Source: Caldicellulosiruptor saccharolyticus DSM 8903 (GTDB lineage Bacteria; Bacillota; Thermoanaerobacteria; Caldicellulosiruptorales; Caldicellulosiruptoraceae). Taken from it: DNA of 64,000 nucleotides. Below the pieces are notes generated by a model. It saw nothing but the letters and a program-made list of their open reading frames with translations, ran no database searches and was not told where the DNA came from. The position numbers and the translations under genes are program-made. Shown here one piece after another: positions 1 through 64,000 of this stretch (position 1 is the first letter of the stretch; the number at the start of each line of letters is the position of its first letter). The stretch is from contig NC_009437.1 in NCBI RefSeq assembly GCF_000016545.1, positions 1,529,501 through 1,593,500 of the forward strand, in the 5' to 3' direction.

Positions 1-1
1 C

Positions 2-580
2 CAGACAATTTCATATCTTCCGCACTTTGTTTCATGGGTTGTTGTGGCAAGTTTAGTAAGCGAAATTCTATCACCAAGCGGTGTGATAAATCAAATTTTA
101 CAAAAGCTTCATCTCACAAATTACCCAATTATGTTTATGGCAGAGCCACGTTACTTCTGGTGGATAGTTACATTTTCTGATATTTGGAAAGAACTCGGAT
201 GGAACACAATTATATTCTTGGCAGCGATTACATCAATAAATCCTGAACTGTATGAAGCTGCAACAGTTGATGGAGCGGGAAGATTCAGAAAGATGATAAG
301 CATAACCCTTCCAGGAATAATGCCCACAGTTATAGTTCTTTTAATTTTAAGTATTGGAAACATAATAAACATAGGTTTTGAAAAACAGTTTCTTTTGAGA
401 ACAGCGGCAACAAGAGATGTTGCTGATGTAATCGACCTTTACATACTTACATATGGTATTGGAACAGCCAGATACTCTTTTGGAACAGCTGCAGGTGTTT
501 TCAAATCAGTTGTAAGTTTGGTACTACTTGTTTTTGCTAACTGGTTTTCTAAAAAGACAACTGGCTATCGCATGATGTAA
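2..580 (+). CDS. sugar ABC transporter permease, LplB type (5' end outside window)
   Basis: Inner-membrane permease of a CUT1-family carbohydrate importer. The reading frame is open from base 2, so the start lies upstream of the window; the GTG at 44 is internal, because coding sequence of the LplB family (LPHFVSW) precedes it. The diagnostic EAA loop that contacts the ATPase is seen as YEAATVDGAGRF followed by ITLPG. Hydrophobic segments flank it. A second permease and a binding protein follow on the same strand, which is the usual lplB-lplC-lplA order. The substrate cannot be told from the sequence; relatives carry oligosaccharides or uronides. No ATPase gene is in view, as is common where one MsiK-like ATPase serves several importers. 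Confidence 0.88.
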   Translation, partial: QTISYLPHFVSWVVVASLVSEILSPSGVINQILQKLHLTNYPIMFMAEPRYFWWIVTFSDIWKELGWNTIIFLAAITSINPELYEAATVDGAGRFRKMISITLPGIMPTVIVLLILSIGNIINIGFEKQFLLRTAATRDVADVIDLYILTYGIGTARYSFGTAAGVFKSVVSLVLLVFANWFSKKTTGYRMM

Positions 581-610
581 AAAAAACTTGACTCAAGGGG
601 GCATTTTAAA

Positions 611-1501
611 GTGAAAAAGAAAACAACAGGAGATTTGGTTTTTGAAGTATTTAATTACCTACTAATGATAATTTTGGCAGTGGTCACTCTCTATCCTTTT
701 TTACACGTTTTAGCTGTATCACTTAATGACCCTTATGATACAGTAAAGGGTGGAATTACTATATTTCCACGAAAGTTTACGTTGATAAATTATATAGAAA
801 CATTAAACTATCCCCAAATTCCGTGGGCAGTATTGATAACTGTGCTGAGAACAGTTATTGGAACTTTTGTTGGTGTTTTGTCAACTGCTATGGTTGCTTA
901 TGTTATAAACAGGAAGGATTTTATTGCACGAAAACCAGTTGCAATAATGTTTATTATTACTATGTATGTTGGTGGAGGCTTGATTCCTGATTACATGCTA
1001 ATAAGAGGACTTGGACTTATGAATAACTTTTTGGTGTATATACTTCCCGGTCTTATAAGTCCTTTTAACGTTATTGTTATAAAATCATATATGGAAGGGA
1101 TTCCACCAGATTTGGAAGAATCGGCAATGATAGATGGTGCAAATGATTTTTTGATATTTTGGAAAATAATTTTGCCGCTTTGCGCTCCTGTTATTGCAAC
1201 AATTAGTTTGTTTATTGCAGTTGGACATTGGAACTCTTGGTTTGATACATATCTGTATTGCTCAAGTGAACCAAAGCTTACCACCTTACAATATGAACTT
1301 CAGAAGATTTTGTCTAATGCAACCGCATCTTCTCAAGTGGATTATTATAGTAATCTTGATCCTAACAGGACCATGAAAGTTACACCACATTCATTGAGAA
1401 TGGCAATGACAATAATTGTAACGCTTCCTATTTTGCTTGTCTATCCATTTATTCAGAGATATTTTATACATGGTATGACAATTGGTGCTGTAAAAAGCTA
1501 A
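611..1501 (+). CDS. sugar ABC transporter permease, LplC/YtcP type
   Basis: Second permease of the importer, 296 residues with about six membrane segments. The EAA loop reads LEESAMIDGANDFLIFW then ILPL. The GTG start at 611 follows a purine-rich site (CAAGGGGGC) by a short spacer and lies 30 bases after the previous stop, so the two permeases are co-transcribed and probably form a heterodimer. Length and motif match the family. The binding protein gene follows after a 94-base gap containing a stem-loop. Confidence 0.9.
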   Translation: MKKKTTGDLVFEVFNYLLMIILAVVTLYPFLHVLAVSLNDPYDTVKGGITIFPRKFTLINYIETLNYPQIPWAVLITVLRTVIGTFVGVLSTAMVAYVINRKDFIARKPVAIMFIITMYVGGGLIPDYMLIRGLGLMNNFLVYILPGLISPFNVIVIKSYMEGIPPDLEESAMIDGANDFLIFWKIILPLCAPVIATISLFIAVGHWNSWFDTYLYCSSEPKLTTLQYELQKILSNATASSQVDYYSNLDPNRTMKVTPHSLRMAMTIIVTLPILLVYPFIQRYFIHGMTIGAVKS

Positions 1502-1530
1502 ATATTAAAATAAGTTGTTAAAACTTTTGA

Positions 1531-1557
1531 TTTTAAGCTGGGTATACCAGCTTAAAA
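1531..1557 (+). promoter_or_regulatory. stem-loop between permease and binding-protein genes
   Basis: A perfect 11-bp stem (TTTTAAGCTGG / CCAGCTTAAAA) with a 5-base loop sits between lplC-like and lplA-like genes. It lacks a following T run, so it looks more like an mRNA processing or stabilising hairpin that lets the binding protein be made in excess than a terminator. The role is inferred. Confidence 0.5.
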
Positions 1558-1595
1558 ATAAACTAAAAACATAAAAGAGGAGGTTTTGAAGAACT

Positions 1596-3293
1596 ATGAG
1601 ATTTTCAAGAAGGCTTTTTGCAGTTATTTCAGTGGTTGTTATATTTAGTTTTATCTTAAGTATCTGTTTAGTTGGCAGTGCTGGGAGTTCAAAACTTGTA
1701 AAGCCTCTCAAGCCAACACCCGAAGCAAAAAAACCAATTACACTCACTATGTACAGTGCTGAAACAAACCCAAATGATGATGGATTTAAGTCACCAGTTG
1801 CACAGAAGATAAAAGAACTTACAGGTGTTACATTAAAGATTGAGTATGCAATAGCTCAGGGTGCTGGTCAACAGAAACTTCAACTCATGGCTGCAAGTGG
1901 TGATTATCCAGACCTGGTATATGCAAAAGGAGACTTGCAACTTCTTAAGAATGCCGGTGGTATTGTACAGTTAGACAGTTTAATTGAAAAGTACGGTCCT
2001 AATATCAAAAAAGCATATGGCAAAAACCTTAAAAGACTCAGATGGAGTCCACAGGATCCACATATTTACTGTTTGGGAATTACAACAGACAATGACGCAA
2101 CTTTGGATGTTAATGGCGGTTTTATGATTCAGCACAGAGTAGTAATTGAACAAAAGTACCCAAGAATAAGAACAATCAAAGACTTTGAAAATACAATAGT
2201 CAAGTACTGGAAGAAACATCCTACTACAGATGGACTTCCAACAATTCCGCTCACACTTTCTGCTGATGACTGGCGAACTGTTATTTCGGTTACAAATCCA
2301 GCTTTTCAGGCAACAGGTGCACCAGATGATGGAGAGTTTTATGTTGATCCAAAAACTTTGAAAGTAATAAGACATTATAAACGTCCAATTGAAAAAGAAT
2401 ATTTCAAATGGTTAAATCACTTATGGAACGCAGGAATCCTTGATAGAGAGACATTTGTCCAGAAAGACGACCAGTATAAAGCAAAAATTGCTTCTGGAAG
2501 AGTTCTTGCTTTAATTGATGCAGGTTGGGCGGTAGGTGAACCAATTACTGCTCTCAAAAAGGCAGGTAAGTACGAATACACATATGGTTATTATCCTGTT
2601 ACAGTTAATGAAAAAATAAAACAATGTCCACCTGATGTAAAAGTTGGATATACAGGTGGTTGGGGTGTTGCTATAACAGTAAAGTGCAAAGATAAGGTAA
2701 GAGCAATTAAATTCCTTGACTGGATGTGCACAGAAGATGCTAATGTCTTAAGACAGTGGGGCATTGAAGGTGTTCATCACACATATGTAAAGGGTAAGAG
2801 AGTATTTACACCAAAATATGACCAGATGAGAAAAACTGATCCTACATTTGCAAAGAAGACCGGTATAGGTCCTTACATTTATCCATTCCCAAGATTGCCT
2901 AATACGTATATTGATTCGACAGGCAATCCAATTGCGCCTGACACAAGAAAAGAGGATATAAGAAAGAACTATAGTGATGTTGAGAAAAAAGTTCTGTCAG
3001 CATATAAGGCAGAAATTTGGAAAGATTTGTTCCCAAAAGCTAATGAGTATCCTGAAAAGACATGGGGTTATCTGTGGATGATATCAATTGATGATCCAGA
3101 GATCAAGACAATTAACGATAAAATTTGGAATTATACATTATCAACAATTCCAAAGGTTGTTATGGCGAAAGAGAAAGATTTTGATAAGGTATGGAACGAT
3201 TTTCTGGCTGGGTTTGAGAAACTCGGCAATAGAAAGGTTGAAGAATATTATACAAAGAGAATTAAGCAAAATATAGACTTGTGGACAAAATAA
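1596..3293 (+). CDS. extracellular sugar-binding protein, LplA/YtcQ type
   Basis: Solute receptor of the importer, 565 residues, typical of the large LplA group of family 1 binding proteins. The N-terminus is a signal sequence: RRLF, then a hydrophobic run ending ILSICLVGSAG. A Cys is present, but Ile at -1 makes a poor lipobox, so either lipid anchoring or simple secretion is possible. The body begins with a typical lobe (ITLTMYSAETNPN). The ATG is preceded by AGAGGAGG at good spacing. It closes the operon; a hairpin with a T run follows. Ligand unknown. Confidence 0.87.
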   Translation: MRFSRRLFAVISVVVIFSFILSICLVGSAGSSKLVKPLKPTPEAKKPITLTMYSAETNPNDDGFKSPVAQKIKELTGVTLKIEYAIAQGAGQQKLQLMAASGDYPDLVYAKGDLQLLKNAGGIVQLDSLIEKYGPNIKKAYGKNLKRLRWSPQDPHIYCLGITTDNDATLDVNGGFMIQHRVVIEQKYPRIRTIKDFENTIVKYWKKHPTTDGLPTIPLTLSADDWRTVISVTNPAFQATGAPDDGEFYVDPKTLKVIRHYKRPIEKEYFKWLNHLWNAGILDRETFVQKDDQYKAKIASGRVLALIDAGWAVGEPITALKKAGKYEYTYGYYPVTVNEKIKQCPPDVKVGYTGGWGVAITVKCKDKVRAIKFLDWMCTEDANVLRQWGIEGVHHTYVKGKRVFTPKYDQMRKTDPTFAKKTGIGPYIYPFPRLPNTYIDSTGNPIAPDTRKEDIRKNYSDVEKKVLSAYKAEIWKDLFPKANEYPEKTWGYLWMISIDDPEIKTINDKIWNYTLSTIPKVVMAKEKDFDKVWNDFLAGFEKLGNRKVEEYYTKRIKQNIDLWTK

Positions 3294-3328
3294 TCAAATT
3301 GATGTTATTTTAAAAATTGTGGATTGTG

Positions 3329-3368
3329 AAGGGGCTGTCTTTTTAAAATATGGCAGCCCTTTTATTTT
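3329..3368 (+). terminator. intrinsic terminator after the sugar ABC operon
   Basis: GGGCTG and CAGCCC arms flanked by A and T runs, followed by TTTTATTTT. It ends the importer transcript. Confidence 0.75.
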
Positions 3369-3429
3369 GTCAAGATTTGTAGTATAAAATATTTAACATA
3401 TTCTTTTTTGAAAATTGAGGGATTTGAAA

Positions 3430-4080
3430 ATGTTAGAAGATATACTAAAAATTGTTTTTGCGATCTTAGCAGGTGGACTTATTGGTATTGAAAGAGAAAA
3501 TGTTCACAGACCGGCAGGTTTCAGAACTCATATTTTAGTTTGTGTGGGCTCTGCTCTTGTTATGATGACATCACAGTATATTTTCAATGTATACTACAAA
3601 GGCCATGCAAACATAGATGTTGCGAGGCTTGGTGCTCAAGTTATCTCGGGTATTGGTTTTTTGGGTGCAGGAACAATTATAAAAGATGGTGCGACTGTAA
3701 AGGGTTTGACAACTGCTGCAACTTTGTGGGCTGTTGCGTGTATTGGTCTTGCAATTGGAATTGGGTATTACAAAGGAGCTTTTTTGGCAACAGCCGCAGT
3801 GTATCTTACTTTAATTCTATTAAAAAAGTTTGAAGTAAGATTTGTTTCAAAAGGAATTTTGAGAACAATTATTGTTGAGGGTCACAATTTAAGAAGTTCT
3901 ATTCAAAAAATAGATTCAATTTTGACTTCATACTCAGTAACTATAAAGGATATTAAATTTATGCATGAAGAGTCTGAAAAAGTGTTTTATAAAGCTATAG
4001 TTCTACCAGATAGCAATATAAACCAGCTTATTACGGATTTATATTTGGTTGAAGGTGTGAGCCGTGTAACTTTTGAATAA
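3430..4080 (+). CDS. MgtC/SapB family membrane protein
   Basis: Polytopic membrane protein of the MgtC/SapB family. The family signature GGLIGIERE is near the N-terminus, followed by the conserved FRTH region and GAGTIIKDG. About five helices fill residues 5-135, then a soluble tail of about 80 residues resembling the C-terminal domain of MgtC. The ATG at 3430 is preferred because GAGGG lies 8 bases upstream; an in-frame TTG at 3415 would place the start before that site. Some members link to magnesium or virulence, but the role here is not shown. Confidence 0.85.
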   Translation: MLEDILKIVFAILAGGLIGIERENVHRPAGFRTHILVCVGSALVMMTSQYIFNVYYKGHANIDVARLGAQVISGIGFLGAGTIIKDGATVKGLTTAATLWAVACIGLAIGIGYYKGAFLATAAVYLTLILLKKFEVRFVSKGILRTIIVEGHNLRSSIQKIDSILTSYSVTIKDIKFMHEESEKVFYKAIVLPDSNINQLITDLYLVEGVSRVTFE

Positions 4081-4086
4081 AAAATA

Positions 4087-4115
4087 CTTTTAAAAAAATT
4101 GTAGTGTGGTATAAT
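4087..4115 (+). promoter_or_regulatory. extended -10 promoter for the decarboxylase gene
   Basis: TGG followed by TATAAT at 4110-4115 makes an extended -10; the -35 (CTTTTA, 4087) is weak. It lies about 30 bases before the first start codon of the decarboxylase gene. Confidence 0.5.
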
Positions 4116-4144
4116 TATCATTCAGAAAATTAAAAATATAATGG

Positions 4145-5626
4145 ATGGAGGCAGGGCAGAATAAGGTGACAAAGGAGGACCAGAGCAGAACACCCCTTTT
4201 TGATGCTGTAAAAAGACACATTGAGAAAAACATCATTCCATTTCATGTGCCAGGTCACAAGTATGGTAGAGGCTTGAAGGAGTTTACTGATTTTGTCGGG
4301 CAGAACGTCATGCTAATGGACCTAAATGGTATGGAAGATTTGGACAATGCAAACAATCCGATTGGAGTTATCTACGAGGCTGAAAAGCTTTTTGCAAGTG
4401 CATTTGGTGCTCAATATGCATACTTTTTGGTAAACGGTACAACATCTGGTGTCCAGACAATGATAATGTCGGCATGCGAACCTGGGGATGAGATAATACT
4501 GCCTCGAAATGCGCACAAGAGTGCGTTTGGCGGAATAATTCTGAGTGGAGCAATTCCAGTGTATGTACAGCCAGAGGTAAATGAAGAGCTTGGGATTACA
4601 ATGGGCGTGACAATTGAGAATGTGAAAAAAGCCATCTTAAAACATCCTCATGCAAAAGCTGTATTTGTTATCAATCCAACGTACTATGGTATAGCAAGTG
4701 ATTTAAAGTCTATAACTCGAACTGCCCACAAATTTGGTATGGCAGTTTTAGTTGATGAGGCTCATGGTGCTCATATGGGCTTTCACAACGATTTTCCACT
4801 GACCGCTATGGAAGTTGGTGCTGATATGAGTGCTGTGTCAACCCACAAGACAGGTGGGTCACTTACTCAAAGCTCTGTACTTCTTTTGCGAGGTCACAGG
4901 ATTCAACCGGAGACAGTAAAACAGGTTTTGAACCTTACTATGACAACAAGTTCATCCTATATCTTGATGTGTTCAATTGACGTTGCGCGAAAACAGCTTG
5001 CTATGTATGGTGAAGAGATGTTAGAAGAGACTTTGAGACTTGCCAGAATGGCAAGGGAAGAGATAAACAAGATTGAAGGACTTTATGCATTTGGGAAAGA
5101 GCTGATTGGAACACCTGGTGTTTATGATTTTGATGAAACAAAACTTGGAATCAACGTTCGAAGGCTTGGTATCACTGGTTATGAAGCAGAGAGGATTCTG
5201 AGAGATGAGTACAACATCCAGATAGAGATGTCAGACCTTTACAATATTTTGGCAATAATCTCGTTGGGTGATACCCAAGAGAGTGTAGAAAAGCTAATTG
5301 AAGCGCTTAGAGATATGGCAAAGAAGCTTGGTGTAAAAGATGTAAAGACTCCAACAATAGTGCTTCACTCACCACAGGTTATTGTTTCGCCACGTGATGC
5401 TTTTTACAGCTCAAAGAAGGTTGTTGAGCTGGACAATGCAGTTGGCGAGATTTCTGGTGAGATGGTAATGGCATATCCGCCAGGAATACCACTTATTTTG
5501 CCTGGTGAGAGAATAACAAAAGACCTTGTTGACTATATTAAACTCCTGAAAGAGGAGGACTGTCAGCTTCAAGGTACTGCTGACCCGTATGTCAATACAA
5601 TTAGAGTTTTAGGTACCGCTGATTGA
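4145..5626 (+). CDS. Orn/Lys/Arg decarboxylase family, PLP enzyme
   Basis: Fold type I PLP decarboxylase of the Orn/Lys/Arg group, 493 residues, the short Firmicute form lacking the N-terminal wing domain. Visible: N-terminal PFHVPGHKYG, cofactor Asp204 in VLVDEAHGAH, and Schiff-base Lys235 in STHKTGGS. In Firmicutes such enzymes are often arginine decarboxylases (speA) of polyamine synthesis, but substrate cannot be read from sequence. Start is uncertain: ATG 4145 has no clear ribosome site, while GTG 4166 has GGAGG upstream at a long 14-base spacer. Mini-RNase III follows closely. Confidence 0.88.
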   Translation: MEAGQNKVTKEDQSRTPLFDAVKRHIEKNIIPFHVPGHKYGRGLKEFTDFVGQNVMLMDLNGMEDLDNANNPIGVIYEAEKLFASAFGAQYAYFLVNGTTSGVQTMIMSACEPGDEIILPRNAHKSAFGGIILSGAIPVYVQPEVNEELGITMGVTIENVKKAILKHPHAKAVFVINPTYYGIASDLKSITRTAHKFGMAVLVDEAHGAHMGFHNDFPLTAMEVGADMSAVSTHKTGGSLTQSSVLLLRGHRIQPETVKQVLNLTMTTSSSYILMCSIDVARKQLAMYGEEMLEETLRLARMAREEINKIEGLYAFGKELIGTPGVYDFDETKLGINVRRLGITGYEAERILRDEYNIQIEMSDLYNILAIISLGDTQESVEKLIEALRDMAKKLGVKDVKTPTIVLHSPQVIVSPRDAFYSSKKVVELDNAVGEISGEMVMAYPPGIPLILPGERITKDLVDYIKLLKEEDCQLQGTADPYVNTIRVLGTAD

Positions 5627-5644
5627 GAAAAGTCATGTGAGTAA

Positions 5645-6076
5645 GTGACTTTTAAAATTCATTCAAGAGAGAGTGTTGATAAATTGCTTAGTCCTTTAGT
5701 ATATGCTTATATCGGTGATGCAGTGTATGAGTTATATGTAAGAAATAAAGTGATATCCGAAAATCCTGATTTGACTCCTTATCATTATTATTTGAAAACT
5801 ACTAAGTATGTAAAAGCTTCAAGTCAGGCAATAGCCATAAAAAAGTTGTATGAAAGGCTTGATGAAAATGAAAAGATAATTGTGAAAAGAGGTAGAAACG
5901 TAAAGAGTAAGACTGTTCCTAAGAATGCAAAGTTAAGTGATTATAAATATGCTACGGCACTTGAAACATTGATTGGTTATTTGTATTTAGAAAACAATAC
6001 TGAAAGATTAGAGTATATTCTTTCTCAAGTATATGAAATAATAACGCAAGAGCAACAAATAGGGGAGAATAACTAA
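5645..6076 (+). CDS. mrnC: mini-ribonuclease III (MrnC)
   Basis: RNase III catalytic domain without a dsRNA-binding domain, 143 residues, typical of mini-III, which trims 23S rRNA precursor ends in Bacillus. The N-terminal helix LSPLVYAYIGDAVYELYVR carries the acidic metal-binding residues, and the second acidic helix (ALETLIGYLYLE) is present. Start is GTG with a weak ribosome site. The gene often neighbours cysS, thyX and rlmB; here thyX and rlmB lie 4 kb downstream, so the cluster is interrupted by DUF1646, fabZ and the dnaD/dnaC pair. Confidence 0.9.
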   Translation: MTFKIHSRESVDKLLSPLVYAYIGDAVYELYVRNKVISENPDLTPYHYYLKTTKYVKASSQAIAIKKLYERLDENEKIIVKRGRNVKSKTVPKNAKLSDYKYATALETLIGYLYLENNTERLEYILSQVYEIITQEQQIGENN

Positions 6077-6110
6077 TTTTACTATTAATCTTTGAAGGGA
6101 TTGATAAAAA

Positions 6111-7136
6111 ATGATCGGTGGGTTAATAGTCCTTCTTTTGATTATTTTATTTTTGCCTTTTTTTATTAAGGCAGTAGAACATAATTTAGAGTATTTTTTG
6201 TTCATAATGGGTATTATTGGTGTTATTATTTCAAAGCAAATGAGCTTAGATTTATTTGAACATATTCTTAAAAATCATTTGCTTTATTATATAACTTTTG
6301 CTGTTTTGATAGCAGGGATGTTGTTTTTCTTCTTTAGAAATAGAATAAACACAATGATAGAATTACTAACTCATAGAATTTCAATTCAGTTTTTTGTGTT
6401 TGTTGTAATTGTTATTTTGGGATTAAGTTCAAGTTTTATTACTGCCATAATTGCGTCACTGTTATTAACCGAAATAATGCATCACATGCCACTTGACAGA
6501 AACACCAAGGTAAAAGCTATTGTATTAGCGTGCTTTGCAATTGGATTTGGAGCGGCATTGACACCAGTTGGTGAACCATTAGCAACAATTACTATTTCAA
6601 AGCTTAAAGCAGACTTTTTCTATTTAGCAAGAGCAGTTGGGTTAGAAATTTTTATCACAATACTGTTAATGGCTTTTTTAGCAGCTCTTGTTGTTAAAAA
6701 GGCAAGTAAAGTAGATAAAGATGAATTTACTGAAAGTGCAGAGAGCATTAAAGATGTGTTTTTAAGGGCTTTTAAGGTTTTTGTATTCGTATTTGCACTT
6801 GAACTGTTAGGGACTGCTTTTAAACCCTTGATAGATTTGTACATTATAAAGTTAGATGCCCAAATTCTTTATTGGGTAAACATGATTTCTGCAATAGTGG
6901 ATAATGCTACCCTCGCAGCTGCAGAAATTTCAAGAGAAATGACAGATGAACAGGTCCGAGCAATTATTCTTGGAATGATTATAAGTGGAGGAATGTTAAT
7001 TCCAGGAAATATACCAAATATAATCTCTGCAGGAAGGTTCAAAATTAAAAGTAAAGAGTGGGCAAGGATTGGAGTTCCGATAGGTTTGATTTTGATGGCT
7101 GTATATTTTGTTTTGGTGTTTATAATTAAACTGTAA
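6111..7136 (+). CDS. DUF1646 membrane protein, putative cation transporter
   Basis: Integral membrane protein of 341 residues with about nine or ten hydrophobic helices. It matches the DUF1646 family as I remember it, sometimes annotated as a cation transporter. Notable conserved-looking stretches are PVGEPLATI and IVDNATLAAAEI, which resemble the NhaD/ArsB-type arrangement of small residues and Asn/Asp inside helices. GAAGGG lies upstream of the ATG. It stands alone between mini-RNase III and fabZ. Transport function is an inference. Confidence 0.75.
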   Translation: MIGGLIVLLLIILFLPFFIKAVEHNLEYFLFIMGIIGVIISKQMSLDLFEHILKNHLLYYITFAVLIAGMLFFFFRNRINTMIELLTHRISIQFFVFVVIVILGLSSSFITAIIASLLLTEIMHHMPLDRNTKVKAIVLACFAIGFGAALTPVGEPLATITISKLKADFFYLARAVGLEIFITILLMAFLAALVVKKASKVDKDEFTESAESIKDVFLRAFKVFVFVFALELLGTAFKPLIDLYIIKLDAQILYWVNMISAIVDNATLAAAEISREMTDEQVRAIILGMIISGGMLIPGNIPNIISAGRFKIKSKEWARIGVPIGLILMAVYFVLVFIIKL

Positions 7137-7172
7137 AAAATTTCAAAAATTTATGAAGGGAAGATGTAGTTG

Positions 7173-7595
7173 ATGTACGATGTTACTAGCATATTGCAGA
7201 TTTTACCACACAGGTACCCATTTTTGCTTGTTGACAGAATAATTGAGATAGAAGAGGGAAAAAAGGCAAAGGGTATAAAGAATGTGACAATAAATGAGCC
7301 ATTTTTCCAAGGACACTTTCCGGGGAACCCTGTTATGCCAGGTGTTTTAATTGTTGAGGCAATGGCACAGGTTGGGGCTGTTGCTATACTCTCAAAGGAA
7401 GAGTTTAAGGGCAAAACACCATTTTTTGCAGGAATTGATAAGGTGAGATTTAAAAAAGTTGTTAGACCAGGGGATGTGCTTTTGATAGAAACAGAGCTGA
7501 TTTCACTAAAAGGGTATATTGGGAAAGCAAAGGCAACTGCTTATGTGGAAGGTGAAGTTGTTTGCGAAGGAGAGCTACTGTTTGCAATTAAGTAG
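7173..7595 (+). CDS. fabZ: 3-hydroxyacyl-ACP dehydratase FabZ
   Basis: Hot-dog fold dehydratase of type II fatty acid synthesis. The active-site His lies in [10 protein letters not shown] (residues 49-58) with the catalytic Glu in VEAMAQ shortly after; [11 protein letters not shown] is the N-terminal signature. About 140 residues, normal length. GAAGGGAAG precedes; TTG at 7170 and ATG at 7173 are both possible and differ by one codon. It is the only fatty-acid gene here, and its 3' end overlaps that of the convergent dnaC-like gene by 8 bases. Confidence 0.95.
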
Positions 7596-8625
7596 CTCTC
7601 CTTTCTAATTGAGTTTTGGCCTTTATAACCCTGATATCTTCACCAAAAAAGTGCAAAAACATGAAATACTCATGAAGCCTTCCCATTGTTTTGTCTGAAT
7701 AGAGCTTTAACAAACCGTCAATATTATAGTTTGTTGTAATAACCGTCTTTTTATTTGTCAAGTAGCGTTTATCCAAAAGGCTTTGGAATACACCATGACA
7801 AAACTCTGGGCTTTTTCCCTCATTCCCAAGGTCGTCTATAATCAAAAGGTCTACCTCTTCAAGACTTTTATACTCTTCATCATCTACCTCATCATATAGC
7901 CTTACCATTTTGGAATATTTTTCTTTTAGAATCTCGAAAAATGCAATGCTGTCAAGAAATATTACAGTTTTTTTCTTGTCAATAATCTCTTTGGCAATAC
8001 AGTGGGCTAAAAAGGTCTTTCCAAGTCCAGTACTACCGTAAAAAAGTAGTCCTTTTTGAGAGGGTTTGTCAAAGTTTTTTACAAATTTTTTTACTTCTTT
8101 TATGATGTTTAGCATATTTTCATAGGGGGAAATACCTTCCTGTGGGTCTACCTCTTTTGAATAATATTCTAAGTTAAAATTTTTAAAGTTATGCTCTTTT
8201 AGAATATCTTTTAACTTACTCTGTTCATACAAAAGTTCTATGAAGAGCTGTGTTCTACATCTGCAAACTTCAATCCCGTTTTCACTTACAATAAAACCAG
8301 TATCTTGGCATGCTTGACATGTGTACTCAGGCTCTAAATAATTACTTCCAAGTCCAAGCTCAATCAAAAGTTTTGTCCGCTTCTGAAGTAAGCTATCAAG
8401 TATCTTTGAGTACTTTTCTATCTCAGCTTGGTTTTGAGAAAGAGAGGCTTGTGAAAGTTTTAAACCTGCTTTTGTTATCTTTTCATTTAATATAGCAAAA
8501 TCTTTTGAGTTGGAAGAAAGCTGAGCAATCTTTCTTTCTCTTGCAATTTCTGCATTTTGACGACGTTGCTGATATATCCTGTTTATCATCTCAATTATTT
8601 TCTTTTTATTCGTCATCATCGTCAT
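7588..8625 (-). CDS. DnaC/DnaI-like replicative helicase loader
   Basis: AAA+ ATPase that loads replicative helicase onto DNA. The N-terminal half is a coiled, charged region (residues 1-95), then a four-Cys cluster (Cys103, 106, 121, 123: CQAC and CRCR), then the AAA+ core with Walker A GSTGLGKT (197-204) and Walker [10 protein letters not shown] (259-267). The zinc-binding N-domain resembles DnaI of Bacillus, which contacts DnaB. ATG follows AGAGGG by 7 bases. It overlaps the end of the dnaD-like gene by 20 bases, so both are one operon for replication initiation and restart. Confidence 0.9.
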
Positions 8626-9631
8626 CTCTATTCCCTCTCAATGCTTTTTTATAAAGTTCTTCAAGAGCTGTATATGTAGATGGATCTCTTTCCTCGTATA
8701 AAGCTTTCTTAGAACTTGACTGTTTTTTGTTCTTTTCCCTCTTTTGTGCATTTTCAAGCTCAAACTTTTTGATTGACTCTAAACTTCTTAGTCCTGCTTC
8801 ATACCATCGCTTTATTATACCATTTACATAGTTTACAGTTGGGTTGTTTACATTTTTTGTAAGAGTTAGAGCATACATTATGACCTCTTCAGGCATCTTC
8901 CAATCGTTTATCCAAACGTTCATAATCTCATCTTCGACTTTAGTTGGAGCTCTGTGATATATTCCAAGGTTTTGAAGTACAAGCCTCTTTATTCTACTTG
9001 TGTCCTCTTGTGACCTTATGTACTCCTCAGCCTTTTCGATACTATCTATATTCAGCTCTTTCCACTTAATTGCCATTTGTTCAAGGTATTTAAGATTCTT
9101 ATTATTCTTATTAATTGTCACATAGTTGATGAGAAGATATATTACCTCAATAGGGAGCTTTAACCAATCATAAATCTCAAGAAGCACGTCTATATCGTTT
9201 TTATTGAAAGTCCTGCAGTATTGCTTTTGAGCAAATTCAAGAAGTCCCCTGAATTTTTCATCTGTTTCGTAAAACCTTGATAAGTCTTCAGTTGTGTAGA
9301 CAGGGGGTGTAGGTGTATTTTCAATCTTTTCAAACTCAAGCTTTTCGTCCAAAAAATCAATTGTTATATTTCCATCTGCATCTTTTGTGAGCTTTATCAG
9401 TCTTCTTTCTGACCAAAATTCAAGAGCTTTGATTACATCACTTTCAAGAAGGTTTAAGTCTTGTGCAATCTTGTTTATCTCAATAGTTTCCACTTTGTTT
9501 TGAAGCAAGAACTTTAAGTATATGTATACCTTTACGAACTCCCCGTCAGAAAAAGGCATATGATTTTTAATAAAGTCATAAGTGATTACAACAAAATTTT
9601 GAACCCTTTGTTGAATAAAGACCTTTAGCAT
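8606..9631 (-). CDS. DnaD-domain replication protein
   Basis: DnaD/DnaB-type primosome protein of 341 residues. It has an N-terminal winged-helix part and two DnaD-type C-terminal segments: around FNKNDIDVLLEIYDWL and around IMNVWINDWKMPEEVIMYAL, ending with the family pattern YVNGIIKRWYEAGL. The tail is Lys/Glu and Asp rich. The start at 9631 is chosen since AGGGGGC lies 10 bases upstream and the region before it encodes nothing like the family. It forms an operon with the helicase loader and is divergent from thyX. Confidence 0.88.
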   Translation of the reverse strand: MLKVFIQQRVQNFVVITYDFIKNHMPFSDGEFVKVYIYLKFLLQNKVETIEINKIAQDLNLLESDVIKALEFWSERRLIKLTKDADGNITIDFLDEKLEFEKIENTPTPPVYTTEDLSRFYETDEKFRGLLEFAQKQYCRTFNKNDIDVLLEIYDWLKLPIEVIYLLINYVTINKNNKNLKYLEQMAIKWKELNIDSIEKAEEYIRSQEDTSRIKRLVLQNLGIYHRAPTKVEDEIMNVWINDWKMPEEVIMYALTLTKNVNNPTVNYVNGIIKRWYEAGLRSLESIKKFELENAQKREKNKKQSSSKKALYEERDPSTYTALEELYKKALRGNRDDDDDE

Positions 9632-9648
9632 ATATAAAAATGCCCCCT

Positions 9649-9677
9649 TTTTGTGATAAAATAATTTTATCACAAAA
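9649..9677. promoter_or_regulatory. perfect 14-bp palindrome in the dnaD/thyX divergent region
   Basis: TTTTGTGATAAAAT, one A, then its exact complement. It sits immediately before the ribosome site of the dnaD-like gene and 54 bases before thyX, in a 99-base divergent intergenic region. The position suits an operator that controls both directions. The regulator is unknown. Confidence 0.55.
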
Positions 9678-9730
9678 TCATCTTTATTTTTATACCAATA
9701 AAAGTCAATAAAAGAAGATGGAGGATAAAA

Positions 9731-10519
9731 ATGAGTTTTAAGGTTGTTCTTTTGTCGCATACACCCGACCCTGAAAAGGTTGTAGCAACAGCTGCAAAGC
9801 TTTGTTACTCAAATACATCAGTTGAAAATATTTATGATAAGCTCGATAGCGAAGCAGTTAAAAACTTTTTAAATCTCTTGATTGATGTTGGTCATGAGTC
9901 TCCACTTGAGCATGTAAGTTTTACATTTGGGATTGAAGGGGTTAGCAGGAGCTTTACGCACCAGCTTGTCAGACACAGGATTGCTTCATATTCTCAGCAG
10001 TCTCAAAGGTATGTGAGACTTGATGGGTTTGACTATGTAATCCCGCCAAGTATAGAAGAGGACCAAGAGCTTAAAAATATATTCATAGACACAATGAATG
10101 AGATTGCAAAAAGTTATAGAGTTTTGACAGAAAAGTTGCAGGAAAAACACAAAAGAGTTCTTATTAGCAAGGGTTTAAGTGAAAAAGAGGCTTTGAAGAA
10201 AGCAGAGAAGATGGCAATAGAAGATGCAAGGTATGTTCTTCCCAACGCTTGTGAGACAAAGATAATCATGACAATGAACGCAAGAGAACTTTTACATTTT
10301 TTTAATGAACGATGTTGTAACAGAGCTCAGTGGGAGATAAGAAGCGTTGCTGATAAAATTTTGGAGATAGTAAAAGGTATTGCGCCAAATTTATTCAAAT
10401 TTGCAGGTCCCAAATGTATAAAGCTCGGCTATTGCCCAGAAGGCAAGTTTTCTTGTGGGGAGTATGATAAGGTCAGACAAAAATACCTTGGAAAGAGGGA
10501 AAAAGATGAGGACAATTGA
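9731..10519 (+). CDS. thyX: FAD-dependent thymidylate synthase ThyX
   Basis: Flavin-dependent thymidylate synthase, converting dUMP to dTMP with methylene-tetrahydrofolate and NAD(P)H. The ThyX signature [13 protein letters not shown] is at about residues 80-92, with the preceding HESPLEH segment that binds FAD and dUMP. 262 residues, slightly longer than average, with a Cys-containing tail ([14 protein letters not shown]). ATG follows GATGGAGG. It begins the run thyX-rlmB-yacP-like-sigH and overlaps rlmB by 14 bases. Confidence 0.96.
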
Positions 10520-11267
10520 AGGCAAAAATCCAGTGAAAGAGGCACTAAATAGCAGCACTCAAATAACAGAGGTATATATATCAAATACTACAAAGGATAA
10601 GAGCATATCTGAGATTATAAACCTTTGCAAACAAAAAGGCATTGTTGTGAAGTTTGTTGATAAAAGCAAGATTGACAAGATGTCAAAGACGAAAAATCCA
10701 CAGGGGGTAATTGCTATTGCTCAGGAGTATAAGTACTGGGATATAGATGACCTTTTGCTTGAAGCAGCAAATAAAGGGGAAAAGCCTTTTTTAGTGTTAT
10801 TAGACGAAATTACTGACCCACACAATTTTGGTTCAATTATAAGGTCTGCACATTTATGTGGTGCGCATGGTATTATTACTGAAGCAAGGAATTCATGCCC
10901 GATCACCCCTACTGTTGAAAAAGCTTCAGCTGGTGCAATTGAACACATTAAAGTAGCAAGAGTTGTGAATTTGAGAAGAACAATAGACAGCCTAAAAGAA
11001 AAGGGTGTTTGGGTGTATGCAGCAGACAATAATGCGGAAAAGTTTGTTTATGATTGTGATTTTAAAATTCCAATTTGTATTATAATTGGCTCTGAAGGCA
11101 AGGGAATTTCAAGGCTTGTAAAAGAAGGAGCTGATTTTTTAGTTAAAATTCCTCAAAAAGGAAAGATTAACTCTTATAATGCTTCTGTTGCGGCTGGAAT
11201 TATCTTTTTTGAAGTTTTAAAACAAAGAATGCAAGAAGGAGAAGGAAAAGGTGCACTTCATGGTTGA
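10506..11267 (+). CDS. rlmB: 23S rRNA 2'-O-ribose methyltransferase RlmB (TrmH family)
   Basis: SPOUT-class methyltransferase, 253 residues. The N-terminal substrate-binding part starts [10 protein letters not shown]; the catalytic knot shows [22 protein letters not shown] and [16 protein letters not shown], the three SPOUT motifs. The ATG at 10506 is chosen since GAGGG lies just upstream and the frame before it is thyX coding. It overlaps thyX and the next gene, so expression is coupled. Confidence 0.94.
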
Positions 11268-11763
11268 CGGCTACAACTTTATAAACGCTTGGAGCAAGTT
11301 AAAAGAGATTGCTAAGGATGATTTAGAAGTAGCACGAAAAAAACTTATAGATATTTTGGCTGACTTTTCGGGGTATAAAGGGTATAGAATAACAGTTGTT
11401 TTTGACTCACATTTAGTAAAAGGTGCTCAGCGAAAAAAAGAAGTTATAAATAACATAGAAGTGGTATTTACTAAAGAAGGTGAGACGGCTGATAACTACA
11501 TAGAAAAGTATGTCTATGAAAATGCAAAGTATGAATCAATAGCAGTTGTGACATCTGATTACTTAGAGCAGCTTATGATTTTAGGGAATGGAGCTGTTAG
11601 AATGCCTCCAAGAGAGCTTATATATGAGATTGAGAATTACAAAAAGGAGCTTGAGAAGAAGACGAACGAAAAGATAAGGAGAAAAGACAGACTTGAAGAT
11701 ACGCTTGATAGTAGCATTCTTGAAAAGTTAGAGAAATTCAAAAAAAGATTAGACCAAGCTTGA
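11251..11763 (+). CDS. NYN/YacP-like endoribonuclease (Rae1-like)
   Basis: PIN-like NYN domain protein of 170 residues, orthologous in position to Bacillus yacP (Rae1, a ribosome-associated mRNA nuclease). The N-terminal VDGYNFI holds the first catalytic Asp; VVFDSH and TADNYIEKYV carry the other acidic residues; VVTSDYLEQ is the last motif. GTG 11251 follows AAGGAGAAGG; ATG 11260 is an alternative. A basic coiled tail (about 135-170) ends the protein. It overlaps rlmB by 17 bases. Confidence 0.9.
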   Translation: MHFMVDGYNFINAWSKLKEIAKDDLEVARKKLIDILADFSGYKGYRITVVFDSHLVKGAQRKKEVINNIEVVFTKEGETADNYIEKYVYENAKYESIAVVTSDYLEQLMILGNGAVRMPPRELIYEIENYKKELEKKTNEKIRRKDRLEDTLDSSILEKLEKFKKRLDQA

Positions 11764-11861
11764 TACACCTTTGGTGATAATATATAATTATGATGTGGGA
11801 AGATATCTTGCGTGTGAACATATGACAAAAAAGGCTTAAAAAATTAAGGAGGCATTTTGCC

Positions 11862-12494
11862 TTGACATCACAAAAACAACTTTTAAATTTCAAAGAGTGT
11901 ACAGATGAAGAACTTGTAAAGTATTCGCGCGAGGGTATCAAAGAGGCTACAGAAGAGCTTTTAAATAGGTATCAAAACCTTGTAAAGGCAAAGTGTAGAA
12001 TGTACTTTTTAATTGGTGCTGAAAAGGATGACATTTATCAAGAAGGCATGATAGGGCTTTTTAAAGCTGTACGTGATTTTGATGAGACCAAGTATCCTGC
12101 CTTTAAGTTATTTGCTGAACTCTGTATCACAAGGCAGGTGATAACTGCAATAAAGACAGCAAGTAGGCAAAAGCATATACCTCTTAACACGTACATATCA
12201 CTGAACAAACCCGTTTATGAAGAGAATGACGAGAGGACTTTGCTTGACACAATTGCTAACTCTTTTATCTCTGATCCGGAAGAGGTTATGATTACAAAGG
12301 AGGAGTTTGAAAACGCCTTAAATGTCATCACAGGGTGTCTAAGTCCATTTGAGTACAAGGTTCTAAACCTATACCTTGAAGGAAGGAGCTATCAAGAAAT
12401 TGCCGAGATGATTCACAAAGATGTGAAATCAATTGACAATGCTCTGCAACGTGTAAAAAAGAAGATTGAAAAGTATTTAAATACTTCTGAATAA
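11862..12494 (+). CDS. sigH: RNA polymerase sigma factor SigH (Spo0H)
   Basis: Sigma-70 family factor that in Bacillus and relatives controls the switch to stationary phase and entry to sporulation. Region 2 shows DDIYQEGMIGLFKAVRDFD; region 4 HTH is SYQEIAEMIHKDVKSIDNALQRVKKKI. 210 residues, the usual length. The start is TTG, preceded by AAGGAGG. Its place after rlmB and the yacP-like gene is classic for sigH and supports the identity. A hairpin with a T run follows. Confidence 0.95.
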   Translation: MTSQKQLLNFKECTDEELVKYSREGIKEATEELLNRYQNLVKAKCRMYFLIGAEKDDIYQEGMIGLFKAVRDFDETKYPAFKLFAELCITRQVITAIKTASRQKHIPLNTYISLNKPVYEENDERTLLDTIANSFISDPEEVMITKEEFENALNVITGCLSPFEYKVLNLYLEGRSYQEIAEMIHKDVKSIDNALQRVKKKIEKYLNTSE

Positions 12495-12536
12495 GAGATG
12501 TAAACTTTGAAAATGACAAAAAAAGAGAGTTTTAGG

Positions 12537-12588
12537 AAGATGGCTGCAGCAAAGTTGTGAGATAGCCTTGCGCAGGCCATCTTTTTTG
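12537..12588 (+). terminator. intrinsic terminator after sigH
   Basis: AAGATGG-CTGC arm pairs with GCAGG-CCATCTT, with one bulged G and a long loop, and runs into TTTTTT. Confidence 0.7.
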
Positions 12589-12592
12589 TTTG

Positions 12593-12620
12593 TTGTAAAA
12601 ATTTTAAACTATATTATAAT
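12593..12620 (+). promoter_or_regulatory. promoter for the phosphohexomutase gene
   Basis: TTGTAA, 16-base spacer, TATAAT (12615-12620), about 40 bases before the start codon. Confidence 0.6.
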
Positions 12621-12660
12621 ATAGTTGTCCAATTTTTTTAAAAAGGAGGCCAAAATTAAA

Positions 12661-14064
12661 ATGAAGAAAATAACCTTTGGAACAGATGGTTGGCGTGGGG
12701 TTATTGCAGACGACTTTACATTTGACAACGTAAAAATTGTTGCTCAAGCTATTTCAGATTATGTCCTGGAAACTTACGAAAATCCGAAAATAATCATTGG
12801 TTATGACTATAGATTCCATTCAGAGAACTTTGCAAAGATTTGTGCTGATATTTTGAGTGCAAATGCTATCCATGTACTTTTTTCAAATAATCCGATTCCA
12901 ACACCTGCTGTTGCTCACGCAGTTGTTAAAAAAGAGGCAAGCGGTGCAATTATGATAACTGCAAGTCACAACCCGTATTACTACAATGGAATAAAGTTCA
13001 TACCTCATTATGGTGGTCCAGCGAATACACAAATTACTGATAAGATAATAAAAAATGTTGAGAGAATCCAAAAAGAAGGGCTAAAAGATATAAATCCTGA
13101 CAAAGATCTCATTGAGTATTTTGACTACAAAGAAGTGTATTTGAACGACATATTAAATCTGATAGACAAAAAAGCGTTCAAGGGCAAACAACTAAAAGTG
13201 CTTGTAAATCCCATGTATGGTTGTGGGATAGGGTATATTGACGAGGCGCTAAGACGGCTTGGATGTGACGTAAAAGTAATAAACAATTGGCGTGACCCAC
13301 TTTTTGGTGGTCATTTGCCAGAGCCAAATTTAGAGAATATGAAGGATTTGCTTGAGATTATAAAGACAGAGGAGTTTGATTTAGGGCTTGCAACAGATGG
13401 TGATGCTGACAGGTTTGGTGTTGTAAACCCTGATGGTCAGTTTATTTCAGCAAATGAAGTGATATTTTTGTTAACAGATTATTTAATTAACACAAGAGGC
13501 AAGGCTTCGTCTGTTGCAAGAACTGTCGCAACAACCTCTATGATTGACAAGATTGCTCAAAAACATGGTATGAGATGCATTGAAACACCAGTTGGGTTTA
13601 AGTACATTGCAGAGTGTCTTATGAAAGAGGATGCTTTAATTGGTGGTGAGGAATCAGGTGGACTTTCTATAAAAGGGCATGTGCCGGAAAAGGATGGGAT
13701 TTTGGCAGACCTTTTGGTTGCAGAGGCGGTTGCAAAGCTTGAAAAATCTCCAAAAGAGATTTTAGATAGAATTGAATCTGAGTATGGAAAGCTATATAAT
13801 AAAAGAATTGATGTTAGAACCACACATAGCAAAAAACAAGAAGCATTAGAAAGAGTAAAAAATTTTGGCAAAGACAGTATAGCCGGACTTAAATGTTTAG
13901 AATACAGGACAAGAGATGGATTAAAGGTTATTTTAGAGGACGAGTCATGGTTTTTGGTAAGAGCCTCTGGTACAGAGGATTTGATTAGAATATATGCAGA
14001 AAGCAAGGATGCAAAGACTCTTGAAAATATACTTTCTGAGGTAAAAGAGTATCTGGGCTTATAG
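12661..14064 (+). CDS. phosphoglucomutase/phosphomannomutase family enzyme
   Basis: Alpha-D-phosphohexomutase of 467 residues. All four family signatures are visible: TDGWRG near the start, the phosphoserine loop TASHNP, the metal loop DGDADRFG, and the phosphate-binding RASGTEDLIRIYAE near the C-terminus; the sugar loop GGEESGGLS is present. ATG 12661 is supported by AAAAAGGAGG. It interconverts hexose 1- and 6-phosphates; which sugar cannot be told. The ddl-murI run downstream hints at wall precursor supply, but it has its own promoter. Confidence 0.92.
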   Translation: MKKITFGTDGWRGVIADDFTFDNVKIVAQAISDYVLETYENPKIIIGYDYRFHSENFAKICADILSANAIHVLFSNNPIPTPAVAHAVVKKEASGAIMITASHNPYYYNGIKFIPHYGGPANTQITDKIIKNVERIQKEGLKDINPDKDLIEYFDYKEVYLNDILNLIDKKAFKGKQLKVLVNPMYGCGIGYIDEALRRLGCDVKVINNWRDPLFGGHLPEPNLENMKDLLEIIKTEEFDLGLATDGDADRFGVVNPDGQFISANEVIFLLTDYLINTRGKASSVARTVATTSMIDKIAQKHGMRCIETPVGFKYIAECLMKEDALIGGEESGGLSIKGHVPEKDGILADLLVAEAVAKLEKSPKEILDRIESEYGKLYNKRIDVRTTHSKKQEALERVKNFGKDSIAGLKCLEYRTRDGLKVILEDESWFLVRASGTEDLIRIYAESKDAKTLENILSEVKEYLGL

Positions 14065-14170
14065 TTTTTTATACAGGATTGCTTATTGCTTTAGTGTAAT
14101 AAAATTGAAGAATCTATGAATATGAATATTATAAATTTGCAAAAAGCAGGTTTGTGGAGGTAATTCGTAA

Positions 14171-15265
14171 ATGACCAAATTAAAGGTTGCAGTTTTGTTC
14201 GGTGGAGTTTCAACAGAGCATGAAGTTTCGATAGTATCTGCAAAATCGGTTATGCAAAACCTTGACAAGGAAAAATACGAAATAATACCAATTGGTATTA
14301 CAAAAGAGGGAAAATGGCTTTTGTACACAGGCAAGATAGAAGATTTAGACAGCAAATGGACAATGTATTCAATTGAATGTTTTATCTCACCAGACAGGAC
14401 TAAAAAAGCGCTTGTGAAGATAAAAGATAGTGAAGCTACCTTTATTGACATTGACGTTGTATTTCCTGTATTGCATGGATTAAATGGTGAGGATGGTACT
14501 GTACAAGGCCTTTTAGAACTCTCTGGTATTCCATATGTTGGGTGTGGAGTGTTGTCATCAGCGCTATGCATGGACAAAGCTTTCGCCAAAAAACTTGCTC
14601 TTTTAGAGGGGATTCCACAGGGCCACTTTTTGGTGATTTACAAAGATGAGTATCTTTCCAAAAAAGAATATTTCATCAGACGGATTGAAAGTGAGTTTTC
14701 GTATCCTGTATTTGTAAAGCCTGCAAATTCGGGCTCCTCAGTTGGGATTTCAAAGGCAAAAGACAAAGACGAGCTGATTTTGGCAATCCACGAGGCATTT
14801 TTGTATGATACCAAGATTTTGATCGAACAGGCTATAAATGCACGTGAGATTGAGTGTGCAGTGCTTGGCAATAGCGAAATTCTCGTATCGGCCCTGGGTG
14901 AGATAGTACCATCGCGAGAGTTTTATTCATATGAAGCCAAGTATATAGATGGCTCATCAGAATTGATCATTCCTGCGAAACTTGAAAAGCAGGTAGAGGA
15001 TGAGATTAAGGAGCTTGCTGTTAAGATTTACAAGCTTTTTGAGTGTAGTGGTATGGCAAGAATAGACTTTTTTGTTGACAAAGAAACTAACAAGGTGTAT
15101 TTCAATGAAGTAAATACAATCCCTGGCTTTACAAGTATTTCTATGTATCCAAAATTGATGGAGTACAGCGGTATACCATATCCTCAACTTCTTGACAAAC
15201 TCATACAACTTGCAATTGAAAAGAACCAACAAAAACAAAGCATAAAATATAGCAAAGAGGGTTAA
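14171..15265 (+). CDS. ddl: D-alanine--D-alanine ligase
   Basis: ATP-grasp ligase making D-Ala-D-Ala for peptidoglycan. N-terminal [15 protein letters not shown], the central [19 protein letters not shown], the ATP-grasp core [16 protein letters not shown], and the metal-binding C-terminal ARIDFF...[12 protein letters not shown] are all present. 364 residues, typical. TGTGGAGG lies about 10 bases before the ATG. glutamate racemase follows after 5 bases, so wall precursors are made from one transcript. Confidence 0.96.
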
Positions 15266-15270
15266 AGCCT

Positions 15271-16074
15271 ATGGATACAAGACCAATTGGGATATTTGAC
15301 TCAGGCCTTGGCGGGCTTACAGTATTCAAAGAGATTGTAAATCTCATGCCCAATGAGAGCATTGTATATTTTGGTGATACAGCGAGAATACCATATGGAT
15401 CTAAGTCCAAAGAGACAGTGACAAAGTTTGCAATGCAAAATACAAGGTTTTTACTTTCAAAAAATATTAAGATTGTAGTTGTGGCTTGTAATACAGCCTC
15501 TGCCTATGCATATGAGTTTTTGAAAGGCCAATTTGATATTCCTATAATTGCTGTTATTGAACCAGGGGCAAGAGCTGCAGCTTTGGCAACAAAGAATAAA
15601 AAGGTCGGTGTAATTGGAACAGAGGGGACAATTGCAAGCGGTTCTTTTGAGAAAAAGATTTTAGAGTTCGACCCTGATATAAAGGTGTTTTCAAAACCCT
15701 GTCCTCTGTTTGTGCCGCTTGTTGAGGAAGGATGGATTGATAAAGAGGTAACATACCTTGTTGCAAAAGAATATTTAGAAGAGTTTAAAGAAAAGGGAAT
15801 AGATACCCTTGTTTTAGGGTGTACACACTATCCATTTTTACAAAATGTCATAAAGAAAATTTTACCAGAAGTTACTTTGATAAACCCTGCACTTGAGACA
15901 GCAAAACAAACATATGAGGTTCTAAAACAAAATAATATGTTAAATACCTCAGATGAGGAGCCAACTTATTATTTTTATGCAAGTGACAATTTGAAAAAGT
16001 TCGAAGCAGTTGCTTCAATATTCTTAAATGAAAAGATAAAATGTGAAGAAAAGATTGATATAGAAAAATATTAA
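15271..16074 (+). CDS. murI: glutamate racemase
   Basis: Cofactor-independent racemase giving D-glutamate for peptidoglycan. Motifs: GIFDSGLGGLTVFKEI (7-22), first catalytic Cys73 in ACNTAS, second catalytic Cys184 in GCTHYPF, each on its own lobe. 267 residues. The ATG follows AGAGGG by 9 bases and lies 5 bases after ddl. Confidence 0.96.
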   Translation: MDTRPIGIFDSGLGGLTVFKEIVNLMPNESIVYFGDTARIPYGSKSKETVTKFAMQNTRFLLSKNIKIVVVACNTASAYAYEFLKGQFDIPIIAVIEPGARAAALATKNKKVGVIGTEGTIASGSFEKKILEFDPDIKVFSKPCPLFVPLVEEGWIDKEVTYLVAKEYLEEFKEKGIDTLVLGCTHYPFLQNVIKKILPEVTLINPALETAKQTYEVLKQNNMLNTSDEEPTYYFYASDNLKKFEAVASIFLNEKIKCEEKIDIEKY

Positions 16075-16099
16075 AACCAATGTTTTTTGGGGTGAAAGT

Positions 16100-16537
16100 A
16101 TGAAAAAAGACGTTTTGATTTTTGTCAAGGGCACCCAAGAATACCCCATAAATAGCCTTGAGAATAGCATAGAGTTTTTCACAGAAGGCACGTTTTATAA
16201 AAAAGGTGAAAGCTTTTATGTGACATATAAAGAAAGCGAACTTACTGGGCTTGAAGGTACAACTACTACATTTAAGATTCAGCCAAACCATATAACATTA
16301 ATTCGCTATGGCGATGTTACGTCAACCCTTATTTTTGAGCCGGGTAAAAGGCATATATCAACATATATCACTGAAGAGGGTGTGATAATGATAGGTGTGT
16401 ACACAAAAAAAATGAAAGTAGATTTAACAGAGAATGGTGGAGAAGTTTTTGTTGAATATGCCATAGATTTAGATTCGCATATGATGTCTGAGAACGACTT
16501 TTTACTCAAAATAAAAGAGGCAGGTGTAAAAAATTGA
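16100..16537 (+). CDS. DUF1934 (YwiB-like) beta-barrel protein
   Basis: 145-residue protein of the DUF1934/YwiB family, predicted small beta barrel; function unknown. In Bacillus ywiB also lies just before argS, as here, where the two genes overlap by 4 bases. The pattern of alternating strands (FKIQPNHITLIRYGDV, TLIFEPGKRH) and the motif EGVIMIGVYTKKM fit the family. GGGGTGAAAG precedes the ATG. Confidence 0.82.
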   Translation: MKKDVLIFVKGTQEYPINSLENSIEFFTEGTFYKKGESFYVTYKESELTGLEGTTTTFKIQPNHITLIRYGDVTSTLIFEPGKRHISTYITEEGVIMIGVYTKKMKVDLTENGGEVFVEYAIDLDSHMMSENDFLLKIKEAGVKN

Positions 16538-18222
16538 ATTTAGTAAAACTTGCAAAAGACCAGATAAAAGATACCATCGAAAAGGCTATAAATACTTGCA
16601 TTGAAAAGGGCATATTTCAGCTAAACTATGTTGTTCCTCCAATAATGATCGAAAAACCAAAAGAAAAAGCTCATGGCGATTTTGCAACCAACATTGCAAT
16701 GGAGCTTACGAGAAAACTCAAAAAAAACCCACGTGAAATAGCTCAGAACATTGTAGATAATATTGACCTGACAAATACTTTGATTGAAAAAGTAGAAGTT
16801 GCAGGGCCAGGCTTTATCAATTTCTTTTTCAAAAAAGAATGGCTTTACAAAGTTGTAGATGTTATACTTTCTGAAGGTGATGGTTACGGTAGGGTAGATA
16901 TTGGAAATGGCAAAAAGGTAATGGTCGAGTTTGTTTCGGCAAATCCAACAGGACCTATGCACATGGGAAATGCGCGAGGCGGTGCGCTTGGCGACTGCCT
17001 TGCAAACCTTTTAAAATGGGCAGGGTATAAAGTTACAAAAGAGTTTTATGTAAACGATGCAGGCAACCAGATAGAAAAATTTGGACAGAGCCTTGAGATA
17101 AGATATAGACAGCTAAAAGGTGAAAATATTGAGCTTCCTGAGGACTGTTATCATGGTGATGATATAATCGAAAGAGTAAAGGAGTATTTAAATGAAAATG
17201 GGGATGACTTGGAAGGTTTGCCATCTGAGGAGAGAAGAAGAAAACTTGTGGAGTTTGCGTTAAAAAGAAATATTGCTCTTATGAAGGAACACTTGCAAAA
17301 GTATGGTATTGAATATGATGTTTGGTTTCATGAAAGTAGTCTTTATGAAAGTGGTGAGGTTTACGAGACAATTGAAGATTTGAAAAGACATGGTTTTACT
17401 TATGAAAAGGACGGAGCTGTTTGGTTTGCTGCATCAAAGTTGGACGAGAACTTAAAAGATGAAGTTTTGATAAGAACAAATGGAATACCCACGTATTTTG
17501 CAGCTGACATTGCTTACCACAGAAACAAGTTTGAAAAACGAGGGTTTGACATTGTAATTGATATTTGGGGAGCAGACCATCACGGACATGTCCCAAGAAT
17601 GAAGGCTGCAATGAAAGCACTTGGCATTGACCCTGAAAGGCTTGTTATAATCCTTATGCAACTTGTACGGCTTGTTCGTGGCAAAGAAATAGTGAGAATG
17701 TCAAAAAGGACAGGTAAGGCTATTACGCTTATTGATTTAATAGAAGAAATTGGCAAGGATGCTGCAAGGTTTATGTTCAACACAAAGTCAGCTGATACGC
17801 ACATTGAGATAGATTTAGACCTTGTAACACAGCAAACACTTGACAATCCTGTATTCTATGTGCAGTATGCTCATGCGAGAACTTGTGGAATATTAAGGGC
17901 TCTTTCTGAAGAGGGGATTGTATTAAATAGAGATAAAATAAAACTTGAACTTTTGCAGCAAGAGGAAGAGCTTGAGCTGCTCAAAAAACTTTTGGAGCTT
18001 CCAGAAGAGATAGAGATTGCAGCACGCAATTTAGATGTTAGCAGGGTTACAAAGTACCTTTTAGATTTAGCCTCGATTTTTCATGCTTTTTACAATGCAT
18101 GTAGGGTAAAAAATGAAAGCGAAGAGTTAATGCATACAAGACTTTCACTTGTCGAATGTGTAAGGATTGTAATTAAAAATGTGCTGACACTTTTGGGTGT
18201 TGATGCTCCAGAAAAAATGTAA
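16534..18222 (+). CDS. argS: arginyl-tRNA synthetase
   Basis: Class I synthetase, 562 residues. The N-terminal Add-1 domain spans about 1-110; the HIGH motif is HMGN (143-146) in GPMHMGNARGG; the KMSKS-equivalent loop reads RMSKRTG near residue 388; the C-terminal DALR anticodon-binding domain starts around 440 with VQYAHARTCGILR. TTG start overlapping the previous gene by 4 bases. A strong terminator follows. Confidence 0.95.
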   Translation: MNLVKLAKDQIKDTIEKAINTCIEKGIFQLNYVVPPIMIEKPKEKAHGDFATNIAMELTRKLKKNPREIAQNIVDNIDLTNTLIEKVEVAGPGFINFFFKKEWLYKVVDVILSEGDGYGRVDIGNGKKVMVEFVSANPTGPMHMGNARGGALGDCLANLLKWAGYKVTKEFYVNDAGNQIEKFGQSLEIRYRQLKGENIELPEDCYHGDDIIERVKEYLNENGDDLEGLPSEERRRKLVEFALKRNIALMKEHLQKYGIEYDVWFHESSLYESGEVYETIEDLKRHGFTYEKDGAVWFAASKLDENLKDEVLIRTNGIPTYFAADIAYHRNKFEKRGFDIVIDIWGADHHGHVPRMKAAMKALGIDPERLVIILMQLVRLVRGKEIVRMSKRTGKAITLIDLIEEIGKDAARFMFNTKSADTHIEIDLDLVTQQTLDNPVFYVQYAHARTCGILRALSEEGIVLNRDKIKLELLQQEEELELLKKLLELPEEIEIAARNLDVSRVTKYLLDLASIFHAFYNACRVKNESEELMHTRLSLVECVRIVIKNVLTLLGVDAPEKM

Positions 18223-18234
18223 ATTAAAGATGGG

Positions 18235-18276
18235 GCCTCTTAACTATTTTTAACAAATGGTTAAGAGGCTTTTTTG
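18235..18276 (+). terminator. intrinsic terminator after argS
   Basis: Perfect 10-bp stem GCCTCTTAAC / GTTAAGAGGC followed by TTTTTT. Confidence 0.85.
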
Positions 18277-18316
18277 TTTACTTTGAATAAAATTTAGATT
18301 AAAAGTTTTTTATCTA

Positions 18317-18346
18317 TTGTTAGTCTTTGAAACAATATGATATAAT
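18317..18346 (+). promoter_or_regulatory. promoter for the CapK-like gene
   Basis: TTGTTA, 18-base spacer, TGA-TATAAT (extended -10), about 38 bases before the ATG. Confidence 0.6.
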
Positions 18347-18383
18347 TTGAATAGTAAAAAGCACTCAAGTTGGGAGTTGTACC

Positions 18384-19799
18384 ATGGATATATTTGCAAT
18401 ACTAATTAGAAATGTATTCTTTCCTTTAATGGAATTATTCAAAGGAAATAGGATTAGAAGAAAATTGAATATTTTGAGAAATAATCAATCAAAAAGTAAA
18501 TTGGAGATAGAAAACATCCAGAAGGAAGAGTTAAAAAAACTACTTCTTTTTTGTCTGGAGCATGTCCCAGCGTACAAAAAGTTTGAATATTTAAGAAAAA
18601 AAATTATGACCGAGCCAGAAAACGCTTTGCTTGAATTTCCTATCTTAGAGAAAAAAGAGTTCAACCAAAATAGAGATTTGTATTTGTCTGACAAAGCAAA
18701 TTTATCCCACTGTATTCTCAACAAAACAGGTGGTTCTACAGGTGAGCCTGTGAAGTTTTACATAGACAGGGAGACAGTTGAGTGGTACGAGGCAGCAAGA
18801 TATTTGGGACTTTCATGGTGGGGGATTAATATTGGCGACAGGTGTCTTATGCTTTGGGCGTCCTTAAATGATATTGAAAATACAAAGAATTTTAAAGACA
18901 AACTTAAAGAGCTTGTATTGAAAAATAGACTGATAATCTCATCTTGGGAGATAAATGAAAGAAATATAAAAAATATAGCAAAGAAGATTCAAAAGTACAA
19001 GCCCTCCTTTATATACGCTTATCCTTCGGCTGCTTATAAACTTGCAAACCTTATTAAGGAGAATAAGATAGAGCTCAAATTAAAACTAAAAGGTGTTGTT
19101 ACAACAGCAGAAAATTTATATGAATACCAGAAAAATTTGATAGAAGAGGTTTTCAAATGTCCTGTGATAAATGAATATGGTGCAAGAGATGGAGGTATTA
19201 TTGCCTATCAATGCAGAAAAGGTAAGATGCATTTGATGACTCTAACAGGCTATTATGAGTTTGTCGATATTGAAGGTGTGGAAGATAAAAACAAAAAAGC
19301 TATTCTAGTTACAGACCTTCACAATTATGTAATGCCAAGGCTGAGGTGGCGGCTTGGAGATGTTGTGACTTTGGATGACGAGATGTGTGACTGTGAAATA
19401 GGTTTTCCTACTATCAAGGAAATAGATGGTAGGATAGACGAGATTTTTGTGGCAAAAAGTGGTGAAATTTATGATAGCCATTTCTTTAACATATTAGCAA
19501 GAGAGATGGAGGGAGTGCTACAGTATCAGCTCATTCAGCATGATTTAGATAATATGACACTTAAGATTGTAAAAGGAAAGAGATTTGATGAAAGAGAAGT
19601 AGAGCAATTTGTAAAGAGTATTAAAAGTAAGTTTGGCGACATTTCCATAAAGGTTGATTATGTAAATGAGATTCCAACTGGACCCTCAGGCAAAATAAGA
19701 TATACAATCAGGGAATACAAAATTCCCATTATGAGAACACTTTTGCCACTGGTAAAAATTGGTGCAACAATGTTAGCTTTACTTAGTATAGATCTATGA
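18384..19799 (+). CDS. CapK/PaaK-like adenylate-forming enzyme
   Basis: 471-residue member of the phenylacetate-CoA ligase / CapK branch of ANL enzymes. The ATP loop is NKTGGSTGEPVKFYID (about 112-127), followed by INEYGARDGG and the C-terminal VNEIPTGPSGKIRYTIRE with the adenylation Lys. Such proteins often sit in polysaccharide loci, but here the gene is alone between argS and a glutamate synthase-like gene, so substrate is unknown. A final hydrophobic stretch (LLPLVKIGATMLALLSIDL) is unusual for a soluble ligase and could associate with membrane. Confidence 0.8.
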   Translation: MDIFAILIRNVFFPLMELFKGNRIRRKLNILRNNQSKSKLEIENIQKEELKKLLLFCLEHVPAYKKFEYLRKKIMTEPENALLEFPILEKKEFNQNRDLYLSDKANLSHCILNKTGGSTGEPVKFYIDRETVEWYEAARYLGLSWWGINIGDRCLMLWASLNDIENTKNFKDKLKELVLKNRLIISSWEINERNIKNIAKKIQKYKPSFIYAYPSAAYKLANLIKENKIELKLKLKGVVTTAENLYEYQKNLIEEVFKCPVINEYGARDGGIIAYQCRKGKMHLMTLTGYYEFVDIEGVEDKNKKAILVTDLHNYVMPRLRWRLGDVVTLDDEMCDCEIGFPTIKEIDGRIDEIFVAKSGEIYDSHFFNILAREMEGVLQYQLIQHDLDNMTLKIVKGKRFDEREVEQFVKSIKSKFGDISIKVDYVNEIPTGPSGKIRYTIREYKIPIMRTLLPLVKIGATMLALLSIDL

Positions 19800-19861
19800 T
19801 TTAATACAACTACTTATTAATGTTATATAACTCAACAATGTAGGAAGGGAGGATGGTTGGA

Positions 19862-21451
19862 ATGAACTTAAGAAGGCCAAATGCGAACGAGGCAACTGGT
19901 ACATTTAACCGTTCAAGAGATGTTGTTCCCATGTCAGGACTTTGTACAAGGTGTGTTGATGGTTGCGAAGGAGGCTGTGAGATCTTTTTAGCATCATTTA
20001 GAGGAAGAGAGGTTCTATATCCTGGACCATTTGGTGAGGTGACAGCAGGAGCTAACAAAAATTATCCTGTCGACTATTCACATTTAAACATCCAAGGTTA
20101 TGCAGTTGGTGCAAAGGGTCTTCCTGAAGGGGTTGAGGCAAATCCTGACACAGCAATCTTCTCAAACGTTGACACGACAACTGAATACGGTTGGGAAAAG
20201 AAGGTAAAAATGAAGGTTCCAATATTCACAGGTGCGCTTGGGTCAACAGAGATTGCACGCAAAAACTGGGAACATTTTGCGATTGGTGCCGCTATTTCAG
20301 GCATTACTCTTGTCTGTGGTGAAAATGTCTGTGGTGTTGATCCAGAGCTTGAACTTACTTCAGATGGCAAGGTCAAGAAATCTCCTGAAATGGACAGGAG
20401 AATTACTACATACAAGAGGTTTTACGAGGGCTGGGGTGAGATACTTGTTCAGATGAATGTTGAAGATACACGTCTTGGTGTTGCAGAGTATGTCATTGAA
20501 AAGCATGGGCTTGACACAATCGAGCTCAAATGGGGCCAAGGCGCAAAATGTATTGGTGGAGAGATTAAGGTAAAAAGCCTTGAAAGAGCTCTTGAACTGA
20601 AAAAAAGAGGTTATGTAGTTCTTCCTGACCCAACTTTGAAAGAAGTGCAAGAGGCGTTCAAGAAAGGTGCCCTAAGAGAATTTGAAAGACATTCAAGACT
20701 TGGTTTTGTTGAGAAAGAAAGCTTTTTGAAAGAGATAGAAAGACTTAGAAGTCTTGGATTTAAAAGAATTACTTTAAAAACTGGGGCATATTCAGCTGTT
20801 GAACTTGCAATGGCATTAAGGTTTGGTGCTGAGGCAAAGCTTGACTTGATAACAATAGATGGTGCACCAGGTGGCACAGGCATGAGCCCGTGGCCAATGA
20901 TGAATGAATGGGGAATTCCAACATTTTACTTAGAAGCATTAGCATATCAGTTTGCCGAGAAGCTTACTAAAAGAGGTTTCAGAGTTCCTGACCTTGCAAT
21001 TGCAGGTGGTTTTTCAACCGAAGATGGTGTATTCAAGGCAATTGCAATGGGTGCACCATATGTAAAAGCTGTTTGTATGGGAAGAGCACTAATGATACCA
21101 GGAATGGTAGGCAAAAACATTGAAAAGTGGCTCAAAGAAGGTAATTTGCCAAAGACAGTTTCCAAGTATGGTACAACACCAGAAGAGATATTTATCACAT
21201 ATGAAGAGCTTAAAGAAAAGTATGGTGATGAAATAAAGAATATTCCTCTTGGTGCAATTGGTATTTACACATTTGTACAGAAATTCAAAACAGGTTTGCA
21301 GCAGCTTATGGCAGGGTCAAGGAACTTCAGAATCTCTACAATCTCAAGAAAGGATTTGATTGCACTCACAGAAGATGCTGCTAAGATATCAGGTATTCCA
21401 TACGTAATGGATGCGTACAGAGAGGAGGCAGAGAGAATTTTAGAGGAATAA
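19862..21451 (+). CDS. FMN-dependent glutamate synthase family protein (GltB-like)
   Basis: 529-residue TIM-barrel protein matching the FMN/iron-sulfur domain of glutamate synthase, without the amidotransferase domain. FMN/glutamate site motifs: LDLITIDGAPGGTGMSP, IAGGFSTEDGVFKAIAMGA and KAVCMGRA. An N-terminal four-Cys cluster LCTRCVDGCEGGC (about 24-36) could bind an iron-sulfur centre. ATG 19862 is preferred because AAGGGAGG lies 9 bases upstream; ATG 19853 would abut that site. Function in ammonia assimilation or in another alpha-hydroxy or amine transfer is not settled. Confidence 0.82.
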   Translation: MNLRRPNANEATGTFNRSRDVVPMSGLCTRCVDGCEGGCEIFLASFRGREVLYPGPFGEVTAGANKNYPVDYSHLNIQGYAVGAKGLPEGVEANPDTAIFSNVDTTTEYGWEKKVKMKVPIFTGALGSTEIARKNWEHFAIGAAISGITLVCGENVCGVDPELELTSDGKVKKSPEMDRRITTYKRFYEGWGEILVQMNVEDTRLGVAEYVIEKHGLDTIELKWGQGAKCIGGEIKVKSLERALELKKRGYVVLPDPTLKEVQEAFKKGALREFERHSRLGFVEKESFLKEIERLRSLGFKRITLKTGAYSAVELAMALRFGAEAKLDLITIDGAPGGTGMSPWPMMNEWGIPTFYLEALAYQFAEKLTKRGFRVPDLAIAGGFSTEDGVFKAIAMGAPYVKAVCMGRALMIPGMVGKNIEKWLKEGNLPKTVSKYGTTPEEIFITYEELKEKYGDEIKNIPLGAIGIYTFVQKFKTGLQQLMAGSRNFRISTISRKDLIALTEDAAKISGIPYVMDAYREEAERILEE

Positions 21452-21483
21452 ATTTGAGATAATTTAATTTTTAGCCAAAAACT

Positions 21484-21526
21484 AAAGGGGCTGTTAACTA
21501 ATAGACAATAAGTTACAGCCCCTTTT
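21484..21526 (+). terminator. intrinsic terminator at the end of the chromosomal part
   Basis: AAAGGGGCTGT and ACAGCCCCTTT arms, extended by AACT/AGTT across a bulge, followed by TTTTG. Confidence 0.82.
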
Positions 21527-21601
21527 GTATTTTGGTTTTAATAAAATATTTCGTTCCCCGTTCATTTATTTCATGTCCCTAATTTCGATATTAACCTTTA
21601 A

Positions 21602-21645
21602 TGGCAGGGGCGGAGGGACTCGAACCCCCAGCCAACGGTTTTTGG
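21602..21645 (-). tRNA. tRNA-Trp 3' half (displaced fragment, attachment site)
   Basis: Read on the minus strand: CTCCA anticodon loop start, AACCG anticodon-stem half, a T arm GGGGG-TTCGAGT-CCCTC, acceptor half CGCCCCT, G and CCA. The D arm and the 5' acceptor half are absent, so this is not a working tRNA. Five A residues follow the CC of the loop, one more than expected for tRNA-Trp, placing the crossover in the anticodon loop. Confidence 0.8.
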
Positions 21646-21673
21646 AGGGCATTTCTGGAGGGCGTTTCTGGAG
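21635..21673. repeat. three tandem 13-bp repeats at the attachment site
   Basis: On the plus strand: ACGGTTTTTGGAG, GGCATTTCTGGAG, GGCGTTTCTGGAG, directly abutting. The first is the tRNA anticodon-loop sequence; the next two are diverged repeats of it extending into the element. They may be integrase-binding iterons or traces of repeated integration. Confidence 0.75.
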
Positions 21674-21695
21674 TTACACCTTAAAAATCAAATCT

Positions 21696-22676
21696 CTATT
21701 TCCATAACTTTGAAAATTCTTTCATTGCACTTTCCTGCATAGTTGGCAAGACATGAGAGTAGGTATCGGCTGTGAGTTTGATATCGCTGTGACCTAAAAT
21801 CTCAGCAACAATTTTAGTATTTACCCCTAATGACAACATTAGCGTTGCAAAAGTGTGACGCAAATCGTGAAATCTTATGACTGGAAAGTTATATCTTTTT
21901 ACTAACAACTTAAATCTTTTGGACAAGTATCCAACAGTCAGGTTTCCAGTAGGAAGTCTTGGGCAAACAAAATCATCAGGCTTTGGCTTGATGGTTTCAT
22001 ATAGATTCTTAAGTTCAGAGAACAAAACATCATTTATATAAACAGAACGCTTTGACGTTTTTGTTTTTACATCAGACGTTTTTAATCCTCTATTGTTTCG
22101 CACTGATTTTACTACACTAATTATCCTTGCTTCAAAATTAACATCGTACCATTTGAGTGACACTATTTCTCCAGCCCTCATACCAGTATGTAGAGCTATC
22201 AACACAGGATAGTAAATGGTTTCGTTCCTGATAACTTCTAAAAACCTTTTGGCAGTTTCGACATCCCAAACATCAAATACTTTTTTCTCGGGCGATGGCG
22301 GTAAAACCTTTTTCACAGGATTATCACTGATATATTCCCACATTACAGCATGTTTGAAAATTTCATGCAAGAGCCTGTGTAGTTTGAGAATTGTACTATC
22401 TGATAGTTTTCCCGTTAGGTTCATATAGATTTTTTGAATATCTAAAGGCTTTATATCAGATAGGGGCTTGGTACCAATTGCTTTTATAGCCGGTATCAAA
22501 AGCTCTCTATATCTTTTTTGAGTTGACTGCTTAACTGCTATCTTAGCATAAGCTTCGAACCAGTAATTAACAAATTCTTGAAACGTTATAGAACTGCTCT
22601 TTAAATCTGAGTGCTGTTTTAAAATCTTTAGAATATCTTCCAACATTACTGTTAAATTTTCAATTTCAATGTTCAT
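21696..22676 (-). CDS. int: tyrosine recombinase integrase of the element
   Basis: Phage/ICE-type tyrosine integrase, 326 residues. The core-binding SAM-like domain is about 30-130; the catalytic set is complete: Arg167 (GMRAGE), Lys near 205-207 (KTKTSKR), His270 and Arg273 (HDLRHT), His296 (LGHSD) and nucleophile Tyr306 (DTYSHV). The N-terminal 25 residues are a short coil rather than the full Arm domain. It points to the tRNA-Trp fragment 50 bases away. GGGGGG precedes the start codon on the minus strand. It should carry out insertion and, with an excisionase not yet seen, excision. Confidence 0.93.
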   Translation of the reverse strand: MNIEIENLTVMLEDILKILKQHSDLKSSSITFQEFVNYWFEAYAKIAVKQSTQKRYRELLIPAIKAIGTKPLSDIKPLDIQKIYMNLTGKLSDSTILKLHRLLHEIFKHAVMWEYISDNPVKKVLPPSPEKKVFDVWDVETAKRFLEVIRNETIYYPVLIALHTGMRAGEIVSLKWYDVNFEARIISVVKSVRNNRGLKTSDVKTKTSKRSVYINDVLFSELKNLYETIKPKPDDFVCPRLPTGNLTVGYLSKRFKLLVKRYNFPVIRFHDLRHTFATLMLSLGVNTKIVAEILGHSDIKLTADTYSHVLPTMQESAMKEFSKLWK

Positions 22677-22737
22677 AAGAAAATACCCCCCTTTCGGGGT
22701 TAATTATAAATCAAAAATAGAAAGGAGGCAAAAGACA

Positions 22738-23370
22738 ATGAAAGTTAAAAAAATAAGCAAAAGAGACCTCAAAAAGTTAGAAACAGCACAAAAAATAAAG
22801 TACTATTTCTTTGAAAAAGAAATGTCAGTCACGGAAGTTGCTAAAAGAGTAGGAATTTCAAGACAAACAATTTATAACTATCTCAACAAATATGGCTTAA
22901 TAGACATTGAGGCATTTGAAAAAGAAAGAGAGAGAAGAAAACAGGAATCTAAAAGAAGGAAAATCGAATACATTAAAAACTACATAAAGAATAAAAGACT
23001 GCAAAAGAGAGTTCAACTGCTGAAAAAAGAATGTGCAGAACTGCTTGAGAAAGGCGTAATTTCTGAGTCAGACATATGGTTTGTAGTATCAGATAAAAAA
23101 TATCTGGACTCAATTGTAGCAATGCAGCATTACAAAGATTCTCTGTACCTATCCTTCGAAGAGAGAAGAATGACTCCATGGACAAGATTCTGGGAATCAA
23201 TAGCAACTTGTTATAAATATATTGGCGGTGGCAAGTATGTGCGCATGGATAGCGTGAACGGTGCACTTGTGCCGACCTGTTTACCAAAAATAATTAAATC
23301 TCCTAATTTTGCAGGCAGGAGAAGAAAAGGTAGAACTGATATAACAGCTGCTCAGGAAGCAATAGCGTAA
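22738..23370 (+). CDS. HTH protein, first gene of the rightward element operon
   Basis: 210-residue basic protein with a resolvase-like helix-turn-helix at about 25-50 (SVTEVAKRVGISRQTIYNYL), followed by a Lys/Arg-rich coil and a C-terminal domain of unknown fold. ATG 22738 is chosen for AAAGGAGG upstream. It is divergent from the integrase, with a short CCCC-GAAA-GGGG-type inverted repeat between them, so it may regulate integration or the transfer operon. No specific family recognised. Confidence 0.6.
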   Translation: MKVKKISKRDLKKLETAQKIKYYFFEKEMSVTEVAKRVGISRQTIYNYLNKYGLIDIEAFEKERERRKQESKRRKIEYIKNYIKNKRLQKRVQLLKKECAELLEKGVISESDIWFVVSDKKYLDSIVAMQHYKDSLYLSFEERRMTPWTRFWESIATCYKYIGGGKYVRMDSVNGALVPTCLPKIIKSPNFAGRRRKGRTDITAAQEAIA

Positions 23371-23481
23371 ATTTAAATTATTTTTGCATAGACCTTTTCA
23401 CGTCTTAGCAGGGGATTATCGTCTCTGCGCAAATAACATTAAATGAAAATAAAAGCAAATAATGCTAAGGAAGTGTTCGCT

Positions 23482-23751
23482 ATGAATGTAAGAATAACTC
23501 GACACGCCATCAAAAGGTACAAAGAAAGAATAGAGAAATGTTCTGACGATGAAGCAGCAAATTCGATACTGAAAATTGTGTTTCTCGGCAATGTAGTTTC
23601 TCAGAGAAAAAAAGGAGCTTATATTGAGAAATTAATAAGAAAAAACGATGCTGTTATAGTTGCATATGAATACGAATGCAGCAATGTCATAGTCGTATCA
23701 GTCTTAAGAGCTGAATATGAAAGATGGTGGAAGAAACAAGCGAGCTCATAA
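23482..23751 (+). CDS. small DUF4258-like protein
   Basis: 89 residues. The N-terminus ITRHAIKRYKERIEK fits the His-x3-Arg-x3-Arg pattern of DUF4258 and related RelE-like folds, which often act as toxins. Start 23482 has AAGGAAGTG upstream; an in-frame ATG at 23443 does not. No antitoxin partner lies beside it, so a toxin role is doubtful; it may have been adopted by the element. Confidence 0.5.
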   Translation: MNVRITRHAIKRYKERIEKCSDDEAANSILKIVFLGNVVSQRKKGAYIEKLIRKNDAVIVAYEYECSNVIVVSVLRAEYERWWKKQASS

Positions 23752-23808
23752 GCTATTCTTACTTTTTCACTATTTACATAGAATAACACAAAAAGGCAGG
23801 TGATTGTT

Positions 23809-24093
23809 TTGGAAAAACTAAAAGAACTCTTCCCACCTGTAACTCCAGAACAGTTTGCGGGTGAAGCGGGTGATTTTTTTTATACCCTTTTTATGTTCCT
23901 CGACAACTGGTTAAAGCCTTTGTCTATCATTTTTCTAATAGTTGCTGCCATATGCCTGATGATTGGTATACCTACACACTCTGAAGGACTCACAAAAGTG
24001 GCAAAAAGAATATTTACCGGAATTTTTATAGCATGGTTTATAAGAATATTTGGTCCATCTTTAATCTCACTTTTCTATAGCTTTAAAAAATAG
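23809..24093 (+). CDS. small two-helix membrane protein, possible VirB2/TrbC-like subunit
   Basis: 94 residues with two hydrophobic segments (about 25-50 and 62-88) joined by a short loop, the topology of VirB2/TrbC pilins of type IV secretion. TTG 23809 follows AGGTG at good spacing. It lies just before a second small two-helix protein and PrgI, as in Gram-positive conjugation operons. No signal sequence. Assignment rests on topology and context. Confidence 0.5.
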   Translation: MEKLKELFPPVTPEQFAGEAGDFFYTLFMFLDNWLKPLSIIFLIVAAICLMIGIPTHSEGLTKVAKRIFTGIFIAWFIRIFGPSLISLFYSFKK

Positions 24094-24112
24094 ATGAAAG
24101 GGGGTGAAAAAA

Positions 24113-24487
24113 ATGAAGAAAAAAATAATTAGTCTGTTGTATACATTTGTGGCTATGCTTTACACAATACCAACTTTAGCAAATTCAACACAAACGGTAC
24201 AAGGTTATTTTCAAACTGCAGGAGTTACACAAAAAGACCCTGGCACTGTTGCAGCTAACATTGTAAAAAATATCATTGCACCCGTTGCTGCAATAGTTGG
24301 GTTTGTCGGACTTGTAGCAATTTCAGTATGGTTTTTTGCAAAAATCATGACAGCTAAAGATGCTCGTGAGAGGTCAGAAGTGATGTCAAACTTCTCATGG
24401 AAGCTAATTGGAGCAATAGGTCTATGCTTGATACTTACAGTAGGTGGTTTCCTTGTATGGCTTCTTGGCAAACTTGGATCGATATAA
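24113..24487 (+). CDS. VirB2-like pilin with signal peptide
   Basis: 124 residues. N-terminal signal KKKIISLLYTFVAMLYTIPTLA, then a polar stretch and two helices (about 45-70 and 90-115) joined by a basic loop KDARERSEVM, a layout typical of VirB2/TrbC-type proteins. AAAGGGGGTG precedes the ATG. A strong hairpin with T-rich tail follows, which would leave this gene with more mRNA than the downstream ATPases, as expected for an abundant structural subunit. Confidence 0.6.
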   Translation: MKKKIISLLYTFVAMLYTIPTLANSTQTVQGYFQTAGVTQKDPGTVAANIVKNIIAPVAAIVGFVGLVAISVWFFAKIMTAKDARERSEVMSNFSWKLIGAIGLCLILTVGGFLVWLLGKLGSI

Positions 24488-24495
24488 AAATTCAG

Positions 24496-24530
24496 GGCTG
24501 TCCAAAAACCGGACAGCCTGTTTTGCTTTT
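24496..24530 (+). terminator. partial terminator/attenuator after the pilin-like gene
   Basis: Perfect 8-bp stem GGCTGTCC / GGACAGCC with 7-base loop, followed by TGTTTTGCTTTT. It lies inside the transfer operon, so it probably lowers, not ends, downstream transcription. Confidence 0.65.
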
Positions 24531-24561
24531 CTTTAAAATTACACTGGAGAGGAGAAAAGTT

Positions 24562-24852
24562 ATGCGAACATTTCAGGTACCTTTTGAGAGGGAGTTTGAA
24601 GATAAGATTTTCTTTGGGGTCTTGACATTAAGACAATTTGTAATTATTGCTGCTTTTATTGCTACACCAGTAGTACTTTCACTTTTTGCCCGCTCATTAA
24701 TCTTGTTTGTAACCCTTGTTCCTATGTCAATACTTTTAGGACTTGCAATTGCGTTTGTGAAGATAAAAGGCGACACACTTACAAAATATTTCAGGCGAAT
24801 AATATCGTTTTACACATCCCAGCGCACATTTCTGTACAGGAGGAGAAAATAG
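24562..24852 (+). CDS. PrgI family (VirB3-like) protein
   Basis: 96 residues: N-terminal beta part (FQVPFEREFEDKIFFGVLTLRQF), two close membrane helices, then a basic tail. This matches PrgI-family proteins, the Gram-positive counterpart of VirB3, which pairs with VirB4 at the membrane. ATG 24562 has GAGAGGAG upstream. The next small reading frame begins right after its stop. Confidence 0.75.
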   Translation: MRTFQVPFEREFEDKIFFGVLTLRQFVIIAAFIATPVVLSLFARSLILFVTLVPMSILLGLAIAFVKIKGDTLTKYFRRIISFYTSQRTFLYRRRK

Positions 24853-25002
24853 ATGTGGTTATTGTTTGTAATGTTGCTTATTTTACTTTCAGGTATTGCT
24901 GCAATGGTTGCAATATACATGAAAACAAAGGGTAAAAGCAAAAATTCTACTGGTGGTGATGCAAAAAAAAAGAGAAAAACAAGGAGATCTCAAGAGTCTG
25001 TT
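24853..25002 (+). CDS. 49-residue one-helix peptide ending across an A9 run
   Basis: Starts ATG directly after prgI stop, encodes one membrane helix (WLLFVMLLILLSGIAAMVAI), then a Lys/Arg-rich tail and a stop at 25000. The reading frame crosses nine A residues at 24963-24971 and overlaps the TraC-like frame. With one A less (or two more) it continues straight into that frame, so it may be the membrane anchor of the TraC-like protein. Confidence 0.5.
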
Positions 25003-25636
25003 TGACATAACAAGCATTCTTGAAGATGGCACAATCTGCATTGGTGAGAACACATATACAAGAATTTACTACTTTTCAACACATGATTTCGGCTTACTTT
25101 CTGAGCCAGAACAACAGCTTTTTGAGAACGATTTGATTACTATAGTGCGTACGATTGATACTCCTGTGGAGCTTTTCACAACGGTGCAAAGGGTAGAAAT
25201 TGCAGGATATATTGATGTGCTTGACAGCGTGATAAATAATATCGAAACTTCTGAATCAATAAAAAGGTATACAAAAGCTTTGAAAGATAGGCTCGAGTTT
25301 TTGAGAACAAGCGATGAGTTTTTTGTGAGAAAAAACTACATCATACTATCTGTGGCAGAACAAAGACAGGATATTGCGCTTGACAAGTTAAATCTTGAAG
25401 AAAAAAAGCTCTTTCAGCTGTTCAAGCGTGCGTCAATAAAAGTGTACCAGCTTGACAGAATCTCTGCTGTGCAGCTTTTAAGAAGCCAGCTTAGAAGAGG
25501 GAGCTCGCTTCTTTTGTCAAAAGCGGTCAAAAGCGGTGCGCTTGCAAGTATAATCACAGGAAGGGGGATAATAGCTGATGAAATTGAAAACAAAGAACAA
25601 GAACTTAAGCAAGAATACCGGGCAGCCCAAACATGA
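24953..25636 (+). CDS. TraC-like conjugation protein (VirB4 N-domain-like)
   Basis: About 225 residues; the sequence LKSLFDITSILEDGTI followed by FENDLITIV and the long helical part resembles TraC-like proteins found before virB4 in Gram-positive elements. No good ribosome site precedes GTG 24953 or ATG 24959, and no start lies soon after, so expression may depend on slippage at the A9 run from the upstream one-helix frame. The 3' end overlaps virB4 by 59 bases. It likely sits at the inner face of the membrane with VirB4. Confidence 0.6.
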   Translation: MVMQKKREKQGDLKSLFDITSILEDGTICIGENTYTRIYYFSTHDFGLLSEPEQQLFENDLITIVRTIDTPVELFTTVQRVEIAGYIDVLDSVINNIETSESIKRYTKALKDRLEFLRTSDEFFVRKNYIILSVAEQRQDIALDKLNLEEKKLFQLFKRASIKVYQLDRISAVQLLRSQLRRGSSLLLSKAVKSGALASIITGRGIIADEIENKEQELKQEYRAAQT

Positions 25637-27416
25637 AACCAGTATGTTTGAACTAACACCCGATATATTTGATTTGTTCTTGCCTGATGCATTTCAAGAA
25701 AATGTTGACTATATCTATCTCGGGCCAGAAAACTACTGCAGGGTGTATGTACTTGACATTGACTATCCAGGCGAAATGTATGTAGGCTTTTTTGACAGCC
25801 TTCTTGACAAAGGAGAAATAGCTATTTCTGTATTTATTGAGCCAAGGGACACAGGAGAAGCTATTAAAGATATTACAAGAAGAATTAACGCAATGAAATC
25901 AAACGCAATGCTTCAAAGAGGCGAACCTGATTACAAGCTTTTAGCACAGATAGAATGGTATGATGCTCTGAGGTCATCACTGCAAAGAAACCTTGAGAAA
26001 ATTCTTATGACACAGGTATTTATTGTTGTGTATGCAAAAACACTTGAAAAGCTAAAAGAAGATTGTATCAGGATAACAAAGTTTGCAGAATCTTTGGGAC
26101 TTAACATGCGCTGTTTGTCTTTCGAGCAGCAAAAAGGCTTTTTGTCCAGCCTTCCGCTTGGTCCAAGAAACTTGAGATACTTTGAAAAGTTCAGACTAAT
26201 GACTACATCCTCTACAGCCTGTTTGTTCCCAGTAGGAAACACAGATATATCATATGATGAAGGTTTTTATATCGGCTACAACGTGATAACAAACAGCCCA
26301 GTATTTTATAACCAGTTTGACAAACAACTTCCCAATCCCCACATGGCAATTTTTGGAACAACGGGTGCCGGGAAATCAACAACAATGAAAACAATGCTCG
26401 GGAGAATGGCAGCATATGGTTATAACATATGTGTTCTTGACCCTGAACGTGAATATGAAAAGATAATAAACATGCTGGGAGGAAAGTATGTCAGGATAAG
26501 ACCAGGGGAAAAGCTTGGTATAAACCCGTTCGATGTTGAGGTTGAAGAGGAAGAAGGGAAGAGATTTATAGATCTTAACTCAAAAGTTGCGGACATAAGG
26601 TTTATTTTAAACATCATCTCTGAATATTATATTGGCAAAAAGCTTGACGGTGTTCAGATGGCAGCAATTGAGCGTATTGTAAGAAAACTTTATTATGACA
26701 GAGGTATAACATCCGACCCTGACAGCCTATACACTTCAGTCAGAATGGACGAAAAAGGACAGCTTCTTGTTGGAAAAATCAAAAAGGAGCTTCCAACGCT
26801 ATCTGATTTGAGAGAAGAGCTTTATAAAGAAAGCGAAACACAGGCTTTAGCAAAAGCTATGGAGGTTTTTGTTGGTGAAGGGTCACTGGCACTTTTTGAC
26901 TGTCAAACCACAATCGATGCTGATGATAAAATTATTGCATTTGACTTAAAAGAATTTGAACGTGACAATTTCTTAAAGTTTTTTGCTTCTGTCAATATAC
27001 TCAGCTGGATATGGAACAAGTTTTCAAACGCAAAGTTAAAAGGCCAAAAGAAAGTAGTAATATTTGATGAGGCATGGATGTTCACGAGGTATCAGGCCTC
27101 AGCTGAGTATCTTGAATTTATATCACGTAAAGGTCGAAAGTATAAAATATCTTTGATGATAGCTTCACAGACACTGCTTGAATTTCTCATGAACGACACA
27201 GGAAGAGCAATTATAAACATGTGCGCAAGCAAATTCTTAATGCGACAGGAAAGCGACATGGCAGCACAGATTGCTGAGTTTTTCAGACTGTCAGAACGAA
27301 CAACAGAAATCATAACATCAGCTGACAAAGGACAGGGAATCCTTATGAACCCAAGAGAGAAAATATTTGTGCAAATAACACCTTTTGATTTTGAGTGGGA
27401 ATATGTAACCACTTAA
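25578..27416 (+). CDS. virB4: VirB4-type conjugation ATPase
   Basis: 612 residues. N-terminal domain about 1-240, then the RecA-like motor with Walker A GTTGAGKST (260-268), the DPEREYEKI segment, Walker B VVIFDEAWMF (about 493-502) and the downstream Gln-rich sensor SLMIASQTLLEF. It powers assembly and transport of the type IV secretion channel. AAGGGGG lies before the ATG. It overlaps the TraC-like gene and is followed by a VirB6-like gene 17 bases on. Confidence 0.92.
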   Translation: MKLKTKNKNLSKNTGQPKHETSMFELTPDIFDLFLPDAFQENVDYIYLGPENYCRVYVLDIDYPGEMYVGFFDSLLDKGEIAISVFIEPRDTGEAIKDITRRINAMKSNAMLQRGEPDYKLLAQIEWYDALRSSLQRNLEKILMTQVFIVVYAKTLEKLKEDCIRITKFAESLGLNMRCLSFEQQKGFLSSLPLGPRNLRYFEKFRLMTTSSTACLFPVGNTDISYDEGFYIGYNVITNSPVFYNQFDKQLPNPHMAIFGTTGAGKSTTMKTMLGRMAAYGYNICVLDPEREYEKIINMLGGKYVRIRPGEKLGINPFDVEVEEEEGKRFIDLNSKVADIRFILNIISEYYIGKKLDGVQMAAIERIVRKLYYDRGITSDPDSLYTSVRMDEKGQLLVGKIKKELPTLSDLREELYKESETQALAKAMEVFVGEGSLALFDCQTTIDADDKIIAFDLKEFERDNFLKFFASVNILSWIWNKFSNAKLKGQKKVVIFDEAWMFTRYQASAEYLEFISRKGRKYKISLMIASQTLLEFLMNDTGRAIINMCASKFLMRQESDMAAQIAEFFRLSERTTEIITSADKGQGILMNPREKIFVQITPFDFEWEYVTT

Positions 27417-27433
27417 AGGGGGATTTGAAAGCT

Positions 27434-29611
27434 ATGGAAAAACTAAAAACCTTCCTGCCAGCAGTTTTACTTTTAGCTTTTACACCTGTTTTTGTCTTTG
27501 CAGAGGATACTACAGCAGTTAAAACAATAAAACTTGCATTTAATGTTGTTCTTGCAATTGGTTTTCTTTCTTTATTTGTTTCAATAACCCTGTTTTTCAT
27601 AAGACTGATGGTTCACAAAGACAGCAGAGAGAGAGCAAAAATCATGCAGTGGTCAAAGTATATTCTGGCGGGCAGCATAATTATTTTTGCCCTTTCTACT
27701 GTTGTAGGTATTATGCTTTCCTACCAGCAGCAGCTTATTGACATTGCAAAAATAAATTTCACAAATACTGCAAATGAACCAACACTTAAGAAAATACTAT
27801 TCGATATAGGTGATAAAATAGACATATTTGTGAACGCGATAATAAACGTCCTATCAGCGTTCATTGTGACACCAATTGAATGGTTTGCAAAACTTGCAGG
27901 ATTTAAACCGATGAATCAGTTATTCTTTGAAGGGAATCCATTTAGTGACAAGGAGATGGATTTTATTTTAAAATTTTACTGGATTGTTGCATCAGTCAGC
28001 TCTGTCTTTATTATAATTCTTGCTGGCAAGACAGCAATTAAACTTATGTTTAGCGGCATAACGGCTTCTGAAAGAGTATCACTTACAAAAGAAGTTACAA
28101 CATGGTTCATGGCACTGCTTGTTATTGCAACAGCTCCATGGATATTATATTTAATGTATGAGTTTTTCTCACTTCTTACAATGTGGCTTCAGAGCGCTAT
28201 AAACAGCGGCTTTTCGTACACAACAAATTCAAATAAAACGTTTGTAACTATACTACATGCTTTTGGTTTAGGATATGACCAGTCAGAAAGTTCGATAAAA
28301 AATTACAAAGAGATTTTGCAAATACTGGGTGAAAAAAACCCAGAAGAAATTATACAAAAGCAGGGTATAATTGATACATTCTTTTTTCATGTATGTGGTT
28401 CTAATCCGGCAAACACCATTATTATGAAAGCTCTGTATTTACCGCTCTGGGCAAAGATAAATATAGTCTTCATGGTAAGAAAATATATCCTCGGCATCTT
28501 TTTCTTGTTCACTCCAGTAGCAGTACTAATGTGGGGAATCAAGAGAGACTCAATGCTTTTAGATGTCTGGTTCGGCGAAACTTTAACAAATGTATCAATG
28601 GCATTTTTCTATGCATTTACCTACATGGCAACGGTACACATATTTACAGCAGCAGGCTGGACAGGATGGGTGTTTGGGTTCATCGCAATGTACTCAATCC
28701 CAAAGGTTGCAGACACGCTCAGAAACCTTTTACAAAACATGTTTGAGCGTTGGGCGGGGATTGACGAGCTGAACCTTGCACGGCCGGCGCTTGGTTCTCT
28801 TTCAAATATGCTAATGGGCTTTAGAAATGCATTTAGCGCACTTTCTATGATAAGACCGACAAGGCTTGCAGAGTCAGCAAATATTGAAGAGTCAGCCTCA
28901 ACAATTGCACCTATGCAAAACAGAGCAGTTGTTGTGAAAGGTAGCAGAAACTATGATGACGATGAAAATTTATTTACGGGCGGTATGACCACTCCACCAC
29001 CCTACTTTGGGCCAACTCCAAGACCCTCTTTTGGACCAAGACCGGGAAGTGGTGGCGGTGGTGCAGCAGTAAATACAAAAAAAGCTGCAGTTGCTTTTGC
29101 GTTGGCAGGTGCAACCGGTGGTGCATCAATTTTAGCTGCCAGTAGCACAACATCAACTACAGCTGCCAACGCAGCATCGGCACAAGGCACAACTTCTTTT
29201 GCCTCCTTTGGAACATCAACAGGCAAAGGTTTTTCAGCAACAGACTTTGAAATACTCAAAGAATCTTCAGGGACATACAAGATTGATGATAGGATTGATT
29301 CAGTAGTTTTTGAGAAGATGAAGCACAACCCAGAATATCAGCAATACTTTCAAACTGGAGGACTTCAAAATATGCTTACAAATATAAACAAAACAAAGAT
29401 GTTTGTAGAAGCTATTAAAACAGGTGACACAACAAAGCTTGAAAAGGAACATGGTATTTCAGACAATACAAAACATGCACTTTCTGCTTTGCACCATATA
29501 TATAAAGTTGAAAGAGATTTGCTACTGAGCCAGCTTGGTATACACGAGGTAAAAACACCAAATCAAAAGCGATATTTTGTCAAACCAGATTTTTCAGAGT
29601 TCAGAACTTAA
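27434..29611 (+). CDS. VirB6/TrbL-like multi-helix channel protein
   Basis: 725 residues. A signal or first helix (FLPAVLLLAFTPVFVFA), then about seven more membrane segments over residues 35-440, and a long soluble tail with a Pro/Gly-rich linker (about 515-545: PPPYFGPTPRP, GSGGGGA) and a helical C-terminal domain. This suits the VirB6/TrbL class or the Gram-positive TrsL type. Start 27434 is chosen for AAGGGGG upstream. It closes the virB block. Confidence 0.72.
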   Translation: MEKLKTFLPAVLLLAFTPVFVFAEDTTAVKTIKLAFNVVLAIGFLSLFVSITLFFIRLMVHKDSRERAKIMQWSKYILAGSIIIFALSTVVGIMLSYQQQLIDIAKINFTNTANEPTLKKILFDIGDKIDIFVNAIINVLSAFIVTPIEWFAKLAGFKPMNQLFFEGNPFSDKEMDFILKFYWIVASVSSVFIIILAGKTAIKLMFSGITASERVSLTKEVTTWFMALLVIATAPWILYLMYEFFSLLTMWLQSAINSGFSYTTNSNKTFVTILHAFGLGYDQSESSIKNYKEILQILGEKNPEEIIQKQGIIDTFFFHVCGSNPANTIIMKALYLPLWAKINIVFMVRKYILGIFFLFTPVAVLMWGIKRDSMLLDVWFGETLTNVSMAFFYAFTYMATVHIFTAAGWTGWVFGFIAMYSIPKVADTLRNLLQNMFERWAGIDELNLARPALGSLSNMLMGFRNAFSALSMIRPTRLAESANIEESASTIAPMQNRAVVVKGSRNYDDDENLFTGGMTTPPPYFGPTPRPSFGPRPGSGGGGAAVNTKKAAVAFALAGATGGASILAASSTTSTTAANAASAQGTTSFASFGTSTGKGFSATDFEILKESSGTYKIDDRIDSVVFEKMKHNPEYQQYFQTGGLQNMLTNINKTKMFVEAIKTGDTTKLEKEHGISDNTKHALSALHHIYKVERDLLLSQLGIHEVKTPNQKRYFVKPDFSEFRT

Positions 29612-29676
29612 GAGTGCAAAGTTTTTTCTTTGTATGATATGATGTTCATATAAAACAAAAGGGAAGGGGTACTTAG

Positions 29677-30723
29677 ATGAAAAAAAGAGAAAAAATCACC
29701 ACTGTAGACCTTGAGAAAAAACTTCTTCAAAAAGACGCAAAAATACTGCCTGCTGATGAAGCTAATAAGCTTTGTTGTATCTATGACTGTATTGACAATG
29801 CACGCTATAAGATTGCAAAAGAAAATGAAGAAATTTATGTTTGCTCAGCCCACAGCAGAGAATTAAAAGCAGAAGTCACAACAAAAATTACAGCAGATTT
29901 CTTCCTTGAAAAACATTACACAACGCTTCTTTTAAAGATTGGTGATTACGATTTATTTGTAAATGAAACTGACATTGATTTTTTCGAACTTGAAAAGAGA
30001 CTGATTGAAAAAGGTATAACTGAAAGCAAAATAGACAGAGCAGTTATTGAAAGTTCCGTAGCAACCCATGAAAACATAACTTATGCAGAAGTTTTAAATG
30101 ATAAACTATATTACATCAGCTGTCTGCCACCAAATGATTTGTATTTCCCCACCAGCAGCGAACTTTTTGCTGTAAGAGAAAAGATATTAGGCGGCGAATA
30201 TGACATCGTGGAAAAACCAAAAGTGATTTTGAGTTACAAAGACATATGGCTTGACGATGATATTGAAGAACCGAAGAAAGTTTATACTGGTAACTGTTTT
30301 GTTTGTAACAAAACAGCAAGCTATAATGTAGGAAAATATAATCTCTGCAAAAATCATTTGATGCAGACTCAGCAAGGAATGATAAGAGAATTTTTTATTG
30401 ATGCATTCATTGGTGTACTCTGCGACATCCAACCTTCAGATATGCTGTTTGTGAACTTCAATGACAAAGAAATTAAACTTGAAGTATATGATTTAGAAAG
30501 CTTATCGGAAATTCATGAGACTATAAAAGACTATAAGATGAAGTTTATAAACTTCAACATTGAATTTGCTGACAGGTTTATAAGGTGTCCCGAAATAGCT
30601 TATTCTGCTATTGTCAATGACCTTCTTGTAACATATTCACGTGTTTTTGACAATAGCTTCATAACAAAGGAAGAATGGGATGAGATTGTGAAAAGAATAA
30701 AGGAAAAATGTTTGCTGGATTGA
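29677..30723 (+). CDS. unknown protein with two Cys/His clusters
   Basis: 348 residues, not recognised. Two similar putative zinc sites: the first around residues 29-60 (CCIYDC ... CSAH) and the second around 209-227 (CFVCNK ... LCKNH), each Cys-rich pair followed after about 14-18 residues by CxxH. The rest is acidic and likely soluble. GGGAAGGGG precedes the ATG. Its place at the end of the virB operon suggests a role in DNA processing or regulation of transfer. Confidence 0.5.
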   Translation: MKKREKITTVDLEKKLLQKDAKILPADEANKLCCIYDCIDNARYKIAKENEEIYVCSAHSRELKAEVTTKITADFFLEKHYTTLLLKIGDYDLFVNETDIDFFELEKRLIEKGITESKIDRAVIESSVATHENITYAEVLNDKLYYISCLPPNDLYFPTSSELFAVREKILGGEYDIVEKPKVILSYKDIWLDDDIEEPKKVYTGNCFVCNKTASYNVGKYNLCKNHLMQTQQGMIREFFIDAFIGVLCDIQPSDMLFVNFNDKEIKLEVYDLESLSEIHETIKDYKMKFINFNIEFADRFIRCPEIAYSAIVNDLLVTYSRVFDNSFITKEEWDEIVKRIKEKCLLD

Positions 30724-30892
30724 TGGTTTTAAATACCGTATTGAAAGTTTTCATCATTTGGGGGTATCATATAATTAAGGAGAAGCAGTTTTATATAGAA
30801 GACGAGGATTTTTAGAAGATAAAATAAAAATTATTGAGGGTAACCCCCGCCCTCATCTGAGTCTAATACAAAAGGGGGGAGTTTAACAAAAG

Positions 30893-31846
30893 ATGAGTAA
30901 AAAAAGACGCTCTAAGGATGTGGGTTTTAAGAAAATTTTCACAAACAAAACTAATATCCACTGGTTTATAACTGAGTTTTTAGGTAACTTTCTACCCTGT
31001 AAAATCGGACTTGATGATATTGAAATGCTTGCAACAGAATCAATTAACAGTCAGTGGAAAGCACGCAGGTCAGATGTGGTATACAAAATAAAGTACAAAG
31101 ACGCTTTTGTCTGCATACTTTTAGAGTTTCAAAACACAAAAGAAGAGCTGTTCCACTGCAGAATATATGAATATGTGCTGCTGATACAGAAAAAATATGC
31201 TATTGAAGACCTTCTTCCAGTAGTAATACCTGTTGTATTGTACACTGGACAGGAAAGGTGGACACCTACAACATCTTTTGAAAAAGGTATTCTCTACTGG
31301 AAGGATTTTGAGCAGTTTGCACAAAAGTTCAATTTCATATTCATTGACATCAAAGAAATAGATGACGAAAAACTACTAAATGGTTCTAATCTGTTATCGG
31401 CAGCGCTGTATATTGACAAAGTATCAGAAAATCCAATCGAAGTTGCTGAAAGGCTAGAATATTTAAGCAAACACATTAAGTTTTCTGAAGAACAAAAGGA
31501 AGAGTTTTGTGAATGGTTGTACCACGTGGTGTTAAAGGGATACGGTTTTACTGATATGGAAGTAGACGAATTTGTGTTCAAGTCCGATTTTCTGAGATTG
31601 GGGGTGAATGAAATGTTTCTCAACACTGCAGAAAAGATAAGAGAAGGACTGAAAAAGGAATTAGCAAAAGAAAGAGAAGTTGCTATCAAAGAAGGTATTC
31701 AACAAGGTATTCAACAAGGCAAAGAACAAGCTCTTATAGAAGTAGCTCAGAGAATGATTGCAGAAGGTGCTGAAGATTCTTTCATAACAAAAGTCACAGG
31801 ACTCAGTATTGAAAAAGTCCAGGAACTTCGAAATAACCTCAAATAG
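30893..31846 (+). CDS. Rpn-family nuclease / Transposase_31-like, copy 1
   Basis: 317 residues of the Rpn (recombination-promoting nuclease, YhgA-like) family, PD-(D/E)XK fold. Start motif VGFKKIF; catalytic Asp61 in ARRSDVVY, Glu78 and Gln80 in LLEFQ. The C-terminal part carries two IQQG repeats and the conserved end FITKVTGLSIEKVQELR. GGGGGGAG precedes the ATG. It is a diverged relative of the two identical copies at 45.4 and 54.5 kb and lacks their flanking repeats, so it seems to be an older insertion. Confidence 0.85.
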   Translation: MSKKRRSKDVGFKKIFTNKTNIHWFITEFLGNFLPCKIGLDDIEMLATESINSQWKARRSDVVYKIKYKDAFVCILLEFQNTKEELFHCRIYEYVLLIQKKYAIEDLLPVVIPVVLYTGQERWTPTTSFEKGILYWKDFEQFAQKFNFIFIDIKEIDDEKLLNGSNLLSAALYIDKVSENPIEVAERLEYLSKHIKFSEEQKEEFCEWLYHVVLKGYGFTDMEVDEFVFKSDFLRLGVNEMFLNTAEKIREGLKKELAKEREVAIKEGIQQGIQQGKEQALIEVAQRMIAEGAEDSFITKVTGLSIEKVQELRNNLK

Positions 31847-31883
31847 CAAACTACAAATATTATAAACTGAAGCCCGCATCCTA

Positions 31884-31927
31884 CACAAAAGCAGGCACTT
31901 CAAAAATGTGCCTGCTTTTGTGTTTTT
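31884..31927 (+). terminator. intrinsic terminator after rpn copy 1
   Basis: Perfect 15-bp stem CACAAAAGCAGGCAC and its complement, 9-base loop, then TTTTT. Confidence 0.88.
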
Positions 31928-31973
31928 ATGGGGGTATTTTTAGTATAGCTAAAAAAGGGGTGAAGCAATTAAG

Positions 31974-32306
31974 ATGAGAGAAAGGCTCATATCTTTGTTA
32001 GAACCTTTTGACAACTGGGAAAATAATATTACAGAAGAAGAAAATTTAGCTGCAAAGGATGCTTTAAAGAAGTTTCTCAAGTATATTGAAAATTTTAAAC
32101 CATCTAAGAAATATGCTAAATCTCATATTACTTTGCTACACACAAGCTATTTAAGGCATCTTGTTGTTATCAAAAAAGCGCTCATGGAAAGAAAATATGC
32201 CCGTGCTTGCAATGAAATTATTACATTGCTAAACCAAGAACCTTTTTTACAAGCAAGAGTGCTTAACAATCTTATAAGGCTTCTTGAAGAGGAGTTAAAC
32301 AACTAA
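31974..32306 (+). CDS. unknown helical protein, 110 residues
   Basis: Predicted all-helical and acidic at the N-terminus, with a basic middle (KPSKKYAKSH). AAAGGGG lies about 12 bases before the ATG. No family recognised. It starts a short run of small genes of unknown role between the secretion and partition modules. Confidence 0.45.
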   Translation: MRERLISLLEPFDNWENNITEEENLAAKDALKKFLKYIENFKPSKKYAKSHITLLHTSYLRHLVVIKKALMERKYARACNEIITLLNQEPFLQARVLNNLIRLLEEELNN

Positions 32307-32448
32307 AAGAAAGGAGTTGAACGTGGTGCTTGAAAGACTCTTTTAAAAAAGAGCCAATATTTTTGTTGTTGCCCCCAGAAGAGAGTTTGGTTTTGCGATT
32401 GACTTTGTTAAAGGAGCAATTGAAGATGAGGAAAAACAGGAGAATAAA

Positions 32449-32991
32449 TTGAAGATTTTATCGTTTATCGAAGAATTAATCAAAGAAGATCTCCAAAGTG
32501 ATATGCTAACAAAGATAATTTATAATCCCAATCAGTACCTTAATAGAACATCATGGTTTCCTTTGAGCTATCTTCCATACGATGTAAGTCAAGTACCGAT
32601 TATTATTAAGATTGACCTTTCAACCACATGCGTAATTGCTTATCCATGGAATAGGGAAAGGTATAAAAAGATGATAAAAACTCTCAGTAAAGAAGATTTT
32701 AAATACCATAAAGCAAATCATATTGCTGAATATTATATTCCACTAGATATTTGCTTTGTTACAAACGGTCATCACTCAATTGCAGCTGGCTGTGGCTATA
32801 AAAAAGGCTGGATAGAAGCAAAAGAGATAGATATAACCCCGCTATTTGAGAAAATTTATACAGATGGGCAAAACTGGTATGAGTCTGCCACAGGCAAACT
32901 AATATTTGATGTTTCAGATTTTAGAATAGCTATTTTGTTTGAAATTGCAAGACTGAAATACGAGCTGCAAAAGAATTTTAGTTCCAAATGA
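32449..32991 (+). CDS. unknown protein, possibly DUF6710; longer frame broken by TAA
   Basis: 180 residues from TTG 32449, which has CAGGAG 6 bases upstream. It resembles proteins I recall as DUF6710 (YYIPLDICFVTNGHHSIAAG). The same frame stays open back to a TAA at 32344, and just before that lie GTG 32323 and AAAGGAG, giving MVLERLF, stop, then 34 plausible codons. The gene may be longer and interrupted by a nonsense codon at codon 8, or TTG may be the true start. A terminator follows at 33006. Confidence 0.5.
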   Translation: MKILSFIEELIKEDLQSDMLTKIIYNPNQYLNRTSWFPLSYLPYDVSQVPIIIKIDLSTTCVIAYPWNRERYKKMIKTLSKEDFKYHKANHIAEYYIPLDICFVTNGHHSIAAGCGYKKGWIEAKEIDITPLFEKIYTDGQNWYESATGKLIFDVSDFRIAILFEIARLKYELQKNFSSK

Positions 32992-33005
32992 AGATTTTGG
33001 ATATC

Positions 33006-33048
33006 AAGAGGTTGCTGGTTTTCAAACGGTAACCTCTTTTGTTTTTTT
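33006..33048 (+). terminator. intrinsic terminator
   Basis: AAGAGGTT / AACCTCTT arms with a structured loop, followed by TTGTTTTTTT. Confidence 0.65.
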
Positions 33049-33077
33049 GAGATAATGAAAAATAAGGAGGGGTTTTT

Positions 33078-33332
33078 ATGTCCCAACAGGAGGTTGAAAG
33101 GATTTTAAAGGCACTTGCAGATGAGAGTATTTTTGCTTTGCTGATTGGTGTGACTCAGGAAGGTGAGGTTATTTTAAGACCAATAGGTGGCGAATGGGGA
33201 AGCGGTATTATACCTGCTATTGAAGAGATGAATAAGAAATATCCTGGCTGCAAAATGAAACTGCTTGAACGAAATTATGATGACTGGTTTAGGTATTTTA
33301 AACATGTTGTCCCAAAAGAACAGGTGATATAA
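33078..33332 (+). CDS. unknown small protein, 84 residues
   Basis: AAGGAGGGG precedes the ATG. Acidic, with an alpha/beta pattern (helix, strand FALLIGVTQEGEVIL, helix) and an aromatic C-terminal part (YDDWFRYF). Not recognised. It is followed closely by a ParB-like gene. Confidence 0.45.
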   Translation: MSQQEVERILKALADESIFALLIGVTQEGEVILRPIGGEWGSGIIPAIEEMNKKYPGCKMKLLERNYDDWFRYFKHVVPKEQVI

Positions 33333-33377
33333 AATATTCTGTAATAAGAGTTATAGTATAAAGAAAGGGAGTTGAAC

Positions 33378-34235
33378 ATGATGTCGAACGAATGCAACGT
33401 AAAAATAATAGATGTATCTGATATTCCAGAATTTCCGACTGACCTTGGCTCAAGATGTTTGCTTCTTACAAAACTTGGGCTTAACCCATACTTCAACACA
33501 GAAGAAGAGATTTTAGAGGCTTTAGAAATGACGGCAGCTGACCCGAAATATTTAGAAATTTGCCTCAAATCAAGCAGATGTCAAGGGTTTTATGAACAGT
33601 TCAAAGAAGGCAAAACACCATTTTTTGAACAGGACAAAATAAAAGTGGCAGAGTACAGGGGAAGATATTGGGTAACTGAAGGCAAACACAGAGTTTGTAT
33701 GGCAAAGAGGCTTGGTGTAGAAAAGATACAAGCTGTAGTAACTCAGTTAAAAGAAGATATTTACAGTCGTTTGCCTTGCGCAGGTCAAGCAGGTAGATAT
33801 AAATTTCACTTCATTATGGAAGATGATAAACAAAAGTGCAAATGCAAAGGCGAAATAGCTCTTTTATGGGTAGGGAAGCTCAAGCAAGAATGTATATACA
33901 TTGACCCATACCTGCCTACTCCTTTGCATTGGATGTATGATACAGATGGGAAATGGATTGAATTAACAGACGGAGTAAAAGTAAAAGTAGAAACCGTTTC
34001 TTGGGAAGTAAAAAGGTTATTCAGTAGAAGAAAAATTATAAAAGAGATTAAATCTGAAGTTATCATCAGCCCAGACCATAGAAAAACAAGAATATGGTTA
34101 TTTTCTGTAAAACCAAAGTATAAAGATTCCAATATATTCACCACTCCTTTAAACAAACTGGAACTTAAAACACTGTATCGATTTGGTTGCTGGCGGAGAA
34201 AGTATGAAAACAGAATAAGTAGAATAACTCTATAG
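33378..34235 (+). CDS. ParB/Srx-fold-like protein
   Basis: 285 residues. The segment VAEYRGRYWVTEGKHRVCMAKR (105-125) fits the ParB/Srx-type nucleotide-binding fold (G-x-H-R motif), followed by GVEKIQAVV. The C-terminal half has a KCKCKG pair and basic stretches. ATG 33378 has AAAGGGAG upstream. It may bind DNA or act as a small nucleotide hydrolase; without an HTH it is not a standard ParB. A hairpin terminator follows (34244-34276). Confidence 0.5.
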   Translation: MMSNECNVKIIDVSDIPEFPTDLGSRCLLLTKLGLNPYFNTEEEILEALEMTAADPKYLEICLKSSRCQGFYEQFKEGKTPFFEQDKIKVAEYRGRYWVTEGKHRVCMAKRLGVEKIQAVVTQLKEDIYSRLPCAGQAGRYKFHFIMEDDKQKCKCKGEIALLWVGKLKQECIYIDPYLPTPLHWMYDTDGKWIELTDGVKVKVETVSWEVKRLFSRRKIIKEIKSEVIISPDHRKTRIWLFSVKPKYKDSNIFTTPLNKLELKTLYRFGCWRRKYENRISRITL

Positions 34236-34243
34236 GCGCTTTT

Positions 34244-34280
34244 AGGGGCTGCCCGGCAAGAAAACGGTTAGCCCCTTTGT
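34244..34280 (+). terminator. intrinsic terminator before the HU gene
   Basis: AGGGGCT / AGCCCCT arms with a long loop, followed by TTGTAAAAT. Confidence 0.55.
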
Positions 34281-34318
34281 AAAATAAAACTAATACCAAA
34301 TTCAGGAGGTGCTTTGTT

Positions 34319-34606
34319 ATGTCAAAAGAAGAATTAGTAAAATCAATAGCTGAAAAAAGCGGTCTTACCAAGAAAGATTCTGAAAGAGCTTTGAACGTTT
34401 TGCTTGAGTGCATTCAAGAGGCTCTTTCAAAAGGTGACAAAGTGCAGCTTGTTGGCTTTGGTACATTCGAAGTAAAAGAAAGAGCTGAAAGGAAAGGAAG
34501 GAATCCTCAAACAGGTGAAGAAATTCTTATACCTGCAACAGTAGTTCCGATTTTCAAAGCAGGAAAAGGTTTGAAAGAGGCTGTGTCTAGCCCAGCTAAA
34601 AGCTAA
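34319..34606 (+). CDS. HU-type DNA-binding protein
   Basis: 95 residues, complete HU/IHF-family protein. N-terminal helices (KEELVKSIAEKSGLTKKDSERALN), beta saddle FGTFEVKERAERKGRNPQTGEEI and C-terminal VPIFKAGKGLKEAV. AGGAGGTG precedes. An HU on the element may help integration, partition or oriT bending. A second HU-like tail fragment occurs at 43.1 kb. Confidence 0.95.
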   Translation: MSKEELVKSIAEKSGLTKKDSERALNVLLECIQEALSKGDKVQLVGFGTFEVKERAERKGRNPQTGEEILIPATVVPIFKAGKGLKEAVSSPAKS

Positions 34607-34620
34607 AAAGTAAACTTACC

Positions 34621-34658
34621 AAGCCTGCTGGCATCTCCAGCAGGCTTTATATTTTTTG
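34621..34658 (+). terminator. intrinsic terminator after HU
   Basis: Perfect 11-bp stem AAGCCTGCTGG / CCAGCAGGCTT, 5-base loop, then TATATTTTTT. Confidence 0.88.
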
Positions 34659-34701
34659 TTGAGTAAAACACAAAAATCAAAGAAAGGGAGTGTGATTTTC
34701 A

Positions 34702-35652
34702 ATGAAGTGTGGAATTGACGTTGGTTTTGGTTTTACTAAAGCTGCAAGTGAAAAAGGTAAAAAGGTGGTTTTTCCTTCTGCAGTAGCAAAAACTTTCATG
34801 ACAGATGTTGGACTGAAACCCACAAGTGATTACTTTGTAACTTACATGAACCAAACATATGCAGTCGGAAGAGCAGCAACACAGTGTCTGATAACAGAAA
34901 CAAGCTTTTCAGAAGAAAGGTTTTCTACAGATTTTTCAAAATTGCTTGTTCTGACAGCACTTATGGCACTTGAATGTGACAGAGAAGTAGAACTTGGTCT
35001 TGGTCTTCCGCTGATGCTTTATCCTAAACTGAAAGAAAAGGTAAAAGACTACTTCGAGTTTTCAGAGGAAATAATCATTAATAGCAATGGTATAGCTCAC
35101 AGCTATCACATTACAAGATGTGAGGTATTCCCACAAGGTGTTGGAGCTCTATTTTCAATTTCCTCACCAGTAGAAGACGGAATATATTGCATTTTAGATG
35201 TTGGCTTTAGGACAACAGATGTAATTGTGGTTGAAATCAGAAATAGAAATATAAATCCATTGCTTGATATGTGCTTCACGGTTGACAAGGGAATGTCACT
35301 TGCAATTGAAAGACTTGGACTTATGATAGAAAGAAAATATGGTGTAAGCTATGATACAAGTCTGCTTTTTGATATTCATGAGCGTTCACATATATCTGTT
35401 CGTGGCAGAAAGATAGATATTGAAGCACATAAAAAAGAAGTCTTCACGGCTATAGCAGACGATATAGTACAGTCTATTTCAAGAAGACTGCAGCGAGGTT
35501 TTGATACATTTGACGCAGTACTCGTAGCAGGCGGTGGAGCTTTTAATGTTGCCTCTGTCCTCCAGAAAGAATTCGAAAATGTCTATGTGCTTGATGACTC
35601 TCAGTTTGCTAATGCAAAAGGATATTTAACATTGCTAAACCTTGGAGTGTAA
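34702..35652 (+). CDS. ParM-like actin ATPase for segregation
   Basis: 316-residue actin-fold protein of the ParM/Alp type. Phosphate-1 loop GIDVGFGFTK (3-12), phosphate-2 region ILDVGFRTTDVIVVE, adenosine loop VLVAGGGAFN. It should polymerise and push element copies apart during an extrachromosomal stage. AAAGGGAG precedes the ATG. The stop codon overlaps the first TGTAAAC iteron, and the adaptor gene follows after 300 bases of iteron-rich DNA. Confidence 0.85.
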   Translation: MKCGIDVGFGFTKAASEKGKKVVFPSAVAKTFMTDVGLKPTSDYFVTYMNQTYAVGRAATQCLITETSFSEERFSTDFSKLLVLTALMALECDREVELGLGLPLMLYPKLKEKVKDYFEFSEEIIINSNGIAHSYHITRCEVFPQGVGALFSISSPVEDGIYCILDVGFRTTDVIVVEIRNRNINPLLDMCFTVDKGMSLAIERLGLMIERKYGVSYDTSLLFDIHERSHISVRGRKIDIEAHKKEVFTAIADDIVQSISRRLQRGFDTFDAVLVAGGGAFNVASVLQKEFENVYVLDDSQFANAKGYLTLLNLGV

Positions 35653-35950
35653 ACGGCTTGAAGTTTTGATATATCTGAAATTGACGCCATTGAAACCTTG
35701 AAAGTGTAAACAATACTGTAAACGCTCAAAACACGCTTAAAATCTCTTTTCAAGTGTTTTTAAGCAACCAAAATGTAAACAGAAAAGCATTTTTTGAGGT
35801 AATTTTAAGGGGTACTTGTAAACAATACAGAGGCATTTTGCGGAGAAAATATAGGAAAATCAAGAACTAAACCCGTTTACACATATGTTTACAAAATCGG
35901 CTTGTTAATACCCTGAAAGCAAGATAAAATAAGGGTAAAATCCGTTTACA
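35648..35950. repeat. partition-site candidate: eight TGTAAAC iterons
   Basis: TGTAAAC occurs in the forward sense at 35648, 35705, 35717, 35774 and 35817, and as GTTTACA at 35875, 35887 and 35944. The last lies just after a promoter. This intergenic stretch codes for nothing and sits between the ParM-like gene and the adaptor gene, the usual place for a centromere and operator. Confidence 0.7.
35902..35930 (+). promoter_or_regulatory. promoter of the ParR-like gene
   Basis: TTGTTA, 17-base spacer, TAAAAT. GTTTACA iterons flank it on both sides (35887 and 35944), suggesting autoregulation by the adaptor. Confidence 0.6.
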
Positions 35951-35961
35951 GGGTGTTGGAG

Positions 35962-36207
35962 ATGAAAAAAAGCAATGTGTTTGCAGTCAGAATTCCCGAA
36001 GACCATCCGTTCTGGAACGAAAAAGACAAAAAACAAGTTATACTTGACGCTCTTGAGCTATATTATGCCACAAAAGCAGTTATTTCAGGAAAAGTAACAC
36101 TGCAAACTGTAAGTGCGGATACAGGCCAAAAGCCCCAGCAGGAAACTGGGCTTCTTCTTAACAAAAAATCAGTCAAATCAATGCTTGACGCTTTCTCAAA
36201 GCTGTAG
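35962..36207 (+). CDS. small ParR-like adaptor candidate
   Basis: 81 residues; N-terminal FAVRIPEDHPFWNEKDKKQVILDALELYY fits a ribbon-helix-helix-like start followed by a helical tail ending KKSVKSMLDAFSKL, which could bind the actin filament as ParR tails do. Assignment is from position after the ParM-like gene and the iterons. ATG 35962 follows AGGGTG by 6 bases. Confidence 0.6.
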   Translation: MKKSNVFAVRIPEDHPFWNEKDKKQVILDALELYYATKAVISGKVTLQTVSADTGQKPQQETGLLLNKKSVKSMLDAFSKL

Positions 36208-36269
36208 CAGCACGAGGCAGGGAATATTTCTCTTCCCTGCCTTTACTTTTTTTCAGGAGGTGTTTTGAA

Positions 36270-36929
36270 ATGGACAATCCCTTAGTAAAGGAAATAAGAT
36301 ACCTTATAAGCGAAACTGAAAAATATCTCAAGGAAACTGAATACTGGGTTTTCAAGCTCAGACAAAACCTTTTTCACTGGCAAAACTTCTTGAAAATGTT
36401 CGACAATGACTACATCAAGCAGTATGGCTTTGAGGTTGACAGCAGTCTTATGATTGACCAGTTTGAAGCTGAGTACAAAGATGGAGTTTTAAAAATTCTA
36501 ATTTATGATGTTCCACCTGTGTACAAGGTCAACACTCAAGAAGATACATTCAAATGGAAAGATTTAATAACAAATGCTGTAAATTCACTTTCCGAAAAGC
36601 CAAGATTTGAAAAAGCTCATATTCATTTTGAGTTTTACGTGCCAGTAAGCGCCTTCTTAAAAGCAGACACGGATAACAGGATGATAAAAACAATAATTAA
36701 TCAACTTGTTACCTGTAGAGTAATACCAAACGATACTATGGAACACGTAAAAATTACACTTGAAGGACATGCTTCAAAGAATATGTTCCCAAAAACTATT
36801 ATCAAGGTATCGTCATATACTCCACAACCTGACCCTGAAATTGCCTCAAGAAAACCTCCAAATTCCCAAGAAAAAAACAACAAGAAAGGAAAAAATAAAA
36901 TTTTGTTACCAGTTGATAATTATAAATAA
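36270..36929 (+). CDS. RusA-like nuclease-fold protein
   Basis: 219 residues. The segment KADTDNRMIKTIINQLV ... VIPNDTMEHVKI resembles the RusA Holliday-junction resolvase core (DxDN-K ... DD), although the second acidic pair is reduced to ND. An N-terminal coil (1-45) and a basic C-terminal tail (EKNNKKGKNK) flank it. CAGGAGGTG precedes. It could cut branched DNA during transfer or excision. Activity is uncertain given the change. Confidence 0.5.
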   Translation: MDNPLVKEIRYLISETEKYLKETEYWVFKLRQNLFHWQNFLKMFDNDYIKQYGFEVDSSLMIDQFEAEYKDGVLKILIYDVPPVYKVNTQEDTFKWKDLITNAVNSLSEKPRFEKAHIHFEFYVPVSAFLKADTDNRMIKTIINQLVTCRVIPNDTMEHVKITLEGHASKNMFPKTIIKVSSYTPQPDPEIASRKPPNSQEKNNKKGKNKILLPVDNYK

Positions 36930-37621
36930 TGTAAAAGCAAGGAATTGCCATAGTATGGTTTAGCATATCAAATTGCTATGCTAAATAGTATGCAAAAATA
37001 TATGCAAAACAAACGATGGAAAAAAATACAATTAGAATAGGGTTTAGTATACCCCCAGAAGCTAAAAATCAGAAAAAATCTGGCTTGCAAGGGTGTACAA
37101 AACAAAAAATGTTTCAGGCTCGGAAACACATTCTGTTTCCGAGCGAAAGTAGTATCCCCTCATCTCAAGATGAGTTAGCAACACCTGACAACTGTTGGCA
37201 GATACACTTGAGCTGGCAGAACCAAAAGTAACCAGTAGCAAGTTAATTTCCAGCAGCAAGCCGAAGCTGACATTATCAGCTTCGGCGAAAGAAGCACTGC
37301 CTTGCAAAAGCTCAAAAGCAGCAGTAAAGAATGCTACTTGCAGCAAGAGCAGCAGCTTTTTAGCTGCTGCAAACAAAACAATTTCAAGCAGGAGCAAAAA
37401 TGCTACTGCTTTTTTTCTGCTGCAAAACAGTCAGCCAAAGACAAAACCAGTAGCAAGCTCAAGCTGATAGAGTCAGCTTGAGCAAGATTGGTCTTTTCAA
37501 TAACTGCAGCTGTTTGCTGCTGTTTGTTAATGCTACTTAAAAAGCTATAAAAGAGTTTTTGATTTAAGTTAAGCAGCAGAACAACCAGAAGCCAGAACAT
37601 AAAGTGCAAGGAGGTATTTTG
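36930..37621. other. 690-bp non-coding hairpin array (oriT/origin candidate)
   Basis: No credible gene here: the open frames lack ribosome sites and would give Ser/Lys/Ala or Leu-rich low-complexity products. Perfect inverted repeats: 36959-36985 (9-bp stem), 37118-37144 (11 bp, loop 5), 37159-37174, 37261-37285 (10 bp, loop 5), 37349-37370 (9 bp, loop 4) and 37457-37483 (11 bp, loop 5). A terminator-like hairpin lies at 37387-37417. AGCAGC and AGTAGCAAG motifs recur. It lies before the coupling-protein operon. Confidence 0.6.
37387..37417 (+). terminator. terminator-like hairpin inside the array
   Basis: AGCAGGAGCA, loop AAAA, TGCTACTGCT (one mismatch), then seven T. Confidence 0.6.
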
Positions 37622-37852
37622 ATGAAATCAAAAAAGATAGCAATTTTATTGAGCGAAGAAGAAATTTTGCTGTTGCTTTCATTCTTTACCACAGATTTAA
37701 GCTTTATGCCACTTGATAACAGTGATTTTGCAAAAGACATCACAAGAATAATCAATAGACTTGCTACATCAGTAGGAGTGGAGCTCAAATTTGAAAATGG
37801 CAGGATAACAGAAGCCAAAAAAGATGGCAGAACGTTTTTCAGAGCAATATAG
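37622..37852 (+). CDS. unknown small protein, 76 residues
   Basis: ATG 37622 follows AAGGAGG. The protein has a helical N-terminus (SEEEILLLLSFF) and a short alpha/beta tail (GVELKFENGRITEAKKDG). It opens the operon that leads to the replication-relaxation-like protein and VirD4. Not recognised. Confidence 0.5.
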   Translation: MKSKKIAILLSEEEILLLLSFFTTDLSFMPLDNSDFAKDITRIINRLATSVGVELKFENGRITEAKKDGRTFFRAI

Positions 37853-37876
37853 CAGTAGCAAAGGAGCTGAAAAGTA

Positions 37877-38812
37877 ATGCTGCAGATAAACGAAAAAGAC
37901 AACAAGCTTTTTGACATGATTGTAAAATTCAAGATGTTGCCATACGACATGGCAAAAAAAATATATGGTGGCAAATGGCCAGCATACAAACGTATTGAAA
38001 GACTTACCAGCAGAGGATACTTACAAAAAGTCAACCACTACATTCTTACCCTTGGCGAAGCAGGTATAGCATACTTGGAAGAAGTAAGAGGAATAACATT
38101 TGAACCACTTGTCAAGATGACGGCAGAAGAGGTTATCTGGCGCTGGCAAAAAGTTTATGAAATCGGCTCACGAGAATATATTCTGCCACACTTTATCAGC
38201 TGCTGGGATTTTAAAAGAGAAACAAGAAACGACAGCACCGAGATGAGTGACAAGAACAAGATACTCTGTGTGGCAAGGGGTTATGGTATTTACAGAATTT
38301 CAAAAGAAGCAGGACAAAAGACAATCTCAGAGTTCTTTACAGACATCAAAGAAGCAACAACGTTTGGAGTAGAAAAGTTCGTGGTTTTATGCGAATCAAA
38401 AGAGAAGGTTGAAGAATTTTTAGCAGCAGAAGAGAGAATCCAAAACATAGCAGCAAAAGAAATAAACGTGCTTGGCTACACACAGGCAGGGCTAAAGATT
38501 CTTGATACCATAATTGGTATACCCGACTACAAAGAAAAAATCTTAAATTCCCTGCCAGTAGAAAAAACTAGCATACTAAAAAATGCACATGGTGACTTCG
38601 AAACGGAAGACAGGATAATTCACATAGGTGCAGGAGACATAGCAGCAAAAAGAAGACTTCAGGCACTAAAAGCAGTGACAGACAAGACGATAGAAATTAT
38701 CACTCTCAAAGGTCTTGAAGACAGATACAAAGGACTTGAAGCCAAAATAATAGCACTTGAGCTTTCAGAGTTTTTGAAAACTGTAGGATATAAGGAGAGT
38801 GAAAACAGGTGA
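37877..38812 (+). CDS. replication-relaxation-like winged-helix protein
   Basis: 311 residues. N-terminal winged helix (MLPYDMAKKIYGGKWPAYKRIERLTSRGYLQKV, residues 15-48) then a nuclease-like alpha/beta domain, as in the replication-relaxation family encoded beside mobilisation ATPases. The gene overlaps virD4 by 4 bases. It may bind oriT, here the adjacent hairpin array, and hand DNA to the coupling ATPase. No relaxase Tyr/His motif is visible. Confidence 0.6.
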   Translation: MLQINEKDNKLFDMIVKFKMLPYDMAKKIYGGKWPAYKRIERLTSRGYLQKVNHYILTLGEAGIAYLEEVRGITFEPLVKMTAEEVIWRWQKVYEIGSREYILPHFISCWDFKRETRNDSTEMSDKNKILCVARGYGIYRISKEAGQKTISEFFTDIKEATTFGVEKFVVLCESKEKVEEFLAAEERIQNIAAKEINVLGYTQAGLKILDTIIGIPDYKEKILNSLPVEKTSILKNAHGDFETEDRIIHIGAGDIAAKRRLQALKAVTDKTIEIITLKGLEDRYKGLEAKIIALELSEFLKTVGYKESENR

Positions 38813-40647
38813 AGAAGAAGTTGCTTGGAATTGCCATAGCAGTAGCTTTATTTTATCTTCTCACAGGCTACATCATAGGAATGCTAACAGAGCTTTTGAA
38901 GATAAACCAGGAAAGCTTTTTCTTCTCACCAGAAAAGGCACCGCAAATCAAAATAGAAACAGACCCTGTAAAAGCTTTGCAAAATGTATTTGCAAACCCT
39001 GATATCAAAAAAGCATGGCTTGGCTTTACAACTTTTTTACTACTGGCAGGAGCTCTTTTGCTGCTTCCTTACAAAGAAAGAATAAAAGCGCTGTTTGGCA
39101 GTCAGGCACCAAAAGACCCCAGAGGAACATACGGGACATCAGATTGGATGACAGAAAAAGAAGCAAGAAAGGTTTTCGGTTTTAATAAACCGGGAATAAT
39201 TCTTGGCAAAGTCTCAAATGAGCTTGTAACTTTGCCATTTGACGCAAGGTATAACAAGCACATAATGGTACTTGGCGCAACAGGTGCAGGGAAATCAAGA
39301 ACGTTCATAATACCAAATGTGATAGCTTTAGCTGAAGCAGGACACAGCATGGTAATCACAGACCCATCAGGCGAAATACTTGAACACACATATAAGTACC
39401 TTCTGAAAAAAGGCTACTTTGTAAAAGCACTCAATCTTGTGGATTTTAAGCTCTCAGACCCATGGAACCCGCTTGACTCAATTGAAGATGAAGAAGATGC
39501 GCAGGTTTTTGCGGATATTGTGATAAAGAACACAGAAACAGGCAGAAGAGGTGGAGATCCTTTCTGGGACAGAGCAGAACTGAATCTTTTAAAAGCACTT
39601 GTACTTTACGTAAAAGAATTTCTTCCACCAGAAAAACAGAACATGGCAAAGGTTTATGACCTTCTTGCATCAAAAGACCCTGCAATGATTGTAAAGCTGT
39701 TTGAAAACATACCAGATAACAAAGCTGCAAAAATGGCATACAATTTGTATTCGCAAGTAAACGAAAAAGTAAAATCAGGCGTTGTAATGGGACTTGGAAC
39801 AAGACTTCAGCTTTTTCAGAACAAGCTTGTAAGATGTATGACACAGCACAGTGAAATAGATTTGCTCTCCCCAAAACTCAAAAAAACTGCATACTTTTGT
39901 ATCATCCCTGACCAGCACTCGGCATACAGCTTTATGAGCTCTCTTTTCTTTAGCTTTTTGTTTATAAAACTTGTAAAGCTCAATGATACAACTACTGATA
40001 AAACCATAAAAAACAGACACGTATACTTTCTTTTGGATGAGTTTTGCAACATTGGTGAAATACCTGACTTTACCAAGAAAATCTCGACGATACGAAAACG
40101 AAACCTGCACTGTCAGATAGTTATACAAAGTATTCCACAAATTGAAGACAGATACCCCGGAGGACAGTGGAAAGAGATAATAGGCAACTGTGACACTTTT
40201 CTGTGTCTTGGTGTTAATGACCCTGACACAGCAAGATATGTATCAGAGCTTTTAGGTATAAAAAGTATACAAACAAGAAGCACATCACATCCCGGCGACT
40301 TTAATGCAATATTCGAAACAGAAAGAATAACACAATCGGTAGGAAAAAGGCTTCTTTTGAACCCTGATGAGGTAAAGAAGTTCGATGCAAAGAAAAACAT
40401 CGTAATCTTGAGAGGCAAAAACCCGTTTATCACTGAAAAGATATTCTTTGACGAAATGAAACAGGCAAAAGAGCTTGAACCAGTAGCTATCGCGAGCTAC
40501 AAACCGAACCAAGAGATGCTACAACAAATAGAGGTGTATGAACATCAAACAGAAGAAGTGAAAGAAAAAGACTTGAAAGAACAAACTGCTACCCAAGAAA
40601 CAAAAGCCCTGCCAGAAGAACAAGAAACAGACAGCGAGCTTTGGTAG
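38809..40647 (+). CDS. virD4: VirD4/TraG coupling ATPase
   Basis: 612 residues. Two N-terminal membrane helices (about 5-25 and 60-82), then the motor: Walker A GATGAGKSR (about 155-163), DPSGE, and Walker B YFLLDEFCNIGEIPDF (about 405-420), the TraG/VirD4 signature. It recruits the DNA substrate to the secretion channel. GTG start with AAGGAG upstream, overlapping the previous gene. The C-terminal 60 residues are acidic and Gln-rich. Confidence 0.93.
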   Translation: MKKKLLGIAIAVALFYLLTGYIIGMLTELLKINQESFFFSPEKAPQIKIETDPVKALQNVFANPDIKKAWLGFTTFLLLAGALLLLPYKERIKALFGSQAPKDPRGTYGTSDWMTEKEARKVFGFNKPGIILGKVSNELVTLPFDARYNKHIMVLGATGAGKSRTFIIPNVIALAEAGHSMVITDPSGEILEHTYKYLLKKGYFVKALNLVDFKLSDPWNPLDSIEDEEDAQVFADIVIKNTETGRRGGDPFWDRAELNLLKALVLYVKEFLPPEKQNMAKVYDLLASKDPAMIVKLFENIPDNKAAKMAYNLYSQVNEKVKSGVVMGLGTRLQLFQNKLVRCMTQHSEIDLLSPKLKKTAYFCIIPDQHSAYSFMSSLFFSFLFIKLVKLNDTTTDKTIKNRHVYFLLDEFCNIGEIPDFTKKISTIRKRNLHCQIVIQSIPQIEDRYPGGQWKEIIGNCDTFLCLGVNDPDTARYVSELLGIKSIQTRSTSHPGDFNAIFETERITQSVGKRLLLNPDEVKKFDAKKNIVILRGKNPFITEKIFFDEMKQAKELEPVAIASYKPNQEMLQQIEVYEHQTEEVKEKDLKEQTATQETKALPEEQETDSELW

Positions 40648-40694
40648 GGCTTTTGAGATAAAAAAAAATAAAGAAGAAAGGGAGTGATTTTAAA

Positions 40695-41471
40695 ATGAAG
40701 CAGACACAAAAAGATGAGGTAAGACGGCTTTTGCAAAAGTCCTACAATTACAAAACAATTTTAACAGGGCAGCTTGCCGGCAAAAAGAAGATAGGCGACA
40801 AAACATACGGAGTTGTACTGTATCAGGGAATAAGGTGTCTTCTGCCAGCAGAAGAAGTTGACCTGTCGACAGAAACTGTAAATGACAAGATTGGAGCTTT
40901 GCTTGGTGCAACAATTGAGTTTGTTGTAACAGACATTCAAAAAGACAATGTGTTCATCTCACGAAAAGTCGCAAAACAGCTAAGAAGAATTGAATTTGAA
41001 AACAATGTAAAAGAAGGACAGATTATCAATGGCAGAGTAATTGGTGTGTCACCCAAAAACGTGTATGTAGATGCTTTTGGATACGAATTTGGGCTTACTG
41101 CAAAGGATGTCGATTACAAATGGATACACGACATGAGAGAAAGATTTAAGGTGGGCGACAGCGTAAAAGCAAAAGTTATATCCAAAAACCCACCTCAGAT
41201 AAGCATAAAAGAAGCTCTCACAACACCATGGGAAAAAGATCCGGACAGATACAAAGTGGGAGAACAATACGTAGGGAAAGTCGTAGCGGTCGCAAACCTT
41301 GGAATTTTTGTTGACCTGATAGAAGACGGTCGGCAAGTGCTCTGTCCCCCCATGGGTCTCAAAACACCTGTGATTGGCTCTGTCGTTGTTGTGCTTATAA
41401 AAGATATAAACAAAGAACAGAAAAAGATGTGGGGAGATATTGTGAGGATAATAAGCGAGCCAAGGATATAA
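40695..41471 (+). CDS. S1-domain RNA-binding protein
   Basis: 258 residues with S1-like OB folds: a divergent first (GVVLYQGIRCLLPAEEVD), a second (GQIINGRVIGVSPKNVYVDAFGYEFGL) and a third (GEQYVGKVVAVANLGIFVDLIEDG). Such proteins recur in Gram-positive conjugative elements next to VirD4; their role is unproved. GAAAGGGAG precedes. A strong terminator follows. Confidence 0.8.
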   Translation: MKQTQKDEVRRLLQKSYNYKTILTGQLAGKKKIGDKTYGVVLYQGIRCLLPAEEVDLSTETVNDKIGALLGATIEFVVTDIQKDNVFISRKVAKQLRRIEFENNVKEGQIINGRVIGVSPKNVYVDAFGYEFGLTAKDVDYKWIHDMRERFKVGDSVKAKVISKNPPQISIKEALTTPWEKDPDRYKVGEQYVGKVVAVANLGIFVDLIEDGRQVLCPPMGLKTPVIGSVVVVLIKDINKEQKKMWGDIVRIISEPRI

Positions 41472-41490
41472 GGAGAATATAAGGCAAAAG

Positions 41491-41530
41491 AAAAAGCCCC
41501 AGAGGAATTAAACCCTCTGGGGCTTTTTTA
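41491..41530 (+). terminator. intrinsic terminator after the virD4 operon
   Basis: AAAAAGCCCCAGAGG pairs with CCTCTGGGGCTTTTTT across an 8-base loop; symmetric A/T flanks. Confidence 0.9.
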
Positions 41531-41568
41531 TTTTACAGAAGAAAAAACACAGAAAGGAGCGTATACTG

Positions 41569-43032
41569 ATGAAAATAACAAACAAAAACCGCCTTGCTGC
41601 TGCGGTTCTTGGCGACCTCAAGAAGCTTGTAGGTTCTCTCCCAGCAGTAGTTATCGGCAGCAAGGTATACTATGTTGCGCCAAGAACCATGCTGGGAGAA
41701 ACATTCAGCAAAAAATACAAAATATCAGAAAGGCAGGTGTATCGTATCCTGAGCCTTCTAAAAAACTCAGGACACATACACACCCTCATAAAAAAACACG
41801 AGGGTAAAACTGCCCTTCATATCCATATTGTACACCAACCTGTACAACTTCGCAAGGGCAGTTTAAATAAAAATGTAGCTGGAAATACAAAAAATAGAAA
41901 AGCTTTGAGTCTCATGAGGTGTGACAAAATTAGTACTGGAAAAACACAGCGAACGCAGATGTCCCAAGTGTTTGTCCGAAATCACAATAATAAAAATAAT
42001 AAAGATATTAAAAAGTATAGAGAGAACCTTTCAGGTTCTAATTACCACAATAATGAAATAATCTCAGTTATTAGAAAGCTTAAAGAATCAAATGTATCGA
42101 ACTATACTCTCTGGAAAGTGAAAAAAGCTTGCTCTGAGAACTCAAAGCTACTTGAGCAGGTTAAAAAGCTTGTGAGCTCTTTCTACTGGCAGGAGAAAGT
42201 GCGCTCAAAGGATGGTATTTTGCTTGCTCTTGTAAGCCATCCAGAAGTTTACGATTATTCTAAATTAAAAAGCATAGAAACACTTTCGCTGGCCCATGCA
42301 ATAAAGCTTAAAGACATAGAAAACTTATGCCAGATGTATGTTTTTTCGCCTTCTGCAACAAACAAAATTCTGAAAAGAGCAAGAAAAAGTGAAGAGGAAG
42401 CTGACAGTATAATAAGGCTTCTTAGTAGCAAACACTTCAAAGAAAATGTACTGAGCAAGGAAAACTATGCGGAAGTAGTGCTTTTTACATACAAGACAAA
42501 CTTTACTCCAGTAGATATTGAAGTTGAAGTTAAAAAAGCAGGTAAAAAGGTAATCAGAATTCTGGATTTTAGCGACTACAAGAAGCAGCACAAAAACTTA
42601 TCAACAAAAAATATCGCAGCTGTTGAAAAACTATCTGAACTTTGCGAACAATACCACCTTCCTGCCTTTTTGAAAAATGCACTTATTAACATTGCTGCAG
42701 CAACATATCAGATAAAGGCTGCAATTGAGCTTTTGACTTTGCCGTATTTTAAGCTCAAAGTACAGAACAAGACTGCGTATCTTATCACACTTTTGAGAAA
42801 GACGAAAGAGCTTGTGTTTGCAAAGATAGTCAACAAGCTCAGAAACCTAAATCCACTTTCCTTGCCAGTAGCAAAGAAAACAGAAAAAGTTGCTCATGAA
42901 GAGAGGGACGGTAAGGTATACCTTGAGATGGAAAAACTCTACAAAGAGTCTTTAAGAAAAGCTGAAGGTTTAGAGAGTATTGGTAAGGTTTTAAGTTTCT
43001 TGAGGGTAAAAAGCTGTCTACAAGCTGATTAA
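41569..43032 (+). CDS. winged-helix protein, replication-initiator-like
   Basis: 487 residues. The N-terminal 75 residues form a winged-helix with FSKKYKISERQVYRILSLLKNSGHI, followed by a basic low-complexity linker (about 85-160, HNNKNNKDIKK) and a long helical C-terminal domain. This layout suits a replication or helix-loader-type accessory protein of the element, but no family is certain. GAAAGGAG precedes the ATG. It marks the end of the core transfer and maintenance genes; cargo follows. Confidence 0.5.
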   Translation: MKITNKNRLAAAVLGDLKKLVGSLPAVVIGSKVYYVAPRTMLGETFSKKYKISERQVYRILSLLKNSGHIHTLIKKHEGKTALHIHIVHQPVQLRKGSLNKNVAGNTKNRKALSLMRCDKISTGKTQRTQMSQVFVRNHNNKNNKDIKKYRENLSGSNYHNNEIISVIRKLKESNVSNYTLWKVKKACSENSKLLEQVKKLVSSFYWQEKVRSKDGILLALVSHPEVYDYSKLKSIETLSLAHAIKLKDIENLCQMYVFSPSATNKILKRARKSEEEADSIIRLLSSKHFKENVLSKENYAEVVLFTYKTNFTPVDIEVEVKKAGKKVIRILDFSDYKKQHKNLSTKNIAAVEKLSELCEQYHLPAFLKNALINIAAATYQIKAAIELLTLPYFKLKVQNKTAYLITLLRKTKELVFAKIVNKLRNLNPLSLPVAKKTEKVAHEERDGKVYLEMEKLYKESLRKAEGLESIGKVLSFLRVKSCLQAD

Positions 43033-43095
43033 AGAATTTCGAGAAACAAGGAGCTCCTAACATATTGATTGCAAAGAAGTACGCAAAGTGTGTTT

Positions 43096-43179
43096 GGAGC
43101 TGGGAAAGAAATCATCCCACCAGTAAAAGTACCAGTGTTTAAAGCAGGTAAGATGTTAAAAGAGTCTGTTTCAAAGTAG
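43096..43179 (+). pseudogene. HU-type protein, C-terminal fragment
   Basis: In frame, 27 codons read GAGKEIIPPVKVPVFKAGK then MLKESVSK and stop, clearly the end of an HU protein (compare EEILIPATVVPIFKAGKGLKEAV at 34.5 kb). The N-terminal half is missing and no start precedes it. It marks the border of the cargo region. Confidence 0.8.
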
Positions 43180-43238
43180 TCAGACGAGGGAAAATCCCCT
43201 GCTTTATTGTTGAAACAATTGTGAAGGGGGCAATGTTT

Positions 43239-44093
43239 ATGCGAAAAACATATTCACCTTTACGATATCCTGGAGGAAAAGCTTTTTTAAGTGATTTTAT
43301 AAAAAAAGTACTGATAGAAAACAACCTTATAAATTGCATATATGCTGAACCATATGCAGGTGGCGGTGGTCTTGCTCTTTCTCTTCTGTACGAAAAGATG
43401 GTGAAAAAGATTTTGTTAAACGACATAGACCCCGCAATTTTCTCACTTTGGTATTCAATGCTTTATTTTACTGAACAACTATGCGGTAAAATAAGAAAAT
43501 GTAAAGTAGACATTAATACATACATTGATACAAAAAAGAAATTTAAAACGGTACATAATGTCCTAGAGTTAGGATTTGCCACGCTATTTTTGAATCGTGT
43601 CAATCGTTCTGGCATATTAAAAGCAGGACCTATCGGTGGTTACAAGCAAGAGGGAAAGTACAAAATTGATTGCCGTTTTAATAAAGAAAAAATTATTCAA
43701 AGTATTCTTAAAATAGCTGAACAAAGAGAAAAAATAGAGATTTTTAATCTTGACGCTTTACATTTTTTAAAAGACATAAAACAAAATTTTTCTCCAGATG
43801 AAATTTTTATTTTTTTAGACCCCCCGTATTATCAAAAAGGCAACGAACTTTATATGAATTTTTATAAACACGAAGATCATCAATTTTTGTGCGAATTTTT
43901 AACTACAGAATTTAGAGACTATAAATGGATATTAACTTATGATAATTCTCCACAAATTATGGAAATGTATAAAAATAAGGCACCATTCGAATTAATTAAT
44001 GTTCGATACAGTGCAAACAAAAGTAGAAATGCTATAGAATTATTGTTTTATAACAATATTGTCTTGCCAACAAACAATAAAAGGTCTGCTTGA
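43239..44093 (+). CDS. N6-adenine DNA methyltransferase (Dam/D12 class)
   Basis: 284 residues of the D12 class. N-terminal PLRYPGGKAFL, SAM-binding AEPYAGGGGLAL (36-47) and catalytic DPPYY (194-198); insert domain about 60-160. ATG 43239 is preferred because AAGGGGG lies 8 bases upstream; starts at 43221 and 43233 are worse. It probably methylates GATC-like sites, but specificity is not readable. The convergent neighbour is a NurA-like fragment, not a recognised restriction enzyme, so it may be solitary or part of a degraded defence locus. Confidence 0.9.
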   Translation: MRKTYSPLRYPGGKAFLSDFIKKVLIENNLINCIYAEPYAGGGGLALSLLYEKMVKKILLNDIDPAIFSLWYSMLYFTEQLCGKIRKCKVDINTYIDTKKKFKTVHNVLELGFATLFLNRVNRSGILKAGPIGGYKQEGKYKIDCRFNKEKIIQSILKIAEQREKIEIFNLDALHFLKDIKQNFSPDEIFIFLDPPYYQKGNELYMNFYKHEDHQFLCEFLTTEFRDYKWILTYDNSPQIMEMYKNKAPFELINVRYSANKSRNAIELLFYNNIVLPTNNKRSA

Positions 44094-44111
44094 TACCTAA
44101 GCAGACCTTTT
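44079..44111. terminator. bidirectional terminator between methylase and NurA-like gene
   Basis: AAAAGGTCTGCTT / AAGCAGACCTTTT, perfect 13-bp stem, 7-base loop, A run on one side and T run on the other. Confidence 0.85.
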
Positions 44112-44112
44112 G

Positions 44113-44850
44113 CTATTTTATAAGCTCTTTGGCAAACATCTCCAATATTTGTTTGCCTGGTTTTAAGCTAATAGAAGCATAACGATGGGCTAATGCAACA
44201 GGCAATATTGCATCTTCGTATAAGTCAGTAGTTATCTTATTAATCAAATCCAAAACAGTGGGAAGTGTTGAATATGAATCAATATTGAAAATTATTTTTT
44301 CATAATATTCTTCTCTTTTTTCACCGACGGAATAAGGTAGAGAAATCACAAATTTTTTGGTTTCCTTAGAATAGAACAAAAAATCTTGTCCCCAGCTAAT
44401 CTCTTGACCAAAATATTTATTTCGCTTAGGTCTTTGCTGAATATATTTAAATCTATATGCATCATTTACTAACATAACTGCGTTTTTAGGAATCTCTTCT
44501 CCTATTTCTTTCATTCTCCTTTCAAGCAGTTCAAAGTGGTCTTTTAGTCTGCCGCTTTTAGCTAATCCAAAAATGATTAAAGGAGTATTTTTATCTTGTA
44601 CCATCTTATGATAATATTTCAAAATATATCTATGCAACTTTGCTGGTTCGCCGTATATTGCCAATGGACGATCTAAAATAAAGGCCATTGAAAAAGGTAG
44701 AGAAATTAATGTTTGGTTACTTAAACAAGTCTGAATAAGATTAAATATGAGTAAATGTTCCACAACTTGCGTTAAGCGAGAAAGTATTGAGGTGTTTTCA
44801 AAATCTTCTTCAATTGCTTCATGCAGTCGTAACCAATCAGTTAAATACAC
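44113..44850 (-). pseudogene. NurA-like nuclease, probably truncated at the N-terminus
   Basis: 245 residues from a GTG. The pattern FILDRPLAIYGEPAKLHRYI, then IFGLAKSGRLKDHF, and the C-terminal PVALAHRYASIS resembles the NurA 5'-to-3' nuclease family, which pairs with the HerA helicase. The usual N-terminal catalytic DG segment is missing, and the frame begins exactly at a 34-bp repeat that occurs twice more at 56.7 kb, so the 5' part was likely removed by an insertion. No HerA gene is seen. Confidence 0.5.
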
Positions 44851-44882
44851 CTTAGGTGTTTATATAAAGTGTCAAATTTTTT
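44851..44882. repeat. 34-bp IS-end-like repeat, copy 1
   Basis: TTAGGTGTTTATATAAAGTG then TCAAATTTTTT. Related copies at 56736 and 56831. It resembles the terminal repeat of an insertion sequence whose body is gone. Confidence 0.55.
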
Positions 44883-44982
44883 AAAAGCAAAAGAAATCCA
44901 GGTTTAACACCAACATATGTTCGCTATTTATAACAAACTCAAGGCAATTCAAACTTTTCAAAACCATGGCAGACACAGGGTA

Positions 44983-45077
44983 GCTCGAAAGCCCGGAGCG
45001 GACTTCAGCACATGGCGCAAAGCAAGAATACAAGCGGGTTTGCGGGAAGTAGACAGGTCCGGAGAGAGCTTTCGAGC
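44983..45077 (+). ncRNA. nested multi-helix structure at the left of the Rpn unit
   Basis: Four nested perfect helices in 95 bases: GCTCGAAAGC/GCTTTCGAGC (44983, 45068), CCGGA/TCCGG (44993, 45058), ACTTC/GAAGT (45002, 45046), CGCAAA/TTTGCG (45016, 45039), with a 17-base terminal loop. It is visibly GC-richer than its surroundings. It may be a structured RNA or a DNA cruciform used in mobility. No known RNA family recognised; strand chosen to match rpn. Confidence 0.6.
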
Positions 45078-45245
45078 CGGGGTTAAGCAACAAAACAGGC
45101 AAAGGGGCAGGGAAAAGGTTTGTAAACGATTTCACAAGAGTGCTGCATAAAAAAGTCATATCAGCTACAAAACAATTGGTTCAAAAGCCCAAACATAACC
45201 TGTGCCAGTAGACAAAAGCCTTGAGAATTTCAACTCTGAGTTGTA

Positions 45246-45274
45246 TTGTAAAAACTGAAAATTAGAGATATAAT
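45246..45274 (+). promoter_or_regulatory. promoter of small-RNA module A
   Basis: TTGTAA, 17-base spacer, TATAAT. Confidence 0.65.
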
Positions 45275-45280
45275 GGAGTC

Positions 45281-45370
45281 AGTGGGAGAACCTATAAGCA
45301 CAATGCATCTACAGAAATGTAAAAATAAAAATTAAGTCACAGAAAAAAATTGCGGCTTTTTGCTTTTTTG
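45281..45370 (+). ncRNA. small-RNA module A, before rpn copy 2
   Basis: About 90-base predicted transcript from the promoter at 45246 to a T-rich end. Core TACA-GAAA-TGTA (45310-45321) followed by AAAATAAAAA is shared with modules B to E. Its 3' hairpin is weaker than in B and E. The rpn gene follows with its own extended -10 (GTGGTATAAT near 45391). Confidence 0.55.
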
Positions 45371-45419
45371 TAGTATAACTGCTCACTCTCGTGGTATAAT
45401 TAGATTGTAAGGCAATATG

Positions 45420-45448
45420 CCCCCTGGAAGTTTGCCAGGAAAAGGGGG
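45420..45448 (+). promoter_or_regulatory. hairpin covering the rpn ribosome site
   Basis: CCTGG (45423) pairs with CCAGG (45435), and the preceding CCC can pair with part of GGGGG (45444-45448), which is the ribosome site for GTG 45459. It may limit rpn translation. The same is present in the second copy (54454-54482). Confidence 0.45.
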
Positions 45449-45458
45449 TTTGCAGTTT

Positions 45459-46409
45459 GTGAAGTTAACAAGAAGCTATGATGTGGGGTTTAAAAAACTT
45501 TTTTCAGACAAGATAAATGTTTGCTGGTTTATAACCGAAATAATCCCGGAACCAAGACTCAAAAACTATACACAGTCGGATATTGAGATTGTTGCAACAG
45601 AGTCTATAAACACCCAGTGGAAAGCACGACGCTCTGATATGGTATACAGACTCCCCTATTCATCATCGTGGATATACTTGCTGGTGGAGTTTCAAAGCAG
45701 GCCAAGTAAGCAAATGCATTGCAGAATCTATGAGTACGTATTTCTTATTCAAAAGAAGTATCAGATAAACAAAAGACTTCCTGTAGTTGTACCAGTGGTT
45801 TTGTATAATGGAGTAGAAAAATGGCAACCTGCGACACAATTCGCTGATAACGTTGAATACGCAGAAGATTTTCCTGAGTATGTTCAGAAATTGAATTATA
45901 TTTTCATCGACGTAAGAGATATACCGGAGGATAAACTGCTGAATGGCAACAATGTGCTTGCCGCTGCCCTGTACGTAGACCAGGTTGCAACAAACCCGGA
46001 CAGTGTTGTAGAAAGACTTTTGGAACTGGGCAAAAACATCAGAATTCCGGAAGAACAAAGAGAAGAGCTGGCAGAATGGCTTTATCATGCAGTACTGAAA
46101 AGTTATAAGATACCCCGGGAAGAAGTCAACGAGTTGTTTGAAAAATCAAAAATTTTGGGGGTGGAAGAGATGTTTCAAAGTACTGCAATGAAAATTAAAA
46201 AAGGACTTGCAGAAGAAAAGAGAAAAATAAAGTTAGAGAGCAAAATTGAAGGGAAAATTGAAGGAAAGATTGAAGGCAGAATGGAAGCACAACTCGAGAT
46301 AGCAAGGAATCTGATACTTGAAGGTGCAGAAGATAGTTTTATAGCTAAAGTAACAGGACTTGATATTGAAAAAGTAAAAGAGCTTAGAAATCAACAACAA
46401 AAACAATAG
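45459..46409 (+). CDS. Rpn-family nuclease / Transposase_31-like, copy 2
   Basis: 316 residues. VGFKKLF start motif, catalytic Asp60 (ARRSDMVY), Glu77 and Gln79 (LLVEFQ), then a helical region and a C-terminal KIEG repeat (KIEGKIEGKIEGRMEAQ) before FIAKVTGLDIEKVKELR. GTG 45459 is preferred over ATG 45417 since AAAGGGGG lies 10 bases upstream. The family promotes recombination and cuts DNA; here the gene is within a block duplicated exactly 9 kb away, which fits a mobile role. Confidence 0.85.
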   Translation: MKLTRSYDVGFKKLFSDKINVCWFITEIIPEPRLKNYTQSDIEIVATESINTQWKARRSDMVYRLPYSSSWIYLLVEFQSRPSKQMHCRIYEYVFLIQKKYQINKRLPVVVPVVLYNGVEKWQPATQFADNVEYAEDFPEYVQKLNYIFIDVRDIPEDKLLNGNNVLAAALYVDQVATNPDSVVERLLELGKNIRIPEEQREELAEWLYHAVLKSYKIPREEVNELFEKSKILGVEEMFQSTAMKIKKGLAEEKRKIKLESKIEGKIEGKIEGRMEAQLEIARNLILEGAEDSFIAKVTGLDIEKVKELRNQQQKQ

Positions 46410-46566
46410 ATTTTGAGGCGGTTAACCCTGCCTTTTGTTTTCAGGAACAGAGTCAAGGTATAGTAACTAAAAAGTCATGTTGGTCAAAAAACGACCAGCA
46501 CAAAAGCCCAAACAAGGCTTGTTCCAGTAGTCAAAGAGCTTTGAAAAAATCTCTTTTTAAATTGTA

Positions 46567-46595
46567 TTGCAAAAACTGCAAAGAAGGTGTATAAT
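46567..46595 (+). promoter_or_regulatory. promoter of small-RNA module B
   Basis: TTGCAA, 17-base spacer, TATAAT. Confidence 0.7.
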
Positions 46596-46601
46596 AAAAC
46601 C

Positions 46602-46686
46602 AATTAGCGAAACCACACCCTAAAACCTGTCTACAAAAATGTAAAAATAAAAAACTACCACAGCAAAAGCTGTGGTTTTTGTTTTT
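46602..46686 (+). ncRNA. small-RNA module B, before the DUF4258/MqsA-like pair
   Basis: About 85-base predicted RNA with TACA-AAAA-TGTA (46632-46643), then terminator CCACAGC-AAAA-GCTGTGG (46658-46675) and T-rich tail. An extended -10 for the next genes (GTGGTATAAT) follows at about 46714. Confidence 0.6.
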
Positions 46687-46798
46687 TGCAGCATAAATAC
46701 ACCGGTTTGTGGTATAATCTTATTAGATAGCCTCCCTTTGGCAGTTTGAAATAAAATTTTTAAGGAGTATAAGAAAAAAGGAGATAAAGTTCACAACA

Positions 46799-47119
46799 AT
46801 GGAGCTAATCATGGATGAAATAAGAAAACTGGCTAAAAAAAGAAAAATAAAATGGCAAAACCATATGATACAAAGAATGAGAGAAAGAAACATAACAAGA
46901 ACAGATGTACTGGAATGTATACAGGAAGGCGAAATTATAGAGCAGTACAATAAAGATTATCCTTATCCAAGCTGCTTAATAATGGGGAGAACCAAAAAGG
47001 GGAATGTATTGCATGTTGTTTGTGCTGTTGGAGAAGGATGGTTATGGTTTATAACCGCTTATTATCCTTCTGAAGATGAGTGGTGTGATGATTTCAAAAC
47101 GAGGAGGAATAAAGAATGA
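46799..47119 (+). CDS. DUF4258 toxin-like protein
   Basis: 106 residues. IKWQNHMIQRMRERNITRTDVLECI is the DUF4258 start pattern (His, Arg, Arg), followed by strands (GRTKKGNVLHVVCAV, GWLWFITAYYPSEDEW). Such proteins pair with YgiT/MqsA-type antitoxins and are taken as RNase toxins. The ribosome site AAGGAG is 15 bases from the ATG, rather far, which would keep synthesis low. The stop overlaps the antitoxin start by 4 bases. Confidence 0.75.
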   Translation: MELIMDEIRKLAKKRKIKWQNHMIQRMRERNITRTDVLECIQEGEIIEQYNKDYPYPSCLIMGRTKKGNVLHVVCAVGEGWLWFITAYYPSEDEWCDDFKTRRNKE

Positions 47120-47346
47120 AATGTTCATTGTGCGGTGCAAGCATGATAGAGGGGAAAATTAAACATATTGTAGATATGGAAAAACAAACTATTATTATTA
47201 AGGACGTTCCCGCTCTTGTATGTAAACAATGCGGAGCATCATTCCTTGACGACGAAGTTGTTGAAAAACTTGAAAAAATAGTAGATGAGCTATTGAAAAA
47301 CAGAGCAGAAATTGTTATTGCAAATTATTCTGAAATGGCCGCATAA
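47116..47346 (+). CDS. MqsA/YgiT-type zinc-finger antitoxin
   Basis: 76 residues with Cys3/Cys6 (MKCSLCG) and Cys36/Cys39 (VCKQCGASF), the four-Cys zinc domain of MqsA-like antitoxins, but without the C-terminal HTH domain of full-length MqsA. It overlaps the DUF4258 gene. Thus it should bind the toxin but may not repress its promoter on its own. Confidence 0.8.
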   Translation: MKCSLCGASMIEGKIKHIVDMEKQTIIIKDVPALVCKQCGASFLDDEVVEKLEKIVDELLKNRAEIVIANYSEMAA

Positions 47347-47353
47347 AGCCACA

Positions 47354-47447
47354 GATGAGTAAAACGAAGGTAAGTAAAATCAAAAAGGAAGTTAGCCACG
47401 GCATAAGTTAGGAAGTAAATTTGCCGTGGTTTTTGTTTTTTAAAGGA
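47354..47447 (+). ncRNA. family-2 repeat with terminator hairpin, copy 1
   Basis: GATGAGTAAAACGAAGGTAA, then AGTAAAATC and GGAAGTTAG, then CCACGGCA (47396) pairing with TGCCGTGG (47422) and a T-rich tail. It ends the toxin-antitoxin transcript and matches 56866-56955 almost base for base. Confidence 0.55.
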
Positions 47448-47448
47448 C

Positions 47449-47505
47449 TTGCTTTTTTGTTAACAATGTGATATATTTTACCTTAGAGTTAACTCATTTG
47501 TTAAC
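47449..47505 (+). promoter_or_regulatory. promoter with three GTTAAC sites for the Xre operon
   Basis: TTGCTT (47449), 17-base spacer, TATATT (47472). GTTAAC at 47459 (inside the spacer), 47488 (within GAGTTAACTC) and 47500. These are probable operators for the Xre protein encoded just downstream. Confidence 0.6.
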
Positions 47506-47517
47506 GAGGTGTTTTAA

Positions 47518-47886
47518 ATGAAAAATGCAGAGCTTTACAAAAGGATAGGGCAAAAACTGCAGGAGGCAAGGAAAAAAGCCGGACTTACTCAGGAACAGGT
47601 AGCAGATTATCTGGGTATCAATAAGGTTCAACTATCATACTATGAAAACGGCGTAAGAGAAATCAGTATTGGGACTCTCCAACAGCTTGCTGATTTATAT
47701 GGTTATACTCTTAATTATTTTTTCGATGACGAAAAGTCTACTGACCCAGCAGTAAGTTTTTCATTCCGTGGAGAGGAACTGGAGAAAGAAGATTTAGAGG
47801 TTATAGCAATGGCAAATCGATTTTTAATCAACCTTGAACAGATGAAAATGATGCTGGCAAGTAAAAAGGAAGGGATGAAAGAGTGA
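47518..47886 (+). CDS. Xre-family repressor
   Basis: 122 residues; N-terminal Cro/CI HTH (LQEARKKAGLTQEQVADYLGINKVQLSYYENGVREIS, 13-49) and a short helical C-terminal domain. It overlaps the ImmA-like gene by 4 bases. Xre plus ImmA/IrrE is a standard anti-repressor pair: the protease inactivates the repressor upon stress. GAGGTG precedes the ATG, and three GTTAAC sites lie upstream. Confidence 0.88.
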   Translation: MKNAELYKRIGQKLQEARKKAGLTQEQVADYLGINKVQLSYYENGVREISIGTLQQLADLYGYTLNYFFDDEKSTDPAVSFSFRGEELEKEDLEVIAMANRFLINLEQMKMMLASKKEGMKE

Positions 47887-48656
47887 ACTTGAAAAAAGAG
47901 ATGGAACTTTTAGCTCTTCAAATACGAGGTAGCTTGGGTATAGGAATATTTGACAAGATAAATATATTTGACTTTTTAAGCAATGTAGAAGGTATATCAT
48001 TGATGATAGTTGAAATGAGCGATAAAATTTCAGGAATGGTTTTGAGGCGTAACGATGAGAGTTTAATTGTTATAAATTCAAAAAAAACTCTTGGACATCA
48101 GCATTTTACTGCTGCACATGAGTACTACCACCTCAAGTTTGACAGAAACATCTCCCACCGTATATGCCCTATTAAAAAATTTGAAGATGAATATGAAGAA
48201 GAGTACAAAGCTAATCAATTTGCAGTAAATTTTCTCTTACCGGAACAGGCAGTAGAATTTGTCCTATCCCGAAGAGTTAAGGATAAAAAGATTGAACTTG
48301 ATGATGTAATATTTTTAGAACAGTATTTTGAAGTCAGCCATCAGTTAATGTTAATAAGACTCAAAGAGCTTGGATATATCAATAATGTCCAGTATGAAGA
48401 GTTTAAGACAAATGTCATTAAAAGAGCATATGAACTGGGTTATTTCACAGAGATATACAAACCAACAAATGATAAAGGGATTAAGGTATATTCAAAATAT
48501 CTTGAACTTGCGACAAGATTGTACGAACAGGGAAGAATTTCTACCGGAAAGTATGAGGAGCTTTTAATTGAAGGTGGCTATGCTGACATTGTATTTAACG
48601 TACCGGAAGAGATAGAAGGTGTGGCAGATGAACTTGAAGATGCCGGTATTTTTTGA
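47883..48656 (+). CDS. ImmA/IrrE-family metallopeptidase
   Basis: 257 residues. Zinc site HEYYH (79-83, HExxH) in FTAAHEYYHLKF, with a downstream acidic segment EDEYEEEYKANQFAVNFLLP that provides the third ligand as usual in COG2856. It should cleave or modulate the upstream Xre repressor. The C-terminal 100 residues are helical. The PIN gene overlaps its end by 29 bases, so all three are one operon. Confidence 0.87.
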   Translation: MNLKKEMELLALQIRGSLGIGIFDKINIFDFLSNVEGISLMIVEMSDKISGMVLRRNDESLIVINSKKTLGHQHFTAAHEYYHLKFDRNISHRICPIKKFEDEYEEEYKANQFAVNFLLPEQAVEFVLSRRVKDKKIELDDVIFLEQYFEVSHQLMLIRLKELGYINNVQYEEFKTNVIKRAYELGYFTEIYKPTNDKGIKVYSKYLELATRLYEQGRISTGKYEELLIEGGYADIVFNVPEEIEGVADELEDAGIF

Positions 48657-49179
48657 CACTGACTGTCTTTGTTCTTTTTCATGGGTCAATAGATTAGATA
48701 TTCTTATTGAACTTTTTGGAAACAATGTTTGTATTCCTTCTTTGGTTTTTAGGGAAATTGAAAGGCTTAGATATACAAAAAGTAGTTTTGTTTATCAGAA
48801 CATCAAGGGAAAAATAGAAACAGGAGAGTTTAAACTTATAAAATTAGAACCTCTCCACACTTTGTACACTGAATTTTTGGAACTTGTAGACCCGGCTAAA
48901 GAAAAGCCGGTCGGAAATGGGGAAGCTGCAGCAATCGTTCTTGCTAAACAATACAATGGTACCCTTGCCAGCAACAATCTCAAAGATGTGCTGCCGAATA
49001 TTCAGCCCGACCACCCACCACTGATAACTACGGAAACCATTCTATACCTTGCATATCAAAGAAAAATCATAAGCTTTCATGAAGGACAACAAATGTTAGA
49101 TGAGATGAAACTAAGAAAAAGAAAACTTTCAACTTACAGCTTTTTTGAGCTTCTTGACAAGTACAAAGAAACAGACTAA
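48628..49179 (+). CDS. PIN-domain-like nuclease
   Basis: 183 residues. N-terminal PVFFDTDCLCSF has the first acidic residue, REIERL the second, and GNGEAAAIVLAKQYNGTLASNN the third and fourth, the normal order of PIN RNases. ATG 48628 is chosen for AGAAGGTG upstream; GTG 48619 is also possible. As the third gene of an Xre-ImmA operon it looks like the effector released under stress. Confidence 0.75.
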   Translation: MNLKMPVFFDTDCLCSFSWVNRLDILIELFGNNVCIPSLVFREIERLRYTKSSFVYQNIKGKIETGEFKLIKLEPLHTLYTEFLELVDPAKEKPVGNGEAAAIVLAKQYNGTLASNNLKDVLPNIQPDHPPLITTETILYLAYQRKIISFHEGQQMLDEMKLRKRKLSTYSFFELLDKYKETD

Positions 49180-49205
49180 ATAACTGTTGCAATTTCAAAC
49201 TGCAA

Positions 49206-49260
49206 AAGGTAAGTAAAATCAAAAGGAAGTTAGGAAGTAAATTTGCCGTGGTTTTTTGTT
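49206..49260 (+). repeat. family-2 repeat, copy 2, left hairpin arm deleted
   Basis: Matches the other two copies but lacks CCACGGCA and neighbouring bases; the loss lies between two AAGTTAG direct repeats. The right arm TTTGCCGTGG and T run remain, so the terminator hairpin is destroyed. Confidence 0.6.
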
Positions 49261-49354
49261 TTTTTTTGGCAGGCAAAATTTTTGTGTAGCAAATTTCAAA
49301 ATCATGGTATAACTATAATGAGAAAAACTTTAGCAAAAGGGAGTTGATGTAGCC

Positions 49355-50953
49355 ATGAGAAAACTTTTGAGCTTTGCAGTCATCCTGAGCCTGCTTTTGA
49401 GCTTTACCTTTCCGATAGCACAGGCAGGAACAATCACACAGAAAGTACAGGCAGCAATAAACAAAATAGACTACATCACAGCAGGTGAGTTTGTAACATC
49501 GCTTTTAATAGGTGCAAAGGTAAAGCCAAATGCAATAGCTGACTACTGGGGGAAAGCTTTATCAATGGGCTTGATACCGGGTGAGGTCAAAAAAGACAAG
49601 CCGCTTACACGAGCTCAGGCAAGCTACATTGTGTGGAAACTCATAAATGCAGTGCCAGAGCTTAAGGATAAGAATATACCGGTCAAAACAGTTGTACTGT
49701 CACCGGTAGATTACACGTTCTGGTCAGGAGGGGATGTAACTCACAATTTCAGAGGTGCTTATGTTGCGTGGGGTCCACCAGAATGGGATAATAGGCCTTG
49801 GGCACATTTTAATTCAAAATATGCTGTAATGGCATATGACCTTGTTGTGATTGACAAGTATTATAAGGATGGAACAGTTAAGACAGTGCATGTGTGGAAC
49901 AGGCTCAAAGATTACTTTTTGCCGCTTGACTGGTGGAAGGTTTTGCAGAGGTTTATGAAAGAGAACCCTGACAAAGTCAAGTTTGACCTGCCAGCAGAAA
50001 GGCTCAAAGCTCAAGTATGGGTGTTGGGGAATCATGGCGTTAATGTTTTGGCAAGTAAATCAATTACAGATAACAAATTTGCTGTACCATCGAATATTAA
50101 CAGACAGTTATATTCCCTGTTCTATGTACCAAAAGGTATTCCACATAGCTGGGGTGAAGGTTATTCATTCTTTACCCTAAAGTATAGCAAAGAGATTGCT
50201 GGAGGAGAAATGAAGCCACTTTACTGGCAGATATTCTTACCATGGCTTGAATTTGGCAAATACAAAAGCACAAATGTAGATGACTGGCAGTGGACAGCAG
50301 AGCTCAATCCTGTGACAAATGAAGCACTTAACAGGTGGCTTATGAAACTGCCAAGGAAATTCCCGCTTGACTGGACGAGATTTAAATATATTTGTTCAGA
50401 CTTTAGCAGAATACCAACGCTGTATCAGGAAGCAGTCTTAAGGCTTGCAGACCTTGGCATAATCCAGCCAGAAGCCAATGTTACTCCAGATGTTTTTAAG
50501 GATAAGAAGAAGTTCAAGACAATCATGAATTATGTAACATGGCAACTAAATCGACCGACACTCACAGAAATGCCTGATATAAGGTTCAATGCAGGTAAGG
50601 CTTTAACAAGAGCAGAAGCAGTTGATATGATAACAAAGGTATTTGATGACAGTAAAAGAGTTGTGTTTGATGAGCTGACATTTGCAAATGATAATATCGA
50701 CGATTACGGGTATAATTATGGATTCAAAAAGAGAACAGGGTCTGAACCTAATGATGTTTCCACTGTCCTGTATTACCATGTAGGTAAGACTATAACGTAC
50801 CGAATAGATGAATTATGGCAACTGTTGTACATGAAATATGACTTGCCACAGAGGAAGGTTTCCCGATATCCAACGCAGTTAAGCTTTGAATGTAATTATG
50901 GTGCTATCTTTACGTCAAATTGGATTTATCCTTTGTATGATGGCACTCTATAA
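49355..50953 (+). CDS. large secreted protein with SLH-like segments, first pair
   Basis: 532 residues. Signal peptide KLLSFAVILSLLLSFTFPIAQA. SLH-like stretches: ITAGEFVTSLLIGAKV...LTRAQASYIVWK (near 40-95) and LTRAEAVDMITKVF (about 418-431), in between a Trp/Tyr-rich domain. It is a paralogue of the lipoprotein at 57.3 kb. AAAGGGAG precedes. SLH-like parts suggest binding to the cell wall; the protein may anchor a surface structure used in mating. A stump of a third paralogue is at 57041. Confidence 0.6.
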   Translation: MRKLLSFAVILSLLLSFTFPIAQAGTITQKVQAAINKIDYITAGEFVTSLLIGAKVKPNAIADYWGKALSMGLIPGEVKKDKPLTRAQASYIVWKLINAVPELKDKNIPVKTVVLSPVDYTFWSGGDVTHNFRGAYVAWGPPEWDNRPWAHFNSKYAVMAYDLVVIDKYYKDGTVKTVHVWNRLKDYFLPLDWWKVLQRFMKENPDKVKFDLPAERLKAQVWVLGNHGVNVLASKSITDNKFAVPSNINRQLYSLFYVPKGIPHSWGEGYSFFTLKYSKEIAGGEMKPLYWQIFLPWLEFGKYKSTNVDDWQWTAELNPVTNEALNRWLMKLPRKFPLDWTRFKYICSDFSRIPTLYQEAVLRLADLGIIQPEANVTPDVFKDKKKFKTIMNYVTWQLNRPTLTEMPDIRFNAGKALTRAEAVDMITKVFDDSKRVVFDELTFANDNIDDYGYNYGFKKRTGSEPNDVSTVLYYHVGKTITYRIDELWQLLYMKYDLPQRKVSRYPTQLSFECNYGAIFTSNWIYPLYDGTL

Positions 50954-50974
50954 AGTGGAGGTGTGATTGCTGGA

Positions 50975-53189
50975 ATGTTCATAAGAACATTAAAGAGCAA
51001 GGGTCAAAATAAACCCCTTGCTTTATTTTTAGTCATGGTATTTGTGTTTGAGATTGTAGCTCAGTTTTTTACCTTTAACGAAAGTATATGCAATCGACTA
51101 CAGTGCAGTATCAAACAATTATTACGAAGATGGATTTGACAGTTATAATGGGATAACAAGAGCAGATGTTATCAGGGATATTTTTAATAACAATGCAAAA
51201 GAATCTATACCTGTTGATGGTTACGGCACCTTCTACCTCAACACCGAATACGCAATAGACTACAGGAAAGCAGTATATGGACTTCCGGGAAGTGTACCGG
51301 GCAATCCTTATGGTGCAAAAAGAGTAAGTTACAGTGCAAATCCGTGGAAACCATCATCAATTGGTTACTGGTGGATAAAAGAATATGAACCAAACATTGC
51401 AACAATAGTGCCGGCTCATACTTCTGGTGCGACCAGAGTTATATTCAAATACGATGGATACAGTGCAGACAAACGGCCATATCAGAATCCTTACTGGTCA
51501 GAAAACGGCGATGAATTTTTGAAGTGGTCCGACCTGACAAGTTCAAACCTTGCATCAAAGACAGATAGTGATGTTAGGAACCAATATAACAGTTTGGTTG
51601 CACAGGACAGAACAAATAGTTTGGGTAGTAAAGAGAAAGATAAAATTTACAACACATACGTGAAAGGCGGATACTATCTCAGAGCTGTGAGCTCAAATAA
51701 AGATATAGATGGTTCATACATCAATGCACTTTCCTGGCTTACAGAAGATTTACTTTTCAGCAAAGGCGTTATAATAGGTTCTGCACAGGAAGGATATTTG
51801 CAAATAATCCTGTTTTTCAGGAAAAACGGAAAAGTTGCACCTGTAAAATTTACTGGTGCAATTAACAAGTTCTTGCCAGACCAGCAGGACGTAGTAGCCT
51901 ACAGTATTTCATACGGTAGTTCAAATTTACCTAAAACATCAGATGGTTCTGCCTTTGTATTTGACCCTGCGAAAAACTCTACAGCTAATATCAACCTAAC
52001 AGTTAAAGGTGTATTTTACGATTATAAGGATTACAACCATAGCATAGTAGACATATGGTATTTTACAAGAAACGACGCAAGATACTACACAGTTTTAAAC
52101 TACTTTAAAATCAATGATGTTGATTACACAGACCAGCTTGTTTACAAAGGTGTAACTGGAGAGAATAAATACAGAGAAGGGCAACGAACTTCTGGGACAG
52201 ACAACAGCAAGGTCGTATTTACCAGTAACGCTAACGACTATAACATCCAGATACCTGCTGACCGTTTGCAGACAGGTACTAATACAATAACGATAAGTGC
52301 CAAGGTAAGAGTATTCTTTACAGCAGGTTACCATGTAGATTCCTACAACTCAGCAAGCCAGACAATCACAATAATCAAAAAGCCTTCTCTGTCAGCACCG
52401 CAGCTTCAACTTTCAGTAACTCCTTCTTACAGCGAAGTTGTAATTTCAAACGGACAGTACAACCCATCAACAATCCAGCACAGGGTAAAACCTGTAAAGG
52501 TCACAGGGTTAACAGTTCCTGCTGGCTGGAAGGTTGTCAGGCTCGATTTTGTAATTGACAAAGACAGAAGCAGAGTACAGAGTGCAACAACACCGGATTA
52601 TAGCGAAAGCTATGATACAACCGCTACATCCATCACAAGCTTTACACAGAGCAAAACTTTTGATTACAACACAACGTACATCCAGCCGGGCAAAACAGGT
52701 ACACCGGCATACTACGGCAAGGTCAGGTACGTTTTGAAAGACCCAAACGGGAATTTGCATACGTCAGATTGGTCAAACCCTCCTGCACCTGTACAGGCAA
52801 GAGTCAGTGTGAAAGAAAATTCTGATACACCAGTGCTTTCCGCAAATTCAAATGATGTGATTAACCTTGATAAGAATGGCAACCCAACTTCATACACAGT
52901 AAAAATCTCAGCCACTGCAAATGTGGGCGACACAGGGACTAAGACAATCCAAAAATGGGTATTCACAGCAGTTCATAACGAAAATACATCTGAAACAGGA
53001 ACAAGCACCGTTACAACCACCGGCAGAAACGCAAGCACAACCATTTCAGTACCTATTGCAACAAATAAAGACAGAACAACAGAAACATTTAACGTAACGG
53101 CTACACTGTTTTTTACCGACGGAACGTCAAAGAAGTCAAATACAGTTAAAGTTGAAGTTCCTGTAAACGTTAAACAGGGTATAACTTAA
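50975..53189 (+). pseudogene. large secreted adhesin-like protein, frame broken at a T6 run
   Basis: From ATG 50975 (GGAGGTG 11 bases before) the frame encodes a signal sequence (LALFLVMVFVFEIVAQF), then shifts. At six T residues (51065-51070) loss of one base joins it to a frame that runs to 53189: FLPLTKVYA, then IDYSAVSNNYYEDGF. Coding is convincing well before the first available start in the second frame (GTG 51408). The body (about 690 residues) is Thr/Ser/Tyr-rich with beta-sandwich-like repeats near the C-terminus. May be a mutation, a sequencing error or real slippage. Confidence 0.6.
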
Positions 53190-53460
53190 CGATGAAGTAC
53201 TTTGTGTATTCACCCTTTTTCGAAGCTGGAATAAAATCAATAAGTCCTTTGTTTTTTAGTTCGCTTCGCGCCCTTGTAAAAGTTTTTTCATCAATACCCA
53301 GCAGTTTACAAAAATCTTGGTTACTCCTTTCAAACCATTCGCTCCAACCGTCTTCATTATTCGTCATTAACATTGCAAAGTAAACAGCAATAGCGGTAAG
53401 CGATAAACCATGTTTTTTTAGCCATCTGTGAAATGCATTGAGCTGTTTTATATAGTTCAT
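53170..53460 (-). CDS. small winged-helix (replication-type) protein
   Basis: 96 residues. LSLTAIAVYFAMLMTNNEDGW...FCKLLGIDEKTFTRARSELKNKGLIDF fits the winged-helix start found in DnaD-like and phage replication proteins. AAGGTG lies 8 bases before the ATG. It overlaps the 3' end of the secreted-protein gene by 20 bases, tail to tail, and diverges from an Xre regulator with shared CACTATAGTG operators. Confidence 0.6.
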   Translation of the reverse strand: MNYIKQLNAFHRWLKKHGLSLTAIAVYFAMLMTNNEDGWSEWFERSNQDFCKLLGIDEKTFTRARSELKNKGLIDFIPASKKGEYTKYFIVKLYPV

Positions 53461-53504
53461 TTTGGTACACCTTCATAAAGTTAATCTTGGTTTAACTTAA
53501 TTTT

Positions 53505-53583
53505 AGCACTATAGTGGTATAAAATCAACACTATAGTACTGATAATTGCCCTGTTAGTTGTGTTATTATTACTATAGTGCTAA
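53505..53583. promoter_or_regulatory. three CACTATAGTG operators in a divergent promoter region
   Basis: CACTATAGTG at 53507-53516 (next to GTATAAAAT), CACTATAGTA at 53529-53538 and TACTATAGTG at 53570-53579; the outer two are in inverted sense within the longer consensus TTTAGCACTATAGTRG. They likely bind the Xre protein encoded at 53619. Confidence 0.65.
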
Positions 53584-53618
53584 AGGTTTGTGAACAATGT
53601 TTTGAGGGGAGTTAGCAA

Positions 53619-53930
53619 ATGGAAGTTGGGAAAAAGATCAAAGAATTAAGAAAACAGAAGAAATGGAGCCAGGAAAAACTCGCAGCAGAAGCGGGAATTT
53701 CGCAATCTGCACTTTCAGCAATAGAAAGGGGAATAAAACAACCCACAGTTGAAACTCTGAACAACATTTGCAATGCACTGAACATCACTTTGGTCGATTT
53801 TTTTTCTGAAGAAAAAACAGAACTTTCTCCTGCGCTGTTAGAGTTAATTAATGTAGCTTCTAAGATGCCAGAAAATAAATTGAAATTAATAAGTGATTTC
53901 ATAAGGGGATTGAGTGAAAACGATGATTAG
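53619..53930 (+). CDS. Xre-family regulator
   Basis: 103 residues, HTH from about 6 to 60 (IKELRKQKKWSQEKLAAEAGISQSALSAIERGIKQPTVETL), short helical tail. GAGGGGAG lies before the ATG. The upstream CACTATAGTG sites suggest self-control and control of the divergent winged-helix gene. Copy 2 of the Rpn block begins a few bases after its stop. Confidence 0.88.
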   Translation: MEVGKKIKELRKQKKWSQEKLAAEAGISQSALSAIERGIKQPTVETLNNICNALNITLVDFFSEEKTELSPALLELINVASKMPENKLKLISDFIRGLSENDD

Positions 53931-54016
53931 TCTTTGCTTGCCCCAACAAATGTTCGCTATTCTAAAATCAATTCAAAGCAAATCGAGCTTTCTGAAACTC
54001 CAGCAGACACAGGGTA

Positions 54017-54111
54017 GCTCGAAAGCCCGGAGCGGACTTCAGCACATGGCGCAAAGCAAGAATACAAGCGGGTTTGCGGGAAGTAGACAGGTCCGGAGAG
54101 AGCTTTCGAGC
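54017..54111 (+). ncRNA. nested multi-helix structure, second copy
   Basis: Identical to 44983-45077 with the same four nested helices. Confidence 0.6.
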
Positions 54112-54314
54112 CGGGGTTAAGCAACAAAACAGGCAAAGGGGCAGGGAAAAGGTTTGTAAACGATTTCACAAGAGTGCTGCATAAAAAAGTCATATCAGCT
54201 ACAAAACAATTGGTTCAAAAGCCCAAACATAACCTGTGCCAGTAGACAAAAGCCTTGAGAATTTCAACTCTGAGTTGTATTGTAAAAACTGAAAATTAGA
54301 GATATAATGGAGTC

Positions 54315-54404
54315 AGTGGGAGAACCTATAAGCACAATGCATCTACAGAAATGTAAAAATAAAAATTAAGTCACAGAAAAAAATTGCGGCTTTTTGCTTT
54401 TTTG
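54315..54404 (+). ncRNA. small-RNA module C (identical to A)
   Basis: Promoter TTGTAA-17-TATAAT at 54280-54308, core TACA-GAAA-TGTA, before rpn copy 3. Confidence 0.55.
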
Positions 54405-54492
54405 TAGTATAACTGCTCACTCTCGTGGTATAATTAGATTGTAAGGCAATATGCCCCCTGGAAGTTTGCCAGGAAAAGGGGGTTTGCAGTTT

Positions 54493-55443
54493 GTGAAGTT
54501 AACAAGAAGCTATGATGTGGGGTTTAAAAAACTTTTTTCAGACAAGATAAATGTTTGCTGGTTTATAACCGAAATAATCCCGGAACCAAGACTCAAAAAC
54601 TATACACAGTCGGATATTGAGATTGTTGCAACAGAGTCTATAAACACCCAGTGGAAAGCACGACGCTCTGATATGGTATACAGACTCCCCTATTCATCAT
54701 CGTGGATATACTTGCTGGTGGAGTTTCAAAGCAGGCCAAGTAAGCAAATGCATTGCAGAATCTATGAGTACGTATTTCTTATTCAAAAGAAGTATCAGAT
54801 AAACAAAAGACTTCCTGTAGTTGTACCAGTGGTTTTGTATAATGGAGTAGAAAAATGGCAACCTGCGACACAATTCGCTGATAACGTTGAATACGCAGAA
54901 GATTTTCCTGAGTATGTTCAGAAATTGAATTATATTTTCATCGACGTAAGAGATATACCGGAGGATAAACTGCTGAATGGCAACAATGTGCTTGCCGCTG
55001 CCCTGTACGTAGACCAGGTTGCAACAAACCCGGACAGTGTTGTAGAAAGACTTTTGGAACTGGGCAAAAACATCAGAATTCCGGAAGAACAAAGAGAAGA
55101 GCTGGCAGAATGGCTTTATCATGCAGTACTGAAAAGTTATAAGATACCCCGGGAAGAAGTCAACGAGTTGTTTGAAAAATCAAAAATTTTGGGGGTGGAA
55201 GAGATGTTTCAAAGTACTGCAATGAAAATTAAAAAAGGACTTGCAGAAGAAAAGAGAAAAATAAAGTTAGAGAGCAAAATTGAAGGGAAAATTGAAGGAA
55301 AGATTGAAGGCAGAATGGAAGCACAACTCGAGATAGCAAGGAATCTGATACTTGAAGGTGCAGAAGATAGTTTTATAGCTAAAGTAACAGGACTTGATAT
55401 TGAAAAAGTAAAAGAGCTTAGAAATCAACAACAAAAACAATAG
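54493..55443 (+). CDS. Rpn-family nuclease / Transposase_31-like, copy 3
   Basis: Protein identical to that of copy 2 (316 residues, Asp60, Glu77, Gln79 catalytic set, KIEG repeats near 255-272). GTG 54493 follows AAAGGGGG, which the CCTGG-CCAGG hairpin upstream may partly hide. Identity at DNA level points to very recent duplication or gene conversion. It lies between an Xre regulator and a Doc toxin-antitoxin pair. Confidence 0.85.
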   Translation: MKLTRSYDVGFKKLFSDKINVCWFITEIIPEPRLKNYTQSDIEIVATESINTQWKARRSDMVYRLPYSSSWIYLLVEFQSRPSKQMHCRIYEYVFLIQKKYQINKRLPVVVPVVLYNGVEKWQPATQFADNVEYAEDFPEYVQKLNYIFIDVRDIPEDKLLNGNNVLAAALYVDQVATNPDSVVERLLELGKNIRIPEEQREELAEWLYHAVLKSYKIPREEVNELFEKSKILGVEEMFQSTAMKIKKGLAEEKRKIKLESKIEGKIEGKIEGRMEAQLEIARNLILEGAEDSFIAKVTGLDIEKVKELRNQQQKQ

Positions 55444-55600
55444 ATTTTGAGGCGGTTAACCCTGCCTTTTGTTTTCAGGAACAGAGTCAAGGTATAGTAA
55501 CTAAAAAGTCATGTTGGTCAAAAAACGACCAGCACAAAAGCCCAAACAAGGCTTGTTCCAGTAGTCAAAGAGCTTTGAAAAAATCTCTTTTTAAATTGTA

Positions 55601-55629
55601 TTGCAAAAACTGCAAAGAAGGTGTATAAT
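55601..55629 (+). promoter_or_regulatory. promoter of small-RNA module D
   Basis: TTGCAA, 17-base spacer, TATAAT, as in module B. Confidence 0.65.
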
Positions 55630-55635
55630 AAAACC

Positions 55636-55724
55636 AATTAGCGAAACCACACCCTAAAACCTGTCTACAAAAATGTAAAAATAAAAAACTACCACAGCAA
55701 AGAGCTGTGGTTTTTGCTTTTTTT
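55636..55724 (+). ncRNA. small-RNA module D, before the Doc pair
   Basis: As module B, but the terminator reads CCACAGC-AAAGA-GCTGTGG; one base is inserted in the loop where identity with copy 1 ends. An extended -10 (GTGGTATAAT near 55747) follows. Confidence 0.58.
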
Positions 55725-55793
55725 GTAGCATAAATACACTGGTTTGTGGTATAATCATTATTAGAGAATCTTAAACCGGGGAGTTCTTTTGCC

Positions 55794-55973
55794 ATGAAGC
55801 TAGCAAGAGAAATTTATCGAAAGGTTATTAACTTACCACCGGAAGAACAAATAAAAGTGTTAGATTTTGTACGAGAATTGAACAAAGAAATTGAAAACAG
55901 GAAAATAGATGATGTCGTAGAAAGATTTATAAGAAAGCATAAAAATGCTCTAATAGAGCTTGCTAAGAGATGA
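55794..55973 (+). CDS. small antitoxin-like protein (DUF2281-like) for Doc
   Basis: 59 residues: LAREIYRKVINLPPEEQIKVLDFVREL resembles the DUF2281 pattern of small antitoxins; the rest is charged helix. GGGGAG precedes the ATG. Its stop codon overlaps the doc start, the usual antitoxin-toxin arrangement. Confidence 0.7.
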   Translation: MKLAREIYRKVINLPPEEQIKVLDFVRELNKEIENRKIDDVVERFIRKHKNALIELAKR

Positions 55974-56368
55974 TGAAAACAATTCCATATGAGAAAGTAC
56001 TGGAGATATACAAAAGGCTTATCAGAGAAAGTGGCGGTGTTTATGGCATCCGTGATGAAGGGCTTCTGAGAGCATCGTTGGAAAGTGCATTCCAGACATT
56101 CGATGGGATTGAGCTTTATCCAACAGTTGTCGATAAAATAGCGGCAGTTTGCTATAACGTTATAAAAAACCATCCACTAATTGATGGTAATAAGCGATTA
56201 GGTATAACTTTAATGGCAGTTTTGTGTGAGATAAATGATATACCATTAGAGTGCTCAGACCAAGAGATAGTAGAGTTAGGAGTCGCAATTGCCGAAGGAA
56301 GATACGATAGAAAACAAATTAAAAGTTGGATTATTGAACATACAAAAAGAGGCGTAAAAAACTACTAA
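55970..56368 (+). CDS. doc: Doc/Fic-type toxin
   Basis: 132 residues with the Fic motif HPLIDGNKRLG (68-78), of the short Doc type. Doc phosphorylates EF-Tu and stops translation. The N-terminal GVYGIRDEGLLRASLESAF is the family signature. It is paired with the small antitoxin upstream and would stabilise the element. Confidence 0.92.
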   Translation: MMKTIPYEKVLEIYKRLIRESGGVYGIRDEGLLRASLESAFQTFDGIELYPTVVDKIAAVCYNVIKNHPLIDGNKRLGITLMAVLCEINDIPLECSDQEIVELGVAIAEGRYDRKQIKSWIIEHTKRGVKNY

Positions 56369-56401
56369 AAAATCAATCAAAGCTAAACACAAAAGATTGT
56401 G

Positions 56402-56430
56402 TTGCAAAAACTGAAATTTGGGTGTATAAT
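56402..56430 (+). promoter_or_regulatory. promoter of small-RNA module E
   Basis: TTGCAA, 17-base spacer, TATAAT. Confidence 0.68.
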
Positions 56431-56436
56431 AAACAC

Positions 56437-56520
56437 AGCAGGTAGAACCATATTCAAAATGCGTCTACAGAAATGTAAAAATAGAAATTCAGACCGCAAA
56501 TTTTCTGCGGTTTTTGTTTT
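56437..56520 (+). ncRNA. small-RNA module E, before a 44-residue membrane peptide
   Basis: Core TACA-GAAA-TGTA (56466-56477), terminator CCGCA/TGCGG (56494-56510), long T tail. The next ribosome site begins right after the T run. Confidence 0.58.
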
Positions 56521-56538
56521 TTTTTCGAGGTGTTCAAA

Positions 56539-56673
56539 ATGCCAAAAAGACCACCAAGGTTTTGTATTCAAAAAGAACTTCAAACTCTAAAAATACTTCT
56601 GCCAGAAGTTATTCTCTTTTTTGTCATGTTCATAACACTTGCTATTCGAATCCTTGCTGCTTTGCTGTATTGA
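56539..56673 (+). CDS. 44-residue membrane peptide
   Basis: Starts MPKRPPRF and has one hydrophobic helix (ILLPEVILFFVMFITLAIRI). GAGGTG lies 9 bases before the ATG. Size, helix and the small RNA just upstream recall type I toxin peptides, but no antisense relation is visible. Not recognised. Confidence 0.5.
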   Translation: MPKRPPRFCIQKELQTLKILLPEVILFFVMFITLAIRILAALLY

Positions 56674-56677
56674 GCTC

Positions 56678-56706
56678 TTGAAAAACAGGCAAAAGTCTGT
56701 TACAAT
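56678..56706 (+). promoter_or_regulatory. orphan promoter
   Basis: TTGAAA, 17-base spacer, TACAAT. No gene follows within 330 bases except repeats. Confidence 0.45.
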
Positions 56707-56735
56707 ATACTTAAAAATATCTGCCAGAAGTGTAG

Positions 56736-56769
56736 CTTATAGGTGTTTATATAGAGTGTCAAATTTTTT
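56736..56769. repeat. 34-bp IS-end-like repeat, copy 2
   Basis: AGGTGTTTATATAGAGTG then TCAAATTTTTT. Direct repeat of the copy 95 bases on. It lies in the 56674-57040 stretch, which holds only promoters and repeats. Confidence 0.55.
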
Positions 56770-56773
56770 GTTG

Positions 56774-56801
56774 TTGCAATTTCAAACTACAGTGGTATAA
56801 T
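56774..56801 (+). promoter_or_regulatory. promoter before family-2 repeat copy 3
   Basis: TTGCAA, 16-base spacer, TATAAT (with TGG before it). The transcript would run through the IS-like repeat to the hairpin at 56907. Confidence 0.55.
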
Positions 56802-56830
56802 ATATTCAGAACCAATTGCCACAAATGTAT

Positions 56831-56864
56831 CTTTTAGGTGTTTATACAGAGTGTCAAATTTTTT
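56831..56864. repeat. 34-bp IS-end-like repeat, copy 3
   Basis: AGGTGTTTATACAGAGTG then TCAAATTTTTT. Confidence 0.55.
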
Positions 56865-56865
56865 A

Positions 56866-56955
56866 GATGAGTAAAACGAAGGTAAGTAAAATCAAAAGGA
56901 AGTTAGCCACGGCAAAAGTTAGGAAGTAAATTTGCCGTGGTTTTTTGTTTTTTAG
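56866..56955 (+). ncRNA. family-2 repeat with terminator hairpin, copy 3
   Basis: CCACGGCAAA (56907) pairs with TTTGCCGTGG (56931), then a T-rich tail; leader GATGAGTAAAACGAAGGTAA matches copy 1. Confidence 0.55.
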
Positions 56956-57040
56956 CGGACAAAATTTCTGTGTAGCAAATTCCAAAATCATGGTATAACT
57001 ATAATGAGAAAAAACTTCAGCAAAAGGAGTTGATATAGCC

Positions 57041-57145
57041 ATGAGAAAACTTTTGAGCTTTGTGGTCATCCTGAGTCTGCTTTTAACCTTTGCCTTCCCA
57101 GTAGCACAGGCAATCAAAAACTTCAAGCAGCCAATCTTCCCTTGA
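57041..57145 (+). pseudogene. signal-peptide stump of an SLH-like secreted protein
   Basis: 34 codons: signal peptide nearly identical to that of the 49355 gene (KLLSFVVILSLLLTFAFP), then a foreign tail and stop. Promoter and ribosome site (AAAAGGAG) are also copied. A duplicate of that gene has lost its body. Confidence 0.75.
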
Positions 57146-57291
57146 AATTTGCAGTTTTTTAGGGTATTATTAACAATAAATTGGGAGACTAAAAAAGACT
57201 CCACTGCTTTTTCTTTTACAAGCTTTGTGGGAAAATAAAAAAAGCATGGTATAACTATTAATGAGAGTTAAAAGAAAGGAGAGGATTTACC

Positions 57292-59172
57292 ATGAAAAAC
57301 ACATTTAGAAAGGTAACAGTACTTTTGTTTTCAGTTGTATTGATATTTATGACAGCGTGTGGTAATGGCCCGGCAAAAAAGACTTCACAGCCAAAAGCTA
57401 CAGCACAGCCAAAGCAAACTGTATTAGCTAAGCTTGCGCAGACAGCACCTGCAATCACAACAGCAAAAGGTTTTACAGAAGCTCTTCTGTCAAGAGCAAG
57501 GGTTGAACCTGCAACATTTGAACAGGCAAAGACTCTTGGGATTGTTCCCGCAGAGGTTAAACCAGGCAGCGTGCTTACAAGAGCTCAAGCGTCATACATC
57601 ATGTGGAACGCTATAAAGAAGATTGATTATCTCAAGGTCAAGAACATACCAGTTTCAACAGCAGTGTATGACCTGTGGGAGAGTTACCTTTCAGGGAAAG
57701 ACATTGTGCTCAACCCCGGTTACAGCACACTTGCAGCGTACCAGTTTTTTGATTTTCTCAGATACGAAATTTGCTACCCCGATGGAACAAAGGATGTAAA
57801 GTTTGTGTACAACCCTGTGCTTTTGAACGGCAAATGCGCAATGGACACAAAACAAAGCGTCCAGAATCTTATAAGGACATTCAAGAAAAAGTATCCAGAC
57901 AAACTCAAGATTGCAATACTTGAAAGACCAAACATCAAGGTTGTCAGGAATGCTAAGAGGATATTAAGCTACAAGATAAAAAGTAATGGGGAGAAAGTTC
58001 CGTATACAATAGCAAAGGGCGACATCTACTATATACTGTTTGAACGTGACAGATTGCCCAGCAACTATTCATACTTTGTTTTAGAAAACGGCGAAAAAAT
58101 AAACTATTTTCCTACTTTGCTTTTTTACACAGGTTATGACCCAACCCATGGCGCTAAAATACCCGGTTTTTCAGATACAAATGAAAACTTCATCAACGTC
58201 ATAATGCCCAAGATAGACTTTCGATACAACAAATACATCTACAACTGGCTCAAAAGTCTCCCCAGAAGATACAAGTACTACGACTACAGGAGATTTGAAG
58301 CTCAAGGGTATATCGAGGATATAAAGAGCATACCACAGCTTTACAAAGAACCAGTTCTCAGAATGTTTGACCTTGGCATATATATCTGGGATAAGTCTCC
58401 TTTCTACTGTCAGAAGGTGAGAGCAAAACCGGGAAAAACTTTGACTGAACAGGAAGCAAATGAGCTTCTGAACAGGCTTTTTGACAAGACAAAAAGAGAT
58501 GTGTTTGACGAGTTTAAAAATCAAGTAGCACTTTATCTTACACCGGCAGGAGATGTGATTTGTGGACGTACAAACCTTGGGAAAGCGTTTCAGGTAGCAA
58601 GAATGCAACCTTATGATTATAGCAGTGTCATTTGTGAACAGGACGGCGCTATATTCGATACTCCGATTGCAACACTGAGACTTTTACCGGGTGTAGCTCA
58701 GGAAATGAAGTGGAATACAGTCAACGGTCTTGAAAGAGATGAAGGGTACAAAGCTATACTTTCATGGGGTTCAGCTTCTCTGCCCTTGAATGTAGGAAGA
58801 CACGAAGGACTTTACTTCACACTTTATACTACTCCGGTTGTTTCAGCAAGGTCTGGTTTGCCTACTGTAAGAGTACCTGTAGATTATTTTTTGATTACCC
58901 CCAAAATGGTTGCAGCAAGTGGAGTTTCTATACCACAAGCGTATAAAAAACAGGCCTTTGAAAAGGATGCGAAGTATTACTATTCAACAAAGACAAAAGC
59001 GCTTGTTCCCAACAAGCCGGGTGTCATAGTTCAGTATGGAGACTTGTATCTTTACATGTATGCTTTCACATGGGATGGCAATATACTGTTTGGGAATAGG
59101 AGCTTTTACGAAAAACCTGACATACCCGGCGCAAAATTTGTTGTTGCAAAACCAGACCCGAGCTACAAATAA
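57292..59172 (+). CDS. large lipoprotein with SLH-like segments, second pair
   Basis: 626 residues. Lipoprotein signal with lipobox MTAC (LIFMTACGNG). After a Lys/Gln/Ala linker come ITTAKGFTEALLSRARVEP and VLTRAQASYIMWNAIKKI, matching the start of the 49355 protein; LTEQEANELLNRLFD near residue 383 matches its second motif. GAAAGGAGAGG precedes. A paralogous surface protein, here membrane anchored, followed like the first by an adhesin-like gene. Confidence 0.62.
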   Translation: MKNTFRKVTVLLFSVVLIFMTACGNGPAKKTSQPKATAQPKQTVLAKLAQTAPAITTAKGFTEALLSRARVEPATFEQAKTLGIVPAEVKPGSVLTRAQASYIMWNAIKKIDYLKVKNIPVSTAVYDLWESYLSGKDIVLNPGYSTLAAYQFFDFLRYEICYPDGTKDVKFVYNPVLLNGKCAMDTKQSVQNLIRTFKKKYPDKLKIAILERPNIKVVRNAKRILSYKIKSNGEKVPYTIAKGDIYYILFERDRLPSNYSYFVLENGEKINYFPTLLFYTGYDPTHGAKIPGFSDTNENFINVIMPKIDFRYNKYIYNWLKSLPRRYKYYDYRRFEAQGYIEDIKSIPQLYKEPVLRMFDLGIYIWDKSPFYCQKVRAKPGKTLTEQEANELLNRLFDKTKRDVFDEFKNQVALYLTPAGDVICGRTNLGKAFQVARMQPYDYSSVICEQDGAIFDTPIATLRLLPGVAQEMKWNTVNGLERDEGYKAILSWGSASLPLNVGRHEGLYFTLYTTPVVSARSGLPTVRVPVDYFLITPKMVAASGVSIPQAYKKQAFEKDAKYYYSTKTKALVPNKPGVIVQYGDLYLYMYAFTWDGNILFGNRSFYEKPDIPGAKFVVAKPDPSYK

Positions 59173-59193
59173 TGTTTGGAGGTGTTGTTTGAT

Positions 59194-60912
59194 ATGAGCT
59201 TCAAATCAAGATTAAAAAGAGCTGCTGCTTTTTTGGTAGCAGCTCTGCTTTTGTTTTCCTCATGTTTTATATGTCCTCAAAAAACAAAAGCAGGCTATGG
59301 AGAACCAGAACCAGGTGATGTCCCAGCTAACCTGATTAAAGAATATCTAACAGACGAAGCACTGCAGAAACTTTACAATGGCGATGATTCTGATGGATAC
59401 TTTATAAAAACTATATACATCGGAAACACACCTATAGAATACTACCACTTTCCCCTCAACAATGAACTTACAGCTTTGCACAATGGACTGCCAGTGTACG
59501 GTTCCCCAGAAGATATAAAAGAAAACTTTGACTATTCAGAAAGACCTGGTTTTAAAGAAGACCCAAACGGAGCATACTGGGCGGTAAAAAATGAAAAAGG
59601 TATATACATTCCTGCAAAACCGAACACTCCTGGTGCTGTTCGAGGATGGTTCAGATATGCAGGGATATCCAATGCAGGCAGAGTTATGTCAGAAATAAAA
59701 TTCCCACCTGATGTTCCTTACAGAGCTGTAACAGACAAAATTAAAATTGTAAAAGACCCGTGGTACAATCAAACTGCAAGGGATATCAGCGAAGTTGTGC
59801 GGCTGTACTATGAAGAGATTAAAAAAGGAGAAACAAAGCTAAATGCAAATGATACCCAGTGGTTCGAAACATGGATTCGTGATTATATGTTTACAGACAT
59901 GAAAGGACAGACCCTCAGAGACGCATTTTTGCAGGCAGGGTTAAACCCTGACGATATGAATACTCTTATGCATCACGTCGTACCTGTTACAAATCAGAAA
60001 GGAGAGGCAGCGGCTGTTGTTTTGATACTGCAGTATCCGGACGGACATATAGCTTACAGAACTTATGAAAGAGTAGAAAGAAACAATCCATATAATTTTA
60101 CGTTGACCACGATCCCCGGCTCAGGTGTTCCTGTATCAAGCAAAATTTCATACAAAGCTAAAGTCAAATTTGACAGGAATGTTATCTATACAAAATACCA
60201 TCCCACAGTAAGCAGTCAGGCAATAGACTCAAAGCGACACTCATACGTAAAAATAGATGTCAGAATATGGGACATTGGATACTACAGAAAAGTGCCTGTT
60301 TACGATACAAAAATAGAATACGACGACGAGGGAAACCCATATACTGCAGTAGTTTTCAAAGGTTACAACCTTGAGTTTGTACCTGCGACAGAAGTTAGTT
60401 ACAAAGACCCATATGCAAGAGTTGTAAGGTACAGAGATGCAGGAATAAGGTACGAATCACCTTACAAAATTGAAAATCTACAAGTTGGCCAGAACTCTAT
60501 AAGTTACACAGTATATTTCATGTTTGAAAAAGCAGGAAGGTCAAACCCATCTGAAGAATCAAATATCTTAGCCATAAACTATAACTCATTAACAGACAGC
60601 AAAATATTTTTCCCGTTTGAAGTAAAAATAGACAATCAGTCATTCGAGGTCAACACACTTGTAAAAGACAACGTGCCTGTAAACACATTCACAGCCACAT
60701 TAGTAGACCCACCCGGCCCCGACAAAACAAAGATATACAGAGTTTTGCACCTCAGAGAAAAGAAAACAGAGAACTGTGTGCTGACAACAGACGGACAGCT
60801 GAGCTTTACTGCACAGGTAAGTTACTTAAATGCAACACCCCAGATTGGTATTTTTAGGGCAAACGACGCAAGCCTTACATGGTCTATTGAGAGAAATATA
60901 TATCCGCAGTAG
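59194..60912 (+). CDS. large secreted adhesin-like protein, second pair
   Basis: 572 residues. Signal: FKSRLKRAAAFLVAALLLFSSCF then KTKAGYGEP. The body is rich in Tyr, Pro and Asp with beta-type segments (SKISYKAKVKFDRNVIYTKY, NSISYTVYFMFEKAG). ATG 59194 is preferred: GGAGGTG lies 9 bases before it. It follows the lipoprotein by 21 bases and ends at a strong terminator, just upstream of the pilin-like gene. Confidence 0.6.
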   Translation: MSFKSRLKRAAAFLVAALLLFSSCFICPQKTKAGYGEPEPGDVPANLIKEYLTDEALQKLYNGDDSDGYFIKTIYIGNTPIEYYHFPLNNELTALHNGLPVYGSPEDIKENFDYSERPGFKEDPNGAYWAVKNEKGIYIPAKPNTPGAVRGWFRYAGISNAGRVMSEIKFPPDVPYRAVTDKIKIVKDPWYNQTARDISEVVRLYYEEIKKGETKLNANDTQWFETWIRDYMFTDMKGQTLRDAFLQAGLNPDDMNTLMHHVVPVTNQKGEAAAVVLILQYPDGHIAYRTYERVERNNPYNFTLTTIPGSGVPVSSKISYKAKVKFDRNVIYTKYHPTVSSQAIDSKRHSYVKIDVRIWDIGYYRKVPVYDTKIEYDDEGNPYTAVVFKGYNLEFVPATEVSYKDPYARVVRYRDAGIRYESPYKIENLQVGQNSISYTVYFMFEKAGRSNPSEESNILAINYNSLTDSKIFFPFEVKIDNQSFEVNTLVKDNVPVNTFTATLVDPPGPDKTKIYRVLHLREKKTENCVLTTDGQLSFTAQVSYLNATPQIGIFRANDASLTWSIERNIYPQ

Positions 60913-60948
60913 ACAGGGAAGGTGTTCTACCTTCCCTGTTATTTTTTT
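60913..60948 (+). terminator. intrinsic terminator after the secreted-protein pair
   Basis: Perfect 11-bp stem ACAGGGAAGGT / ACCTTCCCTGT, 5-base loop, then TATTTTTTT. Confidence 0.88.
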
Positions 60949-60979
60949 ATACAGGTTTTTGTAGAGGAGGTGAAAAGGG

Positions 60980-61180
60980 ATGCTAAAAATGTTTGCAAAA
61001 CTTCACACAAACCTTATTAAACTTAAGAAAAACACGAGAGGCGAAGGTTTACTTGTTTTTCTCGGACTCATTGTCATCATCATAGTAATCCTTGGCATAA
61101 TATATGCGATTGCTCCTAATCAATTTCAGAATATCATTAACCGGGTATTTCAAACAATCAGCTCATGGTTTGGCGGCTAA
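60980..61180 (+). CDS. pilin-like small membrane protein (Flp/Tad type)
   Basis: 66 residues. Basic N-terminus, KKNTRGEGLLVFLGL, one long helix (LIVIIIVILGIIYAI) and an amphipathic tail. The [K]NT[RK]GEG motif before the helix is shared with the TadE-like protein downstream and may be the prepilin-peptidase site. GAGGAGGTG precedes. A hairpin follows directly, so it should be the most abundant product, as for a major pilin. Confidence 0.6.
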   Translation: MLKMFAKLHTNLIKLKKNTRGEGLLVFLGLIVIIIVILGIIYAIAPNQFQNIINRVFQTISSWFGG

Positions 61181-61184
61181 TAAG

Positions 61185-61218
61185 AGGGAAGTCTTTTATG
61201 ACTTCCCTACCCCTTTTT
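61185..61218 (+). terminator. partial terminator after the pilin-like gene
   Basis: Perfect 9-bp stem AGGGAAGTC / GACTTCCCT, 6-base loop, then ACCCCTTTTT. Located between pilin and TadE-like genes. Confidence 0.6.
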
Positions 61219-61240
61219 ATGAGGAGGTAAAAGGAAAAAC

Positions 61241-61651
61241 ATGAAACTTCTGAAAAACACAAAAGGAGAAGGGATACTGACGTTTATAGCAATGCTGCCG
61301 TTTGTAATACTAGTGCTTCTTCTGGCAGTGCAGGTTGTTATAATAGGGTATTCCAAGATAGCGCTGCAGCACACCGCAAAAGTAGCAGTGGAAAAAGCAA
61401 TAAGAGAAGAAGAAAGCAGAATAATATCGACGGCTATACAGACTGCACAGTCAACAGGTTCAAGTCTTTTATACAATTTTTCAGGAAGAAGCACAATAAC
61501 CCCTGAAGGAGATACCTCACCAGGAGAAATATTTACAGTGAAGATAGAATACAACTTTCCGAAGTTTAGCGTGATAACATCCATATTCAGAATACCAGCT
61601 GATATGACAGTAAAAGCACAGGCATCAGCAGTTGTACAGGAGGTGCCATAA
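61241..61651 (+). CDS. TadE-like pseudopilin
   Basis: 136 residues. KNTKGEGILTFIAMLPFVILVLLLAVQ matches TadE-type pseudopilins (helix near the N-terminus, then LQHTAKVAVEKAI). The rest is a small beta domain. It overlaps the next gene by one base (TAATG). Confidence 0.72.
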   Translation: MKLLKNTKGEGILTFIAMLPFVILVLLLAVQVVIIGYSKIALQHTAKVAVEKAIREEESRIISTAIQTAQSTGSSLLYNFSGRSTITPEGDTSPGEIFTVKIEYNFPKFSVITSIFRIPADMTVKAQASAVVQEVP

Positions 61652-62256
61652 TGCCAGGTCTTAAAAAAATAGTCTGGCTTATAACCACCTTTTTTATTCT
61701 CACTGGTATTTTTCTGGGGGTTTTGTTATCCGAAAGGCGTCCGCAACTTCCCCAGCTTGTAAGGACACAGCAGCAAAAAACAGAAGCAACATCAAATCAA
61801 GAAGAATGGAAAAAAGAATATGTGAGAAGCAAATACAAGCTTGTTCCTGCATACGACACAACAGAAAGGTATGATATAGAGATTTTAGTCGCAAAAGGTG
61901 GACACAGTCTGGCAAAAGCAGAAGATATGGCAAAAATACTTGTAGCTGACTTACGCATAGAAAACAACTGGGTAGTGTTCAAGCAAAACAAAAAAGAAAT
62001 AAAACTCATGCTCGAAAATCCAAAAGCTGTAGGTTGGGCAGTAGCAAAGGACAATGAGCTTAAAAAAGCAGAGTTTAGACTCCCCTACCCTGCAAGAAAG
62101 CTGGACGGTAAAATTTACGTGCCTGTCAGGTCGGTATTAAGACTTTTCGGTTATGGAGTGAGATTTGAGAAAAATACAAGGCTTATATACTTTGGCTATG
62201 GCTTGAAAGTGGACGACATGTGTCTTGTATTTGAAAGGTTTGTCGACCAGAAGTAA
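61651..62256 (+). CDS. membrane-anchored protein with stalk (Cu-amine-oxidase-N-like) domain
   Basis: 201 residues: N-terminal helix (IVWLITTFFILTGIFLGVLL), a linker, then a C-terminal DGKIYVPVRSVLRLFGYGVRF which fits the stalk domain often seen on Firmicute surface proteins. By position it could stand in for CpaB/RcpC of Tad systems. AGGAGGTG precedes. Confidence 0.55.
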   Translation: MPGLKKIVWLITTFFILTGIFLGVLLSERRPQLPQLVRTQQQKTEATSNQEEWKKEYVRSKYKLVPAYDTTERYDIEILVAKGGHSLAKAEDMAKILVADLRIENNWVVFKQNKKEIKLMLENPKAVGWAVAKDNELKKAEFRLPYPARKLDGKIYVPVRSVLRLFGYGVRFEKNTRLIYFGYGLKVDDMCLVFERFVDQK

Positions 62257-62273
62257 AGGAAGGACTGAAAAAG

Positions 62274-62960
62274 ATGATATATATAGCAACAGGTTTTGCT
62301 GAGTTCGATATAAGGCTTTCTTCAGAAATAGAAAATTCAAAAGTGATATTCTACCGGGACTTTCTAAGACAGACAGATGACTATTCAGTAGTGGTAATTT
62401 CGACATTTTTCGACAGGCATACAAATAAGGAAGAAGACCGATCAGAGTTTATAAATCTCTTGTTTTCGTTGCGCGCAAGAGACAAAAGAGTAATTTTGCT
62501 CGTTGACGAAGATGACAGAGAAGTTTTAACAAGTGCACTTGCGCTTGGGATATACGATATAGTTATGTATCCTGCTGAAGTTTCAGATGTGGTTTACAGA
62601 ATAAAAAATCCAGCAACTTTTTCAAGCGTTAAAAGCCTGTTTGAAATGCTCAAAGTTGTTGAGCATGTAGGTTTTGAAGATGTCCTGAAGGTAAAAGACA
62701 CATTCAAAGAGAGGTTTGAAACAAAAGCAGAGCAAGAGTGCGCAAAACAGAGTAACATGGAAGATATAAAAGAAAAAGAAGTAAGTGAAGAGGTAAAAAC
62801 TACTGGCAAGGACACTTTCATACAAACAGGCTATGAAGAGGATATAAAAAGGATCTTAGCAGGGGTGCTGAGATTTCTGGGTGTAAAGAAGATACCATCT
62901 GATATTTACGAAATGCTTATTTTACTTGAAGACTCAATAGCAGACACGTATAAAAAGTGA
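62274..62960 (+). CDS. receiver-like protein preceding CpaE/TadZ
   Basis: 228 residues; N-terminal 115 residues look like a Rossmann/receiver domain without the standard phospho-acceptor set (YSVVVISTFF, KRVILLVDEDD, GIYDIVMYPAE), then an acidic coil and a helical end. TadZ/CpaE proteins have an atypical receiver fused to the ATPase; here the two seem to be separate genes. 9 bases before the ATPase gene. Confidence 0.6.
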   Translation: MIYIATGFAEFDIRLSSEIENSKVIFYRDFLRQTDDYSVVVISTFFDRHTNKEEDRSEFINLLFSLRARDKRVILLVDEDDREVLTSALALGIYDIVMYPAEVSDVVYRIKNPATFSSVKSLFEMLKVVEHVGFEDVLKVKDTFKERFETKAEQECAKQSNMEDIKEKEVSEEVKTTGKDTFIQTGYEEDIKRILAGVLRFLGVKKIPSDIYEMLILLEDSIADTYKK

Positions 62961-62969
62961 GGTGAGAGT

Positions 62970-64000
62970 ATGGGGAAAATAATTTCGATATTCAGTCCCA
63001 AAGGTGGTGTGGGGAAGACAACTCTGACACTGGCACTTGCAGAGGTTTTACAAAAAGAAGGTAAAACACTTGTTATAGAGTTTGACTTTTCACCGGGCGA
63101 TTTTGCGACTTTACTTGACGTTGACAAAACCAAAAATATTGAATTAGCAGTAGTATATGGACTGTCGTCAGCAGTTCAAAAACCGGAAGGGAAAGAATAT
63201 TTTGTTGTTGCGGGTGGTTTCCCTGAAACGCACGAAAAAATAAATGCAGAACAGATAAAAAATCTTTTGAGTGAAGCAAGAAATAATTTTGACTTTATAC
63301 TTTTTGATATTCAGCCGGGACTTGTTGAAAGATCAATTGACGTTTTAAATAACAGTGATAAGGTTCTGGTAATAATCGAAAATAACCAATATGTTATTCT
63401 GAGATTTGCAAGGATAATTCGGTATATTTCAACAAGGATAAAAGATTTGTCAAAGGTTTTCATTGTGGTCAACAAAGCAAATCCAAGACAAAAAATTTGT
63501 ATACCAGACGAGATAACAGGGGAAATAATTCCATGGTGCGGTAGACTGCATGAACCTTGGGATAGAAAGATTGTTTTTCATGTTGAAAGACTAAAACAAA
63601 AACTTTTGGAGCACAGGTTTACAGATACTGAGAAGTTAATTGAATTTACAAACGAAATACTTAGAAAGCACAATATTAATGTAAGTACACAGTACGGTGA
63701 GGTGAAAGATGGCATGATATATATAATGACAAATATACAGAGTCTTGATGACCTTCTCAAGAACAGGTTTACAGACTTTGTGACAGACGATATATCAAAA
63801 TCAAGAATACAAGTTCTTATGTGTGAAGATAAACAAAAGATAGATGAAGCAGCAAGAATACAGGGTTTTAAGATAGTTTTGACATCTTATGAGCTTGAAA
63901 GATACGCATACGAAAAAGGGTTTGAATATGTATTTGCAGGTGCAATTGAAATTCCTAAAATTACACATGCAATAGAAGATTTAATTTCGAGAGCGACAGC
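62970..64000 (+). CDS. CpaE/TadZ-like ParA ATPase (3' end outside window)
   Basis: Open to the window edge, 343 codons seen. Deviant Walker A SPKGGVGKTT (9-18), Walker A' region IEFDFSPGDF and FILFDIQPGL. The part after about 250 looks like a second receiver-like domain (IQVLMCEDKQ, IVLTSYE). In Tad systems TadZ places the pilus machine at the pole. GTGAGAG lies before the ATG. tadA, tadB and tadC-like genes are expected next. Confidence 0.78.
   Translation, partial: MGKIISIFSPKGGVGKTTLTLALAEVLQKEGKTLVIEFDFSPGDFATLLDVDKTKNIELAVVYGLSSAVQKPEGKEYFVVAGGFPETHEKINAEQIKNLLSEARNNFDFILFDIQPGLVERSIDVLNNSDKVLVIIENNQYVILRFARIIRYISTRIKDLSKVFIVVNKANPRQKICIPDEITGEIIPWCGRLHEPWDRKIVFHVERLKQKLLEHRFTDTEKLIEFTNEILRKHNINVSTQYGEVKDGMIYIMTNIQSLDDLLKNRFTDFVTDDISKSRIQVLMCEDKQKIDEAARIQGFKIVLTSYELERYAYEKGFEYVFAGAIEIPKITHAIEDLISRAT

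Follow-up and report, generated by a model that had tools for sequence, protein, structure and literature searches.

A conserved, structured ~430-bp unit, a candidate regulatory region, upstream of toxin and defence genes on conjugative elements of Caldicellulosiruptor

Results

The window analysed here, a 64,000-nucleotide stretch of the Caldicellulosiruptor saccharolyticus DSM 8903 genome, holds an integrated conjugative element with genes for an integrase, a VirB4/TraG-like ATPase, a partition protein, and a VirD4-type coupling protein (Table 1). Downstream of the coupling-protein gene lie two Rpn-family nuclease/toxin genes, each preceded by a copy of a ~430-bp unit with a long hairpin at its core; Rpn proteins have been reported as toxin-antitoxin anti-phage (phage-defence) systems (PMC10327210). 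The segments 44909–46726 and 53943–55765, each made up of unit plus Rpn gene, form a direct duplication of 1.8 kb with 98.7% identity. The two Rpn copies are thus one recent duplication, and recombination between the conserved units accounts for it. A preliminary description had placed the hairpin in both Rpn units, and an identical hairpin is indeed found at 54017–54111, but because it lies inside the duplication, copy 2 provides no independent evidence. A third, diverged Rpn-family gene is located among the element's block of conjugation genes (30893–31846), a probable toxin-antitoxin pair (a DUF4258 protein and, after it, a small MqsA-like protein) is found at 46811–47346, and large secreted proteins without a Pfam match are encoded at 49355–50953 and 57292–59172; the near-identical signal regions of these secreted proteins (MRKLLSF...AQAGTITQ) recur beside units in several genomes.

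Table 1. Coordinates of the conjugative-element genes and of the parts of the unit (positions in the window unless a locus is named)
Feature	Position	Strand	Remarks
Tyrosine integrase	21696..22676	-	PF00589, 4.7e-27; adjoins host genes
VirB4/TraG-like ATPase	25578..27416	+	PF19044, 1.5e-17
Actin-like partition protein	from 34702		conjugative element
VirD4-type coupling protein	38809..40647	+	PF02534, 3.9e-70
D12-class adenine methyltransferase	43221..44093	+	PF02086, 8.7e-15; just upstream of the units
Unit, copy 1 (~430 bp)	44905..45336	+	sharp homology edges; copies in different contexts
SOS/LexA-box-like palindrome CCAACATATGTTCG	44910..44923		5' edge; 9/10 match to CGAACN4GTTCG
Outer stem P1, 10 bp	44983-44992/45068-45077	+	5' arm A, 3' arm B; AGCTCAAAAGCCC/GGGCTTTTGAGCC
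Second nested helix, 5 bp	44993-44997/45058-45062		every pair checked
Third nested helix, 5 bp	45002-45006/45046-45050		every pair checked
Innermost nested helix, 6 bp	45016-45021/45039-45044		every pair checked
P2, 5' side	44999..45001	+	three pairs conserved, five in copy 1; compensatory A-U / G-C change
P2, 3' side	45059..45061	+	compensatory A-U / G-C change
Inverted repeat TGTAAACGATTTCA	45121..45134	+	conserved; RNA hairpin or LacI-type operator-like site
Segment C GGTTCAAAAGCCC	45178..45190	+	repeats arm A; can pair with arm B in A's place
Sigma-A-like promoter TTGTAA-17-TATAAT	45246..45274	+	by sequence
Conserved CTACAGAAATGTAAAAATA	45309..45327	+	near 3' edge
Rpn-family nuclease/toxin gene, 3' of copy 1	45417..46409	+	PF04754, 5e-26; TIGR01784
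Unit, copy 2	53943..54370	+	hairpin at 54017-54111
Rpn gene, 3' of copy 2	54451..55443	+	
IscB-like HNH gene	L136:11595-12926 (reversed)		same upstream place
RRXRR/HNH gene	L135:11044-12459		same upstream place
XerC-like recombinase gene	L137:1212-2081		same upstream place

The hairpin consists of four nested perfect helices of 10, 5, 5, and 6 bp, exactly as first described, all 26 pairs of which we verified. No more than 19 nested Watson-Crick pairs were found in 150 random 95-base windows drawn from the 64 kb, and no more than 15 in 150 shuffles of its own bases, while its folding energy by itself is only moderately unusual (z = -2.0 on the plus strand and -2.3 on the minus strand). The GC-richer island in which the hairpin was said to lie is also borne out: GC content is 57% over positions 44975–45110, as against 41% for the whole unit and 36.5% for the window.

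A DNA search returned related copies confined to the hot-spring genus Caldicellulosiruptor. A covariance model built from ten close copies (R1) found further copies in 10 of the 12 genus genomes, and a second model built from 27 diverse copies (R2) gave ~45 matches, again in 10 of 12, a few of which count one palindrome twice, once per strand. R2 had no match in other genera among 299 genomes sampled from the phylum; scanning GTDB contigs for a 24-base pattern returned one hairpin, of another kind, and L079 and L080, matches from beyond the genus, were set aside as mere hairpins. Phage records and (by blastn) plasmid records held no match to the family, and Rfam searches at gathering and relaxed thresholds yielded only chance matches below threshold and no family, in line with the first impression that the structure belongs to no known RNA class. 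In nearly all closed genomes, the units lie on the strand that, judged from coordinates, appears to be co-directional with replication.

What the copies share is the outer stem and a short inner stem, P2, only. Among 25 other copies, pairing is kept in 82% of cells for the outer 10 bp and in 72% for the alternative CGGAC/GTCCG stem (44999-45003/45057-45061), but in only 45%, 46%, and 59% for the three inner helices of the preliminary description, which we therefore reject as family structure. In the alignment of 26 copies, the outer stem plus the three-pair P2 is paired in 84% of cells, with a covariation score and a percentage of paired cells that none of 500 shuffles reached, a contrast that is inflated by the relatedness of the copies. 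The consensus fold calculated by RNAalifold has an energy of -34 kcal/mol for the plus strand and -28 for the minus strand, as against -6.6 ± 2.7 when columns are permuted, and the loop motif AG(C/T)AGNCAAACC is conserved in sequence. It had been proposed that arms drifting without compensating changes in homologues would speak against the structure; when the homologues are compared in this way, the result favours the outer stem and goes against the inner helices. The covariation in outer stem and P2, together with the position of copies before Rpn and other defence genes, supports the view that a conserved structure works with the nuclease genes. A coding origin of the region was discarded, all frames across -60 to +117 being interrupted in most copies.

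Could the unit be a non-functional repeat that has spread with the element, its palindrome kept by gene conversion? The copies are homologous and recombining, the window pair is nearly identical, and some copies are truncated (L025 and L026), as such a repeat would have it; nevertheless, covariation between diverged copies exceeds that in shuffles, and box, hairpin, and inverted repeat are held at fixed spacing down to ~60% identity, so that we regard this explanation as very unlikely.

Pairwise comparison of copies in different surroundings places the edges of the unit at about -72 and +355 to +360 relative to position 44978. From 5' to 3', the unit comprises an SOS-box-like palindrome, the hairpin, the inverted repeat TGTAAACGATTACA, segment C, a sigma-A-like promoter, and a conserved CTACAAAAATGTAAAAATA. 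The palindrome matches CGAACN4GTTCG at 8 or more of 10 positions in most copies, at -66 to -86, as against 1 of 190 control windows, and exactly (10/10) in three copies; the subfamily with exact boxes (L070, L073, and L075) lies next to a sigma-like gene and a replication module of phage type. In B. subtilis and clostridia, LexA sites are GAACN4GTTC-like (PMC4234289, PMC8457756). In the genome from which the window comes, recA and lexA have related AAACN4GTTYG boxes upstream (AAACATTTGTTCG and AAACAACTGTTTG). With its CGAACN4GTTCG-type box, the unit carries the type of site expected of a LexA regulon member, and judged by its sequence the palindrome is a putative LexA box; because the copies are homologous, it need not be under selection in each of them. 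The TGTAAACGATTACA inverted repeat is nearly invariant, and its exact consensus is confined to units in this genome, which argues against a general operator.

Segment C offers arm B a second partner. The B:C pairing is preserved in most copies and is in several more stable than A:B, but covariation in B:C does not rise above that in shuffles. Since certain loci carry further hairpin copies ~200 bp apart, C is plausibly a remnant of a second repeat. Further downstream, the promoter TTGCAA-17-TATAAT is conserved in many copies. Relatives of the 3' part that hold only the sigma-A-like promoter, CTACAAAAATGTAAAAATA, and a terminator-like hairpin, the structured part being absent, are found at 46469–46718, 55503–55755, and 56397–56523, before other toxin-antitoxin genes, and recur genus-wide. 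A ~30-bp repeat, AGGTGTTTATATAAAGTGTCAAATTTTTTA, which looks like an insertion-sequence end remnant, occurs upstream of one unit class and elsewhere (in the window at 44852–44882, 56740–56769, and 56834–56865).

The genes found 3' of the units encode Rpn, PIN, Fic/Doc-like, AbiD, and PBECR4 nuclease proteins, type I/IIG restriction-modification systems, and Bro-N/KilAC proteins, and some units have RHH or HTH genes immediately 5' of them. In L023, a restriction-modification methylase gene starts 66 nt past the modelled structure, which makes the structure a leader or the immediate upstream region of that gene. In the Rpn-type loci L020 and L021, a terminator-like hairpin intervenes between unit and gene, which renders read-through into the gene less obvious there; other copies go straight to the gene, and no such hairpin was found between unit and gene in the window copy. 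These arrangements bear on whether the element is an independent, trans-acting small RNA, encoded between the sensor box and the gene that follows, and simply inherited along with the cargo. The conserved stem with its loop motif and the terminator-like hairpin before the gene in some copies would suit a small RNA; the several copies without a terminator before the next gene, the directly following gene in L023, and the failure to find a constitutive promoter upstream of the hairpin would not, and we consider such an RNA distinctly unlikely.

The recurrence of the units before different genes also raises the question of a recombination or transposition site (i.e., integron-like attachment sites or ends of small mobile elements that shuffle toxin cassettes), particularly as the cassette common to both window copies becomes identical immediately upstream of the hairpin and as one subfamily has three unrelated genes in a single upstream location. 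However, the integron integrase (TIGR02249), the cognate enzyme of integron attC sites, is below cut-off in all 12 genus genomes, so an attC identity was dropped; no copy-linked transposase and no inverted termini were noticed; and homologous recombination between units is enough for cassette exchange. A site of this kind is in our view improbable, and the earlier suggestion of a DNA hairpin recognized as a transposition end is not upheld: terminal repeats and a copy-linked transposase were not seen, and recombination accounts for the duplication. The shared place upstream of that subfamily, which in three genomes holds an IscB-like HNH gene, a different RRXRR/HNH gene, and a XerC-like recombinase gene (Table 1), is an insertion hotspot. 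The XerC-like recombinase beside the L070 unit was rejected as a partner of the unit, since in two relatives a related recombinase lies ~11 kb away and the adjacency looks incidental.

The units are linked to conjugation. Each of the eight VirD4 coupling-protein (T4CP) loci of the genus is followed, 4–40 kb downstream, by units on its own strand, 18 in total where 0.28 would be expected; multiplying the chances for the eight loci gives 4e-13, an overstatement because copies cluster. Both genus genomes without units also lack a T4CP. Three genomes hold two units each and no T4CP, those units being presumably remnants, and many other units lie far from any T4CP.

The unit may act as RNA or as DNA. 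The plus strand is more stable in 23 of 30 copies, with z-scores that do not differ between the strands under either RNA or DNA parameters; since, compared with shuffles, one strand folds about as well as the other, either strand, as RNA or as DNA, may be the acting form. Of the proposal of a structured RNA acting with the nuclease modules, then, the conserved structure before Rpn and other defence genes stands, with an RNA leader and single-stranded DNA both as candidate forms. The hairpin might instead fold in single-stranded DNA after conjugative transfer, either as a single-strand promoter of the Frpo/ssi type or as a priming site, so that the cargo would be expressed ahead of second-strand synthesis. 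The units resemble Frpo/ssi (PMC11541004) in being hairpin-forming DNA before anti-defence, toxin-antitoxin, and methyltransferase genes on conjugative elements: they precede toxin-antitoxin, restriction-modification, and methyltransferase-type genes, all in one orientation, in a setting like that of the leading-region anti-defence islands with Frpo promoters, and the fold is stable with DNA parameters on both strands. They differ in being longer and in that no -35/-10 boxes, which Frpo promoters require inside the stem, are found in the conserved stems, the sigma-A-like promoter lying outside the hairpin. Moreover, no relaxase or oriT was identified that would fix the transferred strand, and most outer-stem changes in close copies are compatible with G-U pairing on the plus strand, which, being the non-template strand, would not act as template. 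Taken together, we hold a single-stranded DNA promoter or priming site to be unlikely.

Discussion

Tentatively, and still with considerable doubt, we read the ~430-bp unit, with the hairpin as its core, as a structured regulatory region, often present in several copies, of the defence cargo of conjugative elements that may work by a switch mechanism; it probably controls the timing of toxin, restriction, and anti-phage genes. We infer transcription, LexA binding, switching, and timing at DNA entry from what is observed: a conserved unit, a covarying outer stem and P2, an SOS-box-like motif, a conserved alternative pairing, the gene context, and the link to conjugation. On this model, the unit would keep the toxin and defence genes at low expression as long as the element resides in the chromosome, and release them once the element comes under stress or has newly entered a cell. 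LexA would hold off a promoter at the putative SOS box at the 5' edge, and the SOS response, which single-stranded DNA entry could also trigger, would start a transcript through the structure. In that transcript, arm B would pair either with arm A to form the hairpin or with the downstream segment C, and the choice between A:B and B:C would set read-through or expression of the next gene; basal expression may come from the inner sigma-A-like promoter.

The closest parallel is with EGeRS1, the sequences that regulate establishment genes in Bacillus conjugative plasmids of the pLS20 family, which are 400–750 bp long, GC-richer than the element, and rich in inverted repeats, and which occur in several copies per element, 62–95% identical, each upstream of a different establishment or anti-defence operon; one has an internal duplication and EGeRS1-B lacks a sigma-A promoter (PMC8708921). 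A further mark of EGeRS1 is a block on transcription arriving from upstream. Like EGeRS1, the unit is a repeated, conserved region of the 400–750-bp class before variable genes on a conjugative element, is GC-richer than its surroundings, contains multiple inverted repeats, and shows an internal duplication; it differs in its SOS-box-like edge, in a sigma-A-like promoter predicted from the sequence, and in its genus. Similarity above ~60% was not found: blastn gave no match in the plasmid collection, R1 and R2 had no match on 50 kb of pLS20 including EGeRS1-B, and there was no significant alignment to EGeRS1-B. Because homology failed and the SOS-like box and sigma-A-like promoter set it apart, we regard the unit as an analogue of EGeRS1, not a homologue, and do not file it as a member. 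With EGeRS2/Reg of p576 (PMC8708921), the unit has in common a single repeated upstream region and putatively repressor-controlled cargo, RHH/HTH genes being near some units, but it is far more structured. The LexA-controlled toxin mRNA tisB of another organism (PMC7708055) combines SOS control with a structured 5' leader before a toxin gene, the design proposed here for the unit; we claim no homology between the two.

A stronger proposal, which we think somewhat unlikely, is that the unit is a new kind of bistable structured leader or single-stranded DNA switch that couples SOS or conjugative entry to toxin and defence cargo, arose independently of EGeRS1 and Frpo, and is reused as a cassette for swapping defence genes. 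The timing of establishment and defence genes in Gram-positive conjugative elements is an open question, and the description of EGeRS1 gave no mechanism. Another structured family, unrelated to EGeRS1 and found on conjugative elements of an extreme thermophile, with an SOS-like box, a testable alternative pairing, and ~45 variants, would provide a comparative system for addressing it, and in these genomes the unit may serve as a sequence tag by which defence and toxin cargo can be located.
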